Below are positions 1-64,000 of a stretch of 64,000 nt of DNA, piece by piece. The notes under the pieces were generated by a model, which searched no databases, had not been told where the DNA came from, and saw nothing but the letters and a program-made list of their open reading frames with translations. This stretch comes from an uncultured cyanobacterium (GTDB lineage: Bacteria; Cyanobacteriota; Cyanobacteriia; Thermostichales; Thermostichaceae), in contig CALFBB010000016.1 in assembly GCA_937944885.1 (NCBI GenBank), positions 124,001-188,000 of the forward strand, written 5' to 3'. Every line of letters begins with the position of its first letter. Within the stretch, counting starts at the first letter, position 1. A program made the position numbers and the translations under genes.

Positions 1-65
1 TCTTTTCGGATCTAACCTGAGGGTTGAGAGGCTAGGGGGAGGAGAGGTTAGCCCTGTATCAATTT

Positions 66-87
66 TTGTATGAAGATTGTATGAAGA
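66..87. repeat. 11-bp perfect tandem duplication
   Basis: Two head-to-tail copies of an 11-bp unit (TTGTATGAAGA) lie just downstream of the glycosyltransferase stop codon, in non-coding DNA. It is one of a family of unrelated 9-14 bp duplications in this window. Confidence 0.9.
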
Positions 88-97
88 AAATTTGTAT

Positions 98-1321
98 TCA
101 GGGGTTATTGCTGCTGGGGTTAGGCTTGGCTTTCGTAACCCGCCAGCTCAATTTAGAGTTTAAGTAAAAGTTCCAAAATACAACAATGCCAATGGCAATT
201 AGGTTGGCCAGCAAATAATGAATGCCGAGATGCTCACTTAGCAAGATCAATAGAAAAGAGTTAAGAGACAGGCCAATGAGACAGATGATATTAAACTTAA
301 CCAGTCGTTTCAGCCGGTTCAGCACACCAGGTTGTAGCTTCGCAACACTGCGAAATGTCCATAGATCATTCCAGAGAAAGTTATTCAAAATAGCAACTTC
401 TGAGGAAATCAGCTTGCTGACTATCAATCCCCAGCCTAAATTCCTGGGATCATGCAACAGATAGAGCAAAGCCATATCTATAATGGTCCCGGATAGGCCG
501 ACGGTGCTAAAGCGCAAAAAGGATCCGAAAGGACCCAGTGAAAAGCGTAAGTGGATGAGATGTTGAAGATATTGAACACAGGTTTGCAGTTGGATCTTGC
601 TCTGGCCATTTTGTCGCTCTTGAAAGATATATCCGACTTCTGCAATGGATCCCACCTTGCCTCGCGCCAACACCTCGATCAGCAGTTTGTAGCCTTTGGG
701 GCTGAGCGGGATCCCAGCTAGGGTTTTGCGTCGCAGCAAAAATAAACCACTTAAAGGATCTGAAACCCGACTCAGGACGCCGGGTAGAATGGCTAACCCA
801 ATTAGTTGGGCGCCACGGGAAACAATGCGCCGGCTTAGCTTCCAGTGACTAACCCCGCCCGATTTCAGGTAGCGGCTGCCCACTGCCAAATCTGCTCCCG
901 CTTGGATTTGTTGCCACAACTTGAGAATGATCTCTGGTGGATGTTGCAGATCGCCATCAATGACCCCCAAGATTTCCCCTTGAGCCGCCTGCCATCCCCG
1001 CAGTACTGCTGTTGCTAAGCCGCGTTCCTGATGCCGACAGATTACCTTCAATTGAGGTACCTCTTTTTGCAGCTCCCTAGCCAATTTGGCGGTGTAATCC
1101 GGGCTATTGTCGTCCACCACAATCAGCTCATAGATCCCAGGTAGGTGGGTATCTAGGTGGGTAGACAATTGCCGGATCAAGGAGCAAATGCTGGAAGCTT
1201 CGTTGTAGGTGGGAATGACTAGCGAAAGTTGGATGGAACTGGGTTGAACTAAGGCTGGAATCTGAATCGGGATGTGAGGGGTTTTGGGATGTGTGGAGGA
1301 AGCAAAAGCAGTATCGAGCAT
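98..1321 (-). CDS. Family 2 glycosyltransferase (polyprenyl-phosphate mannosyltransferase-like) fused to GtrA domain
   Basis: A 407-residue membrane enzyme predicted to move a sugar from a nucleotide donor onto polyprenyl phosphate at the inner face of the plasma membrane. Residues about 32-260 form a DPM1-like GT2 domain, with LVIPTYNEAS at 34-43, VVDDNSPD near 68-75 and the metal-binding DGDLQHPPE near 122-130. From about residue 265 there are four hydrophobic segments typical of GtrA, the family proposed to handle lipid-linked sugars. The domain order and length match bacterial GT2-GtrA fusions. The ATG at 1321 is the first good start, but no clear Shine-Dalgarno is visible. It is probably monocistronic. 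The acceptor and the sugar cannot be told from sequence. Confidence 0.88.
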   Translation of the reverse strand: MLDTAFASSTHPKTPHIPIQIPALVQPSSIQLSLVIPTYNEASSICSLIRQLSTHLDTHLPGIYELIVVDDNSPDYTAKLARELQKEVPQLKVICRHQERGLATAVLRGWQAAQGEILGVIDGDLQHPPEIILKLWQQIQAGADLAVGSRYLKSGGVSHWKLSRRIVSRGAQLIGLAILPGVLSRVSDPLSGLFLLRRKTLAGIPLSPKGYKLLIEVLARGKVGSIAEVGYIFQERQNGQSKIQLQTCVQYLQHLIHLRFSLGPFGSFLRFSTVGLSGTIIDMALLYLLHDPRNLGWGLIVSKLISSEVAILNNFLWNDLWTFRSVAKLQPGVLNRLKRLVKFNIICLIGLSLNSFLLILLSEHLGIHYLLANLIAIGIVVFWNFYLNSKLSWRVTKAKPNPSSNNP

Positions 1322-1491
1322 TATTCAGCAAGCCATCCCAAGAAGAGGGGTAAGTAAGGAGCCCAAGACGGGTCTCTAGAGGGCAGTTGAGCTCAAGGGT
1401 GCTCGAGCCAGAGTCAAGCCCATATGGTACCTAGGGATGGCCTTCAGAGCTAGACCTTTCTCCACCTACCCATGTAAGGGGGTGAGCTTAT

Positions 1492-4011
1492 CTAAAGGGA
1501 TCCCGTGGCGGGGGTAACGAGAACCGGCAACTCAGCCGTCGTCGCCCCGGGCTCGGCCAGGGATGGAGAAGGAGCCATGGGGCTAGGGTAAGGGATGCGC
1601 TCATGGTTGGATTCTCGCCATACCTCCACAAAAGCCTCCGCCACCACATCCAGATCGGCCAAGGTCAGGCCGCTCTCGGCTAGCTGACCGTCTTCCCAGC
1701 GGGCTTGGGCAATTTTTCGGACCGTTGCCCTAGCTCGCTCTACCACTTCAGGGCCAAATCCATCGCTCAAGATCATGCTGCGCAGAGCTGCTTCACAGGC
1801 ATCTGCCATCATCACCACCCCAGTCTCTTTGCTCTGTGGAATTGGGCCATCGTAGCGGAACGGCTCCTGTGGCACCGGTTGCCCCCCGGCTTTCAGTTGG
1901 GCCTGGTGATAAAAGTAAGCAATGAGAATGGTGCCCTGGTGCTCGGGAATAAAAGCCCGGACAGCAGTGGGCAAGTTGTATTGCTTGGCTAGGCGAAGAC
2001 CATCGCTGACGTGGGCTTTGATAATCTGGGCGCTGCGGTAGGGATCGTCCAGTTGCGTATGGGGATTGAGGCTGCCCATCTGATTCTCGATAAAGTAACG
2101 GGCCTGGAGCATCTTGCCAATGTCATGGTAGAGGGTACCGGTCCGCACCAGCTCCACATTTAGGTTCATTTTTTGAGCAGCCCGTTCGGCTAAGGTAGCC
2201 ACAAAAAGGGTGTGCTGAAAGGTGCCGGGTGCTTCTGCCGCCAACCGCCGCAGCAGAGGCCGGTTGAGATTGCCCAATTCCAGCAAGCGAATCGGGGTGA
2301 CCAAGTCAAAGAGGCGCTCCAGGTAAGGGCTAGCTCCTAGGGCAACGATGCTCCAGCCCAGGCTAGTCCCCCCTGCCAAAGCCATCGCCAGCAGATCAAT
2401 GCCCCCTGTGGTTGCCAAGCTCATCGCTCCATAAGCCAGCATTTGCACCAGAGCTGCCCCTCCCCCCAAGAGAGCCAATTCCTCCCGAGAACGGGAACGC
2501 CCTGCCAAAGCACAGGCCACCACACTGCCAGAGAGCAAAGGGACAAAAGTAAGCAGACTCACAGAAGAAACCAAGGGCAATAACAACCCTTGCCCCACTA
2601 CCACCAGCAAACCCAATCCTGCTCCATAAAAGCTGCCCAGTAACAGCCCCACTGCCGGTAGAGAACTAAATTGCAGCTTAAACAGAGCTGCCAAAAGCGG
2701 CGCCGTGAGGGAAACCAACAGAATCAACACCCGATCCCGTCGGCGCAGGTCGGGCTTCAGGCGTCTTTGCAGCGGCACAAAGATGGCCAGACCCATACCC
2801 ATCACTCCAGCCACACCCACAAGGCCCCAGATATTGACTCCCCGCCGCGTCAGGCCAAAATGATCCAAAATCAGGAAAATCTCAGGGGTAATGGTTTGAT
2901 CTGCCCGTACAATCACCTGATTTTCGGCAACGGAGATGATAACCGGCTCTACCTTTTCAATCTCGGCGCGAATGCGCTGGTCGGTGCGCTGCGGATCCAC
3001 TTCCACATTGGGGATCAAGACATGGTCGAGCCATTGGTAAACCAGTGCCTGTAGTTCTTGCCGCTGGGTAGGACTGCCAGGAAAGTTAAGGTCATCCAGT
3101 TGTGCTTGGATCCCTTCGGCACGAACTTCCCGGAGTAGACCATCAACAATGCCGATTTTTTGTAGGCGCTGTAAAGCCCGCCGCGTCAGGTTTTGCAACT
3201 GTTGCCAATCGGCATCCGTGAGGTTAAGAACTGCAGCCGGAACAGGAGGAATCAGCTGTTCTAATTGGGGTAATGCTGACTGGTACTGCCGCTGGGCAGT
3301 TTCTACTTGGGTGATCAGTTGCGTGTAGGGATCCGCAGCAGGAGGAAGGGTAATAGTAATAGATCGATCCAACCAGGTCCGTTGCCAAACCTCGATTAAC
3401 TCTCGCTTAGCCCGTTGCTGCGGTGGTAATTGATCGGGGTGAGCTGCCCCCTCCACTGAGAGAGTTGGACTCTCTCCGCGGGTGCGAATGGCCTCCTGTC
3501 GGACTTGAGCCTGAAGGGTTGCCCACGCCTCTGAGGGGAGCTGGCGCAGATAGATCTGGGTCGGGAGCGAAAGCAGCTGCACAGACACATAAGGGGCAGG
3601 GCCCACCTGCTGGCGGACTTTCTCCACAGCAGCAAACAAGGCCTCTAGATTTTGTTGCATCGTTTCATTGGCAGCGCTGCTGATCCGGAGAGCCTGCACC
3701 ACCCGCCGGCGCACCTCGGCTTGCCGGGCTTGAGTGGCTTCTACATCTTCAATTTCTGCTGCTGCCGGCGCCAAAAAGGTCTGGGGAGAGCGACTCCCCA
3801 CGGTTAATTGGGGCTCGTTGTAGTAGCGGATCCCGTGGACGGCAGTGAGGGAGAGTAGCGTCAGGATATACCCTGCCAACCGACCGGAAAGAGTAGGCTT
3901 TCTGCAACGAGGAGTAGGGTCAGAGAGGGATCCCGTCTGTTGCCATGGGCGCCAGGGGTGACTTGTTCTGTGAGGCAAGCGTTCTGCCACAGCAGTGAGT
4001 AAATGGTTCAT
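1492..4011 (-). CDS. PgpH-like 7TM-HD receptor phosphodiesterase
   Basis: An 839-residue HD-superfamily phosphohydrolase of the 7TMR-HD (PgpH) family, whose characterised members hydrolyse the second messenger c-di-AMP. In order it has a short cytoplasmic N-terminus, a membrane anchor near residue 50, a large extracytoplasmic domain (about 70-400) rich in Gln and Arg, a polytopic block (about 410-600), and a cytosolic HD domain with HTLFVATLAE followed by HDIGK at about 629 and further His residues (AHVSDG, PEHQG). All recognisable metal-binding His and Asp residues of the HD core are present. The last 35 residues are a Pro/Ser-rich tail. It stands alone on this strand, and the cupredoxin gene downstream is separated from it by about 120 bp. 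Substrate assignment follows the family and is not shown by the sequence. Confidence 0.88.
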   Translation of the reverse strand: MNHLLTAVAERLPHRTSHPWRPWQQTGSLSDPTPRCRKPTLSGRLAGYILTLLSLTAVHGIRYYNEPQLTVGSRSPQTFLAPAAAEIEDVEATQARQAEVRRRVVQALRISSAANETMQQNLEALFAAVEKVRQQVGPAPYVSVQLLSLPTQIYLRQLPSEAWATLQAQVRQEAIRTRGESPTLSVEGAAHPDQLPPQQRAKRELIEVWQRTWLDRSITITLPPAADPYTQLITQVETAQRQYQSALPQLEQLIPPVPAAVLNLTDADWQQLQNLTRRALQRLQKIGIVDGLLREVRAEGIQAQLDDLNFPGSPTQRQELQALVYQWLDHVLIPNVEVDPQRTDQRIRAEIEKVEPVIISVAENQVIVRADQTITPEIFLILDHFGLTRRGVNIWGLVGVAGVMGMGLAIFVPLQRRLKPDLRRRDRVLILLVSLTAPLLAALFKLQFSSLPAVGLLLGSFYGAGLGLLVVVGQGLLLPLVSSVSLLTFVPLLSGSVVACALAGRSRSREELALLGGGAALVQMLAYGAMSLATTGGIDLLAMALAGGTSLGWSIVALGASPYLERLFDLVTPIRLLELGNLNRPLLRRLAAEAPGTFQHTLFVATLAERAAQKMNLNVELVRTGTLYHDIGKMLQARYFIENQMGSLNPHTQLDDPYRSAQIIKAHVSDGLRLAKQYNLPTAVRAFIPEHQGTILIAYFYHQAQLKAGGQPVPQEPFRYDGPIPQSKETGVVMMADACEAALRSMILSDGFGPEVVERARATVRKIAQARWEDGQLAESGLTLADLDVVAEAFVEVWRESNHERIPYPSPMAPSPSLAEPGATTAELPVLVTPATGSL

Positions 4012-4134
4012 GGCGTTTCCCAGACCGAGTCTTTCTCTTTTCTATCCCCTTTTGGCCAGAACAACCCCAACCTAGCGGCACCCAGGAGAGCCTTCGGGGA
4101 ACAGATTTGGGTTGACATCAGTAAGTGAAAATAC

Positions 4135-4584
4135 TTAATCACCAATGATAATCCGCCCTAGCATGCCTGCCTCCGCGTGTCCGGGAATGGTACAAATCAG
4201 GGAGTAGACTCCAGATTTGAGGGGAATAAATTGCCACTCCACCGCTGCCCCTGGCTTGAGCTCAATTTCCCGAATTTGGCCTTTGATTTCTACACCGGCC
4301 ACTTCCAATTTGCGAGTCCAGACAGCATCTGCAAAATCTTTGGCAGTGAAGTAGTGCTTCAACTGGCTAGGGTTGCTTAGATGCAGGCGATACAGCACTC
4401 CATTGTGAAAGGAGAGCTCCTTGGGCACAAACACCAACTGACTATCGGCAGTGCCCAGTTGAATGAACTGGTCTTGGGGGGCTTGCTTGGAAAGATCCCG
4501 AGCAGCAGCCGGGGCAGGTACCCCTACCCAGAGGGTGAGCAGACAGACCCCCACTAGTAGACTGCGATAAACCCAACTCCACAT
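4135..4584 (-). CDS. Secreted plastocyanin-like cupredoxin
   Basis: A small exported blue-copper-type protein. The ATG at 4584 gives 149 residues beginning with a basic n-region and a hydrophobic core that ends in AAA, a credible Sec signal peptide; an upstream TTG (4617) would add 11 residues that spoil it. The C-terminal half carries a probable type-1 copper site: His in KHYF, then Cys-x4-His-x4-Met in CTIPGHAEAGM. That spacing fits cupredoxins that bind one Cu and carry electrons or handle copper in the periplasm or lumen. Overall sequence differs from bona fide plastocyanin (petE), so a role as photosynthetic electron carrier is not claimed. The upstream intergenic DNA contains a 9-bp triplication. 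Confidence 0.82.
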   Translation of the reverse strand: MWSWVYRSLLVGVCLLTLWVGVPAPAAARDLSKQAPQDQFIQLGTADSQLVFVPKELSFHNGVLYRLHLSNPSQLKHYFTAKDFADAVWTRKLEVAGVEIKGQIREIELKPGAAVEWQFIPLKSGVYSLICTIPGHAEAGMLGRIIIGD

Positions 4585-4619
4585 GGCAATATTAATGATA
4601 ACAAGACTGGTAGACAAAA

Positions 4620-4645
4620 TTTATTTAGTTTATTTAGTTATTTAG
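4620..4645. repeat. 9-bp tandem repeat, nearly three copies
   Basis: Two perfect copies of TTTATTTAG followed by a third copy lacking one T, in the intergenic DNA upstream of the cupredoxin start. Confidence 0.9.
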
Positions 4646-4760
4646 CAACAATATCTCAACGGTATCGAGGGTATGTCCCCAGTCTGGAGAAATCCTTTTT
4701 CGGCCAGGCTTGGATGGAGGCCTTAGTTGTTTGTGGTTGTAGAGGCTTGGCCGGGTAGCA

Positions 4761-5498
4761 TCAGCTCCTTTTGTCCCTATGCAGGAGCACCCGCGGTAGC
4801 TGAGCACCCATTTTTTCCACCGCAACAGCAGCGGCATAGCCCACTCCAATCTCTAGAGGGAGGATGGACCAAGCAGCTCCTATGCCTTGGCTGGTCAGAA
4901 CAGAGTCTTTCATGGCTAGGGTTTTGGCTCCTGCCCATCCGGTTCCAGTGGCTTTGAGCAGAGCTTCCTTTCGTGTCCAGAGCTGAAAAAAGAGAGCATC
5001 CCGCTCATCCTCCGGACAATGGGCCAGGTCAGCCTGTTCAGTCGGGGAAAAATAGCGTTGGGCAATAGCTTGCCAGTGACGTACGGGTCGAATCCATTCC
5101 AAATCCACACCAACCCGCTGGTTGAGGGCCAAAGCAACCAATATCTGCTCATGGGAATGGCTGAGGTTGAATTGAATCGGCTGAGGGGGATCCCGCCAAT
5201 AGGGTTTGCCCTTAGGACCCTGCTCAATCCCAATTGATTCCGGCGGCAGCCCGCTGTAGCGGCTGAGCAGCCTTCTCAGGAACAACCGGCCAGCCAAAAA
5301 CCGCCGCTGATCCGCCGGCAACCGCAAGTGCTCTGCTTTGTTCCGCTCCTCGGGAGATAGAAGGCTAAGGGAGGGCAGCAATTCCTCAAGAGGAGGGATC
5401 CCTTGTAACCACACTTGAGCCACCTGTGGCGATAGAGGCGGGGGGTGCTGCACTGCTTCAACCCCGGGGGCGCCTATCCAAGTGAGTGGGAACACCAT
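4761..5498 (-). CDS. 4'-phosphopantetheinyl transferase (Sfp/HetI type)
   Basis: This enzyme transfers the phosphopantetheine arm of CoA to a conserved serine of carrier proteins such as fatty-acid-synthase ACP or polyketide/peptide-synthetase carriers. The ATG at 5498 gives 245 residues, close to the usual size of Sfp-type enzymes; an upstream TTG at 5537 would add 13. The Mg/CoA signature is clear: VGVDLEWIRP in the middle, and FFQLWTRKEALLKATGTGW about 50 residues later (the W-x-x-K-E-A-x-x-K-A motif). Cyanobacteria usually have a single such enzyme for both primary and specialised metabolism. It is divergent from the LCP gene and convergent with nothing nearby, so it is probably transcribed alone. 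Confidence 0.9.
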   Translation of the reverse strand: MVFPLTWIGAPGVEAVQHPPPLSPQVAQVWLQGIPPLEELLPSLSLLSPEERNKAEHLRLPADQRRFLAGRLFLRRLLSRYSGLPPESIGIEQGPKGKPYWRDPPQPIQFNLSHSHEQILVALALNQRVGVDLEWIRPVRHWQAIAQRYFSPTEQADLAHCPEDERDALFFQLWTRKEALLKATGTGWAGAKTLAMKDSVLTSQGIGAAWSILPLEIGVGYAAAVAVEKMGAQLPRVLLHRDKRS

Positions 5499-5816
5499 AG
5501 CGCTGTAGGGCCTAGAAAAGTAGCAAAACCGGTACAACCAAGGGTAGGGATCCCACTGCCCTCCACCGCCGATGGCTAGATAAGCAGCAGTTACATTACC
5601 AATTAAATAAAGGTCAAATAAAGTCAGCAGGCTAGAACCAAGTCGGATCCCTTCCCCTGACCAAGGTATGGAGATTTCTGAGGAGCCCTTGGCAGATAAC
5701 CCAGGATCGGAGCATCTTTGGCGGAAGGGATGAGGTAGTATAACCTTGAGTTGGGCTTGCTGTAACTAACAGAACACACTCTACCTGTCGGCGCTTGCGA
5801 GGCCCGGTCTAACCTG
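5499..5816. other. Divergent intergenic region, 318 bp
   Basis: This stretch separates the divergently transcribed phosphopantetheinyl transferase and LCP genes, so it should hold both promoters. The only structure seen is an imperfect AT-rich direct repeat (AAATAAAGGTC then AAATAAAGTC at 5605-5625). An antisense reading frame enters from the LCP gene but resembles no protein and is not called. Confidence 0.6.
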
Positions 5817-7178
5817 ATGTCTTCCTTCCAGTATCCCCCCCGTCCTGACCGCGTTAGCTTAGCTCGCCAACAGGCGATTCGCCAAGGCATCCTTTGGTTG
5901 TTGCTGGGGTTTACGGCTGTGGTTGCCGGCTCTGCCGGTGCACTCCTAGCTGTAATGTTGCCTCGCCCGGTTATCCCCACCACCCTGACTGCCGAGCAAC
6001 AGGAGGTTTTCCGACCAGATGCCTTGCGGGTTGCGGCTCTGGATCGCTCTTTGCATATTCTCGTTCTCGGTACCGATAACCCGGATCCCAGCTTGCCCCT
6101 ACCTGCGGAACGGGAGCGCTTCAATACCCGCACCGATACCCTTCTCTTGGTCCGTTTTGATCCCCAGGCGCGGCGGATCAGCGTGTTGTCCATCCCCCGC
6201 GACACCCGTGTGCGCCTGCCAGGATATGGTATTGCCAAGATCAATGCTGCTAACCTTGCGGGTGGCCCGGCCCTAGCAGCCCAAGTGGTCAGCGACTTGA
6301 TGGGCGGGATCCCGATCGACCGCTACGTTCGCCTCAATACGGATGCCCTTGAAGCTTTGATCGATGCTGTGGGTGGGGTGGAGGTCTATGTGCCGGAGCC
6401 CATGCAGTATGTGGATCAAACCCAGCGGTTGTTCATCAACCTAGAACCAGGGCTACAGCGCTTGAATGGGGAACAAGCCCATCACTTCGCCCGCTTCCGC
6501 CGCGATCATCTTGGGTTGGGGGATATCGGTCGGGTGCAACGGCAACAGGAATTGCTGCGGGCCCTCAGTCGGGAACTGCTTTCCCCTGCCGTTTGGCCAC
6601 GGATCCCCAAGATTTTGCAAACCATCCGTGCCAATCTCGATACCAACTTGACTTGGGAAGAAGTATTGACCCTGACTAAGTTCATTCTCACCTCCGGTGG
6701 GGATCGAATTGACCTGGTGCTGCTGCCGGGTCGGTTTAGCCAGCCAGGAGAGTTTGCTACCAGCTATTGGTTACCTGATATTCCTGCCGTGCAGCGGGTG
6801 GCGGTATCCCACTTTGGTGTAGAAGCCGAGGTGACCCGCATTCCCCCGCAACGGCTGCGCATTGCAGTTCAAAATGCTACCGGTAAACCGGGTATGGCTC
6901 GCCGCATGGTGCAGGAGCTGGCCAGACAGGGGTTTCCTCAAGCCTTTGCCGTGGAAGACAGTCTTCAGGTTCTGCAACGCACAGAAATTCTGGCCCAAAG
7001 TGGGGATCGAGAAGGAGCCAAACAAATTCGTGCCGCCCTCGGCCTAGGGGAAATGCGGGTGGAATCCACCGGCATCCTCAGTTCCGACATCACCATTCGC
7101 GTCGGTCAAGATTGGGCCCAACAACTTACCTGGGATATTGACCAAGCACAAGCTATGCCTAGGGCAGCCCAACTTTAA
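5817..7178 (+). CDS. LytR-CpsA-Psr (LCP) family glycopolymer transferase with LytR C-terminal domain
   Basis: A 453-residue type II membrane protein of the family that attaches lipid-linked glycopolymers to peptidoglycan or other envelope acceptors. A basic N-terminus precedes one membrane helix at about residues 26-50. The LCP domain spans about 75-250, with VLGTDN, the Asp/Arg-rich LSIPRDTRVRL and INAANLAGG, and GGVEVYVPEPM. Residues about 345-435 form a LytR_C domain (IRIAVQNATGKPGMARRMVQEL onward), common in cyanobacterial and actinobacterial members. The ATG at 5817 puts the transmembrane segment at a normal distance. It is probably monocistronic, with htpG beginning about 120 bp downstream. 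Confidence 0.9.
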   Translation: MSSFQYPPRPDRVSLARQQAIRQGILWLLLGFTAVVAGSAGALLAVMLPRPVIPTTLTAEQQEVFRPDALRVAALDRSLHILVLGTDNPDPSLPLPAERERFNTRTDTLLLVRFDPQARRISVLSIPRDTRVRLPGYGIAKINAANLAGGPALAAQVVSDLMGGIPIDRYVRLNTDALEALIDAVGGVEVYVPEPMQYVDQTQRLFINLEPGLQRLNGEQAHHFARFRRDHLGLGDIGRVQRQQELLRALSRELLSPAVWPRIPKILQTIRANLDTNLTWEEVLTLTKFILTSGGDRIDLVLLPGRFSQPGEFATSYWLPDIPAVQRVAVSHFGVEAEVTRIPPQRLRIAVQNATGKPGMARRMVQELARQGFPQAFAVEDSLQVLQRTEILAQSGDREGAKQIRAALGLGEMRVESTGILSSDITIRVGQDWAQQLTWDIDQAQAMPRAAQL

Positions 7179-7296
7179 GGAGCAGAAAGGCTGGGTTCGG
7201 TTCCAAGTGCGGATTTCTGGAAAGAGGACCTGCTTGTCGTCGGTTCCTCAGCTTCTGTAGATTGGCACTAAGCCCATTGGAGTGCTAAGCCCGCCT

Positions 7297-9153
7297 ATGA
7301 CCATGCTGGAGCAGGGATCCATCACGATCCACACTGAGAATATTTTCCCGATTATCAAGCAGTCTCTCTACTCGGACCGAGAAATCTTTTTGCGGGAGCT
7401 AGTCTCTAATGCTGCCGATGCCATTGCTAAGCTGAAGATGGCCAGTCTTGCTGGCGAATTGGCGGATCCCCCTGAACCTGAGATTGTTATCACTTTAGAT
7501 AAAGAGGCAAAAACTTTATCAGTAGCCGATAACGGCATTGGCATGACCGCCGAAGAAGTCAAGAAATACATCAACCAGGTAGCTTTTTCCAGTGCCGAAG
7601 AGTTTATCCAAAAGTACAAAGACAAGGGAGCAGACCAAGCCATCATCGGCCATTTTGGTCTAGGCTTTTACTCCTCCTTCATGGTGTCGCAGCGGGTTGA
7701 AATTGATACCCTTTCCTACAAGCCCGGTAGCCAGGCTGTGAAGTGGGCTTGTGATGGCACCACGACATTTACCCTCTCCGATTCTCAACGGGCCGGCATT
7801 GGCACTACTGTTACCCTGTATGTTGCCCCAGACAGTGAAGAGTATTTGGAACCCAGTCGGATTCGGGAACTAATCCGCAAATACTGTGACTTCATTCCTG
7901 TCCCCATTAAGCTGAATGGAGAAGTCATCAACAAGCAAAAGCCCCTCTGGAAAGTCTCGCCCTCAGAGCTCAAAGACGAGGATTACCTAGAGTTTTATCG
8001 CTACCTGTATCCCTTCCAGGAGGATCCCCATTTTTGGGTACACATCAACACCGATTATCCCTTCATTGTGCAAGGGATCCTCTATTTTCCTAAGTTACGT
8101 CCGGATATTGATCCTACCAAGGGGCAGGTAAAGTTGTTCTGCAACCAGGTATTCGTACAAGACAACTGTGAGGAGGTTATTCCTAAGTTTCTCTTGCCCT
8201 TGCGCGGCGCCATCGATAGTCCGGATATTCCCCTGAATGTTTCCCGCAGCTTTTTACAGAATGACCGAACTGTGCGGCGCATCGGGGATCACGTGGCCAA
8301 AAAAGTAGCGGATCGCCTAAATGAGCTGTACAAAGAAAACTATGAGCAATATGTCAAAGTTTGGCCGGATATTAGTCTATTCATGAAATTCGGGGCGATG
8401 AACAGTGATAAGTTTTTCGCCCAAATTAAGGATATTTTGATCTTTCGTCTGGCCGGTTCCCCCGCTGATAAGCCAGAATACCTGACCCTGAAAGCCTATT
8501 TGGAGCGCACCCAAGAGAAACAAAAGAAGCGGGTTTACTACGCTACTGATGAGGCGGCTCAAAGTGCCTATATCGATCTACACCGCTCCCAAGGATTGGA
8601 AGTCTTGATGCTAGATAGCTGGATTGACAGCCACTTTAGCAGCTTCCTAGAGCGGGAGTACAAAGAAGAAGGCATCCAATTCAAACGGGTGGATTCTGAG
8701 CTGGATGAAACCTTGGTGGATAAGGACAAGGCAGCAGACATTATCGATCCGGTTAGTCACAAAACCCGCAGTGAAAAGTTAGTGGATCTGTTTAAGAGGG
8801 CCTTGGGCAAAGACAAGCTGCAAATCAAGGCGGAAGCCCTAAAGTCAGAAGCTGTGCCAGCAATGATTCTGTTGCCGGAGGCCCTGCGGCGTTTGCAAGA
8901 GTTGAATGCGGTGCTGCAACAGAAGCCACTTGAGTTTTTGGAGGAGCACACCCTGGTTATCAATACGGCCCATCCGCTGGTGCAGAATTTGCAGGCCCTT
9001 GCCGATGAAGGCCGGGATCCCGAGCTGGTTAACCTAATCTGCAACCATATCTACGATCTGGCCCTGATTACCCAAAAAAGTTTTGATCCGGCTGCTGCCC
9101 GTGCTTTTGTGCAGCGTTCCAATGAAGTACTAACGCGCCTCACCAGCCGTTAG
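7297..9153 (+). CDS. htpG: Molecular chaperone HtpG (Hsp90)
   Basis: A cytosolic ATP-dependent chaperone of 618 residues. In cyanobacteria HtpG is linked to heat tolerance and to phycobilisome and tetrapyrrole homeostasis. The GHKL ATPase site is intact: [17 protein letters not shown] and [11 protein letters not shown] in the first 125 residues, followed by the middle domain ([13 protein letters not shown]) and the C-terminal dimerisation domain. The ATG at 7297 (MTMLEQG) matches the usual family N-terminus; the GTG at 7282 would add five unneeded residues. The stop overlaps the ribH stop codon by 3-4 bp in a convergent arrangement, which leaves no room for a terminator between them. GGGATCCC palindromes are sparse in this gene. 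Confidence 0.97.
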
Positions 9154-9722
9154 TAGGCAGTGCTATCCAGAGTTACCCCCGCCTGCAGGGCCTCTGTAGG
9201 GAGGGGAGGGCGGGATCCAGATCCTCGATTGTTGTGGGAGAGCAGAGGCGAAATTTGGCGCATCAAGGTGGCCATCTCCAGGGCACTCATGGCGTATTCC
9301 CAGCCTTTATTGCTCTTCACCCCGGCCCGCTCCAGGGCTTGCTGCAGAGTATCCGCAGTAAGAATACCGAAGATCACCGGTACACCAGTGCGAAACCCAG
9401 CTGCTGCAATCCCCTTGGAGACTTCTGCTGCCACATAGTCAAAGTGGGGGGTCTGGCCACGGATCACCGCCCCTAGGCAAATAACAGCATCGTAACGGTG
9501 GGATTGGGCCAACTGGTGAGCCACCAAAGGCACCTCGAAGCTACCGGGTACCCAATAGTAATCCACCTGTTTGCTCTCGGGTGAAACATCAATCCCATGT
9601 CGCTTTAGCCCATCCTGGCAGCCTTCTAGGAGCTTACCGGTGATCAAGTCATTAAAGCGACCAATAACAATGGCCAGGCGCAGATCACCCGTCTGAACAA
9701 AATTACCTTCGTAAACTGCCAT
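9150..9722 (-). CDS. ribH: 6,7-dimethyl-8-ribityllumazine synthase
   Basis: This enzyme condenses 5-amino-6-ribitylamino-uracil with dihydroxybutanone phosphate, the penultimate step of riboflavin synthesis. The protein has 190 residues. Landmarks are [16 protein letters not shown] near the N-terminus, [11 protein letters not shown], the [14 protein letters not shown] loop with the proton-relay His, and GNKA-like [15 protein letters not shown] at about 140-155. A C-terminal tail of about 30 residues extends past the usual 155-160-residue core. psbZ lies just upstream on the same strand, an arrangement I recall from other cyanobacteria. The two genes are likely co-transcribed. Confidence 0.96.
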
Positions 9723-9823
9723 TCCCTCTGCTCCGTAGAGACGGACTCCCTGAATCGGTTGCGTTCCACGGCAAAACCGCGCTTCATCATCCTAATTCAG
9801 TCTTGGCCAAAATCCGTCCCGCA

Positions 9824-10009
9824 TCACTTGAGGAAATTCAGTACCCCCACCCCGATCACCATCAGCACCCAGAGCAGGGATCCCACCAAAATCACATTCT
9901 TACCACGGCTCCAGTCGCTAGCAGAGCTATAGAGCACAGGCACCACCACCACCAACAGCAAGCTATACAGCACCAGCACCAGCAGGGCAATTTGGAAAAT
10001 GAGCATCAT
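9824..10009 (-). CDS. psbZ: Photosystem II reaction centre protein Z (Ycf9)
   Basis: A 61-residue, two-helix thylakoid protein of the photosystem II core periphery, where PsbZ contacts CP43 and helps couple antenna to core. The two hydrophobic stretches (residues 2-25 and 38-60) are joined by a short polar loop. The start MMLIFQIAL, the [10 protein letters not shown] stretch and the ending GVLNFLK match PsbZ closely in length and pattern. Two ATGs are adjacent (10009 and 10006). An AAGGAG sits about 10 bases upstream, so either could serve. Its position directly upstream of ribH supports the assignment. Confidence 0.93.
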
Positions 10010-10204
10010 AAGTCAGAATCTCCTTATTGCAATTTTCAGTCCTGGATAGAAACTTCTGGCCGCTCTCAGGCCTTGCTGCTTAGCTGGACCAGGCCCGGCA
10101 CGCGCCAAGCAAGCTGCAAAAGAGGATAACGCTCTGACTATACCAAAATCGGGATCCCTCGCAGAGGCTCACCTCCATCCAACTGTAAACCCTTTGCCCA
10201 TCTC

Positions 10205-10927
10205 TTACTCAGAAGCTGACTGCAGCCGAAAAGGATTAAAATCCGTAGCAACATCAAAACAATCTTCCTCCTCCTGCCGCTTCAGCCAGTAGGTTATAAG
10301 GTAAGTAAGGGGGGTACACACAGCCTCAACTCCACACTTAAACAGGTAGTTGGAGAGAATCAAGCTACCCAACCCAGGAAATACCCCCAGAAAAGCAATG
10401 ACCACAAACAACCCTGTATCCACCGCCTGACCCACCAACGTTGAGCCGATCGTGCGCGTCCACAGCCACTTTCCCTGCGTCCACACCTTCATGCGGGCCA
10501 GCACATAGGCATTGCTAAAACTTCCCGCCCAATAGGCAATCAAGCTGGCCAAGACAATACGCGGCGTCAAACCCAAAATCTGATCGTAAGCTTCCTGATA
10601 GGGCCAATCGGGAGCCGGCGGCAGGGATCCCACGATCATGAACGTCACCGACATCAGGGCTGCAGCAATAAACCCCAACCAGATAACGCGCCGCGAGCGA
10701 GCATAGCCGTACACTTCCGTGAGAATATCGCCAAAAATGTAGCTGAGGGGAAACAAGATGGTACCGCCGTCAAAGGTGAAGGGCCCCAAAACCAGGATCT
10801 TGCTGGAGGCTACATTAGAGATGAGCAAAACGGCTACGAACAGGGCCGTTACCGCATCCAGGTGGCGATAGGCACGTGCAGTCATAGAGAAATCATCCCA
10901 GGTGTTTTCGTATTTGTCGTAGCTCAT
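10205..10927 (-). CDS. yhhQ: YhhQ-family queuosine-precursor transporter
   Basis: A six-helix inner-membrane protein (240 residues) of the VUT/YhhQ family. Studied members import 7-cyano-7-deazaguanine or related queuosine precursors. Conserved signs are the first helix with LLISNVASSKI, FPLSYIFGDILTEVYGYARSRRVIW, and FDGGTILFP. The ATG at 10927 overlaps the end of the response-regulator gene by 35 bp. A second in-frame ATG at 10885 (MTARAYRHLD) removes the overlap and places the start nearer the usual family N-terminus; neither has a strong ribosome-binding site. The overlap suggests co-transcription with the regulator, although no functional link is evident. Confidence 0.88.
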   Translation of the reverse strand: MSYDKYENTWDDFSMTARAYRHLDAVTALFVAVLLISNVASSKILVLGPFTFDGGTILFPLSYIFGDILTEVYGYARSRRVIWLGFIAAALMSVTFMIVGSLPPAPDWPYQEAYDQILGLTPRIVLASLIAYWAGSFSNAYVLARMKVWTQGKWLWTRTIGSTLVGQAVDTGLFVVIAFLGVFPGLGSLILSNYLFKCGVEAVCTPLTYLITYWLKRQEEEDCFDVATDFNPFRLQSASE

Positions 10928-11543
10928 TGAGGATCAAAGCCAAGCCGCGGGTGTGCTGCTCTAGCTCGGTAGTGAGCTTCTCAATCCGCGCTTCCAAATT
11001 CTTACTGTGGACCTCTTGGCTATCCAGGCGCTGGTTCACACCGGAAAGCCGCGTCACCACCTCCCGTTGGATCAAGTTTTCCACGCCCTGAATCAGCAGT
11101 GTTTCAATCGCAGTCAGCTTGTGCAAAATCAGCTGGGTGTTATCTTCAGAGGCTGTCTGCGGCACCACCGCAGGGGCCACCTGCAGGGTCTTACGGATTT
11201 GCGAGAGGAGAGCATCCGCCTCAAAGGGTTTTTCAATAAAATCAAACCCAACAAACGGCTCGGGAATCCGGGAGGTCACCTGTTCTTTTAACCCCGACAT
11301 CATGATTACGGGGGTACTTTTGAGGCTCTCTTCGCGGCGGATTGCTTGCAAGGTGTCGTAGCCATCCATCTTTGGCATGACAAAATCCAACAGGATCAGG
11401 TCAGGATGGTGCTTTTTGGCGGTTTCTAAGCCGGTGATGCCGTCTTTGGCTTCTAGCACCTCAAACTGGTCAGCCAGGATGCTGGCCACCATCTTGCGAA
11501 TCATGATGCTGTCGTCAATCACCAAAACCGTTTTGGTTGTCAT
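10893..11543 (-). CDS. CheY-like response regulator with C-terminal coiled coil
   Basis: A 216-residue cytosolic signalling protein. Residues about 4-120 form a receiver domain: VLVIDDSIMIRK, the phospho-acceptor Asp in LILLDFVMPKMDG, and the conserved Lys in FIEKPF. There is no DNA-binding or enzymatic output domain. From about residue 140 to the end the sequence is Leu/Gln/Glu-rich and looks like a coiled coil, so the output is probably protein-protein interaction or dimerisation. The ATG at 11543 (MTTKTVLVI) starts directly at the domain; a longer frame would add 25 residues of no recognisable kind. No partner kinase is adjacent. Confidence 0.87.
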   Translation of the reverse strand: MTTKTVLVIDDSIMIRKMVASILADQFEVLEAKDGITGLETAKKHHPDLILLDFVMPKMDGYDTLQAIRREESLKSTPVIMMSGLKEQVTSRIPEPFVGFDFIEKPFEADALLSQIRKTLQVAPAVVPQTASEDNTQLILHKLTAIETLLIQGVENLIQREVVTRLSGVNQRLDSQEVHSKNLEARIEKLTTELEQHTRGLALILNELRQIRKHLG

Positions 11544-11776
11544 GCCAGCGCTGCTCCATCCTCTCAGTTGGCGCACCTGCACAGGGTGAATCTCACCGAT
11601 CGAGATCGACCAGATCAATCACTAGGGTACCCTCCCCTTTAGGCAAATGGGTGGTGTCCGCGGGAACTTACCCCTTGAGCCAATGTGCGACACTCTTTCT
11701 ACCCAGATCGGCAGCCAGAAGGAGCGCTCGCTATAATCGATGTAAACAAAAATGAAGTATTCGCAACTCGCAGATC

Positions 11777-12895
11777 ATGAGCATGCAGCTGAGCCCCGAG
11801 TTACCCCTGCCGATCCCCTCTTCTGTTGGGGAAGCCGCCTATCGCGCCTTTCAGTGGAGCAAAAATGTCTTTGGCCTAGCCCACAAAGCTCTTGCCACGC
11901 AAGCTTCTGACTTGATGCTCTCCTTGCTCAGAGATCTGCAAACTCTTTCTTCAGGAAAGTCTATTCCCCCACGGACACGAGTGGGTATTAGCGCTGCCAC
12001 ACTGCAGATTTTGCGGGCTCGATACGAGCAACTTTTGCACAGGGATTGGCAAGATGCCGAAGCGGGATATTACCCGCACGCGCTGCTCTTCGACAACCCT
12101 TGGTTAGATTTTGCCCGCTACTACCCGCAGGTGTGGTTGGATCTGCCACAAATTGCCCGACGGGTATACAACAAGCGCTATCAAGAGTTTTCTCAAGATA
12201 TCTCTACCGAAGGTTACCCGAAGTACTACTTGCAAAACTTCCATTACCAAACCAATGGCTACCTGAGTGATGACTCTGCTGCTCTCTACGACCTGCAGGT
12301 GGAATTGTTGTTTGGTGGCACGGCAGATGCGATGCGCCGTCGAATCATCCCTCTGCTCAAGGATGCTCTGGATCCGGCGTTGGTCAGTCCCCATCTACTG
12401 GATGTAGCCTGTGGTACGGGACGAACGCTGCGCATGTTACGGGGATCCCTGCCCAAAGCCGCCCTCTACGGGTTGGATCTTTCGGCTGCCTATCTGCGCA
12501 AGGCCAACCAGCTTTTACAGGAGCTGCCGGAGGAGCTACCGCAACTGCTGCAGGCCAACGCTGAGGCAATGCCCTATGCAGATGCCACCTTCGATGCAGT
12601 CACCAGTGTTTTTCTGTTTCATGAGTTGCCCGCTGTGGCCCGCCAGAATGTGATCAATGAGATGAGCCGGGTGGTCAAACCAGGGGGATGGATTGTGATT
12701 TGTGACTCCATCCAACTGCTTGACTCGCCGCAGCTAGAGGAAACAATGGAAGCCTTTGTGCACACCTTTCATGAACCCTACTACCGCGACTATATCCGCG
12801 ATGATTTGGGAGAACGGTTGCAACAGGCGGGTTGTGAGGTGGTGCGGCGAGAAACCCACTACGTCAGCACCTATATCTTGGCTCGTAAACAGTAA
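11777..12895 (+). CDS. Class I SAM-dependent methyltransferase with N-terminal extension
   Basis: A 372-residue protein. The last 180 residues are a UbiE/COQ5-like Rossmann methyltransferase: LDVACGTGRTLRML binds S-adenosylmethionine, LYGLDLSAAYL carries the acidic residue of strand 2, and AMPYADATFDAV and VFLFHEL follow. The first 190 residues are specific to this protein, rich in Tyr and aromatic residues (the region around residues 90-150), and may form a substrate-binding cap. The methylated substrate is unknown. The ATG at 11777 is followed closely by another at 11783. It appears monocistronic. Confidence 0.82.
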   Translation: MSMQLSPELPLPIPSSVGEAAYRAFQWSKNVFGLAHKALATQASDLMLSLLRDLQTLSSGKSIPPRTRVGISAATLQILRARYEQLLHRDWQDAEAGYYPHALLFDNPWLDFARYYPQVWLDLPQIARRVYNKRYQEFSQDISTEGYPKYYLQNFHYQTNGYLSDDSAALYDLQVELLFGGTADAMRRRIIPLLKDALDPALVSPHLLDVACGTGRTLRMLRGSLPKAALYGLDLSAAYLRKANQLLQELPEELPQLLQANAEAMPYADATFDAVTSVFLFHELPAVARQNVINEMSRVVKPGGWIVICDSIQLLDSPQLEETMEAFVHTFHEPYYRDYIRDDLGERLQQAGCEVVRRETHYVSTYILARKQ

Positions 12896-13084
12896 GGGCC
12901 GATCTGGACAAGGGACTTGAATCCTGTAGGACCTCAACCCAGGAAGCCGAACTGCAGCTATTGGTCCAGAGGATGTATAGTGGTGGTAGATACAATCTTC
13001 AGATAGAAGGCCGGGTCATTCATTATCCCGAGCTGAAAATCCTTGGGTGCAAGGCTATCGGAACCTTTTCTTGTGCTTAGGCTC

Positions 13085-13534
13085 ATGTCCTACTCAACTG
13101 GATCCCTCCGCGCCGGCATCACTGCCCTGAAGCAGGAGCGTTACCTGGAGGCGATCAACTTATTGGAATCTTTCTGCTACTGCTGTTCGATTCAAGAGGG
13201 TACATCTCGCCGGCTGAGCGAGCGCAAGGGCTCTCATATGGAGCCCTCAGAATGTCTGCTGGCCCAGGTTGCCCTGGTGATGGCTTACCAGCGTAGCGGT
13301 GACTTGGAGCGCTCTACAGCCCTTTGCCAGGAACTCCTAGAACAGGAAGGGGAAACCTGGGCCCAAAAATGGGCTGCACAGGCTCTTCCCACCCTCAAGC
13401 AGGCTGCCGAACACTACATGCCCCCTGAAGAGCTGATGACTCGCTTGCCCCCTGTGCAACAGTTGGAGGAGTGTCAGCCCCTCTGTAGCTCTCGGGATCC
13501 GGCTCCGCATTTGCTCAAATCTGCCCATTTCTAA
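13085..13534 (+). CDS. TPR-like protein of unknown function
   Basis: A 149-residue protein made mostly of amphipathic helices. Residues about 5-30 (LRAGITALKQERYLEAINLL) and 60-90 (LLAQVALVMAYQRSGDLERS) have the spacing of tetratricopeptide helices, suggesting a small protein-binding scaffold. A Cys-Tyr-Cys-Cys cluster lies near residue 37. The ATG at 13085 is preceded by AGG at a short distance; an upstream TTG at 13043 is less likely. The gene ends 13 bp before the next long frame and 79 bp before the probable ycf54 start, so the two are probably co-transcribed. I do not recognise a specific family. Confidence 0.65.
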   Translation: MSYSTGSLRAGITALKQERYLEAINLLESFCYCCSIQEGTSRRLSERKGSHMEPSECLLAQVALVMAYQRSGDLERSTALCQELLEQEGETWAQKWAAQALPTLKQAAEHYMPPEELMTRLPPVQQLEECQPLCSSRDPAPHLLKSAHF

Positions 13535-13613
13535 ACCGTGTGGGGGTATGATGCGCTTTGGCTGTGGATCCCAGCCTGGCCTGCTTTTTGATGCCCTTTA
13601 CCTGCTAGGACGT

Positions 13614-13958
13614 ATGTCTGCTGCCGAACCTATCACCTATTACTTTTTGGCTGCTAGCTTATCTTTTTTGCGCTCTGAACCCTTGGAGGAGGTGTTAGAA
13701 GAGCGACGTCGGCACTATGAAGAGCATAACCGTCCTATCGATTTTTTCTGGGTGCCGGAGCCTGCGTTTTTGGAAACGGCGGCCCTTAAGCCGGTACGGG
13801 ACAAGCTGAAGGGGGCTGTGGGAGCAGTGGTTTCTACCGATGCCGATTTCATCCGTTGGTTGAGTCTGCGTCTAACCTTTGTGGAAAGGGGGAGTTTTGT
13901 AGCCCCTAGTCCTTCTATTCCGGATCCCTTGCGCTCCTTGGCCACAGCAGAAGGGTAG
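13614..13958 (+). CDS. ycf54: Ycf54-family factor of Mg-protoporphyrin ester cyclase
   Basis: A small soluble protein needed in cyanobacteria and chloroplasts for the oxidative (AcsF) Mg-protoporphyrin IX monomethyl ester cyclase of chlorophyll synthesis. From the ATG at 13614 it has 114 residues, the usual size. Typical landmarks are ITYYFLAASLSFL near the start, EPLEEVLEERRRHY, the DFFWVPEPAFL segment, the VVSTDADFIRWLSLRL helix and the C-terminal PSPSIPDPLRSL. The frame is open back to an ATG at 13548, but those 22 extra residues are not part of the family. No acsF gene is in this window. Confidence 0.9.
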   Translation: MSAAEPITYYFLAASLSFLRSEPLEEVLEERRRHYEEHNRPIDFFWVPEPAFLETAALKPVRDKLKGAVGAVVSTDADFIRWLSLRLTFVERGSFVAPSPSIPDPLRSLATAEG

Positions 13959-14105
13959 GCCTTACGATTTGGTTTTTGTTCTTTGTTTGCAGAATCTGGC
14001 GGGATAAGATCGGGGCACCTCATTTTCAGCCTTGACTTACGTTGGTACCTGATTGAGGTCCCGACAAAGGCTGGAAAGATGGGGGTGAGTCACAGCGGGA
14101 GCACT

Positions 14106-15671
14106 ATGACCTTGGAGCAACGATGGGATGGATCAGAAGGGAAGCAGGATTCCTACCCCTTGTATCCTGAGCCTGAGAATTTGCTTGCGCTCCCTACTCT
14201 AGAGGCAGGTTCGGACTACGGTTCAGGTTCCTCTTCATCAGATCCATCGGACCTAGAGACTGTTCCCGCTCAGTCTGAGACGGATGTGCTCCTCCCTTCC
14301 CCAGAAGCTGAGCAGCCTGAAGTCAAAGATGAGCTCAAGGAGGAGAGGAAAGATATATCTCGGCCAGGGTTGGAGAATTTTTTTGCTGTCTTACGCCGAC
14401 GCAATTTTCTGCTGCTGTGGATGGGGCAGATATGCTCCCAGTTGGCCGATAAAGTTTTGCTGGTATTGTTGATCGGGTTGATCTCCAGTCAATTTCAGCC
14501 ACAAGGGGCTTCCATCAGCGGTTGGGTATCGGCCATCATGCTGGCCTTTACACTACCGGCAATGTTGTTTGGCAGTATAGCCGGAGTCTTTGTCGATCGC
14601 TGGCTGAAAAAAAGTGTTTTGGTGGCCTCAAACCTGCTGCGGGGGATCCTGGTGCTGTTGTTGCCGCCCCTGCTGTGGTTGACTGCCGGTCGTGAGCTGT
14701 GGCCGGGGATCCCCTTAGGGTTTGCTGGCCTTTTACTGGTGAGCTTTGCCGTTTCCACCTTGACCCAGTTTTTTGCCCCGGCAGAACAGGCAACTTTGCC
14801 TTTAATTTTACCGAAACAGGATCTGTTGGCGGCCAACTCCCTTTACACCACAACGATGATGGCTTCGGTGATCGTCGGGTTTGCGATTGGGGAGCCTTTG
14901 TTAAGGTTGGCGGACCATTGGGTGCGCATCTGGTTACCGGGTCTAGAGGTGGGGCCGGAATTGCTGGTGGGAGCAACTTACCTTTTGGCGGGATCCCTGT
15001 TGTTGCTCCTACAACCGCACGAGAAATTGGAACCTCACCGTCAGGATGCACCCCATTTGTGGGAGGATCTCCAACTGGGCCTGCAATACATTGGCCAAGT
15101 ACCGGCTATTAAGGCTGCTCTAGTACAAGTGGTGGTGCTTTACTCACTGTTTGCAGCACTGGCGGTACTGGCGGTCCGCATGGCGGAGGTGATGGTGGAG
15201 CTGGAGCCGGATCAATTTGGGGTGTTGCTGGCTGCTGCCGGGTTGGGCATGGCCATCGGGGCCTTTTGGGTGGGCCATACAGGCCGACAGGTAAGTCGCC
15301 GCGCTTGGAGCGGGTTGGGCTCGGTGCTGCTCTGTGTAGCCTTAGTATCCTTGGCCTGGACAACGGATTGGTTGTTTGCCAGTTTGGGGTTGATTGCCCT
15401 CCTAGGTTGTGCTGGGGCGCTAGTGGCGGTGCCGATGCAAACCTTGATCCAGGAGGAAACTCCTGAACAGCTGCGGGGCAAGGTCTTTGGTTTGCAAAAC
15501 AATGTGGCCAATATTGCCCTGAGCTTGCCCTTGGTGCTGACGGGAGTGGCAGAGACCTACTTGGGTTTATTCTGGGTTTTTCTTGGGCTGGCGGTTACGG
15601 CAGGGTTGTCCGGTCTCTACACTTGGGCTCTGCTAGGGCATGAGGGAAAAGGACATCTCCCTCTGCTGTGA
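14106..15671 (+). CDS. MFS transporter (EntS/MFS_3-like exporter)
   Basis: A polytopic inner-membrane carrier of about 521 residues from the ATG at 14106, which is preceded by GGGAG at good spacing; starts at 14079 (ATG) or 13983 (TTG) would only lengthen the hydrophilic N-terminus. The first 85 residues are acidic, Ser/Pro/Glu-rich and probably disordered in the cytosol. Twelve hydrophobic segments follow, starting at RRRNFLLLWMGQICSQLADK, a motif typical of the MFS_3 branch, with GSIAGVFVDRWLKKSVLV as the loop 2-3 motif and an EETPEQLRGKVFGLQN loop between helices 10 and 11. Family members export siderophores, drugs or metabolites. The substrate here is unknown. Confidence 0.86.
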   Translation: MTLEQRWDGSEGKQDSYPLYPEPENLLALPTLEAGSDYGSGSSSSDPSDLETVPAQSETDVLLPSPEAEQPEVKDELKEERKDISRPGLENFFAVLRRRNFLLLWMGQICSQLADKVLLVLLIGLISSQFQPQGASISGWVSAIMLAFTLPAMLFGSIAGVFVDRWLKKSVLVASNLLRGILVLLLPPLLWLTAGRELWPGIPLGFAGLLLVSFAVSTLTQFFAPAEQATLPLILPKQDLLAANSLYTTTMMASVIVGFAIGEPLLRLADHWVRIWLPGLEVGPELLVGATYLLAGSLLLLLQPHEKLEPHRQDAPHLWEDLQLGLQYIGQVPAIKAALVQVVVLYSLFAALAVLAVRMAEVMVELEPDQFGVLLAAAGLGMAIGAFWVGHTGRQVSRRAWSGLGSVLLCVALVSLAWTTDWLFASLGLIALLGCAGALVAVPMQTLIQEETPEQLRGKVFGLQNNVANIALSLPLVLTGVAETYLGLFWVFLGLAVTAGLSGLYTWALLGHEGKGHLPLL

Positions 15672-15754
15672 CCTCCTGCCAACACCGTTAGCGCAGCCTG
15701 CCCATAGGGCTTAGCCCCTGCTGTGCAGCCGGCCTTGGCGGGATGAGCGTCAAA

Positions 15755-17263
15755 TTAAAGTTCGTAACCAAACAAGCGCGGATCGGCTGCTTTCAGGCTG
15801 AGATCCGCCAAGCCGTATTCTGCCCAACGGCGATTGACCAACTCTACTACCGCCGGGTCGGAGGTAAGCGGATCCCGCCAGAGGGAATCGGTTTCTGGGG
15901 GGATCTTGGTGGTAGCATCGATACCCATTTTCCCCCCCAGGCCGCGTTTTTCGGTAGCAAAATCCAGTGAATCAAAGGGATTATCCGGCAGAATAAACAC
16001 ATCCCGCTGCGGATCCACCCGGGAACAGAGGCACCAAACCACCGCCCGTGGATCGCGGACATTGATATCTTTGTCTACAACAATCACAAACTTGGTATAG
16101 CTGAACTGGGGTAGGGCACTCCAGAAGGCGAGGGCCGCCCGCCGCGCTTGTCCGGGATAGGCTTTGTCGATGGAGAGAATGGCTGCTTTGTAACCAAGGG
16201 CCTCCATGGGTAGAAAAAAATCCACGATCTCCGGCACCTGCTGCCGCAGAATAGGAGTATAAACCCGGTTTAGGGCCAAGGCCATCATGTCGTTCTCTTT
16301 GGGGGGCTTGCCGCTGAAGGTAGTCAGATAAATCGGATTGCGGCGGTGGGTAAGGCAGTGAAAACGAATTAAGGGGGCTTGCTCATTGCGCGGGCCATAG
16401 TAGCCAATGTGATCTCCTGCTGGGCCATCAGGAGCCACTTCACCGGGGGTGATCGTGCCTTCCAAGACTATCTCCGCGTGGGCAGGCACCTGCAGGTTGA
16501 CGGTCTTACATTGGGCTAGGTGTAATCCTTCCCCAGCGTAAAGGCCGGCGAACAGCCATTCCGACAAATCCACCGGTACCGGTGTTGCGGCTGCCATAAT
16601 CACCAGAGGATCCACCCCGACGGCAACAGCCACTTCCAGCTTTTGGCCTCGGGCAGCGGCTTTGCGCAAATGCCGGGTGGCCCCCCGCACCGACAGCCAC
16701 TGTACCGTCATGGTGTTGCGGCTTTGCAATTGCAGGCGATAAACCCCCACATTGGGGATACCATTTTCCGGATCCTTGGTTACCATCAAGCCCAGGGTGA
16801 GCACCCGTCCGGCATCCTTGGGATACACCCGCAGCAGCGGCAATTGGGTCAGATCCACTGCTTCTCCCTGCAACACCACTTGTTGGCAAGGGGGCAATAG
16901 GTCGCGGCTAGGTTTGGCCTTGAGTACACTCCACAGAGCTTGCCCCAGCTCCACTGCCTGGGAGAACTTTTTGGGAGGACGGGGCTGATAAAGGAGGGCC
17001 AATTTTTTACCCAGGCTCTCCAGCTCCTGGGGTTGCTCCATACCCATGGCCCAGCAGATGCGCTCCACTGTGCCCAGAACATTGATCAACAAGGGCAGAG
17101 GGGATCCCTTAACCCGCTCAAACAGCAACGCCGGTCCACCACAGGCCAGGAGGCGATCGGCAATCTCGGCAATTTCCAGATCAGGATCCACCTCCACAGG
17201 AATGCGGCGCAGCTGGCCACGGGATTCCAGTAGAGTAATGAAGCGACGCAAATCTCTGGGCAT
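15755..17263 (-). CDS. ubiD: UbiD-family prenylated-FMN decarboxylase
   Basis: A 502-residue cytosolic decarboxylase that uses prenylated FMN. In cyanobacteria the UbiD homologue is taken to decarboxylate 4-hydroxy-3-polyprenylbenzoate on the way to plastoquinone. Family features are MPRDLRRFITLLE at the start, a GGPALLFERVKG segment, the prFMN-proximal GATRHLRKAAARGQKLEVAVAVG region, and the strongly conserved GDHIGYYGPRNEQAPLIRFHC segment with the LTTFSGKPPKENDMM stretch. Length is close to the usual 490-500. The start ATG at 17263 fits homologues. No ubiX is in the window. It lies 62 bp upstream of an ABC permease stop codon on the same strand, with no evident functional link. Confidence 0.93.
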   Translation of the reverse strand: MPRDLRRFITLLESRGQLRRIPVEVDPDLEIAEIADRLLACGGPALLFERVKGSPLPLLINVLGTVERICWAMGMEQPQELESLGKKLALLYQPRPPKKFSQAVELGQALWSVLKAKPSRDLLPPCQQVVLQGEAVDLTQLPLLRVYPKDAGRVLTLGLMVTKDPENGIPNVGVYRLQLQSRNTMTVQWLSVRGATRHLRKAAARGQKLEVAVAVGVDPLVIMAAATPVPVDLSEWLFAGLYAGEGLHLAQCKTVNLQVPAHAEIVLEGTITPGEVAPDGPAGDHIGYYGPRNEQAPLIRFHCLTHRRNPIYLTTFSGKPPKENDMMALALNRVYTPILRQQVPEIVDFFLPMEALGYKAAILSIDKAYPGQARRAALAFWSALPQFSYTKFVIVVDKDINVRDPRAVVWCLCSRVDPQRDVFILPDNPFDSLDFATEKRGLGGKMGIDATTKIPPETDSLWRDPLTSDPAVVELVNRRWAEYGLADLSLKAADPRLFGYEL

Positions 17264-17325
17264 GAAGGCAAGGACTCCAACAGGGCAGATGTTCCTGTGG
17301 CATCGGAGGTTGGATCCCCGGCAAT

Positions 17326-18225
17326 TTACTTGTCGCGGGAGAGGGCAAAACCGCTCATAAACGGCTTTTGCAGAGCTATAAACACTATCACCGGCGGGAT
17401 GCTGGCGATGACTGCCCCCAACATCATCGGGCCATAGGAAGCGGAGCTATCTAGGTTCAACAGGGATTGCAACCCCACTTGCACCACTTGTCTCTCCCGT
17501 CCTTGGATGATCAGGCGTGGCCACAGGTACATATTCCAAGCGTAGACGAAGTGAATCACTGCCTGGGCCCCGATCGCGTTCCAACTGAGGGGAATTAACA
17601 CCTGGGTGAGAAATTGTAACGGGTTGGCCCCGTCCAATTGGGCTGCCTCGGCCAGTTCACCGGGGATGTTGGAAAAATGTTGCCGAAACAGAAACGTGGC
17701 AGTGGCACTGGCAAGAAAGGGCACAATCAGAGCGTAGTAGGTGGAGCCCCAGCCTAGATTGGTAACAAAACGCAGCAGAGCAAGAATCAGAATCTCGGTG
17801 GGCATCATCAAGGTGATCAGCACAAAGCCAAACACCAGCCATTTGCCCGGGAACCGGAAGTAAACAAATGCCAAGCCTGCCAACAAAGAGAAAACTGTTT
17901 TGCCAACGGTGATTGCCACGGCGACTAGGGTGCTGTTGAGCATGTAGCTGCCCAAGTGCCGGGACACCATCACCTGTTGCCAGTTAAACTCAAAGGAGGA
18001 ACCCAAGGTAAATTGATAGCGAAATACCTCAGCATTGTTTTGGGTGCTCACAATTAGCGCATAGAGCACCGGAAACCCCAGCACTAGGCAGGCCAGCCAC
18101 AGGCCCAAATGCACATACCAGCGCTCCGGGATCCAGCGCCAAGTTCGGGAAGGGCGACGGCTGAGTTGACTAAGAGGGTGGGCGGGAGCATGGGACTGTT
18201 GCGGATCCTGCAAAAGTTGAGCCAT
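17326..18225 (-). CDS. ABC transporter permease, UgpE/MalG type
   Basis: An inner-membrane permease of 299 residues from the carbohydrate-uptake (CUT1) class, with about six membrane helices. The EAA loop that contacts the ATPase is present as AEAAQLDGANPLQFLTQVLIPLSW. Overall it looks most like the second permease of glycerol-3-phosphate or sugar importers. The N-terminal 35 residues are polar and Gln/Pro-rich. No partner permease, binding protein or ATPase is adjacent: ubiD lies on one side and the divergent ebfC gene on the other. The missing parts must be encoded elsewhere if the transporter works. Confidence 0.88.
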   Translation of the reverse strand: MAQLLQDPQQSHAPAHPLSQLSRRPSRTWRWIPERWYVHLGLWLACLVLGFPVLYALIVSTQNNAEVFRYQFTLGSSFEFNWQQVMVSRHLGSYMLNSTLVAVAITVGKTVFSLLAGLAFVYFRFPGKWLVFGFVLITLMMPTEILILALLRFVTNLGWGSTYYALIVPFLASATATFLFRQHFSNIPGELAEAAQLDGANPLQFLTQVLIPLSWNAIGAQAVIHFVYAWNMYLWPRLIIQGRERQVVQVGLQSLLNLDSSASYGPMMLGAVIASIPPVIVFIALQKPFMSGFALSRDK

Positions 18226-18398
18226 CGTTCTTTGACCAAAGCGCCAGTGCTGCTGAGTAATGCCTACTTGGAGGATAATCGGACTGGGTTAACTTCTCCC
18301 TAAGAGATTTTGGCTCTTCTGTGAATTTTCAGGTACTTTTACCAACGGGAGGAAACGGGTAGAGTAGTACAGCAGCGATCTGTAGAGAAGAGGATCCC

Positions 18399-18734
18399 AT
18401 GACTCGAGGCTTTGGTCCATTCGGCAAAATTCAAGAAGCTCTCAAAAAAGCCCAAGAGGTACGCGATGGGGCTCAAAAGCTCCAGAAAGAGCTAGAAGAA
18501 ATGGAAATTGTTGGGGAGGCCGGCAATGGTTTGGTGAAGGTAACCGTCAATGGCAACCAAGAGCCTCTCAAGGTTTCCCTGGATCCTGAGGTTCTCAAGG
18601 AGGCCCCGGATGTGCTTGAAGACCTACTGCTGACGGCCATGGTGAACGCCTACACCCAGTCTGCTGAAACCATGCGCAAACGGATGGAAGAATTGACAGG
18701 CAACATTAGCCTACCGGGGTTGGGGTTGGGCTAA
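18399..18734 (+). CDS. ebfC: YbaB/EbfC nucleoid-associated protein
   Basis: A 111-residue DNA-binding protein of the YbaB/EbfC family, which forms tweezer-shaped dimers on the nucleoid. A charged N-terminal helix (IQEALKKAQEVRDGAQKLQ) and the central VTVNGNQEPLKVSLDPEVL strand region are diagnostic, followed by the C-terminal helix with LLTAMVNAYTQSAETM. It has a good ribosome-binding site (AGAGGA about 6 bases before the ATG). recR follows after 27 bp, the same ybaB-recR order found in many bacteria, which points to a shared transcript. Confidence 0.95.
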   Translation: MTRGFGPFGKIQEALKKAQEVRDGAQKLQKELEEMEIVGEAGNGLVKVTVNGNQEPLKVSLDPEVLKEAPDVLEDLLLTAMVNAYTQSAETMRKRMEELTGNISLPGLGLG

Positions 18735-18742
18735 CTTCAGCC

Positions 18743-18760
18743 CTTTCTGTACTTTCTGTA
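18743..18760. repeat. 9-bp perfect tandem duplication
   Basis: CTTTCTGTA occurs twice head to tail in the short gap between ebfC and recR. Confidence 0.9.
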
Positions 18761-18761
18761 T

Positions 18762-19361
18762 ATGTACACTCGTCCCCTGGCGCGTTTGATTGAAGAGCTT
18801 CAACGGCTTCCTGGTATTGGCTCCAAAACCGCTCAACGCCTGGCTTTGCATTTGATCAACCGGCCTGTTGCTGAGATTGAAGCCCTAGCCCAGGCTCTTC
18901 TAGAAGCCAAGCAGACGGTCAGGCACTGTTCCATCTGCTTCAACTGGTCGGCGGAGGATCCCTGTGAGATTTGTCGTTCTCCCCAACGGGATCCCTCCCT
19001 CTGCTGTGTGGTAGCAGAAGTCAAGGACCTGGTGGCTTTGGAACGAACCCGTGAGTTCAAGGGCCGTTATCACGTTTTGGGGGGGTTGATCTCCCCTATG
19101 AATGGGATTGGGGCCGATCAGCTGCACATTCGCGAGTTGGTAGGTCGGGTAGCCCGGGAGAAACCTAAGGAGCTAATCTTTGCCCTCAGCCCCAGTGTAG
19201 AGGGGGAGGTAACCATGCATGTGATCAAAGATTTCCTGGTACAGGTTTCCCCCGGCTTGCGTATGACCCGCCTGGCGTTTGGTCTGCCGATGGGATCCGA
19301 TCTGGAATATGCCGATGAAGTCACCCTAGCCCGTGCCCTAGAAGCTCGCCGCGAGCTGTAG
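18762..19361 (+). CDS. recR: Recombination mediator RecR
   Basis: A 199-residue component of the RecFOR pathway that helps load RecA onto gapped DNA. In order it shows the N-terminal helix-hairpin-helix ([19 protein letters not shown]), the zinc finger ([17 protein letters not shown], four Cys), the Toprim domain ([14 protein letters not shown] to PSVEGEVT) and the C-terminal Walker-B-like segment [22 protein letters not shown], which is typical of the family. Length is normal. The start ATG at 18762 follows the 9-bp duplication. Confidence 0.97.
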
Positions 19362-19690
19362 CAAGGCTCGCCAGTCACCCCTTCAATAGGTGCTTCCCCC
19401 AAAGTTTAAGTTGATGGCCTCCTCCGTGCCCATTTCCCACAGCTTCTGAAAACTGCTGCTGTCGTTGCCGTTCTATTTGGGATAGTCTGCCCTTTCCCTG
19501 TGCCACTCTACCTTGGTCAGCGTTGACAGCATGGATGAATTGATCTGGCCGGATGGAGGTTGGGATCCCTGATGAACCCCGACAAGGCGGTAAAATTAAT
19601 TTTAAGTTTGGGCTCGCACCTAGGGTTGTCAAGCATGTACCTTAGGCTTTTGCCCAAACCCAGACCTGTCTTGAAGGCGAAGGAGATCCC
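19362..19690. other. Intergenic region upstream of frr, 329 bp
   Basis: No gene is supported here. It contains an AT-rich palindromic patch (TTAATT centred near 19598) and, immediately before frr, the strong ribosome-binding site AAGGAGATCCC. In many bacteria pyrH precedes frr; it does not here, so frr probably has its own promoter in this stretch. Confidence 0.6.
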
Positions 19691-20239
19691 GTGGAGCTAG
19701 CTGAAGTTGAAGAGTTAATGAGCAAAGCCGTACAGGCAACCCAGCGATCCTTTAATACAGTGCGCACCGGGCGGGCCAACTCCAGTCTGTTGGATCGGGT
19801 TCAGGTGGAGTACTATGGCGTTCCCACTCCTCTGAAAGCCTTGGCCACCCTCTCCACTCCTGACTCCAGCACGCTTCTGATTCAACCTTTTGATCCCTCT
19901 ACTTTGGCGGCGATTGAGCGGGCGATTGTGGCTTCTGATCTCGGCTTGAACCCGAATAACGATGGCAAGGTGGTACGGTTAAACATTCCCCCCCTTACCG
20001 AGGAGCGTCGCAAGGAGCTGAGCAAACAGGTGGCCAAGCTAGCAGAAGAAGGTCGCGTTTCTATCCGCAACATTCGCCGGGATGCCATCGATGCTGTGCG
20101 CAAACAAGAAAAGAACGGCGAGCTCTCAGAAGATGAGTCGAAGAGCTTGCAAGATGATATCCAAAAATTGACCGACCGCTACATTAAAAAGGTAGATGAG
20201 CTGTTGGCGGAGAAAGAAAAGGAGTTGACCACTATTTAG
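19691..20239 (+). CDS. frr: Ribosome recycling factor
   Basis: A 182-residue cytosolic factor that with EF-G splits the post-termination ribosome. Family signs are [25 protein letters not shown] in the first third, [22 protein letters not shown], and the [22 protein letters not shown] segment. The start is a GTG at 19691, supported by AAGGAG nine bases upstream and by the family N-terminus. It is monocistronic here, unlike the usual pyrH-frr pair. Confidence 0.97.
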
Positions 20240-20523
20240 CTCTGTCTGAAGCTCTACCTAAAGCTCTATCTGTTTGAGCCGCGGCTGCTAGCTCAAAAAC
20301 AGAAGGGGGATCCCTCCTAGGCTGCTTGCTTTGCGCCTCTGGCCCTAACTCAAACTAACAGCAATCTCTGTTGAAAACCGTTGGATAATCTCAAAGATGT
20401 GACTCTTGAGGAAATCCTTTTTCGAGGTAGGTGTTGATGGAGCACTGCTTCCAGATGGATCCTGACCCAACAAAACAACCCACAAGCGGAAATAAACTCA
20501 GACGGGATGGCTGAAAGTATCAA

Positions 20524-21438
20524 TCAAAAATACCTCTGCTCTGCCAAGAAAGCCTCGATCTCCGCCCGATGAGCTAGGCTGGGTTGAGCACCTGCCCGCG
20601 TGACAGCAAGTGCAGCGGCGGCACTGGCAAACCGCAAGGCTTGCTTTAAGGATCCCCCGGCAACCAAGCCAGCGGCCAAGGCCCCACAAAACCCATCTCC
20701 AGCGGCGGTGGTATCCACCACAGGTACCCTGTAAGCCGGTAGATAGCCCTTCTCCACCCCATCCACCCACACCAAGCCTGCTCCCCCCAAGGTGATCATG
20801 ACACTTGGGATCCCCTGTTCTTGCAGCCTTTGAGCGGCTATTAGGGCTTGGGCAGAAGTTTCAATCGGCAACTGAGTCAGCTGGGCAGCTTCGCTTTCGT
20901 TGAGCACCAGGTAGCGCACCTGACGTAACAGGGATCCCGGTAGCGGTTGAATGGGGGCAGGATTGAGCAAAATCGGGATCCCCTGAGCAAAGGCTTGCTC
21001 AGCCACTGCCAAGACGGTGGGGAGGGGGATCTCCAGTTGTAACAGCAGTAAAGCAGCAGGGGTGAAAGGGGGCAAGTGCTCTGGGGTGTAGCGCCCATTG
21101 GCCCCTGGACTAACCACAATCCTATTTTGTCCACTGGGATCTACCGTGATCAGGGCAAGGCCGCTTGGGCCTGGGAAAGTCTGCAATTGCTCCGTATCCA
21201 CGCCATTTTGCTGCAAGTTCTCCCGCAGACTGTGGCCAAACCCATCGGATCCGATAGCCCCCCACATCTGCACCTGTCCGCCTGCCCGTGCTGCCGCCAC
21301 CGCTTGATTGGCGCCCTTGCCACCGGGGTAGGTGATGTAGTCGGAGCCTAGCACTGTTTCCCCAGGGATAGGCTGGTGGGGCACCTGCACCACCAAATCC
21401 ATATTCAGGCTACCGACCACTCGAATTAACTGAGACAT
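20524..21438 (-). CDS. rbsK: Ribokinase (PfkB family)
   Basis: This enzyme phosphorylates ribose at O5 with ATP. From the ATG at 21438 (MSQLIRVVGSLNMDL) the protein has 304 residues, the usual size; the frame runs on to a TTG at 21498 that adds 20 non-family residues. Diagnostic motifs are GSLNMDLVV with the sugar-binding Asp, YPGGKGANQAVAAARAG (PfkB signature 1) and VDTTAAGDGFCGALAAG (signature 2, with the catalytic Asp). No ribose transporter is nearby. It may instead serve salvage of nucleoside-derived ribose. Confidence 0.92.
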   Translation of the reverse strand: MSQLIRVVGSLNMDLVVQVPHQPIPGETVLGSDYITYPGGKGANQAVAAARAGGQVQMWGAIGSDGFGHSLRENLQQNGVDTEQLQTFPGPSGLALITVDPSGQNRIVVSPGANGRYTPEHLPPFTPAALLLLQLEIPLPTVLAVAEQAFAQGIPILLNPAPIQPLPGSLLRQVRYLVLNESEAAQLTQLPIETSAQALIAAQRLQEQGIPSVMITLGGAGLVWVDGVEKGYLPAYRVPVVDTTAAGDGFCGALAAGLVAGGSLKQALRFASAAAALAVTRAGAQPSLAHRAEIEAFLAEQRYF

Positions 21439-21622
21439 AAGATGGTCTGCCAGGCTCTCTCCAACCATCAAGAAACACAAAGCAACCGGAATTGCCAAGA
21501 GAGTTTCATCCTGTCAGGGCAAAGGATGAAGAGAACCCAAGGGGGTGGAAAAGGCTTCTATGAGGAGCAGGAAAACCTCCTCCGCTTGCGGTGGGGAGGA
21601 AACAGGATATCAACTCAGCTGC

Positions 21623-23281
21623 TCAAGGTTGAATCAGGCGTCGTTCTATCACCCGATCGCTTTGGTGTTGCCGATCCGGACTAACAGCCCAGGCCTCAAA
21701 AATCAGCTCCGGTACCCCTGGGGGAATGGTTATCCGGGTCAGCGCTTGCCACTGCCCCTGTTCATCATAAGAAAAGTCCAATAACCAGCGGGGGCCATCC
21801 ACCAAAGAGCGGGTACGACCATGCTTAACCCAAAACTTGATCCAAAAGGGGGCCTGATGAGTAGATCCATTGGGGGGAGGTTCACCCAGACCTGATAAAC
21901 GCAGCACCACATCAAAATTGTCTCCGGCGCGGAGCTGCTCTGGCACCAACAGTTGTGGTGTCGGGCAAATGGCCGGTGGATGGAAAGGGAGAAGAGACTC
22001 CCCTGGGCTTGCAGCAGCAGCGGATGGAACCGGCTCAGCATTGGCAATGGGTAACTCAGGCTCAACCCCAGGGGTTTGACTCTGCTCTGGTTTCAATCCG
22101 GGTGAATCCAGAAGCATAGGCTTGGATTGGGAATCGGGGCGGGGCACTGTCTGCGGGCCTGGGGCCGTAGGCAATTCTTGCGGCTGCAGGGACACTATCC
22201 TCTCTGGCTCACTGGCAACAGGCTCGGTAGGGGCCGGTGGCACTGGAGCCAACTCTGGCGTGCTCTGTTGCCAAATGCGCAGCAACTTTTGCAAAGTGCG
22301 TTCAGGAGAAAGCAGGGTTGTCGTTGTAGCCGAAGAGTGACCGCTGCTTGCCGCTTGCGCGGCTCCTTCCCGCAAACGGGTGAGCGGCAGACGTGAGGTG
22401 GAGGCTTCCTCGACAAGAAGAGTGTCACTTTCCCCGCGACAGCGAATGGAAAAAGCAATCCTCAGGGGGAGGCGATTCGGATTCAGATCCTGTCGGTTGG
22501 GGGTTAAGAGCAATTCCCCACGCAGAGGGCATGTCCAGGTGTGGCTGGGTAAGGTGATGGGAATGCTAAACACGGCTGTACGGGCCTCGACAGGGAACTG
22601 AATCAAGCGTTGACCCTCAAAAATGGGCAGATCTTGCCCCGCTTGCCAAACTCGCACCCGCAGTTCACCACTACAGCCAATCCGGCCTGTCAACACCAGC
22701 ATTTCATTAGGGGATCCCTCTAACTCCGTGTGCATGAGGGAAAACAGCTCTGCTGCCAGAGCTACTCCTGAATCTGGCGAAGAAGCAACCGTCGGCGGTT
22801 TATCTTGATGCTCTTGAGCAGCGGCAAAGGCTACAGGCTCCGGTTCGTCCCGAAGGGGTAAAGCCATCTCTTCTGGTGGTCCAGAACCGGCACCCACTTC
22901 TCTGGGCACAACTTGGAGGCGCAGGCAATTTTCTGTCTCCGCCTCCCCAAATAGCTCGGCAATTAAATCGGCATCCCGACAGTGCAGTTCCCAAAAGCCC
23001 GGAGAGAGGTAGCTAGTCGGAAGAATAATGCCAATCCCTTCATCGTTGGTACGCACAGAACGGCTTTGGGTTTGGATGGGGGTGGTGTTGAAGGTTGCTT
23101 TGGTAACTGGCAAGTCCCCCCCTTGAGCCGGTGGGTATTGGCGCACCTCAACCGTAATGGTGAAGTGAGGCTGTGGAGAGCGGGCCACGATGGTATAAGT
23201 ATCTTCCGGCAGGACTGTCCCTTCTGCCGGTACAGGCTCCCAGACTTCTTGACCTTCACGCCTCACCCAAAAGCTCAACAT
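21623..23281 (-). CDS. Uncharacterised protein with beta-rich ends and a Pro/Ser-rich linker
   Basis: A 552-residue protein that I cannot place in a family. Residues about 1-120 and 165-270 are rich in alternating hydrophobic strands and look like two beta-sandwich modules (for example LPEDTYTIVARSPQPHFTITV). A low-complexity Pro/Glu/Ser/Gln linker covers about 290-430, and a third strand-rich module, about 440-550, ends with RVIERRLIQP. There is no signal peptide or membrane helix. The gene starts 8 bp after the hisS stop codon, with GGAG just before the ATG, so it is almost certainly co-transcribed with hisS. The linked modules suggest a cytosolic scaffold or adhesion-like protein, which is inference only. 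Confidence 0.75.
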   Translation of the reverse strand: MLSFWVRREGQEVWEPVPAEGTVLPEDTYTIVARSPQPHFTITVEVRQYPPAQGGDLPVTKATFNTTPIQTQSRSVRTNDEGIGIILPTSYLSPGFWELHCRDADLIAELFGEAETENCLRLQVVPREVGAGSGPPEEMALPLRDEPEPVAFAAAQEHQDKPPTVASSPDSGVALAAELFSLMHTELEGSPNEMLVLTGRIGCSGELRVRVWQAGQDLPIFEGQRLIQFPVEARTAVFSIPITLPSHTWTCPLRGELLLTPNRQDLNPNRLPLRIAFSIRCRGESDTLLVEEASTSRLPLTRLREGAAQAASSGHSSATTTTLLSPERTLQKLLRIWQQSTPELAPVPPAPTEPVASEPERIVSLQPQELPTAPGPQTVPRPDSQSKPMLLDSPGLKPEQSQTPGVEPELPIANAEPVPSAAAASPGESLLPFHPPAICPTPQLLVPEQLRAGDNFDVVLRLSGLGEPPPNGSTHQAPFWIKFWVKHGRTRSLVDGPRWLLDFSYDEQGQWQALTRITIPPGVPELIFEAWAVSPDRQHQSDRVIERRLIQP

Positions 23282-23288
23282 CGCTCCG

Positions 23289-24554
23289 TCACCTCTCCCA
23301 GTGGGATCCCAAATAATTCACCAACTCGGCTTGCAAGAGGGTTTGCTGCTTACCTGTCGGCAAATGCTTAAGCTGCACCTCTCCGGAAATAGCCTCCGCA
23401 TCCCCCAGAGTAACAGCCCAAATAGCCCCGCTGCGGCTGGCTCGCTTGAACTGCTTACCAAAGGCACTGCCACTCAGATCTAGCTCGGTGCTAAAACCCG
23501 CTTGGCGTAAGGATTGAGCAATCTGCAGGGATTGGGCCTCTGCTTTTGCTCCGCGGGAAATGACATAAACCTGAACGGAGGCAGGAGGAACACCCCCTTG
23601 TTTTTTTTGCAACAGCAACACCAGCCGCTCCATACCCATCGCCCAACCTATGGCCGGAGTAGGGGGCCCCCCTAGTTCCTCTATCAAGCCATCGTAGCGA
23701 CCTCCTCCACAGACGGTGCTTTGGGCGCCCAAATCAGGGGAGACAATCTCAAAGGCCGTGTGGGTATAGTAATCGAGGCCGCGCACCAAGTAGGGATCCA
23801 ACTCAAACGGGATCCCCAGATTGTGCAGATGGGCTTGCACCTGCTCAAAGAAGGCCTGAGAGTCTGGGCTCAGGTGTTGTAGCAGCTTCGGTGCTCCCTC
23901 AGCAATTTGGCGGGTATGTGGATCCTTGCTGTCAAGGATGCGCAGGGGGTTGCGGGTGAGGCGATCTTGCGAATCGGGATCCAGTTGCTCCCGAAATGGG
24001 GTGAAGTAGTCTACCAGCGCTTGACGGTAGGCTAGCCGATCCTGGGGATCCCCAATCGAGTTGAGCAACAGCTTGAGATTTTCTGCGCCCACCGCCTGCA
24101 ACAGATCCCAAGCTAAGGCAATCACTTCTGCATCGGCACGGGGATCGCGGCTGCCGATCAGCTCCAGGCCCAACTGATGAAACTGGCGTTGTCGACCCGC
24201 CTGTGGGCGCTCATAGCGAAACATGGGTCCACAGTACCAAAGGCGCTGCACATCCCCCGCCACTTGCAACCCATGCTGAATGTAGGCCCGCACCACCCCG
24301 GCTGTATTTTCCGGGCGCAAGCTTACCTCCTGCTCCCCCCGCGTACTGAAGGAGTACATCTCCTTACCCACCACGTCGGTGGCACTGCCGATGCTGCGGG
24401 TAAAGAGCTCCGTCAGCTCCAAAATGGGGGTGCGAATTTCTTGGTAGCTGGCCCGACCCAAGATCTCGCGGGCTTTAGCTTCCACCTGCTGCCAAATCCT
24501 CACCTCCTCCGGCAGAATATCCCGTGTGCCTCGCACCGCCTGGATAATCTCCAT
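23289..24554 (-). CDS. hisS: Histidyl-tRNA synthetase
   Basis: A class II aminoacyl-tRNA synthetase of 421 residues that charges tRNA-His. The start at 24554 (MEIIQAVRGTRDILPEE) matches the family and has GGAGAAAGG just before it; the open frame continues upstream into rsmE but that part is not HisS. Motif 2 (FRYERPQAGRQRQFHQLGLE), the histidine-binding segment LVRGLDYYTHTAFEI, and motif 3 (GWAMGMERLVLLL) are intact, and a C-terminal anticodon-binding domain follows. It sits downstream of rsmE-prmA and upstream of the uncharacterised 552-residue gene, all on one strand. Confidence 0.97.
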   Translation of the reverse strand: MEIIQAVRGTRDILPEEVRIWQQVEAKAREILGRASYQEIRTPILELTELFTRSIGSATDVVGKEMYSFSTRGEQEVSLRPENTAGVVRAYIQHGLQVAGDVQRLWYCGPMFRYERPQAGRQRQFHQLGLELIGSRDPRADAEVIALAWDLLQAVGAENLKLLLNSIGDPQDRLAYRQALVDYFTPFREQLDPDSQDRLTRNPLRILDSKDPHTRQIAEGAPKLLQHLSPDSQAFFEQVQAHLHNLGIPFELDPYLVRGLDYYTHTAFEIVSPDLGAQSTVCGGGRYDGLIEELGGPPTPAIGWAMGMERLVLLLQKKQGGVPPASVQVYVISRGAKAEAQSLQIAQSLRQAGFSTELDLSGSAFGKQFKRASRSGAIWAVTLGDAEAISGEVQLKHLPTGKQQTLLQAELVNYLGSHWER

Positions 24555-24607
24555 CCTTTCTCCCCCTTTTTCCGGACCCATCGGCCGGTGCCCTTGCTCA
24601 CCCATTT

Positions 24608-25405
24608 TCAACGATAAGTTCCCTCTACGGCTGAAGCATCCTGACCGGAATAGACAGCGGCAATTAAACCGGCGGCCACCACTGCAGCAGTGGTGGCCCT
24701 GAGAATGGTGGATCCTAAGGAAACCGGCACGCCTCCTTGCGCTCGTGCCTGGGCAATCTCGGCAGTTGTCCACCCCCCTTCCGGGCCGATGGCTATGGCA
24801 ACTCGATAGACGGGATCCCGATCCCCTCCGACTGGCGGTTTGGGCAACACCTGCATCAGCAAAGGAACCTCCTGGCGGGCCACAGCCATCCCCCACCAGT
24901 TGACTTTAAGCGCTCTGACCCAATCGCCCCAGGCGGTAGGGGGGTCAATTTGGGGCCAGCGCAAACGCTCACATTGTTCTACGGCTTCCTGCACAATTTT
25001 TTGCCACCGTTCCTGCCGTCCTAGGCCTGGCTCTACTACGGTTCGCTCCGTCAGCAACGGGGTAATCTGAGCTACCCCTAGCTCTGTCACCTGGCGCAGT
25101 ACCTCATCAAAGCTCGGACCCTTAACCACGGCCAGCCCCAGATGAACGTGAACCGGTAACTCCCGTGGCCGAGTTTCCACCCAGGCTACAACACGGGATC
25201 CCTGTGGCTGCCAATGGGCCATCCACAACCCACCCGAACCATCCAAGACCAAAAAGGGATCCCCAACCTTGAGGCGGCGCACCCGCTGCAAATAGTGCTG
25301 TTGAGGGCTGCTCAAGTATAAGTTACCCCTTTCATCCCGCTGCTTAGGCGCAATGACCAACCTGGGCAGGCCACTTAGATCATGCGTGCGTTCAGACAGC
25401 ACCAT
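24608..25405 (-). CDS. rsmE: 16S rRNA (uracil-1498-N3)-methyltransferase RsmE
   Basis: A SPOUT-class methyltransferase that modifies U1498 of 16S rRNA in the 30S decoding region. From the ATG at 25405 it has 265 residues. The N-terminal PUA-like part (HYLQRVRRLKVGDPFLVLDG) is followed by the trefoil-knot domain with ELGVAQITPLLTERTVV, the SAM-binding IGPEGGWTTAEIAQA and VSLGSTILRATTA. The start overlaps the end of prmA by 31 bp, suggesting translational coupling of the two ribosome-modification genes; the frame extends further into prmA but lacks family similarity there. Confidence 0.94.
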   Translation of the reverse strand: MVLSERTHDLSGLPRLVIAPKQRDERGNLYLSSPQQHYLQRVRRLKVGDPFLVLDGSGGLWMAHWQPQGSRVVAWVETRPRELPVHVHLGLAVVKGPSFDEVLRQVTELGVAQITPLLTERTVVEPGLGRQERWQKIVQEAVEQCERLRWPQIDPPTAWGDWVRALKVNWWGMAVARQEVPLLMQVLPKPPVGGDRDPVYRVAIAIGPEGGWTTAEIAQARAQGGVPVSLGSTILRATTAAVVAAGLIAAVYSGQDASAVEGTYR

Positions 25406-26316
25406 TCCCCCCGTCGCCAGAGGGCTGCCACCAGCCATTCGTTGGCCTCCAACATTTCGGCCACAAACTTGGCCTGCTCGATCAGAATACCACTGAGAAT
25501 CAGCCATCCCCCCTCATTCACCACCAGGCGAAATTGCGGGATCATATCCAGGATCACATCCGCCAAAATATTACACACCAGCCCATCCACCATTTGGGGA
25601 ATATGCTCCAGGCTGCCTTGGGCTACGCTAATGCGATCCGTTAAACCATTCAGGTCGCGGTTAAACAGAGTTGTCTGTACAGCAATCGGATCGATGTCCA
25701 CTGCAAACACCTGCTTCACCCCCAGTACTGCTGCAGCCAGAGAGAGAATACCGGAGCCACAACCCACATCGGCTACGCTTGTTGCCGGAGGTTCTCCCCC
25801 CCAACTTTCCAGACGCATCTCCAAAGACTCGAGACATAGCTGGGTAGTGGGGTGTAAGCCCGTCCCAAAGGCCATACCCGGATCCATGCGCAACAGGTGA
25901 CGACCGGGATGAGGGGGTGGCTCTAACCAAGCCGGGCAGATGAGCAACTTGTCTCCAATTGCTTGGGGCTGCCAATGGCGCTTCCAGGTGCTGCTCCAGT
26001 CCTCCGGCTCCAGCCGTTCCCAGCGCAGTTGTGGGGCAGGATACCCGGCAATCAGAGCGTCTTGCTGTAGACGGAGAGAGAGAGCTGCCAAATCCAAGAG
26101 AGTCGTCTTGGGCCATGGCAAATAGGCATGGATGCTAACCTGGTTTTCCCCACAGACTTGACTGCTCATCCCCTGGCAACCAAAGCTTTCTAGCCGCCAA
26201 AAAATTAGATCCTCTTGGGGAGCAGCAGCAACCAGGTTGAGCTCCCACCAGGTGGCACCGGGATCCGGGGCGTGAGCAGGGGTACTCAGGGTTGGGTTGG
26301 CAACAGTTGTGCTCAC
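25375..26316 (-). CDS. prmA: Ribosomal protein L11 methyltransferase
   Basis: This enzyme methylates lysines and the N-terminus of ribosomal protein L11. The protein has 313 residues. The SAM site is VADVGCGSGILSLAAAVLG, with the acidic strand-2 motif FAVDID and the catalytic-loop segment VCNILADVILDM; upstream are KLLICPAW and LRMDPGMAFGTGLHPTT, both typical of PrmA. The likely start is a GTG at 26316 with AAGGA six bases before it. It is the first gene of a likely prmA-rsmE-hisS-unknown transcript. Confidence 0.95.
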   Translation of the reverse strand: MSTTVANPTLSTPAHAPDPGATWWELNLVAAAPQEDLIFWRLESFGCQGMSSQVCGENQVSIHAYLPWPKTTLLDLAALSLRLQQDALIAGYPAPQLRWERLEPEDWSSTWKRHWQPQAIGDKLLICPAWLEPPPHPGRHLLRMDPGMAFGTGLHPTTQLCLESLEMRLESWGGEPPATSVADVGCGSGILSLAAAVLGVKQVFAVDIDPIAVQTTLFNRDLNGLTDRISVAQGSLEHIPQMVDGLVCNILADVILDMIPQFRLVVNEGGWLILSGILIEQAKFVAEMLEANEWLVAALWRRGEWCCLNARMI

Positions 26317-26668
26317 AAGGATTCCTTCAACAGAATAAGAGGACGATAGACAAACAAGATCAGAAAGATCAGAAGTTCAGCTCGGCTAAGCCGGCAACAG
26401 GCCCGAGCAGGGCATCAAAATCCAGCTCAACTGAGGCAGGACTAACCGCTCACCTCCCCCCAATTGGGGGAGAACCCCTACCTGAGCTTGTGATACCCAG
26501 CTTAGCCCCATGAGATAAAGTGAGACTAAAAGAATTAGGCTTGTTGATCGGCATTTTTATCAAACCTCAGTAATCTTACGGATGACTGTGGTTCGAATAT
26601 GTCTTTGATTAGGCAAGTTGGGCGTATTGAGCGGTGGTGGAGAAGTGAAAATACAGGTGGCAAGGTCA
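26317..26668. other. Divergent intergenic region, about 350 bp
   Basis: This stretch lies between the divergent prmA and tandem-ACT genes and should contain both promoters. It holds a 9-bp tandem duplication (AGATCAGAA twice, 26357-26374) and a perfect 14-bp palindrome (CCCCCAATTGGGGG, 26457-26470), which could be a regulator site or a hairpin. No T-tract follows the palindrome, so it is not an obvious terminator. Confidence 0.6.
26357..26374. repeat. 9-bp perfect tandem duplication
   Basis: AGATCAGAA occurs twice head to tail in the prmA/ACT intergenic region. Confidence 0.88.
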
Positions 26669-27514
26669 ATGTCAGCTGAGCAGTTGAGACAGCAAAGCCT
26701 CCCAAAGCTCACGTCTGCTCCTTTGCGGGTTGCCAAAGAGCCAGAGATCAAGAATATGGTCGCCAACGTAGAACCCCAACCTATCAAAGTCAGCACCCGC
26801 TCGGCTCTGATGCAGCGCTTCAATCGCAGCTTTCCATCTTTTTACAGTCAGTTTGTCAGCAGTGAGGTGCAGGCGCAAAATCTACGGTTGGCCTACACTC
26901 TCTACCAAACCCGCAAAGCGGTGGTACACATGCAGGACGAACGGCGCAAAACTACTCTCTGTTTTGCTTATCGCAACCAACCTTCTTTGCTTAGCGATTT
27001 ATTGGGGGTGCTCACGGCTTTTAATCTGTCGGTGCATGGCATTAATCTCTATGGGCAGATCCATTCACCCCATTTGGTGTTTATCCATGTCGTCCTATCT
27101 CGAGATGGTAACAGCCTCTCTTCCCATACTAAGCTCAATTTGGAACGGGCTATTCACGAGTGCTTAGCGGGTGTCTTTCGTGTCCATGAAACCCTAGCTC
27201 TAGAGTTTGATCTCAAGGCCGGACTGAAAGATACACAGGTTTCTTTTTACTCAGATCAAGTCTTTCATTTGCCTACTCTTCTGGTGGATGTTGATAACAA
27301 ACCAGGGATCTTTTACCGGGTGATGACCACTCTTTGGCAAGAAGATATAACGGTGATTAACCTAAACTTGATGTTGCGTCGTAACCGGGCACGCTTTATT
27401 TTCTACTTGCTCGGCCCTGACTCTACCACGAGGATGCCGGAGTTTCTTGGTCAGAAGTTGGCTTTGAGTGTGCAGCAGCGGTTACAGGGAGATTCCACCC
27501 CTTCGCATTCATGA
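26669..27514 (+). CDS. Tandem-ACT-domain protein related to the GlnD C-terminus
   Basis: A 281-residue protein. Two stretches resemble ACT domains: about residues 95-175 ([28 protein letters not shown]) and about 200-275 ([30 protein letters not shown]). This pair resembles the amino-acid-sensing tail of GlnD-type uridylyltransferases, but there is no nucleotidyltransferase or HD domain, and the first 90 residues are unrelated and basic. ACT pairs usually bind amino acids, so a small regulatory role is plausible. The ATG at 26669 is preferred over an upstream TTG (26618). The stop overlaps the convergent pcyA stop by 6 bp. Confidence 0.72.
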
Positions 27515-28258
27515 TTCATAAGGGCTGGGAGGCAAATCAAACAGAACAGTGCTCATGTAGCGCTCTGCCCATTCGGGGCCAAAGGCTCTCTCCAAGACGC
27601 GGCGGGTACGGTCATTCTGTTGTTGCTGGCTGCAGTAGCGCTGTTGCCCCTGGTAGTTGGACAGGATCTGCTTTGCATCCGTCTGGGGGGGTATCTGCCG
27701 GGCAAGCTGACAGTGAATGTCCAGGTAGCGGCTGGCTAAGGCCAAAAACTGATCTTCTTCTCTGGGATCGCTAGGGCGAATAAACAGACAGTAGGGGGAG
27801 AAAATGCTTCCCCACGGGGGTAGCTCCCGCCGCTGCCGAAACAAAGCAAGGTGGGATCCTAGGGTTTCCAATGCTTGAAGGTAAGGTTCCGGCAAGCTGG
27901 GGGTAACCGGGGAGAGATCGACAATGGCAGCACTCACCTGTCCTCGACCGGCAACAATGTCACATCCAAACATCGGCAGGGGGTACTGCGGCTGGGGGAA
28001 CATGACGCAATGGAGAATATCCAGACTATGTCCTGCTCGGGCTAGCTCTAGGTGTAGCTTGCGAAAGGGATCCCCTTGGTAGCAGCGGTTTTCGATTTGC
28101 AGTTTTTCCCCATCTAGGCGGCCTTCCACATAGCCCAGATCCGCAGGCAGATCATAGGGTGCCAGGGTGAGGGTAGATCCCCAAATGTTCAGGATCGCCT
28201 CCGACAGGCGTTGGATCAGAGGATGCAGTTGAGTTTGTAAAGTAGGAGCGGTGAGCAT
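27509..28258 (-). CDS. pcyA: Phycocyanobilin:ferredoxin oxidoreductase
   Basis: PcyA reduces biliverdin by four electrons from ferredoxin to phycocyanobilin, the chromophore of phycocyanin and allophycocyanin. From the ATG at 28258 ([10 protein letters not shown]) the protein has 249 residues, as in other cyanobacteria; a longer frame adds 20 unlikely residues. The catalytic residues known as Glu76, His88 and Asp105 in Synechocystis correspond to Glu71, His83 and Asp100 here ([25 protein letters not shown]). Further matches are [26 protein letters not shown] and the C-terminal [13 protein letters not shown] helix. The gene shows that the organism makes phycobilisome chromophores. Confidence 0.96.
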
Positions 28259-28337
28259 GAATCCAAACCTGCAAGGGATCCCTTTTTTACTATCCCACCT
28301 GAGGGGGATCCCCAGCAAAAAGGGCAGTCAACCCCTT

Positions 28338-29252
28338 TCAATCCCGTACAGCTCCTGCTGTTAGCCCCCGCACGTAGTAGCGCTGCAAAACCAAAGCCAA
28401 CAGCAACACCGGCAACACCGCGATGACCCCAAGGGCACTCATCCTTCCCCAAGCCACTTCATAGGTGCTAAAGGCCTCCAGGATCCCCAGGGTTAAAAGG
28501 CGGGTGCGCACCCCTGACAATACCAAGGGGCTAAAAAAGTCGTTCCAGGAAAAGATAAATCCCAACAGGCTGACGGTGATCACCCCCGGTGAGGATAAGG
28601 GCAATGCCACCCGCCAAAATGCCCCCCAACGACTACAGCCATCCACCAAGGCTGCTTCCTCCAACACCTGGGGCATGCCCACAAAAAAGCCGCGCATGAA
28701 CCAAGCCACGAAGGTTATCTTAAACACGCTCTGCAACAGGATCAGCCCGGTGTAGCTATCCAGTAGGTGCAGATCCCGCATCATCAAGTAAAAGGGCAGT
28801 AGCAAGGCAATCGGTGGGAACAGATGGATCCCCAACATGGCCAAAGCCAACCGATTCACCCAAATCCCCGCTTGGCGGGCTAGACCATACCCCGCCGGGA
28901 TCCCCAATATCAGTGACAGCAGGGTGGATCCCACCGAGACGATCAGAGTATTGAGCAAGTAACGGGCCACCGGTACCTCCCGCCACAGCGCCCGGTAATT
29001 TTCCCAGCTGGGTTGAAAGGATTGAAACAGGTTCACAGTTTGGGATCCCTGGCCGGTTTTGAGGGAGATCAGCAACATCCACCCCAGTGGGAATAGGAAC
29101 ACCAACAGCAGCAAACCCACCAGACTATAGAGGAGCAGCGGTTGCAGCCAGCGATGGCGAGGGTTGACCGTCTCTCCGGGATGCAAGAGGAACCGGGAGC
29201 CTCCCTTGCCAGCGGTTGTCGGGACTTGTTCCAGCTTCTCCAGTAGCTTCAT
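28338..29252 (-). CDS. ABC transporter permease, MalG type
   Basis: The second inner-membrane permease of a CUT1-class sugar importer, 304 residues with about six helices. The ATPase-contact loop reads EEAALVDGCSRWGAFWRVALPLS. The first 45 residues are a cytosolic tail. Its ATG overlaps the stop of the upstream MalF-type gene by 4 bp, so the two are translationally coupled and form a heterodimer pair. No solute-binding protein or ATPase is next to them: pcyA lies downstream and a DUF1499 gene upstream. Multiple-sugar ATPases of this class are often shared, so an ATPase elsewhere could serve it. Confidence 0.9.
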   Translation of the reverse strand: MKLLEKLEQVPTTAGKGGSRFLLHPGETVNPRHRWLQPLLLYSLVGLLLLVFLFPLGWMLLISLKTGQGSQTVNLFQSFQPSWENYRALWREVPVARYLLNTLIVSVGSTLLSLILGIPAGYGLARQAGIWVNRLALAMLGIHLFPPIALLLPFYLMMRDLHLLDSYTGLILLQSVFKITFVAWFMRGFFVGMPQVLEEAALVDGCSRWGAFWRVALPLSSPGVITVSLLGFIFSWNDFFSPLVLSGVRTRLLTLGILEAFSTYEVAWGRMSALGVIAVLPVLLLALVLQRYYVRGLTAGAVRD

Positions 29253-30130
29253 GGGGCCCGTTCCCCCCAGCCAACAACCTGGCCGTAAAGGGCCAGAAAC
29301 ACCAACAAAATCCCCATCAGCAGCACCGACAGCGCCGCTCCATAGCCCACATCAAAAAAGGTCAAGCCGACTTTGAAAATGTGGTAGCTCATTACCTCTG
29401 TGGCTTGCCCCGGCCCACCGCCTGTGATGACAAACACCGAGTCGAAAATCTTAAACAGCTCCATTACCCGCAGCAACAGTGCCACCACCAATACCGGCCT
29501 CAGCAAGGGTAGAGAAATGTAGCGGAACCCTTGCCAACTATTGGCCCCATCCAGTTGAGCCGCTTGCAACAGTTCCGGGGGTTGGCTTTGTAGACCGGCA
29601 AACAGGGTGATGGCCAGTAGAGGTGTCCACTGCCAGACATCTACCCAGATCAAGGCCCAGAGCGCGGTGCGGGCTTCTCCCACCAAACCGCGCCCTAAAG
29701 GGATCCCTAAGCCTGTCAACAGCTGTGATACCAGGCCAAAATCGGGGTTGTACAGCCCCCGCCATACCAAGGCTGCCACCACCGGTGCTAGTGCCATCGG
29801 CATCAGTAACAAAGCCCGCACCCAACCCATGCCGGGCAGCGGCTGATCCAACAAAACAGCAATCCCCAAACCTAGGATCAGCTCCAATCCAGAGGCTACG
29901 CCGACAAAGAGTAAGGTATTTCCCAGGGATCCCAGTACCTGCGGATCCTGCAGCGCTTGCAGATAGTTTTGCCAACCGACAAAAACCTTAGAACCGCCGG
30001 GATCCGTCAGGCGATAGCGGAATAGGGAAATCACCAGCGCATACCCTAGCGGGTAAAGGGCAAAAGCCAGTAAAAAAGCCAGTGCAGGTAAGATCCAGAA
30101 CAAAAGTCCCCATCGCCTCGAAAGACGCAT
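29249..30130 (-). CDS. ABC transporter permease, MalF/UgpA type
   Basis: The first permease of the pair, 293 residues from the ATG at 30130 (MRLSRRWGLLFWILPALAF); an upstream TTG at 30157 would add nine residues. It has six predicted helices, and the EAA loop is LLQAAQLDGANSWQGFRYISLPLLRP. The helix preceding the loop (WQWTPLLAITLFAGLQS) is typical of UgpA/MalF proteins. It is coupled to the MalG-type gene by a 4-bp overlap. Substrate is likely a sugar or sugar phosphate by family, but without the binding protein it cannot be named. Confidence 0.9.
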   Translation of the reverse strand: MRLSRRWGLLFWILPALAFLLAFALYPLGYALVISLFRYRLTDPGGSKVFVGWQNYLQALQDPQVLGSLGNTLLFVGVASGLELILGLGIAVLLDQPLPGMGWVRALLLMPMALAPVVAALVWRGLYNPDFGLVSQLLTGLGIPLGRGLVGEARTALWALIWVDVWQWTPLLAITLFAGLQSQPPELLQAAQLDGANSWQGFRYISLPLLRPVLVVALLLRVMELFKIFDSVFVITGGGPGQATEVMSYHIFKVGLTFFDVGYGAALSVLLMGILLVFLALYGQVVGWGERAP

Positions 30131-30228
30131 CCACAATACCGGCCTACTCTCTCTCAACCGTTGCGGCCTCCTATTGGAGGGTCTGTTTAGGCCCTGCCCT
30201 GTTACTCCCGTCAGGCCTCTGGGCAGCT

Positions 30229-30654
30229 TTAGCCGGACTGCAGCAGTAAGCGTAAAGTGCTCAGGTACTCATTGATGTTGCGCCGGTTACCGCCAAAATC
30301 GTATTCCCCAATACGACCCACGGATGTAATTTGCAGCCGTGTCTGACCGGGATCCCCTTCCACCGGGGATAACGAGACGGTGATATCATCCACAAACTTA
30401 AAAAAGTTGGTGCGGGAGATCCCCTTTACCACCATGGCCTGAGTATCCACGGATCCCAACTCTCCGCGTTTCCACACTTGGAAAGCCTGTTCGGCTGCTC
30501 TTAAAACCTGCTCCGGGCTAGCTGGGAGCACCACTTCCTCCTGAGCACGGTTGTTGGGGGATCCACTCAGGGCAGCCGCTTGTACAGCCGGGATCCCGCC
30601 CACGAGAGCCAGCAGCAGCACAGCCAGCAATAGCCAAGGTTTCCAAGCAGACAT
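30229..30654 (-). CDS. DUF1499-family exported protein
   Basis: A 141-residue protein with a clear signal peptide (a Lys, then a Leu/Ala/Val core ending in VQAAA at about residue 28). The mature part carries features of the DUF1499 family: a SPEQVLRAAEQAF helix, the middle strands around FFKFVDDITVSL, and the C-terminal GRIGEYDFGGNRRNINEYLSTL motif. Its function is unknown; it probably faces the lumen or periplasm. It lies 98 bp upstream of the MalF-type permease start on the same strand, and no functional link to that pair is known. Confidence 0.78.
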   Translation of the reverse strand: MSAWKPWLLLAVLLLALVGGIPAVQAAALSGSPNNRAQEEVVLPASPEQVLRAAEQAFQVWKRGELGSVDTQAMVVKGISRTNFFKFVDDITVSLSPVEGDPGQTRLQITSVGRIGEYDFGGNRRNINEYLSTLRLLLQSG

Positions 30655-30689
30655 ACCAGCCAGAGATGAGGTTTCATCTCCAGTTTACA

Positions 30690-30713
30690 TCTCTTATTAG
30701 GTCTCTTATTAGG
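30690..30713. repeat. 12-bp perfect tandem duplication
   Basis: TCTCTTATTAGG occurs twice head to tail, followed by a partial third copy (TCTC), between the DUF1499 and aminopeptidase genes. Confidence 0.92.
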
Positions 30714-30792
30714 TCTCCCGCTCTATTTGCCTCTGCTGCTATTCCGACAAGATTTTTTGCAGAGACTAACCGACTGAAGGGGATCCCGAACC

Positions 30793-32601
30793 TCAAGGCT
30801 CTGTCGATTGGCAAGCCTGTTCTAGCCAAGTTGCCTCCTCATCATCCAAAGCAGCGTGGTGCATTTCGTAAACCTGCTGATGGTAATCCTCAAGCCAGGT
30901 GCGTTGAGCTTCATTCAACAGGCTGCGGTCAATCAGCCGTCGATCAAACGGGATCCAAGTGAGGGAGCGAAAGCCCATCCACCCTTCCGGCTCAGGAATG
31001 GATACCACTTCATAAAGATTCTCCAGGCGGATCCCACCCCATCCCGGCAGGTAGTAGCCCGGTTCAATGCTGTTGATCATACCCGTCTTAAGAGGGGTGC
31101 TAGCCCGTCGGTGGAGCCCATTGGGCCCCTCATGCACATTTAAGAAAGCTCCTACCCCATGGCCGGTACCATGGCCGTAGTCCAATCCGGCTTGCCAGAG
31201 GGTCGAGCGGGCGATGCCATCCAAAGAGGCGCCATAGGTACCCGGCGGAAAAATCTGGCGGGCACATTGGATGTGGGCCTTGAGCACCTCGGTGTAGCGG
31301 TGCCGATACACAGGATCCGGCCTCTCTTGGCCAAGCCAAACGGTACGGGTATCGTCGGTGGTACCGCCGGTATAGTGGGATCCGGAGTCCAGTAGGAATA
31401 GTTCACCCACCTGCAGAAACTTGTGGGCATCTGGTGTGCCGTAGTGGATGATGGAGCTGTTGGGGCCGGCTCCGGCAATCGTATTGAAACTTAAGCCGCG
31501 CCAATCCCCTTCCTCCCGGTAGTGCCGCTCCATGGTGGCTGCCACATCCGCCTCACTGATCGGGATCCCCTGTTGGATTTGCCGGTCGATCCAGGCCAGG
31601 GTACGAATCTTAGCCCGGCTAGCTTTGCGATTGGCTCGCCGCATCTGCTCCAGTTCCAGGGGATTTTTGATGGCTTTCAGGGCTTCCACCGGGTGATCCA
31701 GCTCCCGACAGACTACATCCTGCAGCAGGTTCTGGGTGCCTTGAGTGGTCTGCTTGGGATCCAGTCCCACCGGGGCATAATCTTTAGCCCAGAGCGACAG
31801 ATATTCGGAATAGCTGGCATAGGGTAGAATCTCTACTCCAGCTTCTTGCAGGCTGACCCATGCTTCTGGGCTCAGCCGCTCCCCATCGGTAAAGAGGGCT
31901 GCTTTTTCGGTGCTAACCAAGCCATAGGCGCGAAACACCGGATTGTAGGGGATATCCGACCCGCGTAGGTTAAACAGCCAGGCCACCTGGTCCAATTTGG
32001 TGAGGGGCAACAGTCCGACTCGCTGCTTCTGCATCTGTTGTCGGGTTTGCTCCAGCTTTTCGGCAAGGGTAGCCCCACTTAGGCGGGTGGGCACCGCATA
32101 GATCGGTTGGGTAAAAAGCTCCGCTTCAGCGGATCCCGGTTTTACCCGATCCACCCAGTTTTCCACAGTGGGGATCAGCAGCACCCCGCCGGCCTGAGCA
32201 TGGGTTGTTAGCTCTTGATAGGTCGCCACTGAAACGGTAAAAGGATCCACTCCCAAGCGAAAACCGGATCCCAATGTTTCGACAATCTCCATCAGACTGG
32301 GCTGATCCGGCAGGCCCCCTTTGATTAGCGTAAAAAGGCTCAGATCCACTTCGCGCTCAGCTTGTTCGTGATAGCGGGGATCCACCCATAGCCAAGCTCT
32401 ATCTCGAGCAATGAGAGCATCACCTGCCGAACCGGTAAAACCCGTGATCCATTGCCGCCGCTTGCGATTTTCCGGCAAATATTCATTCAAATGTTCATCT
32501 GCCGAGGGCACTAAAAATCCATCCAGATCCTGGTCTTGCAAAAGCTGCCGCAACTGCTGTAAGCGGGCTGAAATCTCGGAGCGGAGTAAAGCTGAAGGCA
32601 T
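30793..32601 (-). CDS. pepP: Xaa-Pro aminopeptidase (M24B)
   Basis: A 602-residue cytosolic metallopeptidase that removes N-terminal residues preceding proline. Size and domain order (two creatinase-like N-terminal domains, then the pita-bread catalytic domain from about residue 320) match the long, eukaryote-like aminopeptidase P type rather than the 440-residue E. coli PepP. The five metal ligands are visible: Asp in DSGSHYTGG, Asp in TTDDTRTVWLG, His in GHGVGAFLNVHEGP, Glu in SIEPGYY and Glu in IRLENLYEVV. The ATG at 32601 is directly upstream of MPSALLRSEI. The gene symbol is approximate. Confidence 0.93.
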   Translation of the reverse strand: MPSALLRSEISARLQQLRQLLQDQDLDGFLVPSADEHLNEYLPENRKRRQWITGFTGSAGDALIARDRAWLWVDPRYHEQAEREVDLSLFTLIKGGLPDQPSLMEIVETLGSGFRLGVDPFTVSVATYQELTTHAQAGGVLLIPTVENWVDRVKPGSAEAELFTQPIYAVPTRLSGATLAEKLEQTRQQMQKQRVGLLPLTKLDQVAWLFNLRGSDIPYNPVFRAYGLVSTEKAALFTDGERLSPEAWVSLQEAGVEILPYASYSEYLSLWAKDYAPVGLDPKQTTQGTQNLLQDVVCRELDHPVEALKAIKNPLELEQMRRANRKASRAKIRTLAWIDRQIQQGIPISEADVAATMERHYREEGDWRGLSFNTIAGAGPNSSIIHYGTPDAHKFLQVGELFLLDSGSHYTGGTTDDTRTVWLGQERPDPVYRHRYTEVLKAHIQCARQIFPPGTYGASLDGIARSTLWQAGLDYGHGTGHGVGAFLNVHEGPNGLHRRASTPLKTGMINSIEPGYYLPGWGGIRLENLYEVVSIPEPEGWMGFRSLTWIPFDRRLIDRSLLNEAQRTWLEDYHQQVYEMHHAALDDEEATWLEQACQSTEP

Positions 32602-33035
32602 AGTCGAACAGGGTAAGTGCTGGGTTCATGATCTTAAACGAATTCCCGAACAGGGTGTTGGCTGGGCCCGGGATCTGTCTTTAGCGGCTTGCATCCCTTC
32701 AATAATCTGCTTAGAATGATCTACTTAACTCAACCTTGGGTTCATGACTTCAAACCCTGCAAACCCTTGCTGAACAACTCTGTCTCGCCTCTTGGAGAGC
32801 TTGGACAAATTAGAAAGCGCCTACTATGGGCATTAGAGTATTCAAGAGTATTCAAGAATAACCAACAGGGATCCCAAGACACCTGTAGCTTATGGCTCAA
32901 CTTGAAGAACTGACCCAGGGTGAAATTGTTAAAGTACCTTACCAAACCAACCGGTCACTGTGCTTGACTGCCTTTGCGTTGAGCCGGAAACACCGGGCTA
33001 GGATCGGGGCAGAAGTTAGTTCTGTTTGGGCAATC
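32602..33035. other. Intergenic region, about 430 bp
   Basis: Most of this is non-coding DNA divergent between the aminopeptidase and the VOC gene. A 10-bp tandem duplication lies at 32835-32854. The VOC reading frame is open back to an ATG at 32892, but residues encoded before 33036 do not look like part of that domain. Confidence 0.5.
32835..32854. repeat. 10-bp perfect tandem duplication
   Basis: AGAGTATTCA occurs twice head to tail in intergenic DNA upstream of the VOC gene. Confidence 0.9.
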
Positions 33036-33449
33036 ATGTGGATCCCTACGGCTTTAATCAGCTTGGCCACCCCCAACTTGCTGCGTTTGCAAGGTTTTTA
33101 TCGGGCGCTGCTGGGGATCCCTGCTCAGGTGCAGCTTCCGCAGGAAGGGGAGCCGGTCTATGTGGAGTTTCGCCTGCCGGGGTTGCGGTTGGGTCTTTAC
33201 CGTAGCCATCACCCGGATTTTGCAGCGCGGGCAGGAGCGATGAGTCTCTGCTTGCAGGTGGAAGATTTACAGGGATCCCTGTCGGGAATCCAAGCGGTAT
33301 TGGCAGAGTATCAGCTTGTAGTTTCTCCGGTGCGGCAGGATTTTCACGGGCAGGAGGTGGATTTTGTGGATCCAGATGGCAACCGCATTGTCCTCCATCA
33401 GCCCTCAGCGAGCTTCTGGCAGGCTATGGATTGGGATCCCCAAGCTTGA
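33036..33449 (+). CDS. VOC (glyoxalase/bleomycin-resistance) superfamily protein
   Basis: A 137-residue protein with the paired beta-alpha-beta-beta-beta layout of the VOC fold. The N-terminal half has LLRLQGFYRALLGIPAQ and EPVYVEFRLPGLRLGLYR; the C-terminal half has MSLCLQVEDLQGSL and ends with the typical DFVDPDGNRIVLHQP. Members include metal-dependent lyases, dioxygenases and ligand-binding proteins, and the reaction here is unknown. The start is uncertain: the ATG at 33036 begins at the domain edge, while 32892 would add 48 unrelated residues. No neighbouring gene suggests a pathway. Confidence 0.72.
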   Translation: MWIPTALISLATPNLLRLQGFYRALLGIPAQVQLPQEGEPVYVEFRLPGLRLGLYRSHHPDFAARAGAMSLCLQVEDLQGSLSGIQAVLAEYQLVVSPVRQDFHGQEVDFVDPDGNRIVLHQPSASFWQAMDWDPQA

Positions 33450-33509
33450 TTGAACGGCAGTGAATTGGTGCAGGGAGTTTTTGGGCTCCACAAGAGGGGT
33501 AGCCTCAGA

Positions 33510-33531
33510 TCGGAATAGGGTCGGAATAGGG
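33510..33531. repeat. 11-bp perfect tandem duplication
   Basis: TCGGAATAGGG occurs twice head to tail between the VOC gene and the decayed methyltransferase gene. Confidence 0.92.
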
Positions 33532-33572
33532 GACGGAGTCCTTAGATCTATGCTGGAGGCGTGGGATCAGGG

Positions 33573-34090
33573 TCAGGAGGACGTCCTATCTGCCAAAGTA
33601 GATCGTGTAGGGATTGATAAGACTGGGGTAGTGGCGGTTGGGAGCCGATCCCCCCTATCAAAAGAGTGGGTGACCAGACGGCTGCCGGGTTGAAGTTCTG
33701 CCCGCAGCTTGTCGCGAATCAAGAGGTGAGAGCGGGGCAGCAGATAACAACTCACCACCGTTGCCGGCGTTAAATCTAAAGTGAGTTAATCCTGTTGCAG
33801 AAACTGCACCCGCTCTTTAACCTGGGCCTGCTTAGCCTGTTCCTGCGCCTCGCGGATCCGTTCTGATCGATATCCGCTCCTACTCCACAAGCTCCGCAGC
33901 GTTGGGCGGCCCGAATCGGAATGCGCCCATCTCCACAGCCTAAATCCTAAAGGGTATCGGCAGCACTCATCTGGGCTAGGTCCAGCATGGCATCGATCAC
34001 CACCGGTAGGCTGCGCAGGTAGGGAGCTAAGCTCACCGCTTCCGAGGTTTCAGGTTGCCGGTGCTTGTTGTGCCAGGGATCCCTGCCGCC
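33573..34090 (-). pseudogene. Decayed SAM-dependent methyltransferase gene
   Basis: The reverse strand preserves an ordered methyltransferase reading: HNKHRQPETSEAVSLAPYL, then VVIDAMLDLAQM, then the SAM motif DLGCGDGRIPIRAAQRCG, then GADID, REAQEQAKQAQVKERVQFL, and finally SCYLLPRSHLLIRDKLRAEL with QPGSRLVTHSFDRGD. It is broken by an in-frame TAG just before DLGCGDG (33947-33949), a frameshift near 33860-33870, and a TAA at 33786-33788. Only the last 61 codons remain open as a frame. The 3' end after HSFDRGD is also altered. This is a clear relic of a small class I methyltransferase of unknown substrate, not a functional gene. Confidence 0.85.
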
Positions 34091-34245
34091 TAGATTTTGA
34101 TTGGCTTTGGGCTTAAAACCAGGCGCTGCCCAAAGCGGCTACCCCCATCCATCCTGCACAAAGAGAGTCTTCCCAGCTACTGCCGGTTTGGCGGCTACAC
34201 TGGGGCTATCTTAACCCTGCTCAACCCTGTTGGATATAGCACGCA

Positions 34246-34887
34246 ATGATGCTTCTCACCCGTGCCCTCAGCTACGCTGAGCACAACAGCCAGATGCTGT
34301 GGCGGGCTTTGATTCAACATCTAGAGTTGGTGGCCGTACCCTTGGGGATTGGTCTGGTTTTGGGGTTGCCTTTGGGCTTTTTCAGTTCTCGATCCCAGCT
34401 ATTGTCACTGCTGGTGATCAACGGCTTTAACAGCCTGAGGGTGATCCCTAGCTTGGCCATTTTATTCTTGGCTATTCCCTATTTTGGCCTTGGTTTTGGC
34501 TCCGCTGTGGTTGCCCTTACTGCTTTGGTGATGCCCCCGATCTTGATCAGCACCGATGTGGCCTTTCGCAGTATCGAACCGGCAATTCGAGAAGCAGCTT
34601 TTGGGATGGGCATGACCACTGGTCAGGTTCTGCGGCAAATTGAAATACCACTTGCTTTGCCGGTGATCTTGGCCGGTCTTAAAACAGCCACTATCGAGGT
34701 GATTGCCAGTGCTACCCTAGCTGCATTCATTGGTGCAGGAGGGCTGGGAACCTTCATTACGCTGGGGTTTGCCCTTTACGATAACGCTATCTTACTAGTG
34801 GGAGCAGTACCGCTGGCTCTACTGGCAATTTTGGCAGAGGTTAGCCTCAGCGCCCTACAGCGTGCCTTACAACCACCACAAACGTAA
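34246..34887 (+). CDS. Glycine betaine/choline-type ABC permease (OpuB/ProW family)
   Basis: A 213-residue inner-membrane permease with about five to six helices, of the family that imports osmoprotectants such as glycine betaine and choline. Typical segments are NSLRVIPSLAILFLAIPYFGLG, VVALTALVMPPILISTDVAFRSI, and the ATPase-contact loop EAAFGMGMTTGQVLRQIEIPLALP, followed by VIASATLAAFIGAGGLGTFI. It is a single-domain permease without a fused binding domain. No ATPase or binding protein is adjacent; the sensor-kinase gene starts 20 bp downstream. Start codons at 34246 and 34249 are both ATG. Confidence 0.87.
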   Translation: MMLLTRALSYAEHNSQMLWRALIQHLELVAVPLGIGLVLGLPLGFFSSRSQLLSLLVINGFNSLRVIPSLAILFLAIPYFGLGFGSAVVALTALVMPPILISTDVAFRSIEPAIREAAFGMGMTTGQVLRQIEIPLALPVILAGLKTATIEVIASATLAAFIGAGGLGTFITLGFALYDNAILLVGAVPLALLAILAEVSLSALQRALQPPQT

Positions 34888-34907
34888 CCGTTCTGCTGTA
34901 CCCCACC

Positions 34908-36617
34908 ATGCAGCCTCTTCCAGCTCATCTTCTAGCTCAGTTTTTTAGGTTTTGGTCCGGGCGTATCCGGTTGCGAGAGGCTTTGTTGCTGCCGCTGCTG
35001 CTGGCGGTGGGGCTAGGGGTAGGAGGAGCCAGCTATCTTTCTTGGCGAGCAGGACAACAAGCGGTGCTGCAGTTGGCCCAACAGCTTGGCCGTAAGATTA
35101 ACGATCACGTCGAAAAAAACCTCGAGAGGGATTTACAACTCCCCCTTCAAATCAACTCCATCAATAAGGATGCGGTCCGTTTGGGGCTTCTGCCGGATCT
35201 GATGGCTCCATCTGCTGCTGATCTAAGTTTCTGGGAAGGCTACTTTGCCCGGCAGCTGCAGCATTTCCCGGAGGTGGATTATATCGGTTTTGTCTATGCT
35301 GAGGGTGGCTTTATCACCGTACACCGCCACAGGAATGGCACAGTCTGGGCTTATTCCACCGGTGGGCCGGGGCCAGGGAGAATACAAGGTCGTCAGCTGC
35401 ATCCTGAGACAGGGGATCCCATGGGCCCAATCCGCCAGTTGAGGTTCGTAGATCTGAAGCAGCGGCCTTGGTTTGCAGAGCTACTCCAGCCGGAAGGAAT
35501 TGGCCGCACCCAAGTGATGGGGGAGATCTTCTTAGAGCCACAACACTTGATCCTAACCGGCTTATCTGTGCGGAGTGAAGATGGCCTTTTGCAGGGGAGC
35601 CTGACGGTTGCTATTTCTACCCACAAAATTCAAGCTCTGCTGGATAGCTTTGATCGGAGTACCTCTGGTCTTAGCTTCTTGCTAGATGGGCAAGGGCGGG
35701 TTTTGGCGGGCCATGGCGTTTCTCCTGACAGAGAGCCGAGGTGGGGGGAAGAAGTCCATCCCCTCTTGGAGCAGGTCCTGCCGCTGCTGCGGGAGCAATT
35801 CGGGTCCTTGTCGGCTGCCCCTTCAGAAGCAACTTTTTTCCGCTTGCCGGTTGAGGGCAAGATACACCTAATCGAGGTGCAGCCGATTCGGGATGAGTGG
35901 GGCTTAGAGTTTTACTTTCTGCGCGGGATCCCGGAAGCAACCCTTTTAGCAGGGGTAAACCAAGGGGTACAACGGGCTTGGCTGTTCGGAGGAGGGGTGG
36001 GGTTGGCTGTGCTGGGGTTAGGAGTCATCCTCACCGACCGGCTGGTCCGCCCGCTTCGCCGTCTCACCGCAGCTTGTGCTGAGTTGAGTTCTTCCCAGGC
36101 TTGGCCGCAGTTGGATCCCGGCCCGATTGAGGAGGTGCAGACGCTGGCTTCTGCTTGGGAACAGATGGTAGCAAGCCAGCAAGCGCTGCTGCAGCGTTTA
36201 CAGCAACAGCAACAGGAGTTTCGAGAAACCCTAGAGCAACAGTCGGAGTTGATCTGCCGTTACAGCCCTGATACTCGCTTGAAATTTGTCAATGAAGCCT
36301 ATCTGCGCTTTTTTGGAGTAACCCGGGAGCAGTGTTTAGGTAAGCGCTGGATAGACACCCTACCCGAGGCAGAACGGGATCTGTTGTTAAAAGAATTAGC
36401 TAGCCTTACTCCTGCTCAACCTATTTGCACAGTTGAACGGGTCTATTCTGATTCAACTGATTCAACTGAAAAAAAACGATACATAAATTGGGTGGATCGA
36501 GGCATTTTTGACCACCAGGGCCAGTTGGTAGAATTCTCTCGGTTGGGCGAGAGATCACCGAACAAAGGACCATGGAGCTGGCGCTGCGGGAGAGCGAAGA
36601 GCAGTTTCGCACCCTGA
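34908..36617 (+). CDS. Sensor histidine kinase, N-terminal part (Cache-HAMP-PAS), frameshifted
   Basis: 569 codons encode the sensing half of a membrane histidine kinase. A first helix lies at about residues 26-46 and an extracytoplasmic double-Cache-like domain at about 50-345 (with VDYIGFVYAEGGFITVHRH). A second helix at about 355-378 leads into a HAMP segment (DRLVRPLRRLTAACAEL) and a PAS domain at about 440-540 (SELICRYSPDTRLKFVNEAYLRFFG). After VEFS near 36539 the frame runs into unrelated residues and stops, whereas the natural PAS ending (VGREITEQRTMELAL) continues in another frame. One missing base around 36540-36541 explains this. With the next feature it was one gene of about 1295 codons. 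Confidence 0.85.
   Translation: MQPLPAHLLAQFFRFWSGRIRLREALLLPLLLAVGLGVGGASYLSWRAGQQAVLQLAQQLGRKINDHVEKNLERDLQLPLQINSINKDAVRLGLLPDLMAPSAADLSFWEGYFARQLQHFPEVDYIGFVYAEGGFITVHRHRNGTVWAYSTGGPGPGRIQGRQLHPETGDPMGPIRQLRFVDLKQRPWFAELLQPEGIGRTQVMGEIFLEPQHLILTGLSVRSEDGLLQGSLTVAISTHKIQALLDSFDRSTSGLSFLLDGQGRVLAGHGVSPDREPRWGEEVHPLLEQVLPLLREQFGSLSAAPSEATFFRLPVEGKIHLIEVQPIRDEWGLEFYFLRGIPEATLLAGVNQGVQRAWLFGGGVGLAVLGLGVILTDRLVRPLRRLTAACAELSSSQAWPQLDPGPIEEVQTLASAWEQMVASQQALLQRLQQQQQEFRETLEQQSELICRYSPDTRLKFVNEAYLRFFGVTREQCLGKRWIDTLPEAERDLLLKELASLTPAQPICTVERVYSDSTDSTEKKRYINWVDRGIFDHQGQLVEFSRLGERSPNKGPWSWRCGRAKSSFAP
36450..36467. repeat. 9-bp perfect tandem duplication inside a coding region
   Basis: GATTCAACT occurs twice head to tail within the PAS-encoding part of the sensor kinase. 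Being a multiple of three it keeps the frame and yields a repeated Asp-Ser-Thr. It lies about 75 bp upstream of the frameshift. Confidence 0.88.
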
Positions 36618-38794
36618 TTGAAGATCTCAATGTTGGGGTTCTCTTACAAGGCCGCCAAGGGGAAATACTTTTGGGCAACCCCAAAGCGCTGGAACTTTTG
36701 GATCTCAGGAAAGAAGAATTGTTGGGGCGCTCATCTTTTTTTGATTTTGATCCAGCTTGGGATCTCATCCGTGAGGATGGATCCCCTTTTCCGGAATCAG
36801 AGGATCCCATGCTGCAGGCAATTGCAACCGGTAAGCCGGTGCGGGATGTGGTGATAGGGGTTTACCGACCCCGCCTGCAGGATCGGGTTTGGTTGTTGGT
36901 GAATGCCAAGCCGCGCTTAGATGCACAGGGGCAAGTTTGGCAAGTGATCTGCACCTTTACCGACATCACCCCGCGTATCCAGGCCGAACGCACTCTGCGT
37001 CTGCAGGCGGCGCGAGATCATATGCTTGGGCAAATGACCGATCGGATTCGCCACTCCCTAGATTGGATGGAGATCTTGCAAACGACAGTTACTGAGGTTC
37101 GACAACTGTTACAAGCTGACCGGGTGGTGATCTACCGACTGCAACCGAATGGGAGAAGCTTTATCCAAGTGGAATCCGTCAGTCAGGCGGAGTTTTCCCT
37201 CTTGGGCCAAGGAATTGGGGAGCTCCAGTTTGAGGACTTTGTCAAGAACTTTTCTAGTCGGGAGCAAGTATACTCCATTGCTGATGTTGAGGAGGAGCTC
37301 CTTCCATCCTCTTATCTGGATTTCTTGAGAAGTTTACAGGTGCGCGCCAGCTTGGTGGTGCCCCTTTGGCAAGATCGCCACCCCGAATTGGAAGAGGGAG
37401 AGTATTTGTGGGGTCTGTTGGCTGTTGATCAGTGCCGAGGGCTGCGCCAGTGGCAAGATTGGGAAAGATCCACCTTGATGCAATTATCCCCCCAGCTCTC
37501 CATTGTCCTACAGCAAGCTCGCCTTTATCAGCGGCTACGAAACCTAAACAATGACTTAGAAAAGCAGGTGGAGCTGCGCACAGCTGAGTTACAACAGTCT
37601 CTCCATTTTGAAAGGGTTTTGCGCTCCATTAGCAACCGAGTGGTAGCCAGTTTAGATGAAGCTGAGATTCTCTACACCATTACCCAAGAAATGGTTACAG
37701 CTCTGGATGTGGTGAGCTGTGATATTAGCTTTTTCTCAGAGGATCAATCTCAGCTCATCCCCCACTATGAGTGTCGTCCCCATTTAGCCTCAATTTTGGG
37801 CAAAGCTTATCAGTTGCAGCTGGGCAGCGAGGCGATTTGGGGTAGCTTTAGCAACGGCGAAGGGATCCACTGCTGTTGCCATGACCTGGCCGGTGGAGAG
37901 TGGGTGACTCTGCTGAGCTGCCCGATTTTGGATGGGGAAGAGCTGCTAGGGGCACTGAATGTGGAGCGCCCCTGTGAGGCGTTTTTCCTGGAGTCAGAGA
38001 TTCGCTTGGTTAGGCAGGTGGCGAATTTGTCTGCTCTTGTCCTTCGCCAGGCCCGCTTGTACAAGGCTGCTCAAGCTCAAGTTACAGAATTGGAACGGCT
38101 TAATGTGCTCAAGGATGACTTTGTCAGCACGGTTTCCCATGAGCTGCGTACCCCCATAACCAATGTGCGTATGGCTCTACGCATGCTGGAAATTATTGCT
38201 ACCGATCCAGAAAAACAGCGGCGCTATTTGCAGATGGCTATTCAAGAATGTGAACGGCAGATTGCTCTGATCAATGATCTGCTGGATATGCAAAAGCTCG
38301 AGGCAGAAGGGTGCTCCCTGCACCTGGAGGAGCTCAACCTTAGTCAGTCTGTGCCGGAGCTGCTCAGCGGCATTCGACCGCTAGCCGAATCCAAGAATCA
38401 ACAGCTGCAACTGCATATTGAACCAGGGATCCCGATCCTTCGGTTTGACCCAACGGCTTTTAGCCGTGTTTTACGGGAGCTGCTCCACAATGCCATTAAA
38501 TACACTGCACCGGAAGCTACTATCTGTGTTCACCTCAGCCAGGAGGGGGAAGGGATTCTCTGTACCGTTAGCAACGAAGCTGAGATTCCCCAAGAGGAAT
38601 TGACACGGATTTTCGATAAGTTCTACCGCATTCCCCAATCGGATCGCTGGAAACACGGGGGAACGGGCTTGGGTCTGGCCCTGGTGAAGCGATTGGTGAT
38701 GTGTACGGGGGGCGATATCTCTGTCCAGAGCTCAGGCGGATGGACCCACTTCCGGGTTTGGTTGCCCCTGCACCTGAAGACAGATGGAGCTTAA
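36572..38794 (+). CDS. Sensor histidine kinase, C-terminal part (PAS-GAF-GAF-HisKA-HATPase)
   Basis: 740 codons encode the cytosolic signalling half of the same kinase. In order there is a PAS domain (EEQFRTLIEDLNVGVLLQG onward), a phytochrome-type GAF at about 150-320 (LLQADRVVIYRLQP; no obvious bilin Cys), a coiled linker, a second GAF at about 350-500, the dimerisation/phosphoacceptor domain with VSTVSHELRTPITNVRM, and an ATPase domain with N-box HNAIKYTAPE and G-box HGGTGLGLALVKRL. All catalytic motifs are intact, and no receiver domain is attached. The ATG at 36572 lies inside the reading REITEQRTMELAL, so it is probably an internal Met rather than a true start. Confidence 0.85.
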   Translation: MELALRESEEQFRTLIEDLNVGVLLQGRQGEILLGNPKALELLDLRKEELLGRSSFFDFDPAWDLIREDGSPFPESEDPMLQAIATGKPVRDVVIGVYRPRLQDRVWLLVNAKPRLDAQGQVWQVICTFTDITPRIQAERTLRLQAARDHMLGQMTDRIRHSLDWMEILQTTVTEVRQLLQADRVVIYRLQPNGRSFIQVESVSQAEFSLLGQGIGELQFEDFVKNFSSREQVYSIADVEEELLPSSYLDFLRSLQVRASLVVPLWQDRHPELEEGEYLWGLLAVDQCRGLRQWQDWERSTLMQLSPQLSIVLQQARLYQRLRNLNNDLEKQVELRTAELQQSLHFERVLRSISNRVVASLDEAEILYTITQEMVTALDVVSCDISFFSEDQSQLIPHYECRPHLASILGKAYQLQLGSEAIWGSFSNGEGIHCCCHDLAGGEWVTLLSCPILDGEELLGALNVERPCEAFFLESEIRLVRQVANLSALVLRQARLYKAAQAQVTELERLNVLKDDFVSTVSHELRTPITNVRMALRMLEIIATDPEKQRRYLQMAIQECERQIALINDLLDMQKLEAEGCSLHLEELNLSQSVPELLSGIRPLAESKNQQLQLHIEPGIPILRFDPTAFSRVLRELLHNAIKYTAPEATICVHLSQEGEGILCTVSNEAEIPQEELTRIFDKFYRIPQSDRWKHGGTGLGLALVKRLVMCTGGDISVQSSGGWTHFRVWLPLHLKTDGA

Positions 38795-38825
38795 GATGCC
38801 CCCTGATTATCGACCCCAATCTGGA

Positions 38826-40082
38826 CTAGGCGGGTAACACCTGCTGCTGCCAGAGGACTTCTAGCTGGACGGTATATTCGGCATTTACAATCGGTACAGC
38901 CCCGGCAATGGCCTCTTGGATGGGGATCCCGGCGGTGGCCTCCAACCGGGCAAAGCTTGCCTGTAACTCAGCCGGTAAGCGGCCAATATCAATCAAAGGT
39001 AAATCCCCCCACACCTCGGGTTTGAATTTTTCCAGCTGACCTTCTGGACCGGCCAGCACCTCCGCCAGGACCATGGCCCCAAAGGGGTTGTTGGCATTCA
39101 CCGGAATGGCGTTAAAGGAAGGATCAATCAGGCTGGTGCCCGGGATCCCATAGGGGATGGTAGCGGCGGGAAATTGTCCGTTGCTTTTGCGCAGGATTAC
39201 CTGGTCGATAAAAGTGGGGATGAGCCAAACTTCGCCATTGGCAAACAACTCCGCTAGCCGGGTAAAGGTGGGAGGATAGGTTTGTCCTTGTCGCCACAAA
39301 AAGGGATCCAGCTTTTTCAGGTAGTCCACCACCGCTGGGGATTGCTGGGCCCAGAGCTCGGCATCAAACTCCGGCCCGCTGTACTGGGCGTAGCCGCCGG
39401 TCACCCCGTAGAAGGTGCTCAACAAAAAGCGGCTGCCATGAAAATCAGGGGGAGCCACATAGGTAAAACGGCCCGGGTTGGCCTTGGCCCAGTCCAACAA
39501 TTCCGCATGGCTGCGGGGTGGCTCAGGAACCCGCTCGGCGTTGTAAGCCATTAGGAAATAGTTGCCGGTGTAGGGGGCGGAATAACCCTCAATGGGTAGG
39601 CCAAAATCGGTGGCAATATCGGCAGGGTCATAAAACGGAAGGCTGGGCAATTTCTCCGCAAAGGGGCCATAGAGGAGATTCCCTTGCTTGAGGGTGCGAA
39701 AGTTGTTGCCGTTAATCCAGATGAGATCAATGCTGCCGCCGCTGCGCAAGCCGGCTTGCACTTCCCCAATCACCTTGTTCACGGCTTCTACCGTGTCGGT
39801 GAGCGGGATCCGACGCAGGCGAATGTCGTAGCGCTCCCGAAGTTGGGTTGTGACCCAGCCATCCACAAAGGCGTTAATGGCCTCGCTGCCGCTCCACATG
39901 GCCCAGTTCACCCGGCTGCCCCGCGCCTGTGCCAGAATATCCGCCCAAGTTAAGGAGGCAAGTTGTTCCTGTGCAGAGGCTGGGCCAGCTAAAAACTGCC
40001 GCCCCAAAGCCCAAGCAGCCAGGGATCCCAGCCCCCCTACCACCTGCCGCCTTGTCCAAGGTTTGCTCAGCCAGTGCCCCAT
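38826..40082 (-). CDS. ABC transporter solute-binding protein, YnjB-like
   Basis: A 418-residue exported solute-binding protein. The N-terminus has a twin-arginine signal (WTRRQVVGGLGSLAAWAL, cleavage near GPASA), so it may leave the cell folded. The mature protein resembles the YnjB family: MWSGSEAINAFVDGWVTTQL, IDLIWINGNNFRTLKQGNLLYGPF and GYSAPYTGNYFLMAYN. E. coli YnjBCD is an uncharacterised system thought to carry an organic or metal-linked solute. It follows its ATPase gene after 21 bp on the same strand. The permease that should complete the system is not present here. Confidence 0.87.
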   Translation of the reverse strand: MGHWLSKPWTRRQVVGGLGSLAAWALGRQFLAGPASAQEQLASLTWADILAQARGSRVNWAMWSGSEAINAFVDGWVTTQLRERYDIRLRRIPLTDTVEAVNKVIGEVQAGLRSGGSIDLIWINGNNFRTLKQGNLLYGPFAEKLPSLPFYDPADIATDFGLPIEGYSAPYTGNYFLMAYNAERVPEPPRSHAELLDWAKANPGRFTYVAPPDFHGSRFLLSTFYGVTGGYAQYSGPEFDAELWAQQSPAVVDYLKKLDPFLWRQGQTYPPTFTRLAELFANGEVWLIPTFIDQVILRKSNGQFPAATIPYGIPGTSLIDPSFNAIPVNANNPFGAMVLAEVLAGPEGQLEKFKPEVWGDLPLIDIGRLPAELQASFARLEATAGIPIQEAIAGAVPIVNAEYTVQLEVLWQQQVLPA

Positions 40083-40103
40083 CGGAATCTTTCTCCTCTT
40101 TGT

Positions 40104-41180
40104 TTACACCACCATAGCCGCTGCCGACCGGGATCCCTCTACCCCCCACAGAGCCTCAGGAGGCAGATAAACCCACACCTCCTGCCCCAGCTGAAACTGT
40201 TGATGGGGGGGCACCCAGGCCTGCAACTGGACCCAAGCGGTATTTACCCTCAGTTGCCGCTGGGAGCCTGTAAAGCGTTCTGAGATGACTTTCCCTCTAT
40301 AGACATTGTTGGCAAAAGGGGGAGGAGCGGCAAACACCTGAATTTGCTCCGGTCGGATCGTCAACCGCACCTTACCCTGGTAAGGCACAGCGCTGTAGAG
40401 CCGGATCCCCTCTCCCAACTGTAGCTGATGTTGATCCGCTTGGGCAGCGAAGAAATTCACCCCACCCAAGAAACGGGCAACGGCCTCTGAGGCCGGCCGC
40501 TGATAAAGCTCGGTAGGGGATCCCACCTGCTGCAGCTGCCCGGCAAACATTACCCCCATGCGGTGGGCCATCACGGTTGCTTCCATTTGATCGTGGGTAA
40601 CCCAGAGGGTGGTCACACCCGTTTCCGCTTGCAACTGCACAATCAGCTCCTGCATCTCCTGGCGCAAGTTGGCATCCAAAGCCGAGAGCGGCTCATCCAA
40701 AAGCAGCACCTTAGGCCGGATTACCAAAGCCCGGGCCAAGGCCACCCGCTGCGCTTGCCCGCCGGAGAGCTGGGCCGGACGACGCTGGGCAAATCCTGCC
40801 AGTTGCACCCGCTCCAGCATGCGCAAGGCCTGGGCTTCCCGTTCCGCCCGGGGCACATGGCGCATCTTCAGGCCAAAGGCAACATTTTCTCCCACACTCA
40901 GGTGAGGAAACAGACGGCTGTGCTGAGAAAGGAGAGTCACCCCGCGCCGCTCAGGTGGCCAGGGGTTGAGGAGGATCCCGTCCAACCAAATCTCACCTGG
41001 ATAGGGCAGCGGATCCGGCTGCAGCAGCCCGGCAATCAGGTTCAAGGTTGTGGATTTGCCACAGCCGGAGGGCCCCAGCAGGGCAAAGATCTCCCCTGTG
41101 GTTACCGTTAGAGACAAATCTTGCAGCGCCGGGATCCCCTGTTTGCCGAAGCGTTTGCTCAGGTGCTGCAGAACCATCAT
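40104..41180 (-). CDS. ABC transporter ATPase, YnjD/PotA type
   Basis: A 358-residue nucleotide-binding subunit. It has Walker A GPSGCGKSTTLN, Q-loop TLLSQHSRLFPHLSV, signature LSGGQAQRVALARAL, Walker B LLLDEPLSALD and switch His in VTHDQ, followed from about residue 240 by a TOBE-like domain (VRLTIRPEQIQVF) found in importers for molybdate, polyamines, iron or sugars. The solute-binding gene lies 21 bp downstream, so both are likely on one transcript. The missing partner is the membrane permease. The start codons at 41180 and 41177 are both ATG. Confidence 0.9.
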   Translation of the reverse strand: MMVLQHLSKRFGKQGIPALQDLSLTVTTGEIFALLGPSGCGKSTTLNLIAGLLQPDPLPYPGEIWLDGILLNPWPPERRGVTLLSQHSRLFPHLSVGENVAFGLKMRHVPRAEREAQALRMLERVQLAGFAQRRPAQLSGGQAQRVALARALVIRPKVLLLDEPLSALDANLRQEMQELIVQLQAETGVTTLWVTHDQMEATVMAHRMGVMFAGQLQQVGSPTELYQRPASEAVARFLGGVNFFAAQADQHQLQLGEGIRLYSAVPYQGKVRLTIRPEQIQVFAAPPPFANNVYRGKVISERFTGSQRQLRVNTAWVQLQAWVPPHQQFQLGQEVWVYLPPEALWGVEGSRSAAAMVV

Positions 41181-41281
41181 GTCCAGACTTAACTCCAGAA
41201 CACCGCGGGATGGATACCCAGGCTAGCAGGAGAAAGGGATCCCTGACTAAGGCAGGAAATGACCGTAGCAAAAACAGTCGA

Positions 41282-42430
41282 TTAAACGGTGCTCACTGTT
41301 TCTTTTTCTGCCTGTTCTTTTTCTACCTGAGCTTCTAGGTGAGCCTGCCGCAGCTGCTCCAGCAACTCCGCCCGTCGGTCGTACAGGCGCTTCAGGGGAC
41401 GGGGCTCCCGTTTGGAGAGGGCATAGGCAGTGAGCAAGGGCAAAGCAATGGTGGAATCACTGTAGACCACGATGGTATCCGGCAATTTATCGGGATCCAC
41501 CTTGCCCCAGGACACCGCCTCAGAAGGGGTGGCCCCTGAGAGGCCGCCTGTATCGGGTCGTGCATCGGTCACCTGCAAGAAAAAGTCGTGTCCCTTTTCT
41601 TCAATGCCGAGTACCTCTTGAATCTGCGGCTCCGTTTGCAACATAAAGTTCTTCGGGGATCCCCCCCCTAAGATCCAGACGGCACTGGCCCCACCGCTGC
41701 GCTTGGCCCCTAGCACAATTGCAGCCGTCTCATTCACATCCAACGACACATCGATCACCGGCCCCTGCCCCTGCAAGGCCAGAGCTGCCACATTCATGCC
41801 GATGGAGCTATCCCCCGGGCTAGAGGTGTAGACGGGTACCCCACAGCGGTAGGCAGCAGCCAAGAGGGAGCGATCCTGCAGCCCTAGCAGCTCTTCGCGG
41901 GCAGCGATGTACTTGCCGCAGAGATAATGAAATTCAGCGGATCCCATACGGCGGTTGAACTCGGGTGCTTGCATGATCTGGCGAAAGAAGGCATCCGTAG
42001 ACAGCAGCACCTCGTAGTCGAAGAAAATATCGTAGATGCGCACCACCCCTTCTTCTCGCAGCACCACATCACTGATATCGGGGCGGCCACGGTGCAACTC
42101 CAGGCCCAAGCCAAAGTGGGTATCGTGGTAAAGGTTGGCGCCGGTAGAAACAATCCAATCCACAAAGCCTGCCTGCAGCAAAGGGATCACCGCCGCAATC
42201 CCCAAGCCTGCCGGTGTTAGTGCCCCTGTCAAGCTCAGACCCACCGTAACCTGCGGCTGGAGCATGCGCTCCACCAAAAGTTGACAGGCCTCCCGTAGGC
42301 GCCCGCCGTTGTAGCAGAGAAAGGTGTGCTCGATTAACTCGGTGAGAGGGATCCCCGCTCGAATTGGCTGTGGATCGATTTTGCGCCCGCTTAAAAACCG
42401 CTTTTGGGAACCCTCACCCTGGCCAGACAT
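41282..42430 (-). CDS. Deoxyhypusine-synthase-like enzyme (probable homospermidine/polyamine aminobutyl transferase)
   Basis: A 382-residue enzyme of the deoxyhypusine synthase fold. The NAD-binding and spermidine-site segments are visible ([70 protein letters not shown]), and the catalytic Lys is kept in EAVSWGKVD at about residue 310. Bacteria have no eIF5A, and characterised bacterial relatives act on free polyamines, for example making homospermidine; that role is inferred here. The ATG at 42430 has AGGAG about nine bases upstream; the frame extends further only through a tandem repeat that is intergenic. Confidence 0.88.
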
Positions 42431-42479
42431 TGTGATTTGCTCCTGACATTGATACGCTGTGCTGCTACCCCTGTACGTT

Positions 42480-42503
42480 GGTTGTAGAACTGGTTGTAGA
42501 ACT
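42480..42503. repeat. 12-bp perfect tandem duplication
   Basis: GGTTGTAGAACT occurs twice head to tail upstream of the deoxyhypusine-synthase-like gene. Confidence 0.92.
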
Positions 42504-42543
42504 GACAACAGCTCGCGGTTAATGAGCCGGGGCAGCCTTTCTA

Positions 42544-42561
42544 TATTGTCATTATTGTCAT
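42544..42561. repeat. 9-bp perfect tandem duplication
   Basis: TATTGTCAT occurs twice head to tail in the same intergenic stretch as the 12-bp duplication. Confidence 0.9.
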
Positions 42562-42601
42562 TGCTGCTGCCCTTCTCCTGTATCCTCTTCCCGACCAGGT
42601 G

Positions 42602-43813
42602 CTAGCGCAACCACAACCAGCTAAACGCCAGGGTCAGCACCGTCAGCGGTAAGCCAAAGCGCAGATGCTCGCCAAAGGTGAGGATATACCCTTTCTTGGC
42701 CGCTGCCTCAACCGTGATCAAGTTGGCCACCGCCCCGAACAGGGTGAGGTTGCCCGCCAAGGTAGAGCCGGCTGCCAACAGCAACCAAGCGGTGGTGTCC
42801 TGCTGCGGGATCAACGATTGCAACAGCAATACCGCCGGCACATTGGAGATGATATTGGACAAGAGGGCCACACCAGCCAGCAAGCTGGGCGGGGATCCCA
42901 CCAGCCCGGCCGCCAAAGGTGCCAAGCTCGTTCCCCATGGGCTAGCAGCCACCAATTCCCGCGTGGCCCGTGTTAGGATAAACAGCCCGGAAAACATCAC
43001 CAGCAAGCTCCAGTCCACCTGCCCCAGAAACCGTTCCGGCTTCAACCGGCGGGTGATCAACAACAGGGCTGCTGCCATGAGGGCTGATTCTGCCAAGGGC
43101 ATCCCGGTAATAAAGGCTACAAAGAGCCCCCCGGTAATCACCACACTCTTGCGCAAAAGAGGTGGATAAGGCCGTAACAGTATCTGAGGAACCTTCACAA
43201 AAGGTTGCAACGAGCGCACCTGGGGGTAATACAGCCACAGCAACCCCACCTCCAGCAGCAACCCCACCAGGGCAATCGGGGTCATCCTACCGGCAAACTC
43301 CAGGTAGCCAATCCCGGAAAAAGAACCAATCAAGATATTCTGGGGATTCCCACTCAAGGTAGCAACCGAGCCGAGGTTTGTGGCTGCTGCCAACCCCAAC
43401 AGGTAGGGGATTGGGTTTAACCCCAGCACCGTTGTGACTTGCAACGTCAGCGGCGTAAACACCAGCGCCAGCGTATCGTTGAGCAAAAAAGCTGAGAGCA
43501 ACCCGCTGCCTACCACCAGCATGAGCAACAGGCCAAAGGGGCTACGGCTAGCCCGAATCAACTGCACCAAGGCCACCTGAAACGCGCCCCCGTAGGACAG
43601 GCTGGCATTGACCACCATCATGCTCAGCAGAAACACAATCGTGGTCGGGTCAATGGCCTCCCAGGCCTGAGGCAAGGACAAAGCCCCCAAACCAATTAAC
43701 AAAGCGGATCCCACCAGGGCAATGGTGGCTCGGTTCATGCGCAACCGCGGTAGGGATCCCAGGCCCAACCCGACATAGCTCAAGCCCAGCACCAGCCAAG
43801 ACAACTCCTGCAC
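42602..43813 (-). CDS. SLC13/ArsB-NhaD superfamily anion transporter
   Basis: A polytopic inner-membrane transporter of about 403 residues with 10-12 hydrophobic segments. The family pattern shows in MNRATIALVGSALLIGLG near the start, LLNDTLALVFTPLTLQV, NLGSVATLSGNPQNILIG (the Asn-Pro re-entrant loop) and, in the second half, LLSNIISNVPAVLLLQSL, which repeats the motif with inverted topology. Relatives move dicarboxylates, sulfate, arsenite or Na+/H+, and the substrate is not evident. No ATG lies near the start: a GTG at 43813 gives a natural N-terminus (MQELSWLVLGLSYVGLGLG), while a TTG at 43855 would add 14 residues. Confidence 0.84.
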   Translation of the reverse strand: MQELSWLVLGLSYVGLGLGSLPRLRMNRATIALVGSALLIGLGALSLPQAWEAIDPTTIVFLLSMMVVNASLSYGGAFQVALVQLIRASRSPFGLLLMLVVGSGLLSAFLLNDTLALVFTPLTLQVTTVLGLNPIPYLLGLAAATNLGSVATLSGNPQNILIGSFSGIGYLEFAGRMTPIALVGLLLEVGLLWLYYPQVRSLQPFVKVPQILLRPYPPLLRKSVVITGGLFVAFITGMPLAESALMAAALLLITRRLKPERFLGQVDWSLLVMFSGLFILTRATRELVAASPWGTSLAPLAAGLVGSPPSLLAGVALLSNIISNVPAVLLLQSLIPQQDTTAWLLLAAGSTLAGNLTLFGAVANLITVEAAAKKGYILTFGEHLRFGLPLTVLTLAFSWLWLR

Positions 43814-44091
43814 CCCCAGCCCCCTATGCACCGACTGCAGCTTCAGGATCCCCAATCCAGGAGACCACCCCCACGACCAAGGTCACCGGTCGGGCAGCCC
43901 GACCCTTACCCCATAAGACTGAACCCAAAACAAAACTTGCCGATCAGGGTCTCCCCCACAGAGGAGGGAGGCATTTGGCCGGGGATCCCAGCAGCTCACT
44001 TGCATCATCATGGCCCATCCAGCCCCACGAGAAGCTCTCTGGCTATTGGATAAGAGAGCCTTTCACCTCGACCCTCCGGTGGGGAGGAGAT

Positions 44092-45888
44092 CTACATCGA
44101 CTCGGGGGCGCTCAATCTGAGGATCCCTGTTAACAAATTAAACAACACCTGGCGGGTGGCCTGCACCAATTGAATGCGGGCTCGGGCCAAAGCCGGATCC
44201 TCCTGCAGCAGCGGCAAAATACGGCAGTTGTCGTAGAACTTGTTGAAATCGGCAGCAATTGCTTCTGTGTAACGAATAATTTTCTGAGGAGCACGTTCCT
44301 CGGCAGCAGCAATTAACTCATCCGGCAGAGCCAGCAGCCGCAGCAACAGGGTACGCTCCTCCGGTTCTGTGTAGGGCAGTTTGGCCGTCTCATCAAGAGA
44401 AACTTTCTCGGTCAGCTCTACTTTTTCTTCCTCCTGTAATCGCCGCAGCAGAGTGCAGCAACGGGCATGACTGTAGTGGACATACACCACCGGGTTATCA
44501 AAAGTTTGTTTGACGGCCAAATCCAAGTCAAAGTTTATCGGGCTGTCCATACTGGTGCTGAGTAGAAACCAACGGGCAGCATCTACCCCAACCCCAATTT
44601 CGGGATCCTCAATCAGATCATTCAAGGAGACAAAATTGCCGCTGCGCTTGGACATGCGCACTTCAACTTTCTCACCGGTTTCCGGATCGGTCTTAAATAA
44701 CTTGACAAATTGACCAATCAAAATCTCCAGCTTGACATCTAAGCTAAAAGCTCCCACTGCTGCCTGCAACCGACCGATGTAACCGTGGTGATCCGAGCCA
44801 AGGATATTGATCAACCGCTGATAGCCGCGCCGGACTTTGTCTCGGTGATAGGCAATATCAGCAGCCAGGTAGGTTACAGATCCATCCGCTTTCTGTACCA
44901 CCCGATCCTTGTCATCACCAAATTCTTGGGTTTTGAAATAAAGGGCTTCTTCGGCATCGGGTTTGGGCTCCTCCCCGCGGGGAGCCTTAGCCCTGTAGAG
45001 AAAGCCGCGCTCTTGCAGTTCTTGCAAAGAGTGTTGAATGGCACTCAGGCCTGTCTCCGGGTCAGGAGTGTGCAGGCGGCGCTCACTAAACCAGTGATCA
45101 AATGCTGTGCGCAGTTGCTGCAGGGTCCTTTTTTGCCCAGCAAGCATTTCTGCATAGGCAAAATCCGTGTATTCCTCCAGGGTCGTAGGCAGGGGACGGA
45201 TCCCAGCCTTAACCTGGTCTAGCAGTCGTTGGGCTACATCAATCAAGTAGGTGCCGTGATAGGCCTCCTCCGGTAAGGGGATGTCCTCTCCCTGCAATTG
45301 CTTTACCCGCACCGCCAGGGACCGACCCAAAATCTGCATTTGGTTACCGGCGTCGTTAATGTAAAACTCACAATCCACCTGATGCCCTGTCCAGCGCAGC
45401 AGATCGGCCACGGTGGAGCCAACAGCAGCCCAGCGTCCATGTCCCACATGCAGGGGTCCGGTGGGATTGGCGGAAACAAACTCCAGGAGAATCCGTTCCG
45501 GTTGGGGTGCGCTGGTTTTGCCAAACTGTGGCCCCAGGCTAAGCAATTCCTGCAGGCGCTCGGCCAAAAAGGGATCCCTAAGTCGGAAATTGATAAACCC
45601 CGCTCCTGCCACACTGGTTTCGATGTTGGGCAAATGGAGATGCCGGCAAAGGGTTTGAGCAATTTGAGCTGGAGCCATGCCAGAGAGCTTCTTCAGGCTC
45701 AGGGCCGTGGGGCAAGCATAGTCCCCGTAGCGGGTATCGTTGGGGATTTGAATGACAGGTGTGATTTGGACACTTTGGTCGGGGGTCAGGGATCCCAGTT
45801 GGCCTGCTTCTGCTGCCCGTTGAATCGCCTTGGAAACGGCAGTAGCAAGAAACCGAATCAAAGAGGTGGACTGGGTTGGGGTTGTCAT
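44092..45888 (-). CDS. argS: Arginyl-tRNA synthetase
   Basis: A class I aminoacyl-tRNA synthetase of 598 residues from the ATG at 45888 ([14 protein letters not shown]); the longer open frame adds 18 residues without family support. After the Add-1 domain the HIGH motif reads [16 protein letters not shown], and the KMSKS equivalent is [14 protein letters not shown]. The C-terminal DALR anticodon-binding domain ends the protein. It is charged with making Arg-tRNA and is not part of an obvious operon. The upstream gene-free stretch carries two tandem duplications. Confidence 0.97.
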
Positions 45889-46005
45889 GGGAAGGCAGGG
45901 GGCACACGCAACAAAACTCAAGTATGACAAAAGACATCCCATACCAGGGAATTCCGGCTAGAACAGGTAGCAGCTAGCTGGGCATCCTTTGCCCTCCATG
46001 CATAA

Positions 46006-46031
46006 ACCTCCCTCCACAACCTCCCTCCACA
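46006..46031. repeat. 13-bp perfect tandem duplication
   Basis: ACCTCCCTCCACA occurs twice head to tail, followed by a partial third copy, upstream of argS. Confidence 0.92.
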
Positions 46032-46180
46032 ACCTCCCCTTTTCTCTACCTAAGATCAGGGATCCTATCCTAGCCGTTGTGTTTGATGATTGGGCTGAGG
46101 GTTGGGTATTCTTGAGTACTTCGGTGGGAGCCCCCTTGCCCCTCCGGTGCAGAACTTTCTACCGGCAGAGCAAAGATATC

Positions 46181-46202
46181 TTCCAATACAATTCCAATAC
46201 AA
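46181..46202. repeat. 11-bp perfect tandem duplication
   Basis: TTCCAATACAA occurs twice head to tail in the argS-aroA gap. Confidence 0.92.
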
Positions 46203-46520
46203 AAGTTTGGCCTCACCCTGCTAAGTCTGCTGCTTGTCATCACCGACTCATTTTTGTCGCATTCCTGCTGTGAATCCCTTCGAAGCTAAGTGAGGCTACA
46301 GCATTCAGCAAAAAATGGTTAAAGTGAACTTCAGGAACTGTTACGCCTGGCTGTTCTTTTGGTTAGATAGCGAAGCAAACCAAAAGGATCAGGCAATGGC
46401 CATCAATGTCTTGTGGACTCAGCCTCACCTGCTAACTGCTCTAGGCTGGAATAGGTCCTCATGCTGTTTGTGGATTCATCCCTAGCGTCAGCTTCGTAAA
46501 GCTCTGTAAGCCGGTTATAC

Positions 46521-47855
46521 CTATCCCACGGCTTTGCTGGTTAATCGCTGCAAGGTGGGAATAAAGTCTGGGTAAGAAACGCGGGCACAATCTGCTCCAA
46601 TCAAGGTCGTGGATCCCTGTGCCCCTAGGGCTGCCACCATCAGGCTCATGGCGATGCGGTGATCCTGGTGGCTGTCTACCTCTGCTCCCTGGAGCGGGAT
46701 CCCACCTTGGATTTCCAGCCCATCCGGTTGCTCCCTCACCTGCGCTCCCATGCGACCTAGCTCCTGGGCTATGGCAGCTAAGCGATCACTTTCTTTCACC
46801 CGCAGCTCTGCGGCATCTCGAATCACCGTTACCCCATCGGCAAAGGCTGCTGCCACCGCCAAGACTGGGATCTCATCGATCAAAGTCGGGATCCGCTCAC
46901 CGGCAAGGGTGCAACCTCGCAAGGGTGCAGAACGTACCCGCAAATCTCCGAGGGGCTCCCCGGCGATTTCCCGTTGATTCTCAATTTGAATGTCTGCTCC
47001 CATTTCCTCTAGCACCTGCAATACGCCGATGCGGGTGGGGTTCAAGCCGACGTTTTCCAGCAGCAATTCACTCTCGGGCAAAATCGAGGCGGCCACCAAC
47101 CAAAAGGCTGCTGAACTGATATCCCCTGGAACCGTCACCGCCTGCCCCCGCAACCGCGATCCCCCGACAACCGCCACCGTTTTCTTGTCCGGGTCAACTT
47201 GGATCTCAGCTCCAAAAGCCCGCAGCATCCGCTCCGAATGATCCCGTGAGAGGGCCGGTTCCGTCACCTGGGTGGTACCTTCTGCCAACAAACCCGCCAG
47301 CAAAAGGCAAGATTTTACTTGCGCCGAGGCCACCGGAGAGGAGTAATGGATGCCCTTGAGGGATCTTCCTTGTACGGCCAGAGGAGCCAGGTTGCCCCCA
47401 TCTCGACCCCAAATCTCCGCCCCCATCTGTCGCAAGGGATCCACCACCCGCCGCATCGGTCGGGAACGCAGGGAGTTATCCCCGGTTACGACAAAGAAAC
47501 GCCCAGCATGGCCAGCAAGGATCCCCAGCATCAGCCGCATTGTCGTCCCAGAGTTGCCCGCATCCAAAACATTCGCCGGCTCCTGCAACTGTCCTAGGCC
47601 AACCCCCTGGATGCGCACCAATTCACTATTCAGCTCAGAAATCTCCACCCCCATGGCCCGGAAGCAAGCTGCTGTACTGCAGGGATCCTCCCCCAACAGG
47701 AGTCCCCGAATCGTGGTTTCTCCCTCCGCCAGGGATCCCAGCATCAAAGCCCGGTGGGAAATGGATTTATCGCCAGGGATCCTGACTTGGCCCCGTAGAC
47801 CAGAGACAGGGGATAGGGTCAGAGTAGTACCGGAAGGAGGGGTTTGCCAAGACAT
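46521..47855 (-). CDS. aroA: 3-phosphoshikimate 1-carboxyvinyltransferase (EPSP synthase)
   Basis: This enzyme transfers the enolpyruvyl group of PEP to shikimate 3-phosphate in aromatic amino-acid synthesis. The protein has 444 residues. Substrate-binding segments are intact: [22 protein letters not shown] near the N-terminus, [33 protein letters not shown], the [14 protein letters not shown] region and [15 protein letters not shown] in the second domain. The last third carries GDHRIAMS-like [14 protein letters not shown]. It is probably monocistronic, with long gene-free DNA on both sides. Confidence 0.97.
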
Positions 47856-48034
47856 GGATTGTAGAAGCGGTTACAGAAGTTGAGGCAGTCTCATCATACT
47901 CATGCCTGTACCTCTGCAAAGAGCACTCTTAGATTATGGATAGATTACGGATGCACCTAGGTGGTACGACAGGCCGTCTTTTGACGGGATGCGCTGCTGT
48001 TGGGGAGGATAAATGCTAACAACATGGATTCCTG

Positions 48035-48060
48035 GGTCGAGCTTGGTCTCGACCTTTTTT
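48035..48060 (+). terminator. Orphan rho-independent terminator
   Basis: A 7-bp GC-rich stem (GGTCGAG pairing with CTCGACC) with a six-base loop is followed directly by six T residues on the plus strand. Both neighbouring genes, aroA and scpB, run on the minus strand, so it does not end a protein gene. It may end a small RNA transcribed from somewhere between 47880 and 48030. Confidence 0.8.
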
Positions 48061-48120
48061 ATTCTGAGGGAGGAAGCAATAGGTCAAGGTATCTCATCTC
48101 ATTCTCCGCATACCTGTCCA

Positions 48121-48138
48121 TTTATTCAATTTATTCAA
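48121..48138. repeat. 9-bp perfect tandem duplication
   Basis: TTTATTCAA occurs twice head to tail in the gene-free stretch before scpB. Confidence 0.9.
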
Positions 48139-48362
48139 TGCACTGGGTTGTATAGATACTTAGGTTTAGAAGTTAACAATTTCTGTGGCAGCGAAGCGGA
48201 AGCAGGTTACTCCATCAACCGAGGTTGAGGGGAAGCTCAAGAACACTCCCAAATGCAGCAAGGCGTTGGACAATCAGCAGAAATGCCCCACAACCATAGA
48301 TTGACCCGGACGTGGCAAGCCTCGCCCTATCGCCAGGCGGAAAACTTGTCTGGCAGGGCAAG

Positions 48363-48401
48363 GAAAGATAGCGCAGAAAGATAGCGCAGAAAGATAGCGC
48401 A
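48363..48401. repeat. 13-bp perfect tandem triplication
   Basis: GAAAGATAGCGCA occurs three times head to tail. It is the only unit of its class in the window with three full copies. Confidence 0.95.
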
Positions 48402-48782
48402 GACGACACAGCCGTTTTAATAAAATCCTGAATGATATACCTGCTGTTGATACCCAAGACGGCTACGGCGGGACACGCCAGAACTTACGCATACCAAACA
48501 CATACCAAGATATGAGTAGCGGCTGCGCGCTCGGCCCAGGAAACCACCGGTTGAGGGCGGAGCCCCTGGCGACTCAGAGACGCCATGGGCATCCCTGGCC
48601 TACCGCTACGCGGGCGCAAGCTAACAAGCCGGGGAGGATATAGGGGAGGATGTAAAAGAGTGGTGCTTGCAGGAATAGATCCCTCCTAGTACAGTTGCGA
48701 GCCTACCCATCCCCCAAGGGCTGCTGAAGGGTCCTTTCCTAAGTTTGAGGCTGGTTGAAGGATCCCCGAGTTACGTTTCTGC

Positions 48783-49373
48783 TCAGGAAGCGGTTTCTGC
48801 CCTCTCTTTGGCCAGTTCATCCACCGTAAAGTAGCGATGAAACTTGTCCGTTACTCGTAACCACTGAGAACGGCTGCCTTGCTTACGGTAGCGGACCACA
48901 AAGCCTTTTTCCACCAACTCCGCCACATGCTGGTAGGCACTTTGACCCCGCAATTCCACCAACTCCGCCTGCGAGAGGGGCCCACGCAGAATAATAGTCG
49001 CCAAGGTGCGGGTGGCCCCCACGCCGATTTCAGGGGGCAAAAGCTGATGGGCTAGCTCCAGAAAGGGTTCCCGCAGTTGCAAGGCAAACCCTTCCCCCAC
49101 CTGCAACACTTCTAGGGCCGAATCGCGGTGGGCATAATCCTCCATCAGCTCCAGTAGGGCATCGTAGGCATCCTGGCGGCTGCAGTGGGCCAACTGGGCC
49201 AAAGCCGACAACTCCAAAGGCTGCCCCTTCAGGTAAAGAATGGCCTCAATCTGGTTTTTGAGAGCAAATGGACGCTCCGCAGCAGTGCTCTCCTGCCGCG
49301 GCCCAGAATTGGTAATCCCCCAAGAACGATGTGAAGCCATAGCCAAGGGATCTCTTAACTTGCCCCGTAGCAT
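48783..49373 (-). CDS. scpB: Segregation and condensation protein B
   Basis: A 196-residue protein of the SMC-ScpAB condensin that organises the chromosome. It has two winged-helix domains: the first begins at LKNQIEAILYLKGQPLELSALAQL, and the second includes GVGATRTLATIILRGPLSQAELVELRG, which corresponds to the conserved LAIIAY...ISRAEIEEIRG stretch of ScpB. GYRKQGS- and PGRP-like parts of the second wing are replaced by VRYRKQGSRSQWLRVTDKF. An alternative ATG at 49340 would shorten the divergent N-terminus by 11 residues. Neither start has a clear ribosome-binding site. No scpA is adjacent. Confidence 0.9.
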   Translation of the reverse strand: MLRGKLRDPLAMASHRSWGITNSGPRQESTAAERPFALKNQIEAILYLKGQPLELSALAQLAHCSRQDAYDALLELMEDYAHRDSALEVLQVGEGFALQLREPFLELAHQLLPPEIGVGATRTLATIILRGPLSQAELVELRGQSAYQHVAELVEKGFVVRYRKQGSRSQWLRVTDKFHRYFTVDELAKERAETAS

Positions 49374-49491
49374 AGCAACTGTTTTGGGTAAGGGATCCGC
49401 CCTTGAGTTCGGCTCCGACTAAACTTGCACCCAGACTAAGGCTTTGGCTTCAACCCATCTAACGGATCCCAAAAGCCAAGACAGGATCTTC

Positions 49492-49905
49492 TCACTGCAA
49501 AGGAGTTTTGCTGCCTCCCACCTCTTTTGGTAGACCTTGGCAGAGATGACAGAGGCCAAATAGCTGCAGCTCGTGGTAAAGAACCTGGAAGGGCTCAGGG
49601 AACTTAAGGGTCTTTTCCCACTCTTGCCATGGACAGGCCGGCAGGCGGATCATGCGCCGACACCGAATACAGGTCAAATAATGGTAGTGGTGCTCAGCCA
49701 GTGAATAGAGTATCTCACCCTCAGGTTGCCCATGGCAGCAGAGAAGCCCCTCTCGGCGAAGGTGACTGAGAATGCGGTAGACAGTTGCCAGACCAATTGT
49801 CTGCCCCTGCTGACGTAGCTGGGCAAACAGGGCTTGGGCGGAAATAGGTTGCTCCTGTTTCTGGAGAGTTTCCAGAATCAGGCGACGATGATCCGGACGT
49901 GCCAT
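49492..49905 (-). CDS. zur: Fur-family zinc regulator, probable Zur
   Basis: A 137-residue DNA-binding metalloregulator. The winged helix occupies about residues 1-70 (RRLILETLQKQEQPISAQALFAQL, TIGLATVYRILSHLRREGLL). The dimerisation part has a His-rich HHYHYLTCIRC segment, and the two Cys-x2-Cys pairs (79/82 and 119/122) form the usual structural zinc site. Sequence alone does not separate Fur from Zur. The neighbours do: a COG0523 GTPase, extra copies of zinc enzymes and znuABC lie on the other side, and a palindromic operator sits in the divergent promoter. Zur represses such genes when zinc is plentiful. The operator also lies close to its own start, so self-regulation is likely. Confidence 0.87.
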   Translation of the reverse strand: MARPDHRRLILETLQKQEQPISAQALFAQLRQQGQTIGLATVYRILSHLRREGLLCCHGQPEGEILYSLAEHHYHYLTCIRCRRMIRLPACPWQEWEKTLKFPEPFQVLYHELQLFGLCHLCQGLPKEVGGSKTPLQ

Positions 49906-49934
49906 CGAGCTACTGTTTGGGCAAATTGAGCGAG

Positions 49935-49947
49935 AACGATTATCATT
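49935..49947. promoter_or_regulatory. Probable Zur operator between zur and thrS
   Basis: AACGAT-T-ATCATT is a near-perfect inverted repeat (one mismatch) embedded in AT-rich DNA between the divergent zur (start 49905) and thrS (start 49982) genes. It has the form of the Zur/Fur operators described in other bacteria, and its twin lies at 54460-54472. It could control both directions. Confidence 0.75.
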
Positions 49948-49981
49948 ATCTTGTGTTTATCAACTTACCCCATTCAAGGAC

Positions 49982-51895
49982 GTGGTGGCTCAACCGTACG
50001 ATCTGGCTTCTCCTCCATTTGAAATGGATCCAGCTTTTGAGCAGCCTGCAGAGGAATCTCAAGTAGCCCAGAGTCAGCGGGACCGGCTGATTAGGATTCG
50101 TCACACCTGCGCTCATCTGCTGGCCATGGCAGTGCAGAGGTTGTATCCTGGTACCCGTGTTGCCACTGGGCCCTGGACAGAGACAGGCTTTTTTTATGAC
50201 TTTGAGGTGCCTATCCAGTTAACAGAATCTGATCTGCCCAAGATCGAGGCAGAAATGCGGCGGCTCATTCGGGCTAACCTGCCGATTATCCGAGAAGTGG
50301 TGGAGCGGCAAGAGATCCAAGCTGAGATTGAACGGCTACAGGAGCCCTACAAGCAGCAGATTTTGCAGCGCATCCCAGAAGGGGAGACCATCACCCGTTA
50401 CTTTATCGGTAACCCCGACAGTGGTCGTTGGCGCCAGCCGGGCAAGGCCCCTGAGGGATCCCTCTTCCAACCCTATGTATTGCCAAGCGAGGAAGTGTGG
50501 TGGGATCTCTGCGCCGGTCCCCACCTGAATTTCACGGGGGAAATTCACCCTGAGGCTTTTGCTTTAGAAAGTGTGGGTGGGGCCTATTGGCAAGGGGATG
50601 AAACCCAGCCGCAGCTGCAGCGGATCTACGGCACAGCTTGGGAAACCCCTGAAGAGTTACAAGCCTACCTGCGCCAGAAAGAGGAGGCAGCCAAGCGGGA
50701 CCACCGCAAGCTCGGCAAGGAGTTGGATCTGTTTAGTCTGCAGGAAGCTGCTGGAGGTGGCTTGGTCTTTTGGCACCCCAAGGGATCCCAGATGCGGCTG
50801 ATCATTGAGGACTACTGGAGAAAAGCTCACCTGCAGGCAGGATATGAGTTACTGTATACCCCCCACCTAGCCAACCTGGATCTGTGGAAAACCTCGGGTC
50901 ACTTTGAGTTTTACCGGGACAGCATGTTCGAGGCAATGCAGGTAGAACAGCAGCAGTATCAGCTCAAGCCGATGAACTGCCCGTTTCACGTTCTCACCTA
51001 CCAACGACATCTCCACTCTTACCGGGAGCTACCCATTCGCTATGCAGAGCTGGGAACTGTTTATCGCTACGAGCGCTCCGGTACCTTGCACGGCCTCATG
51101 CGCGTCAGAGGATTCACCCAGGATGATGCCCACATTTTTTGTCGCCCTGACCAGCTTCAGAATGAGATTTTGGGGGTTCTCAACTTAACCGAGCAGGTGC
51201 TGTCCGATTTTGGCTTTGCAGAGTACGAGATTCACCTCTCGACACGACCCTCCCCATCGGTGGGCTCTGATGAAGTTTGGCAACTGGCAACTGCAGCCCT
51301 TAAGGGATCCCTGGAAGCCAAGGGTTGGACCTATCAAATTGATGAAGGAGGAGGAGCATTCTATGGGCCGAAGATTGACTTAAAGATTAAAGATGCCATC
51401 GGTAGGCTTTGGCAATGTTCCACCATTCAAGTGGATTTTAATTTACCGGAAAGATTTGAGATCGGCTATGTGAATCAGGATGGATCCCGAAAAAGACCAA
51501 TTATGATTCACCGAGCTATTTTTGGGTCTTTAGAGCGATTTTTTGGCATCCTTATTGAAAACTATGCTGGTGACTTTCCGCTTTGGCTAGCTCCTGTCCA
51601 GATGCGGATTTGTCCTGTAACACAAGCCCAGCATGAGTATGCCCGGCAGCTTATGCAGCAGTTCCGCAGCTGGGGCTATCGGGTGGATGTGGATCAAAGC
51701 CAAGACCGTTTGGCAAAACAAATTCGCAATGCAGAACTGCAGCGGATCCCTATCATTGCCGTGGTTGGCAAACAGGAGGCTCAAAGCCAAACCCTCAGCG
51801 TTAGGACTCGCAAGCAAGGAGATTTAGGATCTCAAACCATAGAGCAAGTCATAGAAATGATGGCTAAGGCCGTTTCTAGCCACACCACGGTTTAG
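49982..51895 (+). CDS. thrS: Threonyl-tRNA synthetase, TGS-less form in the zinc island
   Basis: A class II synthetase of 637 residues. The N-terminal TGS domain is missing: the editing motif HTCAH (His41, His45), near residue 73 in full-length ThrRS, follows only 40 residues. The second editing motif DLCAGPH (Cys177, His181) is present. The catalytic domain has motif 2 RYERSGTLHGLMRVRGF, and all three zinc ligands are kept (Cys333 in MNCPFH, His384 in DDAH, His510 in MIHRA), so it still needs zinc. The C-terminal anticodon domain is intact. A GTG start at 49982 follows AAGGA. Zur-controlled second thrS copies are known in other cyanobacteria, and the operator upstream points to the same here. 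Confidence 0.92.
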   Translation: MVAQPYDLASPPFEMDPAFEQPAEESQVAQSQRDRLIRIRHTCAHLLAMAVQRLYPGTRVATGPWTETGFFYDFEVPIQLTESDLPKIEAEMRRLIRANLPIIREVVERQEIQAEIERLQEPYKQQILQRIPEGETITRYFIGNPDSGRWRQPGKAPEGSLFQPYVLPSEEVWWDLCAGPHLNFTGEIHPEAFALESVGGAYWQGDETQPQLQRIYGTAWETPEELQAYLRQKEEAAKRDHRKLGKELDLFSLQEAAGGGLVFWHPKGSQMRLIIEDYWRKAHLQAGYELLYTPHLANLDLWKTSGHFEFYRDSMFEAMQVEQQQYQLKPMNCPFHVLTYQRHLHSYRELPIRYAELGTVYRYERSGTLHGLMRVRGFTQDDAHIFCRPDQLQNEILGVLNLTEQVLSDFGFAEYEIHLSTRPSPSVGSDEVWQLATAALKGSLEAKGWTYQIDEGGGAFYGPKIDLKIKDAIGRLWQCSTIQVDFNLPERFEIGYVNQDGSRKRPIMIHRAIFGSLERFFGILIENYAGDFPLWLAPVQMRICPVTQAQHEYARQLMQQFRSWGYRVDVDQSQDRLAKQIRNAELQRIPIIAVVGKQEAQSQTLSVRTRKQGDLGSQTIEQVIEMMAKAVSSHTTV

Positions 51896-51950
51896 AAAGG
51901 TCTAGAAAGAATGATCAGATGAAGTTAGGTGCTGTTACCTAGAGATACGT

Positions 51951-53018
51951 ATGAGCTCGACCCTAGACATTCCCAATGTAGGATTGCCTGTCACCATCAT
52001 TACCGGCTTTTTAGGTAGTGGCAAGACAACGCTCTTAAACCATATTCTTGATAACCGCCAAGATCTGAAAGTAGCTGTATTGGTTAATGAGTTTGGAGAC
52101 ATTGACATAGATAGCCAGCTGTTGGTGTCCATTGACTCTGACATGGTGGAGCTGAGCAATGGCTGCATCTGTTGCACCATTAATGACGATCTGATAGAAG
52201 CTGTCTATCGGATCATGGAACGGGATCAAAAAGTTGATCATCTTATTATTGAAACCACAGGCGTTGCCGATCCACTACCTATTATTCTAACCTTCTTGGG
52301 TACCTCTCTCCGAGATTTGACACGTTTAGATTCTGTTATTACTCTCATTGACTCAGAAACCTTTACTCCTGAGCACTTTAATAGCCAAGCTGCCTACAGT
52401 CAAATTATCAATACAGATTTAATTTTACTCAATAAAATGGATCTTGTTAATTCAGAAAAACTAAATTCACTGGAAAAATATCTCTTTAGCGTTAATCCTG
52501 ATGCTCGTATACTTCGGTGTCAACAAAGTCGTGTTCCTCTGCCCCTATTATTTGATATTTCCCAAACACGTACCCAAGTTTACCTACAGAATCTAGATCC
52601 TGAAAATCCTGAAAAGCTTCATAGCTCCAACTCTGGTCCTCTTCACAGTCACAAGCACAATCACCACAATCACCATGAGCATCACGAGCATCATGAACAT
52701 CACAATCACAGTCATCACTCCCATCACCTAGAAAACGATGGCTTTGTTTCGGTAGGCTTCCAGTCTCGTTATCCCTTCTCTCTAGAAGCCTTCCAGGAGT
52801 TCCTCAACCAGCTTCCAAAAGAAGTATTCCGGGCCAAGGGTCTGCTTTGGTTCAGAGAAAGTGATCAAAGGTATATTTTTCAACTCTCCGGCAAACGATT
52901 TAATCTGGATCCTGACTTTAGACCCAGAGCTGTAGGTAATCAGTTGGTGTTAATCGGTAGAAATTTAGATTGTGAAGATTTAAAACAAAAACTGGAAAAT
53001 TGTGTTACACTAAGTTAA
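51951..53018 (+). CDS. COG0523 (CobW-like) metal-chaperone GTPase with His-rich loop
   Basis: A 355-residue G3E GTPase. Walker A is GFLGSGKTTLL (residues 19-29), the metal-binding CxCC is GCICCTI (Cys72, 74, 75), and the guanine-specificity motif is NKMD (161-164). Between the GTPase and the C-terminal CobW_C domain is a His-rich loop (about 232-259) with 18 His in 28 residues. This type, linked to Zur, is thought to deliver zinc to client enzymes in deficiency. The clients suggested by context are ThrS and FolE on either side. It begins 55 bp after thrS and ends 48 bp before folE, so they are one operon. The gene is visibly AT-richer than the window average. Confidence 0.93.
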   Translation: MSSTLDIPNVGLPVTIITGFLGSGKTTLLNHILDNRQDLKVAVLVNEFGDIDIDSQLLVSIDSDMVELSNGCICCTINDDLIEAVYRIMERDQKVDHLIIETTGVADPLPIILTFLGTSLRDLTRLDSVITLIDSETFTPEHFNSQAAYSQIINTDLILLNKMDLVNSEKLNSLEKYLFSVNPDARILRCQQSRVPLPLLFDISQTRTQVYLQNLDPENPEKLHSSNSGPLHSHKHNHHNHHEHHEHHEHHNHSHHSHHLENDGFVSVGFQSRYPFSLEAFQEFLNQLPKEVFRAKGLLWFRESDQRYIFQLSGKRFNLDPDFRPRAVGNQLVLIGRNLDCEDLKQKLENCVTLS

Positions 53019-53066
53019 GTGGCCTTAGATCTTGCCAGCTGTAGTTTTGATCCCTAGGAGTGGGCT

Positions 53067-53768
53067 ATGTCCTCTGAGGAGTACTCTTTGTCTGATGATC
53101 TCTTAAGCTCTGAAAGTGTTGTGGATTTTGAGGAACCCTCTGAAGTACTCCCTCGAATTTCTTCCCTTAATGTATTTACGGAACATGAACCTGTCGTTTC
53201 TGAGGAGCAGATGATCCAGGCAGTACGTACTCTACTGTTGGGGATCGGCGAGGATCCAGATCGGGAAGGCTTGAAAGATACCCCAAAGCGGGTTGTCAAG
53301 GCTCTTAAGTTTCTTACCCAGGGTTATCATCAATCGCTAGATGATCTCTTAAACAATGCTATCTTTCATGAAGACACTGATGAGATGGTTTTGGTGAGAG
53401 ATATCGATATTTTTAGCTCTTGTGAGCATCATATTCTACCGATCATCGGTCGTGCTCATGTTGCTTATATTCCTGATGGTCGTGTTATTGGTTTATCTAA
53501 GTTGGCTCGCATTTGTGAGATGTATGCCCGTCGTCTGCAAGTTCAAGAGCGGCTAACTGCACAGATTGCCGACGCCATTCAAGGATTGCTTAAGCCTCGT
53601 GGGGTTGCTGTTGTGGTGGAGGCAACTCACATGTGTATGGTGATGCGGGGGGTACAAAAAACAGGATCCTGGACGGCTACCAGTGCTATGCGCGGAGTTT
53701 TTGCTGAGGATGCTCGTACACGTCAAGAGTTTATGAGCTTGATTTGTCATAACTTTAACAATCGCTAG
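53067..53768 (+). CDS. folE: GTP cyclohydrolase I (type IA)
   Basis: This enzyme opens the GTP ring to make 7,8-dihydroneopterin triphosphate, the entry to folate (and pterin) synthesis. The protein has 233 residues: an acidic, Ser-rich extension of about 45 residues, then the catalytic domain. The three zinc ligands of the IA type are present (Cys119 and His122 in SSCEHH, Cys190 in THMCM), as are [10 protein letters not shown] and the C-terminal [13 protein letters not shown]. Because it is itself a zinc enzyme, a copy under Zur control next to a metal chaperone is plausible as a reserve. Whether another folE exists in the genome cannot be seen here. Confidence 0.93.
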
Positions 53769-54007
53769 GGCTTACTGTTGTCTCTTTTAGAGGAATCTTT
53801 TTGTGGATGTATCTAGATGCAAAAAGGTTCTCTTGATTGCAGTTACTTTCTCCTGATCTGGATCCCATGTAATCTTGCTGGATTGACCAGTTCAAGTTCA
53901 ACAGTGATGGCCTTATTCCTGCCATTGTTCAAGATGTACAAAATGGCACTGTCCTGATGATGGCTTGGATGAACCGAGCGTCCATTCAAGCAATCCTTGA
54001 GACGGAG

Positions 54008-54029
54008 GAAGCCCACTAGAAGCCCACTA
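54008..54029. repeat. 11-bp tandem duplication disrupting hisI
   Basis: GAAGCCCACTA occurs twice head to tail. Removing one copy restores the reading from EEAH to YWSRSRQ. Confidence 0.95.
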
Positions 54030-54116
54030 TTGGAGTCGTTCTCGGCAGGAGTTATTGTACAAGGGATCCACCTCAAGCCACATCCAGAAGGTCAAAGTCT
54101 TTCTCTAGGACTCTGA

Positions 54117-54144
54117 TGCAGATACTCTGCTGCAGATACTCTGC
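54117..54144. repeat. 14-bp tandem duplication disrupting hisI
   Basis: TGCAGATACTCTGC occurs twice head to tail. Removing one copy restores [16 protein letters not shown]. Confidence 0.95.
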
Positions 54145-54203
54145 TTCTTAAGGTGGAGCAAGTGGGTGATGTTGCCTGTCATACGGGTGTGAGGAGCTGC
54201 TTT

Positions 54204-54225
54204 TTTTAATACCGTTTTAATACCG
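54204..54225. repeat. 11-bp tandem duplication at the hisI 3' end
   Basis: TTTTAATACCG occurs twice head to tail, just after the RSCF-coding end of the decayed hisI. Confidence 0.93.
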
Positions 54226-54245
54226 TGGATTTGCTGGAGGTTTGA

Positions 54246-54440
54246 TTTTTCATTCATGGCACTCCGGAAAATCAGCTGTTGAACATTCAAAACCTAGTGG
54301 AACAGCGGCAGAAGGCCCGGCAAACCCGCAACTTTGCCGAAGCTGACCGCATCCGGCAACTTTTGCAGGAACAAGGGATTCCTCTGGTGGATGCTCCCAA
54401 TGGAGAAACCTACTGGTACTCCACTGTTGAGCTGGACTAG
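54246..54440 (+). pseudogene. cysS: 3' fragment of cysS (cysteinyl-tRNA synthetase)
   Basis: A 64-codon open frame without its own start encodes a recognisable CysRS C-terminus: LLNIQNLVEQRQKARQTRNF, then AEADRIRQLLQEQGIPLVDA, ending PNGETYWYSTVELD. This is the usual tail with its R-Q-x-A-R and A-D-x-I-R signatures and the GI-x-L-x-D strand. The catalytic HIGH/KMSKS domains, which should lie about 1.2 kb upstream, are absent; decayed hisI occupies that place. It is therefore a remnant, probably left by a deletion. CysRS is a zinc enzyme and occurs as an extra copy in some COG0523/Zur neighbourhoods. Confidence 0.85.
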
Positions 54441-54459
54441 GGAAGATGATACTCTAGAG

Positions 54460-54472
54460 AATGATTATCATT
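54460..54472. promoter_or_regulatory. Probable Zur operator upstream of sufE-znuABC
   Basis: AATGAT-T-ATCATT is a perfect 13-bp inverted repeat about 20 bases before the sufE start. It is nearly identical to the site between zur and thrS, which supports one regulator for both operons. Confidence 0.82.
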
Positions 54473-54491
54473 ATTTGTCTAAGTGTACTGG

Positions 54492-54941
54492 ATGAGCTCG
54501 TTGATCCCTGAGGCTCTGCAGTCAATTGTCAGCAGCTTCCAGAAGGCGGAAACTTCCAAGCGTAAGTACGAGCTGTTGTTGGCTTACGCCAAGCGCCTTC
54601 CTCCACTGCCGGAAGAAGAGCGGACGGAGGCAAACCTGGTTAGGGGTTGTGCATCCCGGGTTTGGCTGGCTACCTCTTTTCAGGATGGCAAGCTCGCCAT
54701 TCGGGGAGATGCTGATGCTCAGCTGGTGAAAGGCTTGGTGGCGGTTTTGGTAGAGGGCCTAAGCGGCCTTTCCCCTAAGGAGGTTCTTCAGGTTTCACCA
54801 AGCTTTGTGGAAGATATGGGGCTGAACTTTAGCCTTAGCCCTTCGAGAACCAATGGTTTTCTCAATATGTTTTCTCTGCTCCGCCAGAGAGCTTTGGCTG
54901 CGCAGCTGATGGGGTCTAAGACTTGTGCTGTTTTTTCGTGA
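54492..54941 (+). CDS. sufE: SufE-family cysteine desulfurase activator
   Basis: A 149-residue protein that accepts persulfide sulfur from SufS and stimulates it for Fe-S cluster assembly. The acceptor Cys is at about residue 53 in LVRGCASRVWLA; other matches are KYELLLAYAKRLPPLPEEERTE and the C-terminal GLSPKEVLQVSPSFVEDMGL helix. The ATG at 54492 is preferred to a GTG nine bases earlier. It is the first gene after the second Zur operator and ends 9 bp before znuA, so it is most likely co-regulated with zinc uptake. That pairing is unusual: no other suf gene is nearby. The last 25 residues extend beyond the typical domain. Confidence 0.9.
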   Translation: MSSLIPEALQSIVSSFQKAETSKRKYELLLAYAKRLPPLPEEERTEANLVRGCASRVWLATSFQDGKLAIRGDADAQLVKGLVAVLVEGLSGLSPKEVLQVSPSFVEDMGLNFSLSPSRTNGFLNMFSLLRQRALAAQLMGSKTCAVFS

Positions 54942-54950
54942 GGGATTCTG

Positions 54951-56138
54951 ATGAACTTTAAGCCTAAGACTAGCTCGGTGCAAGCTGTGGTTTCTTTGAT
55001 GGCTGCTTGTTCGCTGGGGGTGATGGGCAGTTTGCCCATTCGCCAGCAAGCCTCTCAAGCCCAGTCGGCAGCTCCTCCCCAAGTGGTGACAACCATTTTG
55101 CCGATGACCCAGTTCACCCGTGCTGTAGCCGGAGAGCGAGCGGAGGTAACGCCTCTGATTCCTCCTCACCTAGGTCCTCATGATTATCAGGCTCGCCCGG
55201 AAGATGGGCGTTTGCTTGCTCAGGCGGATGTACTGGTGATCAACGGTTTGGGGATGGAAACTTTTCTGGATGGGTTGATGGCCAGTGCCGGAAATCCTAA
55301 CTTGACGGTAATCGACACCAGCGAGGGTATCCCCACCCTGCGTACCCAAGAGCCAGAACATGGGCATGGAGACGGTCATGGCCACTCTCATGGACATTCT
55401 CACTCCCATGGGCATTCTCATGGACACAGTCATGGACACTCCCATGACCATGGGCATAGCCATGGTGAGTTTAACCCGCATATTTGGTTGGATCCCAGAC
55501 GGGCTATTCAGCAGGTGGAAAATATCCGCGATGGCCTGATTTCTGTGGATCCGGAGGGGGCAGATATTTACCGAGCGAATGCTGCTGCTTTTATTGAGGA
55601 GCTAACGGCTCTGGATCTGGAAATTGCCCAGCAACTGGCGCCATTTGAGGGGAGGAGTTTTGTGGTTTTCCACGATATTGCCCCTTACTTTGCCGAGCGC
55701 TACAACCTCAAGTCGGAGTTTCTGGTGGAGATCCCGGAGGCCAGTCCTTCACCGGAGGATGTCAGGCGGGTGATGGATACGGTGCGGGAATCGGGTTTAA
55801 AAACCATTCTTGTGGAACCACAAGTGGGGGACAACAATCCCTTTGAGGTTTTGGCTCAAGATTTGGGGGTACAAGTGCGGGTTTTTGACCCCATTGAAAC
55901 CGCTGGCCCGGAGGGAATCGAGCCGGAGTATTACCTCACTATCATGCGGCAAAACGTGGAGAATCTGGTGTCGTCTTTTGAAGCGGAAACGGCTTTTCTA
56001 CCTGAGGACTTTGTTCCGCTGTTGCCTTCGCTGAGTGGTCCTGTGGCGTTTGCGTTAGGAGGACGGGGTGCTTTGCCCAGCATGAGCGGTGTTGGAGCTG
56101 TTGAAGAACTGGAAGAACTGCTAGTCACCGCTCGATGA
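54951..56138 (+). CDS. znuA: Zinc ABC transporter solute-binding protein ZnuA
   Basis: The periplasmic zinc-capture protein, 395 residues. An N-terminal hydrophobic segment with an Ala/Gln-rich cleavage region (about 10-40) is a signal peptide. Likely zinc ligands are the His near residue 77 (LGPHDYQ), the His after the loop (NPHIWLDP) and the His in VVFHDIAPYF. A Gly/His/Ser loop at about 137-171 has 17 His residues, longer than in many ZnuA proteins, and may collect or buffer zinc. GAGGG lies before the ATG. The stop overlaps the znuC start by four bases (ATGA). Confidence 0.96.
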   Translation: MNFKPKTSSVQAVVSLMAACSLGVMGSLPIRQQASQAQSAAPPQVVTTILPMTQFTRAVAGERAEVTPLIPPHLGPHDYQARPEDGRLLAQADVLVINGLGMETFLDGLMASAGNPNLTVIDTSEGIPTLRTQEPEHGHGDGHGHSHGHSHSHGHSHGHSHGHSHDHGHSHGEFNPHIWLDPRRAIQQVENIRDGLISVDPEGADIYRANAAAFIEELTALDLEIAQQLAPFEGRSFVVFHDIAPYFAERYNLKSEFLVEIPEASPSPEDVRRVMDTVRESGLKTILVEPQVGDNNPFEVLAQDLGVQVRVFDPIETAGPEGIEPEYYLTIMRQNVENLVSSFEAETAFLPEDFVPLLPSLSGPVAFALGGRGALPSMSGVGAVEELEELLVTAR

Positions 56139-56932
56139 GCCTTCCTTCTTGTTCATCTTACTCTCCTCCAGAGGATGCCGTTCTTGTGGTGGAGGGGTTG
56201 ACGGTCTACCGCGGTTCCCGTCTGGCGGTGCAGAATGTCTCTTTTGTGCTAAGGGCGGGATCCAATATGGCCATTATTGGCCCCAATGGAGCGGGGAAGA
56301 GCACCCTGATCCAAGCCATTTTGGGGATCCTTCCCCGCCAGTGTGGGCAGGTCTGGATTTTGGGGGAGCCGCTGCGCCTATCGGGTTATTTACCAGAGCA
56401 GGTGCGGCAGCAGGTTGCCTACATCCCCCAAAGTTTTCAGTTCAGCGGCAGCATGCCGATGACGGTGGCGGAGTTTGTTGCCCTGGGCTGGGGGATGCTG
56501 CGGCCTCGTTTGCCTTGGGTGGGTAGGGTGGCACGTCGCCAAGCGGTCAAAGAGGCGCTGGAGCGGGTGGGAGCGCTGCATTTGTTGGCGCAGCCTCTGG
56601 GTCAACTCAGTGGGGGGGAAACCAAGCGGGTGCTACTGGCTCATTGTCTGGTTTGGCCGCGGCGGTTGTTGATTTTGGATGAGGCACCAGCAGGGTTGGA
56701 TGCCCGCAGTGAAGGGGATTTCTACCAACTGCTAGAGGAGGTGCGGCAAACTTTGGGTTGGTCGATTTTGCAGATTTCCCATGATTTGGATATGGTGTCC
56801 CGCCATTGTGACCAGGTGATCTGCTTGAATCGTTCTCTAATTCATCAGGGATCCCCGCAAACAACTTTGGCCCCGGAGGTGCTGGTCAATGCCTATGGAG
56901 CTGAGTTTATCCGTTATTTGCATCACCACTAA
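56135..56932 (+). CDS. znuC: Zinc ABC transporter ATPase ZnuC
   Basis: The ATP-hydrolysing subunit, 265 residues. It has Walker A GPNGAGKSTLIQAILG, signature LSGGETKRVLLAHCL, Walker B LLILDEAPAGLDARS and the switch His in ISHDLDMVSRHCD. The LDEAPAGLD variant (Ala for the common Pro) leaves the catalytic Glu in place. It is translationally coupled to znuA through the ATGA overlap and followed by znuB after 11 bp. The next GGGATCCC after the palindrome-free stretch of the island lies near its 3' end. Confidence 0.95.
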   Translation: MSLPSCSSYSPPEDAVLVVEGLTVYRGSRLAVQNVSFVLRAGSNMAIIGPNGAGKSTLIQAILGILPRQCGQVWILGEPLRLSGYLPEQVRQQVAYIPQSFQFSGSMPMTVAEFVALGWGMLRPRLPWVGRVARRQAVKEALERVGALHLLAQPLGQLSGGETKRVLLAHCLVWPRRLLILDEAPAGLDARSEGDFYQLLEEVRQTLGWSILQISHDLDMVSRHCDQVICLNRSLIHQGSPQTTLAPEVLVNAYGAEFIRYLHHH

Positions 56933-56943
56933 GGGAGGCTGGG

Positions 56944-57789
56944 ATGCCAGAAGCATGGCTACGGGTGTGGGAACTGTTGCAGTTGCCATTTATGCAACGG
57001 GCTATGGTGAGCGGGATCCTCACCGGTGTAACGGGTGGGCTGCTGGGTAGCTTTGCCATTTTTCGGCAGTTGTCTTTTTTTAGTGATGCCTTGGGACACT
57101 CGGCGCTACTGGGAATTGTGCTGGGGGTGCTGCTGGGGGTGGATCCGACTTGGGTGCTGCTGCCCTTTGGGGTAGTGTTTGCTCTGGGGGTCACCTTGAT
57201 ATTGGAGCACACCCAGTTGTCAGTGGATGCAGTGCTCAACATTATCTACTCTTCGTCCCTGGCGCTGGCGGTGATTGCTCTCAGTTTGATTCAAGGCTAT
57301 CGGGGCAACCTCAATCAGCTGTTGTTTGGGGATATTTTGGGGGTTAGCCCAACGGCCCTGTGGCTGAGTGGTATCCTTCTGCTGGTGAGCTTGCTGTACA
57401 TTGGGTTAACTTTACCCTCCCAAATGTTATTAACTTTACATAAACCTCTGGCCCAGGCGCGGGGGGTGCGGGTGAACTGGCAGCGGACAATGTTTGTGGT
57501 GCTCCTGGCTTTGGTGGTGGCTTTGTCCATCCGCGCGATAGGGGTGCTGTTGGTGAGTGCTTTTGTGGTGATCCCGGCTGCAACGGCGCGGGTATGGGCT
57601 TCTAGTTTCAGTGCCTATGTGCTCTTGGCCATGCTCCTGGGGGCCCTGAGTGCTGTGCTGGGCATGTTGGGATCAGCTGTTTTCAATCTGCCCTCTGGGC
57701 CCAGTATCGTGACAACACAGCTGCTGCTGTTTGTGTTGAGTCTGGGGGTAAAAGGGGCAAGACAAACTGTAACTTTTTCTCAGGGCTAA
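56944..57789 (+). CDS. znuB: Zinc ABC transporter permease ZnuB
   Basis: The membrane channel subunit, 281 residues with about eight hydrophobic segments. Family motifs are MQRAMVSGILTGVTGGLLGSF, ALGHSALLGIVLGVLLGV, the conserved VDAVLNIIYSSSLALAVIAL region and IRAIGVLLVSAFVVIPAATARVWA near the C-terminal third. GGGAGG lies six bases before the ATG. It completes a full sufE-znuABC operon, the only complete ABC importer in the window. Its stop lies about 180 bp from the convergent crtH stop. Confidence 0.95.
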   Translation: MPEAWLRVWELLQLPFMQRAMVSGILTGVTGGLLGSFAIFRQLSFFSDALGHSALLGIVLGVLLGVDPTWVLLPFGVVFALGVTLILEHTQLSVDAVLNIIYSSSLALAVIALSLIQGYRGNLNQLLFGDILGVSPTALWLSGILLLVSLLYIGLTLPSQMLLTLHKPLAQARGVRVNWQRTMFVVLLALVVALSIRAIGVLLVSAFVVIPAATARVWASSFSAYVLLAMLLGALSAVLGMLGSAVFNLPSGPSIVTTQLLLFVLSLGVKGARQTVTFSQG

Positions 57790-57972
57790 TGGCTGAGGCG
57801 GAAGGGCGCAGGTTTTCCAAAAGCTCAGGAGGTTTCCTTAGCCTTTCAACCCTTCCACAAAAAAGACAGGGATCCCTCAACCGGATTACCAAGCCGGCAG
57901 AGATCCCGTCCTATTGCCGCGATAAGAATACCCTGGGGGCAACTGCCCCGAGAAGCCCTTGCCACCCCAAAC

Positions 57973-59583
57973 TCACCTCAAATCTGCTGCCACCCGATGG
58001 GCGCAGGCAAAGCCCGAGAAGGCAACGGCATTCAGCCCCTGACCAGGGAAGGTGCTATCTCCTACACAGTACAAGCCGGGGATGGCTGTGCGATTGAAGG
58101 GCATACCCAGCAACCCCCAAGGATCGCGGCTGGGAATCGGCCCATAGGTTCCGTTGACCCGGCCCAAGAAACGCCGGTGGGTGCGGGGGGTACCTACTTC
58201 CTTGAGCTCAATATGGGATCCCAGCTCAGGCCAAATCTGTTCCAAGCGACGGATGAGACGATCTGCTGCAGCTTGCTTCTGCTGCTGGTATTGAGTTGGG
58301 GTCAGCCCTTGCCAGGCGTTGATCCAGCTGGGGGTAAAAGCATGCACAATGTGTCGGCCCGGAGGGGCTAAGTCGGGATCCAATAGGGTAGGAATGGAGA
58401 CAAAAATGGTGCCCTGCTCCGCTTCCAGGTGATGCCAATCTTCCAGCAAAATGTGATGGCAATCCCGCTCACCGGCCAGGGCCTCGGCACGTACCCCCAG
58501 ATGCAGACTTAAAAAGCTAGGGGATTGCTGGTAGCGCCGTTGCCAGCGTTGTTCTGCCCGCGGCAGGGATCCCGGCCACAGCCGCTCAAAGGTATCCCAG
58601 CGGGTGGCATTGGAGATAACCCGACGGGCAAAGAGTTTTTCTCCGCTGCTTAGCTCCACCCCAATGGCTTGCCCCCGCTCTTCCAAAATCCGTCTGACAT
58701 GGGCCTTGTAGCGGATTTGCCCGCCATGGGCCTCCAGCCCTTTGACCAGCTTTTGGGCAATTTGCCCTACCCCTCCCTTGGGATAGTTGATGCCGCCGTA
58801 GTGACGATCACAAAAGACCATACCGGCATTGATCAGGGGGGTACGATCCGCCGGTACGACCGACCAGCAGTAGCACTCCATATCGACAAAGCGCAGCAGA
58901 TTGGGATCCCGCAGCTGCCGCCGCGCCACCTGGCCCACATTTACCGGCAAATAGCGCGCCAAGGTCAAGCAACCCAGGGGATTCTGGACAAAGGAGCGCA
59001 ACAGATAGCCCGGCTCCTCCAGGGAGAGCAGCTCCATAGCATTTAAGCTGTTGAAAATCTCCCAGGCAGTATCGTAGAAGCGGCGGATCCCCCCGGCTTC
59101 GAAAGGGAAATAAGCCGACAGTTCCTGCAAAAACTGCTCGTAATCTCGGTGGACGCGCGGGTTGAGGCCATTGGGCAGATGATAGGCTATTTGCACCGGA
59201 TCCGGGATAGCATCAATCTGTTCCCCTACGGCTGCCAACGCCCGCGTCAGCAAGTTGGTGGTGCCCTTGCTGCCCAGGCCAAAGATCATGGAAGCCCCCA
59301 CATCAAAGCGATAGATCCCCCTGCCCTGGGGATCCTTACGCTCAAAATAGCCGGCACTGCCGCCAGGGATGAGATACTTCTCCAGCACCAACACGTTGTA
59401 GCCTTTGGCAGCCAGTTGGCTGGCCGTCACCAAACCGCCAATCCCAGCACCAATGACAATGGCATCCCAGGTACGACCTAAGGACTCTGTCCCGCTAACG
59501 CGATGGGAAGCAAAGGCTGTAGATTGCACAGCAAATGAAGGGGACAGGGTTTGGGTCAAGGGATCCCTCAAAACCGAATTCAT
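57973..59583 (-). CDS. crtH: Carotenoid isomerase CrtH (prolycopene isomerase)
   Basis: An FAD-dependent enzyme of 536 residues that turns poly-cis prolycopene into all-trans lycopene on the way to carotenes. The dinucleotide-binding motif is VIGAGIGGLVTASQLAAKGY, followed by LEKYLIPGGSAGYFERK. The central part includes MECYCWSVVPADRTPLINAGMVF and GGINYPKGGVGQIAQKLVKGL, both typical of CrtH/CRTISO rather than of desaturases. The C-terminal FAD motif is GLYCVGDSTFPGQGLNAVAFSG. The N-terminal 40 residues are polar and variable. It is probably monocistronic. Confidence 0.95.
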   Translation of the reverse strand: MNSVLRDPLTQTLSPSFAVQSTAFASHRVSGTESLGRTWDAIVIGAGIGGLVTASQLAAKGYNVLVLEKYLIPGGSAGYFERKDPQGRGIYRFDVGASMIFGLGSKGTTNLLTRALAAVGEQIDAIPDPVQIAYHLPNGLNPRVHRDYEQFLQELSAYFPFEAGGIRRFYDTAWEIFNSLNAMELLSLEEPGYLLRSFVQNPLGCLTLARYLPVNVGQVARRQLRDPNLLRFVDMECYCWSVVPADRTPLINAGMVFCDRHYGGINYPKGGVGQIAQKLVKGLEAHGGQIRYKAHVRRILEERGQAIGVELSSGEKLFARRVISNATRWDTFERLWPGSLPRAEQRWQRRYQQSPSFLSLHLGVRAEALAGERDCHHILLEDWHHLEAEQGTIFVSIPTLLDPDLAPPGRHIVHAFTPSWINAWQGLTPTQYQQQKQAAADRLIRRLEQIWPELGSHIELKEVGTPRTHRRFLGRVNGTYGPIPSRDPWGLLGMPFNRTAIPGLYCVGDSTFPGQGLNAVAFSGFACAHRVAADLR

Positions 59584-59992
59584 TTTAAGTTTTGTTAAGC
59601 TTTTACCGCAGGCAATGGCCTCTCTTCAGGAAAGATTAAGCCACCTACTGTCTCCATACTACTGCGACTTCTCGTGGGGCTTGGCTTTGGATCCGATGCC
59701 CATCTGTACTTCTGGTTGAACCAATCTGGGCAAGAGCAGTACCCTTAGTTCTACAGTTTGGCGGACCAAAGGGGTTGTAGCGCGGGCTACCGAGGGCAGT
59801 GATCCGTTTCGACTGCGCCGTTACCCTGGAAGACAAGGCCATTTTGCAAACAAGGGATCCCGATGGGCCCCTCACTAACGCAAGCAGCACCGAACAGCAC
59901 ATGTTTACAGATAAGCCACAGACGAGCCTGGGCTCCTGATGCGCAAGCAATTGGCAGCTCTGCTCAAAGCACACGGCTCTCCATTGGATCCC
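59584..59992. other. Gene-free region, about 410 bp
   Basis: It lies upstream of crtH and should hold its promoter; the neighbouring PotB-type gene ends at its other side. A minus-strand frame of 109 codons (59645-59974) has no recognisable relatives and poor composition for a protein, so it is not called. No repeat or hairpin with a T-tract was noticed. Confidence 0.5.
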
Positions 59993-60997
59993 TCAGAGCA
60001 AATCTTCCAAACTACGGGTGCCGACATAGCGACTGTAGGCATAGAGCAAGGCTAGGGTGAGGCCGGTAACCAAAAAGCTGAGGGCCGCCCCAAAGGGATA
60101 GTCGAGGCTAGAGCCAAACTGCAACTGAATCACATTGCCAATCAGCAGCGTTTTGCTCCCCCCCAATAAATCCGGCACCACAAACATGCCAAAAGCAGGG
60201 ATCCCGACCAGGATGAGCCCCGCGGCCAGGCCCGGCAAGGTCTGGGGCAAGAGGATCCGCCAAAACACCTGCCAACCATTGGCGTAGAGATCACGGGCAG
60301 CTTCCGCCAATCGCCAGTCGATGCGCTCTACTGCTGTGTAGAGAGGCAAAACCATATAGGGCAAAAATGTGTAAACCATACCCAGATAAACCGCCAGCCA
60401 GCCGGGGTAGAGCGCCGTTTGGGGTGGGATCCAACCCAGCCAAGCCGCCAAGCGGGCCGGCCAAGCCTCGGGCCCCAGCACCAGCATCCAAGCATAGGTG
60501 CGAATCACCAGATTCGTCCAGAAGGGGATCACCACCAAAGTCAGCAGCAGATCCCGTTGTCGCGGCGGGTGGGCAGCAATAAAAAAAGCCAGTGGGTAAG
60601 CCAGCAGCACACAAAAAACAGTGGTAACTCCTGCCACCAGCAAACTGCGGCCCAAAATCTGCCAGTAAATCGGTGTCCAGCCCAAGGGGCCGTAGCCAAG
60701 AATGCGCAGGTAGTTTTCCAAGGTGAGAGGCAGTTGGATCTGGCCAAAATCTCCCCGACTCAGGAAGCTATACACCACCAGCAACAGCCCCGGCAGCACC
60801 AAAAAAAACATCACCCACAGCACCCCTGGCCCGGCAAACAGGAGGCTGCGCCCCAATTCTCCCAGGGGGGTGAGCATTTCTCCAAAGCGGATCTGTTGCT
60901 GATCCCATCCCCATCGGAAGCGGGAGATTCTTTGAGAGCTAGGGAGCTCTTTAGGGAGTGCTGCTTTTTCGGTAGTGGAAACTTCAGCCTCAAGCAT
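59993..60997 (-). CDS. potB: ABC transporter permease, PotB type
   Basis: An inner-membrane permease of 334 residues with six core helices. The first 45 residues are a cytosolic extension. The loop that contacts the ATPase reads LAEAARDLYANGWQVFWRILLPQTLPGLAAG, characteristic of the spermidine/putrescine (PotB) branch; upstream is VIPFWTNLVIRTYAWMLVLG, also typical. The ATG overlaps the end of the PotA-type gene by 8 bp. The second permease (PotC) and the binding protein (PotD) do not follow, since DNA toward crtH is gene-free. Substrates of this branch include polyamines, thiamine and iron, so the symbol is by similarity only. Confidence 0.87.
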   Translation of the reverse strand: MLEAEVSTTEKAALPKELPSSQRISRFRWGWDQQQIRFGEMLTPLGELGRSLLFAGPGVLWVMFFLVLPGLLLVVYSFLSRGDFGQIQLPLTLENYLRILGYGPLGWTPIYWQILGRSLLVAGVTTVFCVLLAYPLAFFIAAHPPRQRDLLLTLVVIPFWTNLVIRTYAWMLVLGPEAWPARLAAWLGWIPPQTALYPGWLAVYLGMVYTFLPYMVLPLYTAVERIDWRLAEAARDLYANGWQVFWRILLPQTLPGLAAGLILVGIPAFGMFVVPDLLGGSKTLLIGNVIQLQFGSSLDYPFGAALSFLVTGLTLALLYAYSRYVGTRSLEDLL

Positions 60998-62132
60998 CTA
61001 GAGATCCTCCTGTTGGCAAAGGAGCAGACTGCAAGCGGATGAGGCTTTTGGGGGGCAGATGGGCCACCAGAGATTCGCCAATCGCAAAACCAAAATCTTC
61101 ATTGTCAGTATTAAGAGCGGTGGCTTTGAGCTGCTGATTGTTGATAGCCCGCAACAGGTACTGGTTCTCCGCACCGGTGTAAATCAGGTTTTCCACCCGT
61201 ACCGGCACCTGGTTGGGCAGCAGATCCCAGCCTGTACGCGACAGCTGAATTTTTTCAGGGCGAATCGCCAGCTGCACCGGTTCATGGCTGGCCGGGATCC
61301 CTAGCACTTTTAACTTGCCTAGGGGGGTATCCACACAGTCGGTCCCACAGGCAGTACCCTGTAAGAAGTTGCTGGCCCCCAGAAAGTCTGCCACAAAGGC
61401 CGTGGCCGGACGTTCGTATACTTCATCGATAAGGCCCACCTGCTCAATTCGCCCCGCCCGCATCACTGCTACCCGGTCGCTGGTCACCAAAGCTTCTTCC
61501 TGGTCATGGGTCACGAAAATAAACGTCATCCCTAAGCGGCGCTGCAATTCACACAGCTGCACCTGCAACTGCTTACGCAACTTGGCATCCAAAGCCGAGA
61601 GCGGCTCATCCAACAACAGCACCTCCGGCTCATTCACCAAAGCCCGGGCCAAAGCCACCCGCTGCTGTTGCCCCCCGGACAACTCATGGGGTTTACGCTC
61701 GGCAAAGGCACTAATCTCTACCAATTCCAGAGCTGCCGCCACTTTCTTGTGCAGAGTCTCTCCCCGCACTCCCCGCATTCGCAAGCCAAACCCTACATTC
61801 TCCGCCACGGTCATAAAGGGGAAAAGGGCATAACTCTGGAAGACCGTATTGACATTGCGCTGATGGGCGGGCAGATGCCCCACTTGCCGACCTCGGATGA
61901 GCACCGTTCCGGCATCGGCCATTTCCAACCCCGCCAAGATGCGCAGCAGGGTTGTCTTGCCACAGCCGGAAGGGCCGAGCAGGCCAAAAAATTCGCCGCG
62001 TCGAATCTGTAAATCAATACCATTGAGGGCAACAAAATCGCCAAAGCGTTTGTAAAGGCCCCTCAGTTCCACATCCCAATCGGGCTCCCTAGAAGTACCA
62101 GCAATCACAATCGGCCAGCACAACAACAACAC
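60990..62132 (-). CDS. potA: ABC transporter ATPase, PotA type
   Basis: A 380-residue nucleotide-binding subunit. It has Walker A GPSGCGKTTLLRIL, Q-loop VFQSYALFPFMTV, signature LSGGQQQRVALARAL, Walker B LLLDEPLSALD and switch VTHDQEEAL, then a TOBE domain from about residue 275 (VQLAIRPEKIQL). It resembles PotA more than sugar-type ATPases. The start is uncertain: a GTG at 62132 gives the longest form and another GTG at 62108 also fits; no strong ribosome-binding site is visible. The 8-bp overlap with the PotB-type permease indicates one transcript. Confidence 0.88.
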   Translation of the reverse strand: MLLLCWPIVIAGTSREPDWDVELRGLYKRFGDFVALNGIDLQIRRGEFFGLLGPSGCGKTTLLRILAGLEMADAGTVLIRGRQVGHLPAHQRNVNTVFQSYALFPFMTVAENVGFGLRMRGVRGETLHKKVAAALELVEISAFAERKPHELSGGQQQRVALARALVNEPEVLLLDEPLSALDAKLRKQLQVQLCELQRRLGMTFIFVTHDQEEALVTSDRVAVMRAGRIEQVGLIDEVYERPATAFVADFLGASNFLQGTACGTDCVDTPLGKLKVLGIPASHEPVQLAIRPEKIQLSRTGWDLLPNQVPVRVENLIYTGAENQYLLRAINNQQLKATALNTDNEDFGFAIGESLVAHLPPKSLIRLQSAPLPTGGSLDA

Positions 62133-62306
62133 TTACTCAGTATGCAGGCCTGTAGCTGCACTGGAGTTACGTTAGGTACAAGTTCCATAACTCAGTTTCC
62201 GGTCAAAACCAGAGACCATGCAAACAACCCCATGAAGAGAGTATAGGGGCTACTGACCAAGGAGATCTTACCCCAGCCAGCTTTGCCCTCGGAGGATGTA
62301 CTCCTC

Positions 62307-63182
62307 TCAGTCAAGCCGGGAAAAGGACTCCGTCTCCCTGACGCTATCGGCCAGCTGCAACGCTTCCGAAGGCCAAACCCAATCCAACAGCTCCGCCACC
62401 GGGATCCCTTCCGGCAATAACCCATAGCAACGGGAGCGAAACAGACAACTGCCACAGCGTTCGGTATGTGCTGTCATGGGAAAGTCCTGTGCTTGCAGCT
62501 GTTTCAAGTGGGTTAGGGTAGCCTTCAAATGGGCCAGATCTTGCTCATAAGCAGCGGCGCTGTAGCGCAGGCAGAAGGGGTGCTGCGGATGTTGCACATA
62601 CCAAAAGGTCAACTCTACCTGCTCAGGGTGAAAAGGGCTCTCCAAGGGCAGTAGCTCCGCCACCCCACAAAGCAACAGCGGGTAAAGCCGCACCTGCCAG
62701 TCATTGCGCAGCTGGCTGTCCGGAGGGCGGTAACGCTTGGTTTTCCAATCCACAATGTGAACAGAACCTGGGGCAATCACCAACCGATCCAAACGGGCAA
62801 TTAGCTTAAATCCCTCTACCCGCTGCCAGAGGGGCAACTCCGTCAATACTCGCCCTTGTGGATAGGCATGAGGACTGGTCAGAAACACCTGCCACCACTG
62901 CCGTACCTCCGCATCCAAGCTGGCTAAACGCGGCTCCACCGCTCGACCCCGGCTATACCATTCCACCAAACGATGAAACTGCTGCCCTTGTTTTCGCTCC
63001 AGCTCATGCTCAAAAGCATTAGCAGGCGGACAGATTAACCGCTCCAGGTAAATGTAACGGAACAGACGGGGGCAGTGGTTGAGCAAAGCCAAAGAGGAAG
63101 CAGAAAGGGTGAGCTGCTCCAGGGTTTGTGCCAATCCGGCCCGGGCAGGCAAGGGCTGTTGTGCAGCAGGGATCCTAGACAT
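62307..63182 (-). CDS. PD-(D/E)XK nuclease-family protein with probable Fe-S cluster
   Basis: A 291-residue protein from the ATG at 63182 (MSRIPAAQQPL). The nuclease core is seen in LIARLDRLV and VHIVDWKTKR, matching the D...D-x-K pattern of RecB/Cas4-type nucleases, with QVRLYPLLLCGVA after it. Four Cys residues, one in LNHCPRLFRYIYLE near the N-terminus and three in CGSCLFRSRC near the C-terminus, have the split spacing of the 4Fe-4S cluster in AddB and Cas4. No helicase or CRISPR gene is adjacent; exonuclease III lies about 200 bp upstream on the same strand. The role is probably DNA repair or processing. The longer open frame (to 63290) adds 36 unlikely residues. Confidence 0.8.
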   Translation of the reverse strand: MSRIPAAQQPLPARAGLAQTLEQLTLSASSLALLNHCPRLFRYIYLERLICPPANAFEHELERKQGQQFHRLVEWYSRGRAVEPRLASLDAEVRQWWQVFLTSPHAYPQGRVLTELPLWQRVEGFKLIARLDRLVIAPGSVHIVDWKTKRYRPPDSQLRNDWQVRLYPLLLCGVAELLPLESPFHPEQVELTFWYVQHPQHPFCLRYSAAAYEQDLAHLKATLTHLKQLQAQDFPMTAHTERCGSCLFRSRCYGLLPEGIPVAELLDWVWPSEALQLADSVRETESFSRLD

Positions 63183-63382
63183 GGTGGGTGTAGTCGCAGT
63201 GCTCCGCCTGCTGCAACAGTACCATACGCAACCTACCCTAGGCCCAGGAGTTAGGGGGTGGTATAGACCCATGGGCAGCAGCGACGACAACCGTTGGGAC
63301 AGCCTGCCCTAGGCATTGCAAGCATACGGTACAGGCTTTGTCTCACCGGAAGTGTTCTAGGATTCAAGTCAAGTATTTTAGA

Positions 63383-64000
63383 CTAAAGGGCAACAATGAC
63401 AGGCGTGTGATCACTGGGTTTTTCGGCTCGCCGCGGCTCAATATCAATCCAACAGGCGGTAGCTTTTTCGTACAGCTCCGGAGAAAGATACTGGTGATCA
63501 ATGCGCCAGCCTCGGTTCCGTTGGAACCCCCCTGAGCGATAATCCCACCAGCTAAAATAGCCGGGCTCAGCAGTAAACTTGCGAAAAGCATCATGAAACC
63601 CCAAAGCCAGAATCTCCCGCAGGGCCTGTCGCTCGGCTTCTGAAGCCATGATTTCCCCGGCTTTTTTGGGATCATAAATATCTCGATCTTCAAGGGCAAT
63701 GTTGAAATCACCACACATGAGGATCGGTTCCTTTCGTTGCATCAGCACCGTGAGATACTCTCTGAGTAGAGCTAGCCAACGCAATTTATAGACATACTTT
63801 TCCGATCCCACCTCAGACCCATTTGGTACATACAGATTGAGGATGCGAATCCCCTGGTAAACGGCGCTGATCACCCGCTTTTGCTCGTCCCAATCCCCGA
63901 CATCACCTAGCAACGGTGCAAACCCTCGCTCCACCTTTTCCAAGGGCCCTCGACTGATCAGCGCCACACCGTTGTAGGACTTTTGGCCATAAACCTCTAC
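63383..64000 (-). CDS. xth: Exodeoxyribonuclease III (partial, runs off the window)
   Basis: About 205 C-terminal codons of an ExoIII-family enzyme, which cuts at abasic sites and degrades 3' ends of duplex DNA in base-excision repair. The 5' part is outside the window; the frame is open to base 64000 and reads VEVYGQKSYNGVALIS there. Catalytic residues in view are the Asp/Asn of CGDFNIALEDRDIY, the WWDYRSGG loop, GWRIDHQYLS and the final SDHTPVIV. The GTG inside the NGVALIS reading is an internal Val codon, not the start. Confidence 0.93.
   Translation of the reverse strand, partial: VEVYGQKSYNGVALISRGPLEKVERGFAPLLGDVGDWDEQKRVISAVYQGIRILNLYVPNGSEVGSEKYVYKLRWLALLREYLTVLMQRKEPILMCGDFNIALEDRDIYDPKKAGEIMASEAERQALREILALGFHDAFRKFTAEPGYFSWWDYRSGGFQRNRGWRIDHQYLSPELYEKATACWIDIEPRRAEKPSDHTPVIVAL

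Follow-up and report, generated by a model that had tools for sequence, protein, structure and literature searches.

A sufE gene behind a Zur-type operator and ahead of znuABC: a probable zinc-free stand-in for SufU in an uncultured cyanobacterium of the Thermostichaceae

Zinc-sparing substitutions are known for folE, hemB and thrS. In the accessible portions of the respective papers, hemB2, thrS2 and folE2 are given as Zur targets of Anabaena (PMC6103462), Zur control is predicted for queD2 (PMC9508795), and a zinc response is described in Synechococcus 7002 for a hemB-II/folE-II cluster that includes a FAD-dependent oxidoreductase (PMC4628125). The two sulfur-transfer partners of SufS differ in their metal requirement, SufU being described as zinc-dependent and SufE as not a metalloprotein (PMC8593673, PMC10216065; both accessible in part). 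According to the available part of a further source, SufU is related to IscU, and the third position of the HXXD motif of SufS is occupied in B. subtilis by a histidine that exchanges into the zinc site of SufU, and in E. coli by a tyrosine (PMC11408855). The rare co-occurrence of SufU and SufE is already known; no description of sufE under Zur was found in the open-licence literature, as far as its accessible text extends.

The window analyzed here (the whole stretch of 64,000 nucleotides) contains sufE at 54492-54941 on the + strand (Pfam PF02657, SufE, 139.2 bits vs. a cut-off of 27), with an ATG start at 54492 and an alternative GTG at 54483. It is followed on the same strand by znuA, encoding a substrate-binding protein with a His-rich loop (54951-56138; PF01297, 265 bits), the ATPase gene znuC (56135-56932; PF00005, ABC_tran, 101 bits, over cut-off) and the permease gene znuB (56944-57789; PF00950, ABC-3, 208 bits). 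As the sequence-only reading had stated, sufE ends 9 bp before znuA (stop to ATG, 54942-54950); znuA and znuC overlap by 4 bp, and 11 bp lie between znuC and znuB. The ZnuABC-type importer is complete, since the ZnuA, ABC_tran and ABC-3 Pfam domains occur together and all over cut-off; ZnuA falls below its curated NCBIfam cut-off (140.9 vs. 268), and the His-rich loop and the operator are the grounds for inferring that the importer is zinc-specific. A simple scan of 53700-57200 found no sigma-70-like promoter on either strand, hence none between sufE and znuA; this is weak evidence, since no promoter-like site showed at the sufE promoter either, and the promoter and terminator scan of the locus was uninformative. 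The Rfam search of the window gave no match at the gathering threshold, so no described riboswitch is involved.

The encoded protein has the cysteine that accepts the persulfide and, in the R119 loop, the functional arginine, also when aligned with E. coli SufE, and C53 and R119 are invariant in 12 aligned sequences (alignment A1). It stays below both NCBIfam equivalog cut-offs (CsdE, 82.0 vs. 136.4; SufE, 80.7 vs. 160); by its sequence, it belongs to the SufE/CsdE family broadly taken, and the two subfamily models do not decide between them. The earlier claim that no other suf gene lies around it holds for those searched, as sufS and sufU are located on contigs C3 and C6, respectively (sufBCD was outside the search).

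The perfect operator-like palindrome reported before sufE is also there: AATGAT-T-ATCATT (AATGATTATCATT), at 54460-54472, ends 19 bp before the ATG and is unique within the window. In the 7-1-7 reading, the Zur-type operator is AGAGAATGATTATCA (54456-54470, + strand), which overlaps this 6-1-6 core and agrees at 12/14 positions with TGATAATNATTATCA, a consensus that we take to be the Zur motif of the Anabaena literature. The exact AATGATNATCATT has one site in the window vs. 0.01 expected from shuffles, and the longer shared motif GANAAYGATTATCATTAT occurs without mismatches at two places (49932 and 54457) vs. 0.01 expected. The RegPrecise cyanobacterial Zur box, quoted for marine Synechococcus as NTNANAATGATNATCATTNTNAN in the accessible part of its source (PMC9337993), has a core identical to that of the sufE operator.

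In the whole 2.82-Mb assembly, the relaxed core AAYGATNATCRTT has only three sites (the reversed control pattern, 0), and all three adjoin zinc-type genes. Besides the one upstream of sufE-znuABC, a second site (49931-49949, + strand; core AACGATTATCATT at 49935-49947) lies between a Fur-family regulator gene (49492-49905, - strand; Pfam FUR, 62.8 bits), which is probably Zur, and the divergent thrS-COG0523-folE island (49982-53768). The latter consists, on the + strand, of thrS (threonyl-tRNA ligase, 49982-51895; TIGR00418, 706.9 bits) as the first gene behind the site, a COG0523/CobW-type GTPase gene with a His-rich stretch (51951-53018; Pfam PF02492 and PF07683) and folE (GTP cyclohydrolase I, 53067-53768; TIGR00063, 270.5 bits). 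The third site is found 26 bp before an FAD-type oxidoreductase gene of contig C30 (L306:216-1513; G000:C30:46773), named from its sequence without a family search, which is probably a further member of the Zur regulon of this genome. By its promoter box, sufE would itself be a member of this regulon, Zur binding and induction in zinc shortage being inferred. Between folE and sufE (53860-54440), the translations show, by eye, decayed pieces resembling hisI (phosphoribosyl-AMP cyclohydrolase) and the cysS C-terminus; we assume the products of both genes to be zinc enzymes, and the pieces are possibly remains of further zinc-related paralogues.

The sequence-only reading had asked whether the genome holds sufU or a second sufE, and where sufS lies. 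A sufU gene is present: the one NifU_N match in the genome is a stand-alone 164-aa protein on contig C6, which passes the SufU model TIGR01994 (166.8 bits vs. a cut-off of 92.5) and aligns three cysteines and an aspartate with the four positions at which B. subtilis SufU binds zinc. None of the three relaxed-core sites is at this gene, which is thus without a Zur-type box by that search. The genome-wide search for SufE returned one match, that of the window, the sole SufE found; a second one may have been missed because the assembly is 95% complete. Five aminotransferase-V genes occur, and the C3 copy passes the sufS model (the other four were outside that scan) and is the only gene matching the genome's own SufS at 1e-100; its motif is HPHD, i.e., with the SufU-type histidine.

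Across 291 evenly drawn genomes of the class, with SufU called at 100 bits or more (matches taken for NifU score about 50 or less), SufE was found in 211 and SufU in 107, both proteins in 36, SufE only in 175, SufU only in 71 and neither in 9. Thus, the two largely exclude each other (Fisher p 2e-30), with the caveat that Fisher values overstate independence, the genomes being related and some of them draft MAGs. The SufU-like protein of one genome counted with both (G222) is only 39% identical and may not be SufU.

The surroundings of sufE were read in 36 genomes with both proteins, i.e., 35 of the 36 of the survey (G126, with sufE in fragments, was left out of the box counts) together with G187, which has only a SufU fragment and was counted as both. 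As controls, 54 of the 175 SufE-only genomes were hand-picked for family spread; G170, G097, G022, G211 and G115 were kept among them though COG0523 or folE was already known nearby. A box was defined as at least 12/14 agreement with TGATAATNATTATCA from -150 to +100 of the longest sufE frame, a threshold fixed after a first look at the data. On these terms, sufE is boxed in 22/36 genomes with SufU (8 families) vs. 2/54 without it (p 1.3e-9), and 17 added SufE-only genomes yielded no box, bringing that figure to 2/71; a box or COG0523, folE or znuA within 500 bp downstream occurs in 28/36 vs. 8/54. For comparison, the box threshold is also passed by 12 of 157 further open frames of these loci (frames unfiltered for sharing the same site). 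The commonest sufE box is TGAGAATGATTATCA, at about -45. Among the 80 loci kept from a contig scan, all with cyanobacterial names (other phyla were outside the survey), seven of these best 80 matches have a boxed sufE (L224, L251, L257, L264, L269, L277, L278), including Chamaesiphon polymorphus CCALA 037 and Leptolyngbyaceae CSU_1_3; SufU status was not part of this reading, and some of these named records coincide with survey genomes.

The genes behind boxed sufE vary, from znuABC in the window's own genus to COG0523-folE in several families or folE alone (G027), and no zinc gene lies within 500 bp in G030, G044, G153 and G262; the box, not the downstream genes, is the common element at sufE. 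The order sufE-znuABC, the conservation of which in relatives had been left to verify, is kept with its box in three further species of this genus (G004, G029, G079), where the gene upstream is not the thrS-COG0523-folE island; the unit therefore holds together as sufE-znuABC. Two species of the genus without SufE (G043 and G068; loci L139 and L141) carry 13/14 Zur boxes at a znuA gene, located directly before znuA in G043, a sister with SufU only; G068 gave no SufS match at 1e-100. On the other hand, 8/36 genomes with both proteins have neither box nor zinc gene behind sufE (G091, G037, G058, G158, G165, G174, G213, G222); sufE follows a frame resembling homoserine dehydrogenase in G158, and the locus reading recognized no zinc genes near it in G165, G174, G213 and G222. 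These cases could be due to draft contigs or to later acquisition, neither of them shown.

Several loci deserve separate mention. G160 (L138) has a 14/14 Zur box and COG0523-folE around a broken sufE, matched over only 33 residues, and its genome lacks SufU at the 100-bit threshold. A gene resembling metE by eye, whose product is presumably a zinc enzyme, is divergent from sufE in G030 and G058 (L047 and L052), and the sufE promoter beside it has the palindrome TGAAAATCATTTTCA in the former and a weak site in the latter. A weaker recurring site, TGATAGTGATTATTT (up to 11/14), is located at -27 of sufE in L128, L274, L301 and similar loci; its carriers are the SufE-only G115 and named Nostocaceae-type records, and a COG0523 gene follows downstream at a distance of about 1 kb.

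The SufS motif was sought in 70 genomes (18 with both proteins, 21 SufU only, 31 SufE only) and was readable in 18, 19 and 29 of them, respectively. The histidine is present in 18/18, 19/19 and 4/29, so it is kept in all 37 SufU-bearing genomes read; the remaining SufE-only enzymes have N (16), Q (5) or S (4) at this position. As the histidine is found in every SufU-bearing genome read, SufU is probably the working partner and boxed SufE an auxiliary one where both are present. The four SufE-only genomes with the histidine suggest that SufE may be able to work with a SufS of this type. Before the active cysteine of SufS (L154-L220), SufU-bearing genomes have RAGHHC and SufE-only genomes mostly R(S/T)GHHC, a second SufS position tracking the partner. 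In G011, which has SufU and a very diverged boxed SufE, a second SufS-like gene (L221; G011:C1:499402-500571) lies within an open frame of 673 aa; it is 53% identical to the SufS of the window's genome.

Gene order, operator sequence, the joint presence of SufU, SufE and a SufU-type SufS, and the comparative association are directly observed, and we consider it probable that sufE heads an operon, sufE-znuABC, under repression by Zur, and that its product stands in for SufU without needing zinc. With ample zinc, Zn-Zur on 54456-54472 would keep sufE-znuABC off, and SufS would pass its persulfide to zinc-loaded SufU. When zinc is low, Zur would leave the operator, ZnuABC would be made and import zinc, and SufE, made alongside, would take sulfur from SufS for SufBCD; in this proposal, Fe-S assembly would not stop. 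In the absence of transcript, binding or zinc data, the binding of Zur, induction by zinc shortage, the work of SufE with its own SufS and the benefit for the cell are inferred. The arrangement appears to be in use in many related cyanobacteria as well. The suggestion of the sequence-only reading that a zinc-responsive SufE secures Fe-S assembly thus gains support from the presence of SufU, the single sufE, the SufU-type SufS, and sufE boxes that are common with SufU and rare without it, the zinc response itself remaining an inference.

The same reading had left room for sufE merely sharing the znuABC promoter, zinc control being incidental and without function in zinc shortage. Nothing separates the two genes beyond the 9 bp, and there are no expression data to rule it out, but this agrees poorly with a box that stays while the genes following sufE differ, or are not zinc genes at all, and that is rare where SufU is missing (2/71); we regard it as unlikely. 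A Zur-controlled SufE could also serve another sulfur-transfer job in zinc shortage (CsdE-like, in tRNA modification or for COG0523 GTPases) instead of replacing SufU, given that the CsdE and SufE models fit about equally with neither cut-off reached, and that COG0523 is the commonest neighbor of sufE in the locus reading. Against it, the window's own genus has znuABC, not COG0523, behind sufE; moreover, SufE occurs without detected SufU in 175/291 genomes and its knock-out is reported as lethal in cyanobacteria (PMC7058544, accessible in part), so that in cyanobacteria SufE is able to support Fe-S assembly by itself, and we find such a separate role quite improbable.

The operator might instead belong to the iron regulator FurA, with sufE answering to iron and not to zinc. 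The site also resembles a classical Fur box. Anabaena sufE (alr3513) is listed as a FurA target in the available part of PMC4788461. Nevertheless, all three genome-wide sites are at zinc-type genes, one of them beside a separate Fur-family gene, the core is that of the published cyanobacterial Zur box (PMC9337993, in its accessible part), and in the SufE-less sister G043 the 13/14 box precedes znuA; control by FurA is accordingly given very little credence. The strongest contrary facts to the zinc-free stand-in are of another kind, namely the eight genomes with SufU and SufE but no box or zinc gene, and reports of non-substitution across systems: in the accessible text, SufE is not interchangeable with SufU (PMC11408855) and E. 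coli SufE failed to activate the SufS of M. tuberculosis (PMC10216065). That the window SufE docks to a SufU-type SufS hence has to be assumed, and only the four SufE-only genomes with the histidine make this easier to accept; many cyanobacteria have SufE and no detected SufU (175/291), and replacement within one cell is inferred.

In the SufE tree, the clade of the window's genus stands apart from a large COG0523-linked group. A first tree, labeled by box or zinc neighbor vs. the eight genomes without either sign, showed no clustering beyond chance (213/500 shuffles as low); on a second, without G011 and G020 (long branches) and G126 and G160 (broken sufE), the box alone was clustered (0/500 shuffles as low) and needs about nine changes, at least six of them forced by well-supported branches, which may be gains or losses. 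Near-identical boxed SufE in different families (e.g., G006, G253, G121 and G148) suggests, from protein similarity, transfer between families. A speculative extension, which we hold possible and on balance rather doubtful, is that Zur-controlled SufE was the stepping stone by which cyanobacteria swapped essential Fe-S sulfur carriers: SufE entered several times as a zinc-starvation backup beside SufU; under lasting zinc shortage SufU disappeared, SufE escaped Zur control and the SufS histidine was dropped, so that having SufE alone, as most cyanobacteria and perhaps plastids do, would be a relic of zinc-poor waters. Fitting this are the SufE-only genomes G132 (box, COG0523 behind sufE, SufS histidine), G229 (box) and G019, G064 and G196 (SufS histidine).

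If true, the zinc-free stand-in would account for those cyanobacteria that retain SufU as well as SufE despite the usual exclusion, link zinc supply to iron-sulfur metabolism, and show a concrete way in which SufE could have replaced SufU during evolution. Compared with the SufS-SufE systems of E. coli, plants and many cyanobacteria, the window protein belongs to the same SufE family and has the same active-site cysteine, but it is probably not the housekeeping partner, SufU being present and SufS having the SufU-type histidine. The SufS-SufU systems of B. subtilis and M. tuberculosis likewise combine a zinc-type SufU with an HPHD SufS as this genome does; they are described with SufU alone, whereas here a zinc-free acceptor is added under a zinc operator. 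The Anabaena Zur regulon with zepA (PMC10957091) is similar in placing znuABC, chaperones of the COG0523 type and zinc-protein paralogues behind a Zur motif of 15 bp, and the accessible part of that source names no sufE as a Zur target. A published remark on ancient oceans shares the idea of SufE relieving the zinc need of SufU; in its available text it is evolutionary, without Zur control, a co-occurring SufU in living cells or the gene order. A further likeness is to the Zur-controlled zinc-sparing paralogues hemB2, thrS2, folE2 and queD2, in which a substitute is under Zur and the zinc-requiring counterpart lies elsewhere; here too the counterpart, SufU, is in the same genome and without a box of this pattern, and the role of SufE as its substitute is inferred. 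Those are, however, paralogues of the proteins they relieve, whereas SufE and SufU differ in sequence and the process protected is Fe-S assembly; the zinc-sparing principle would thereby be extended, via a protein of a different family, to a process essential for photosynthesis.
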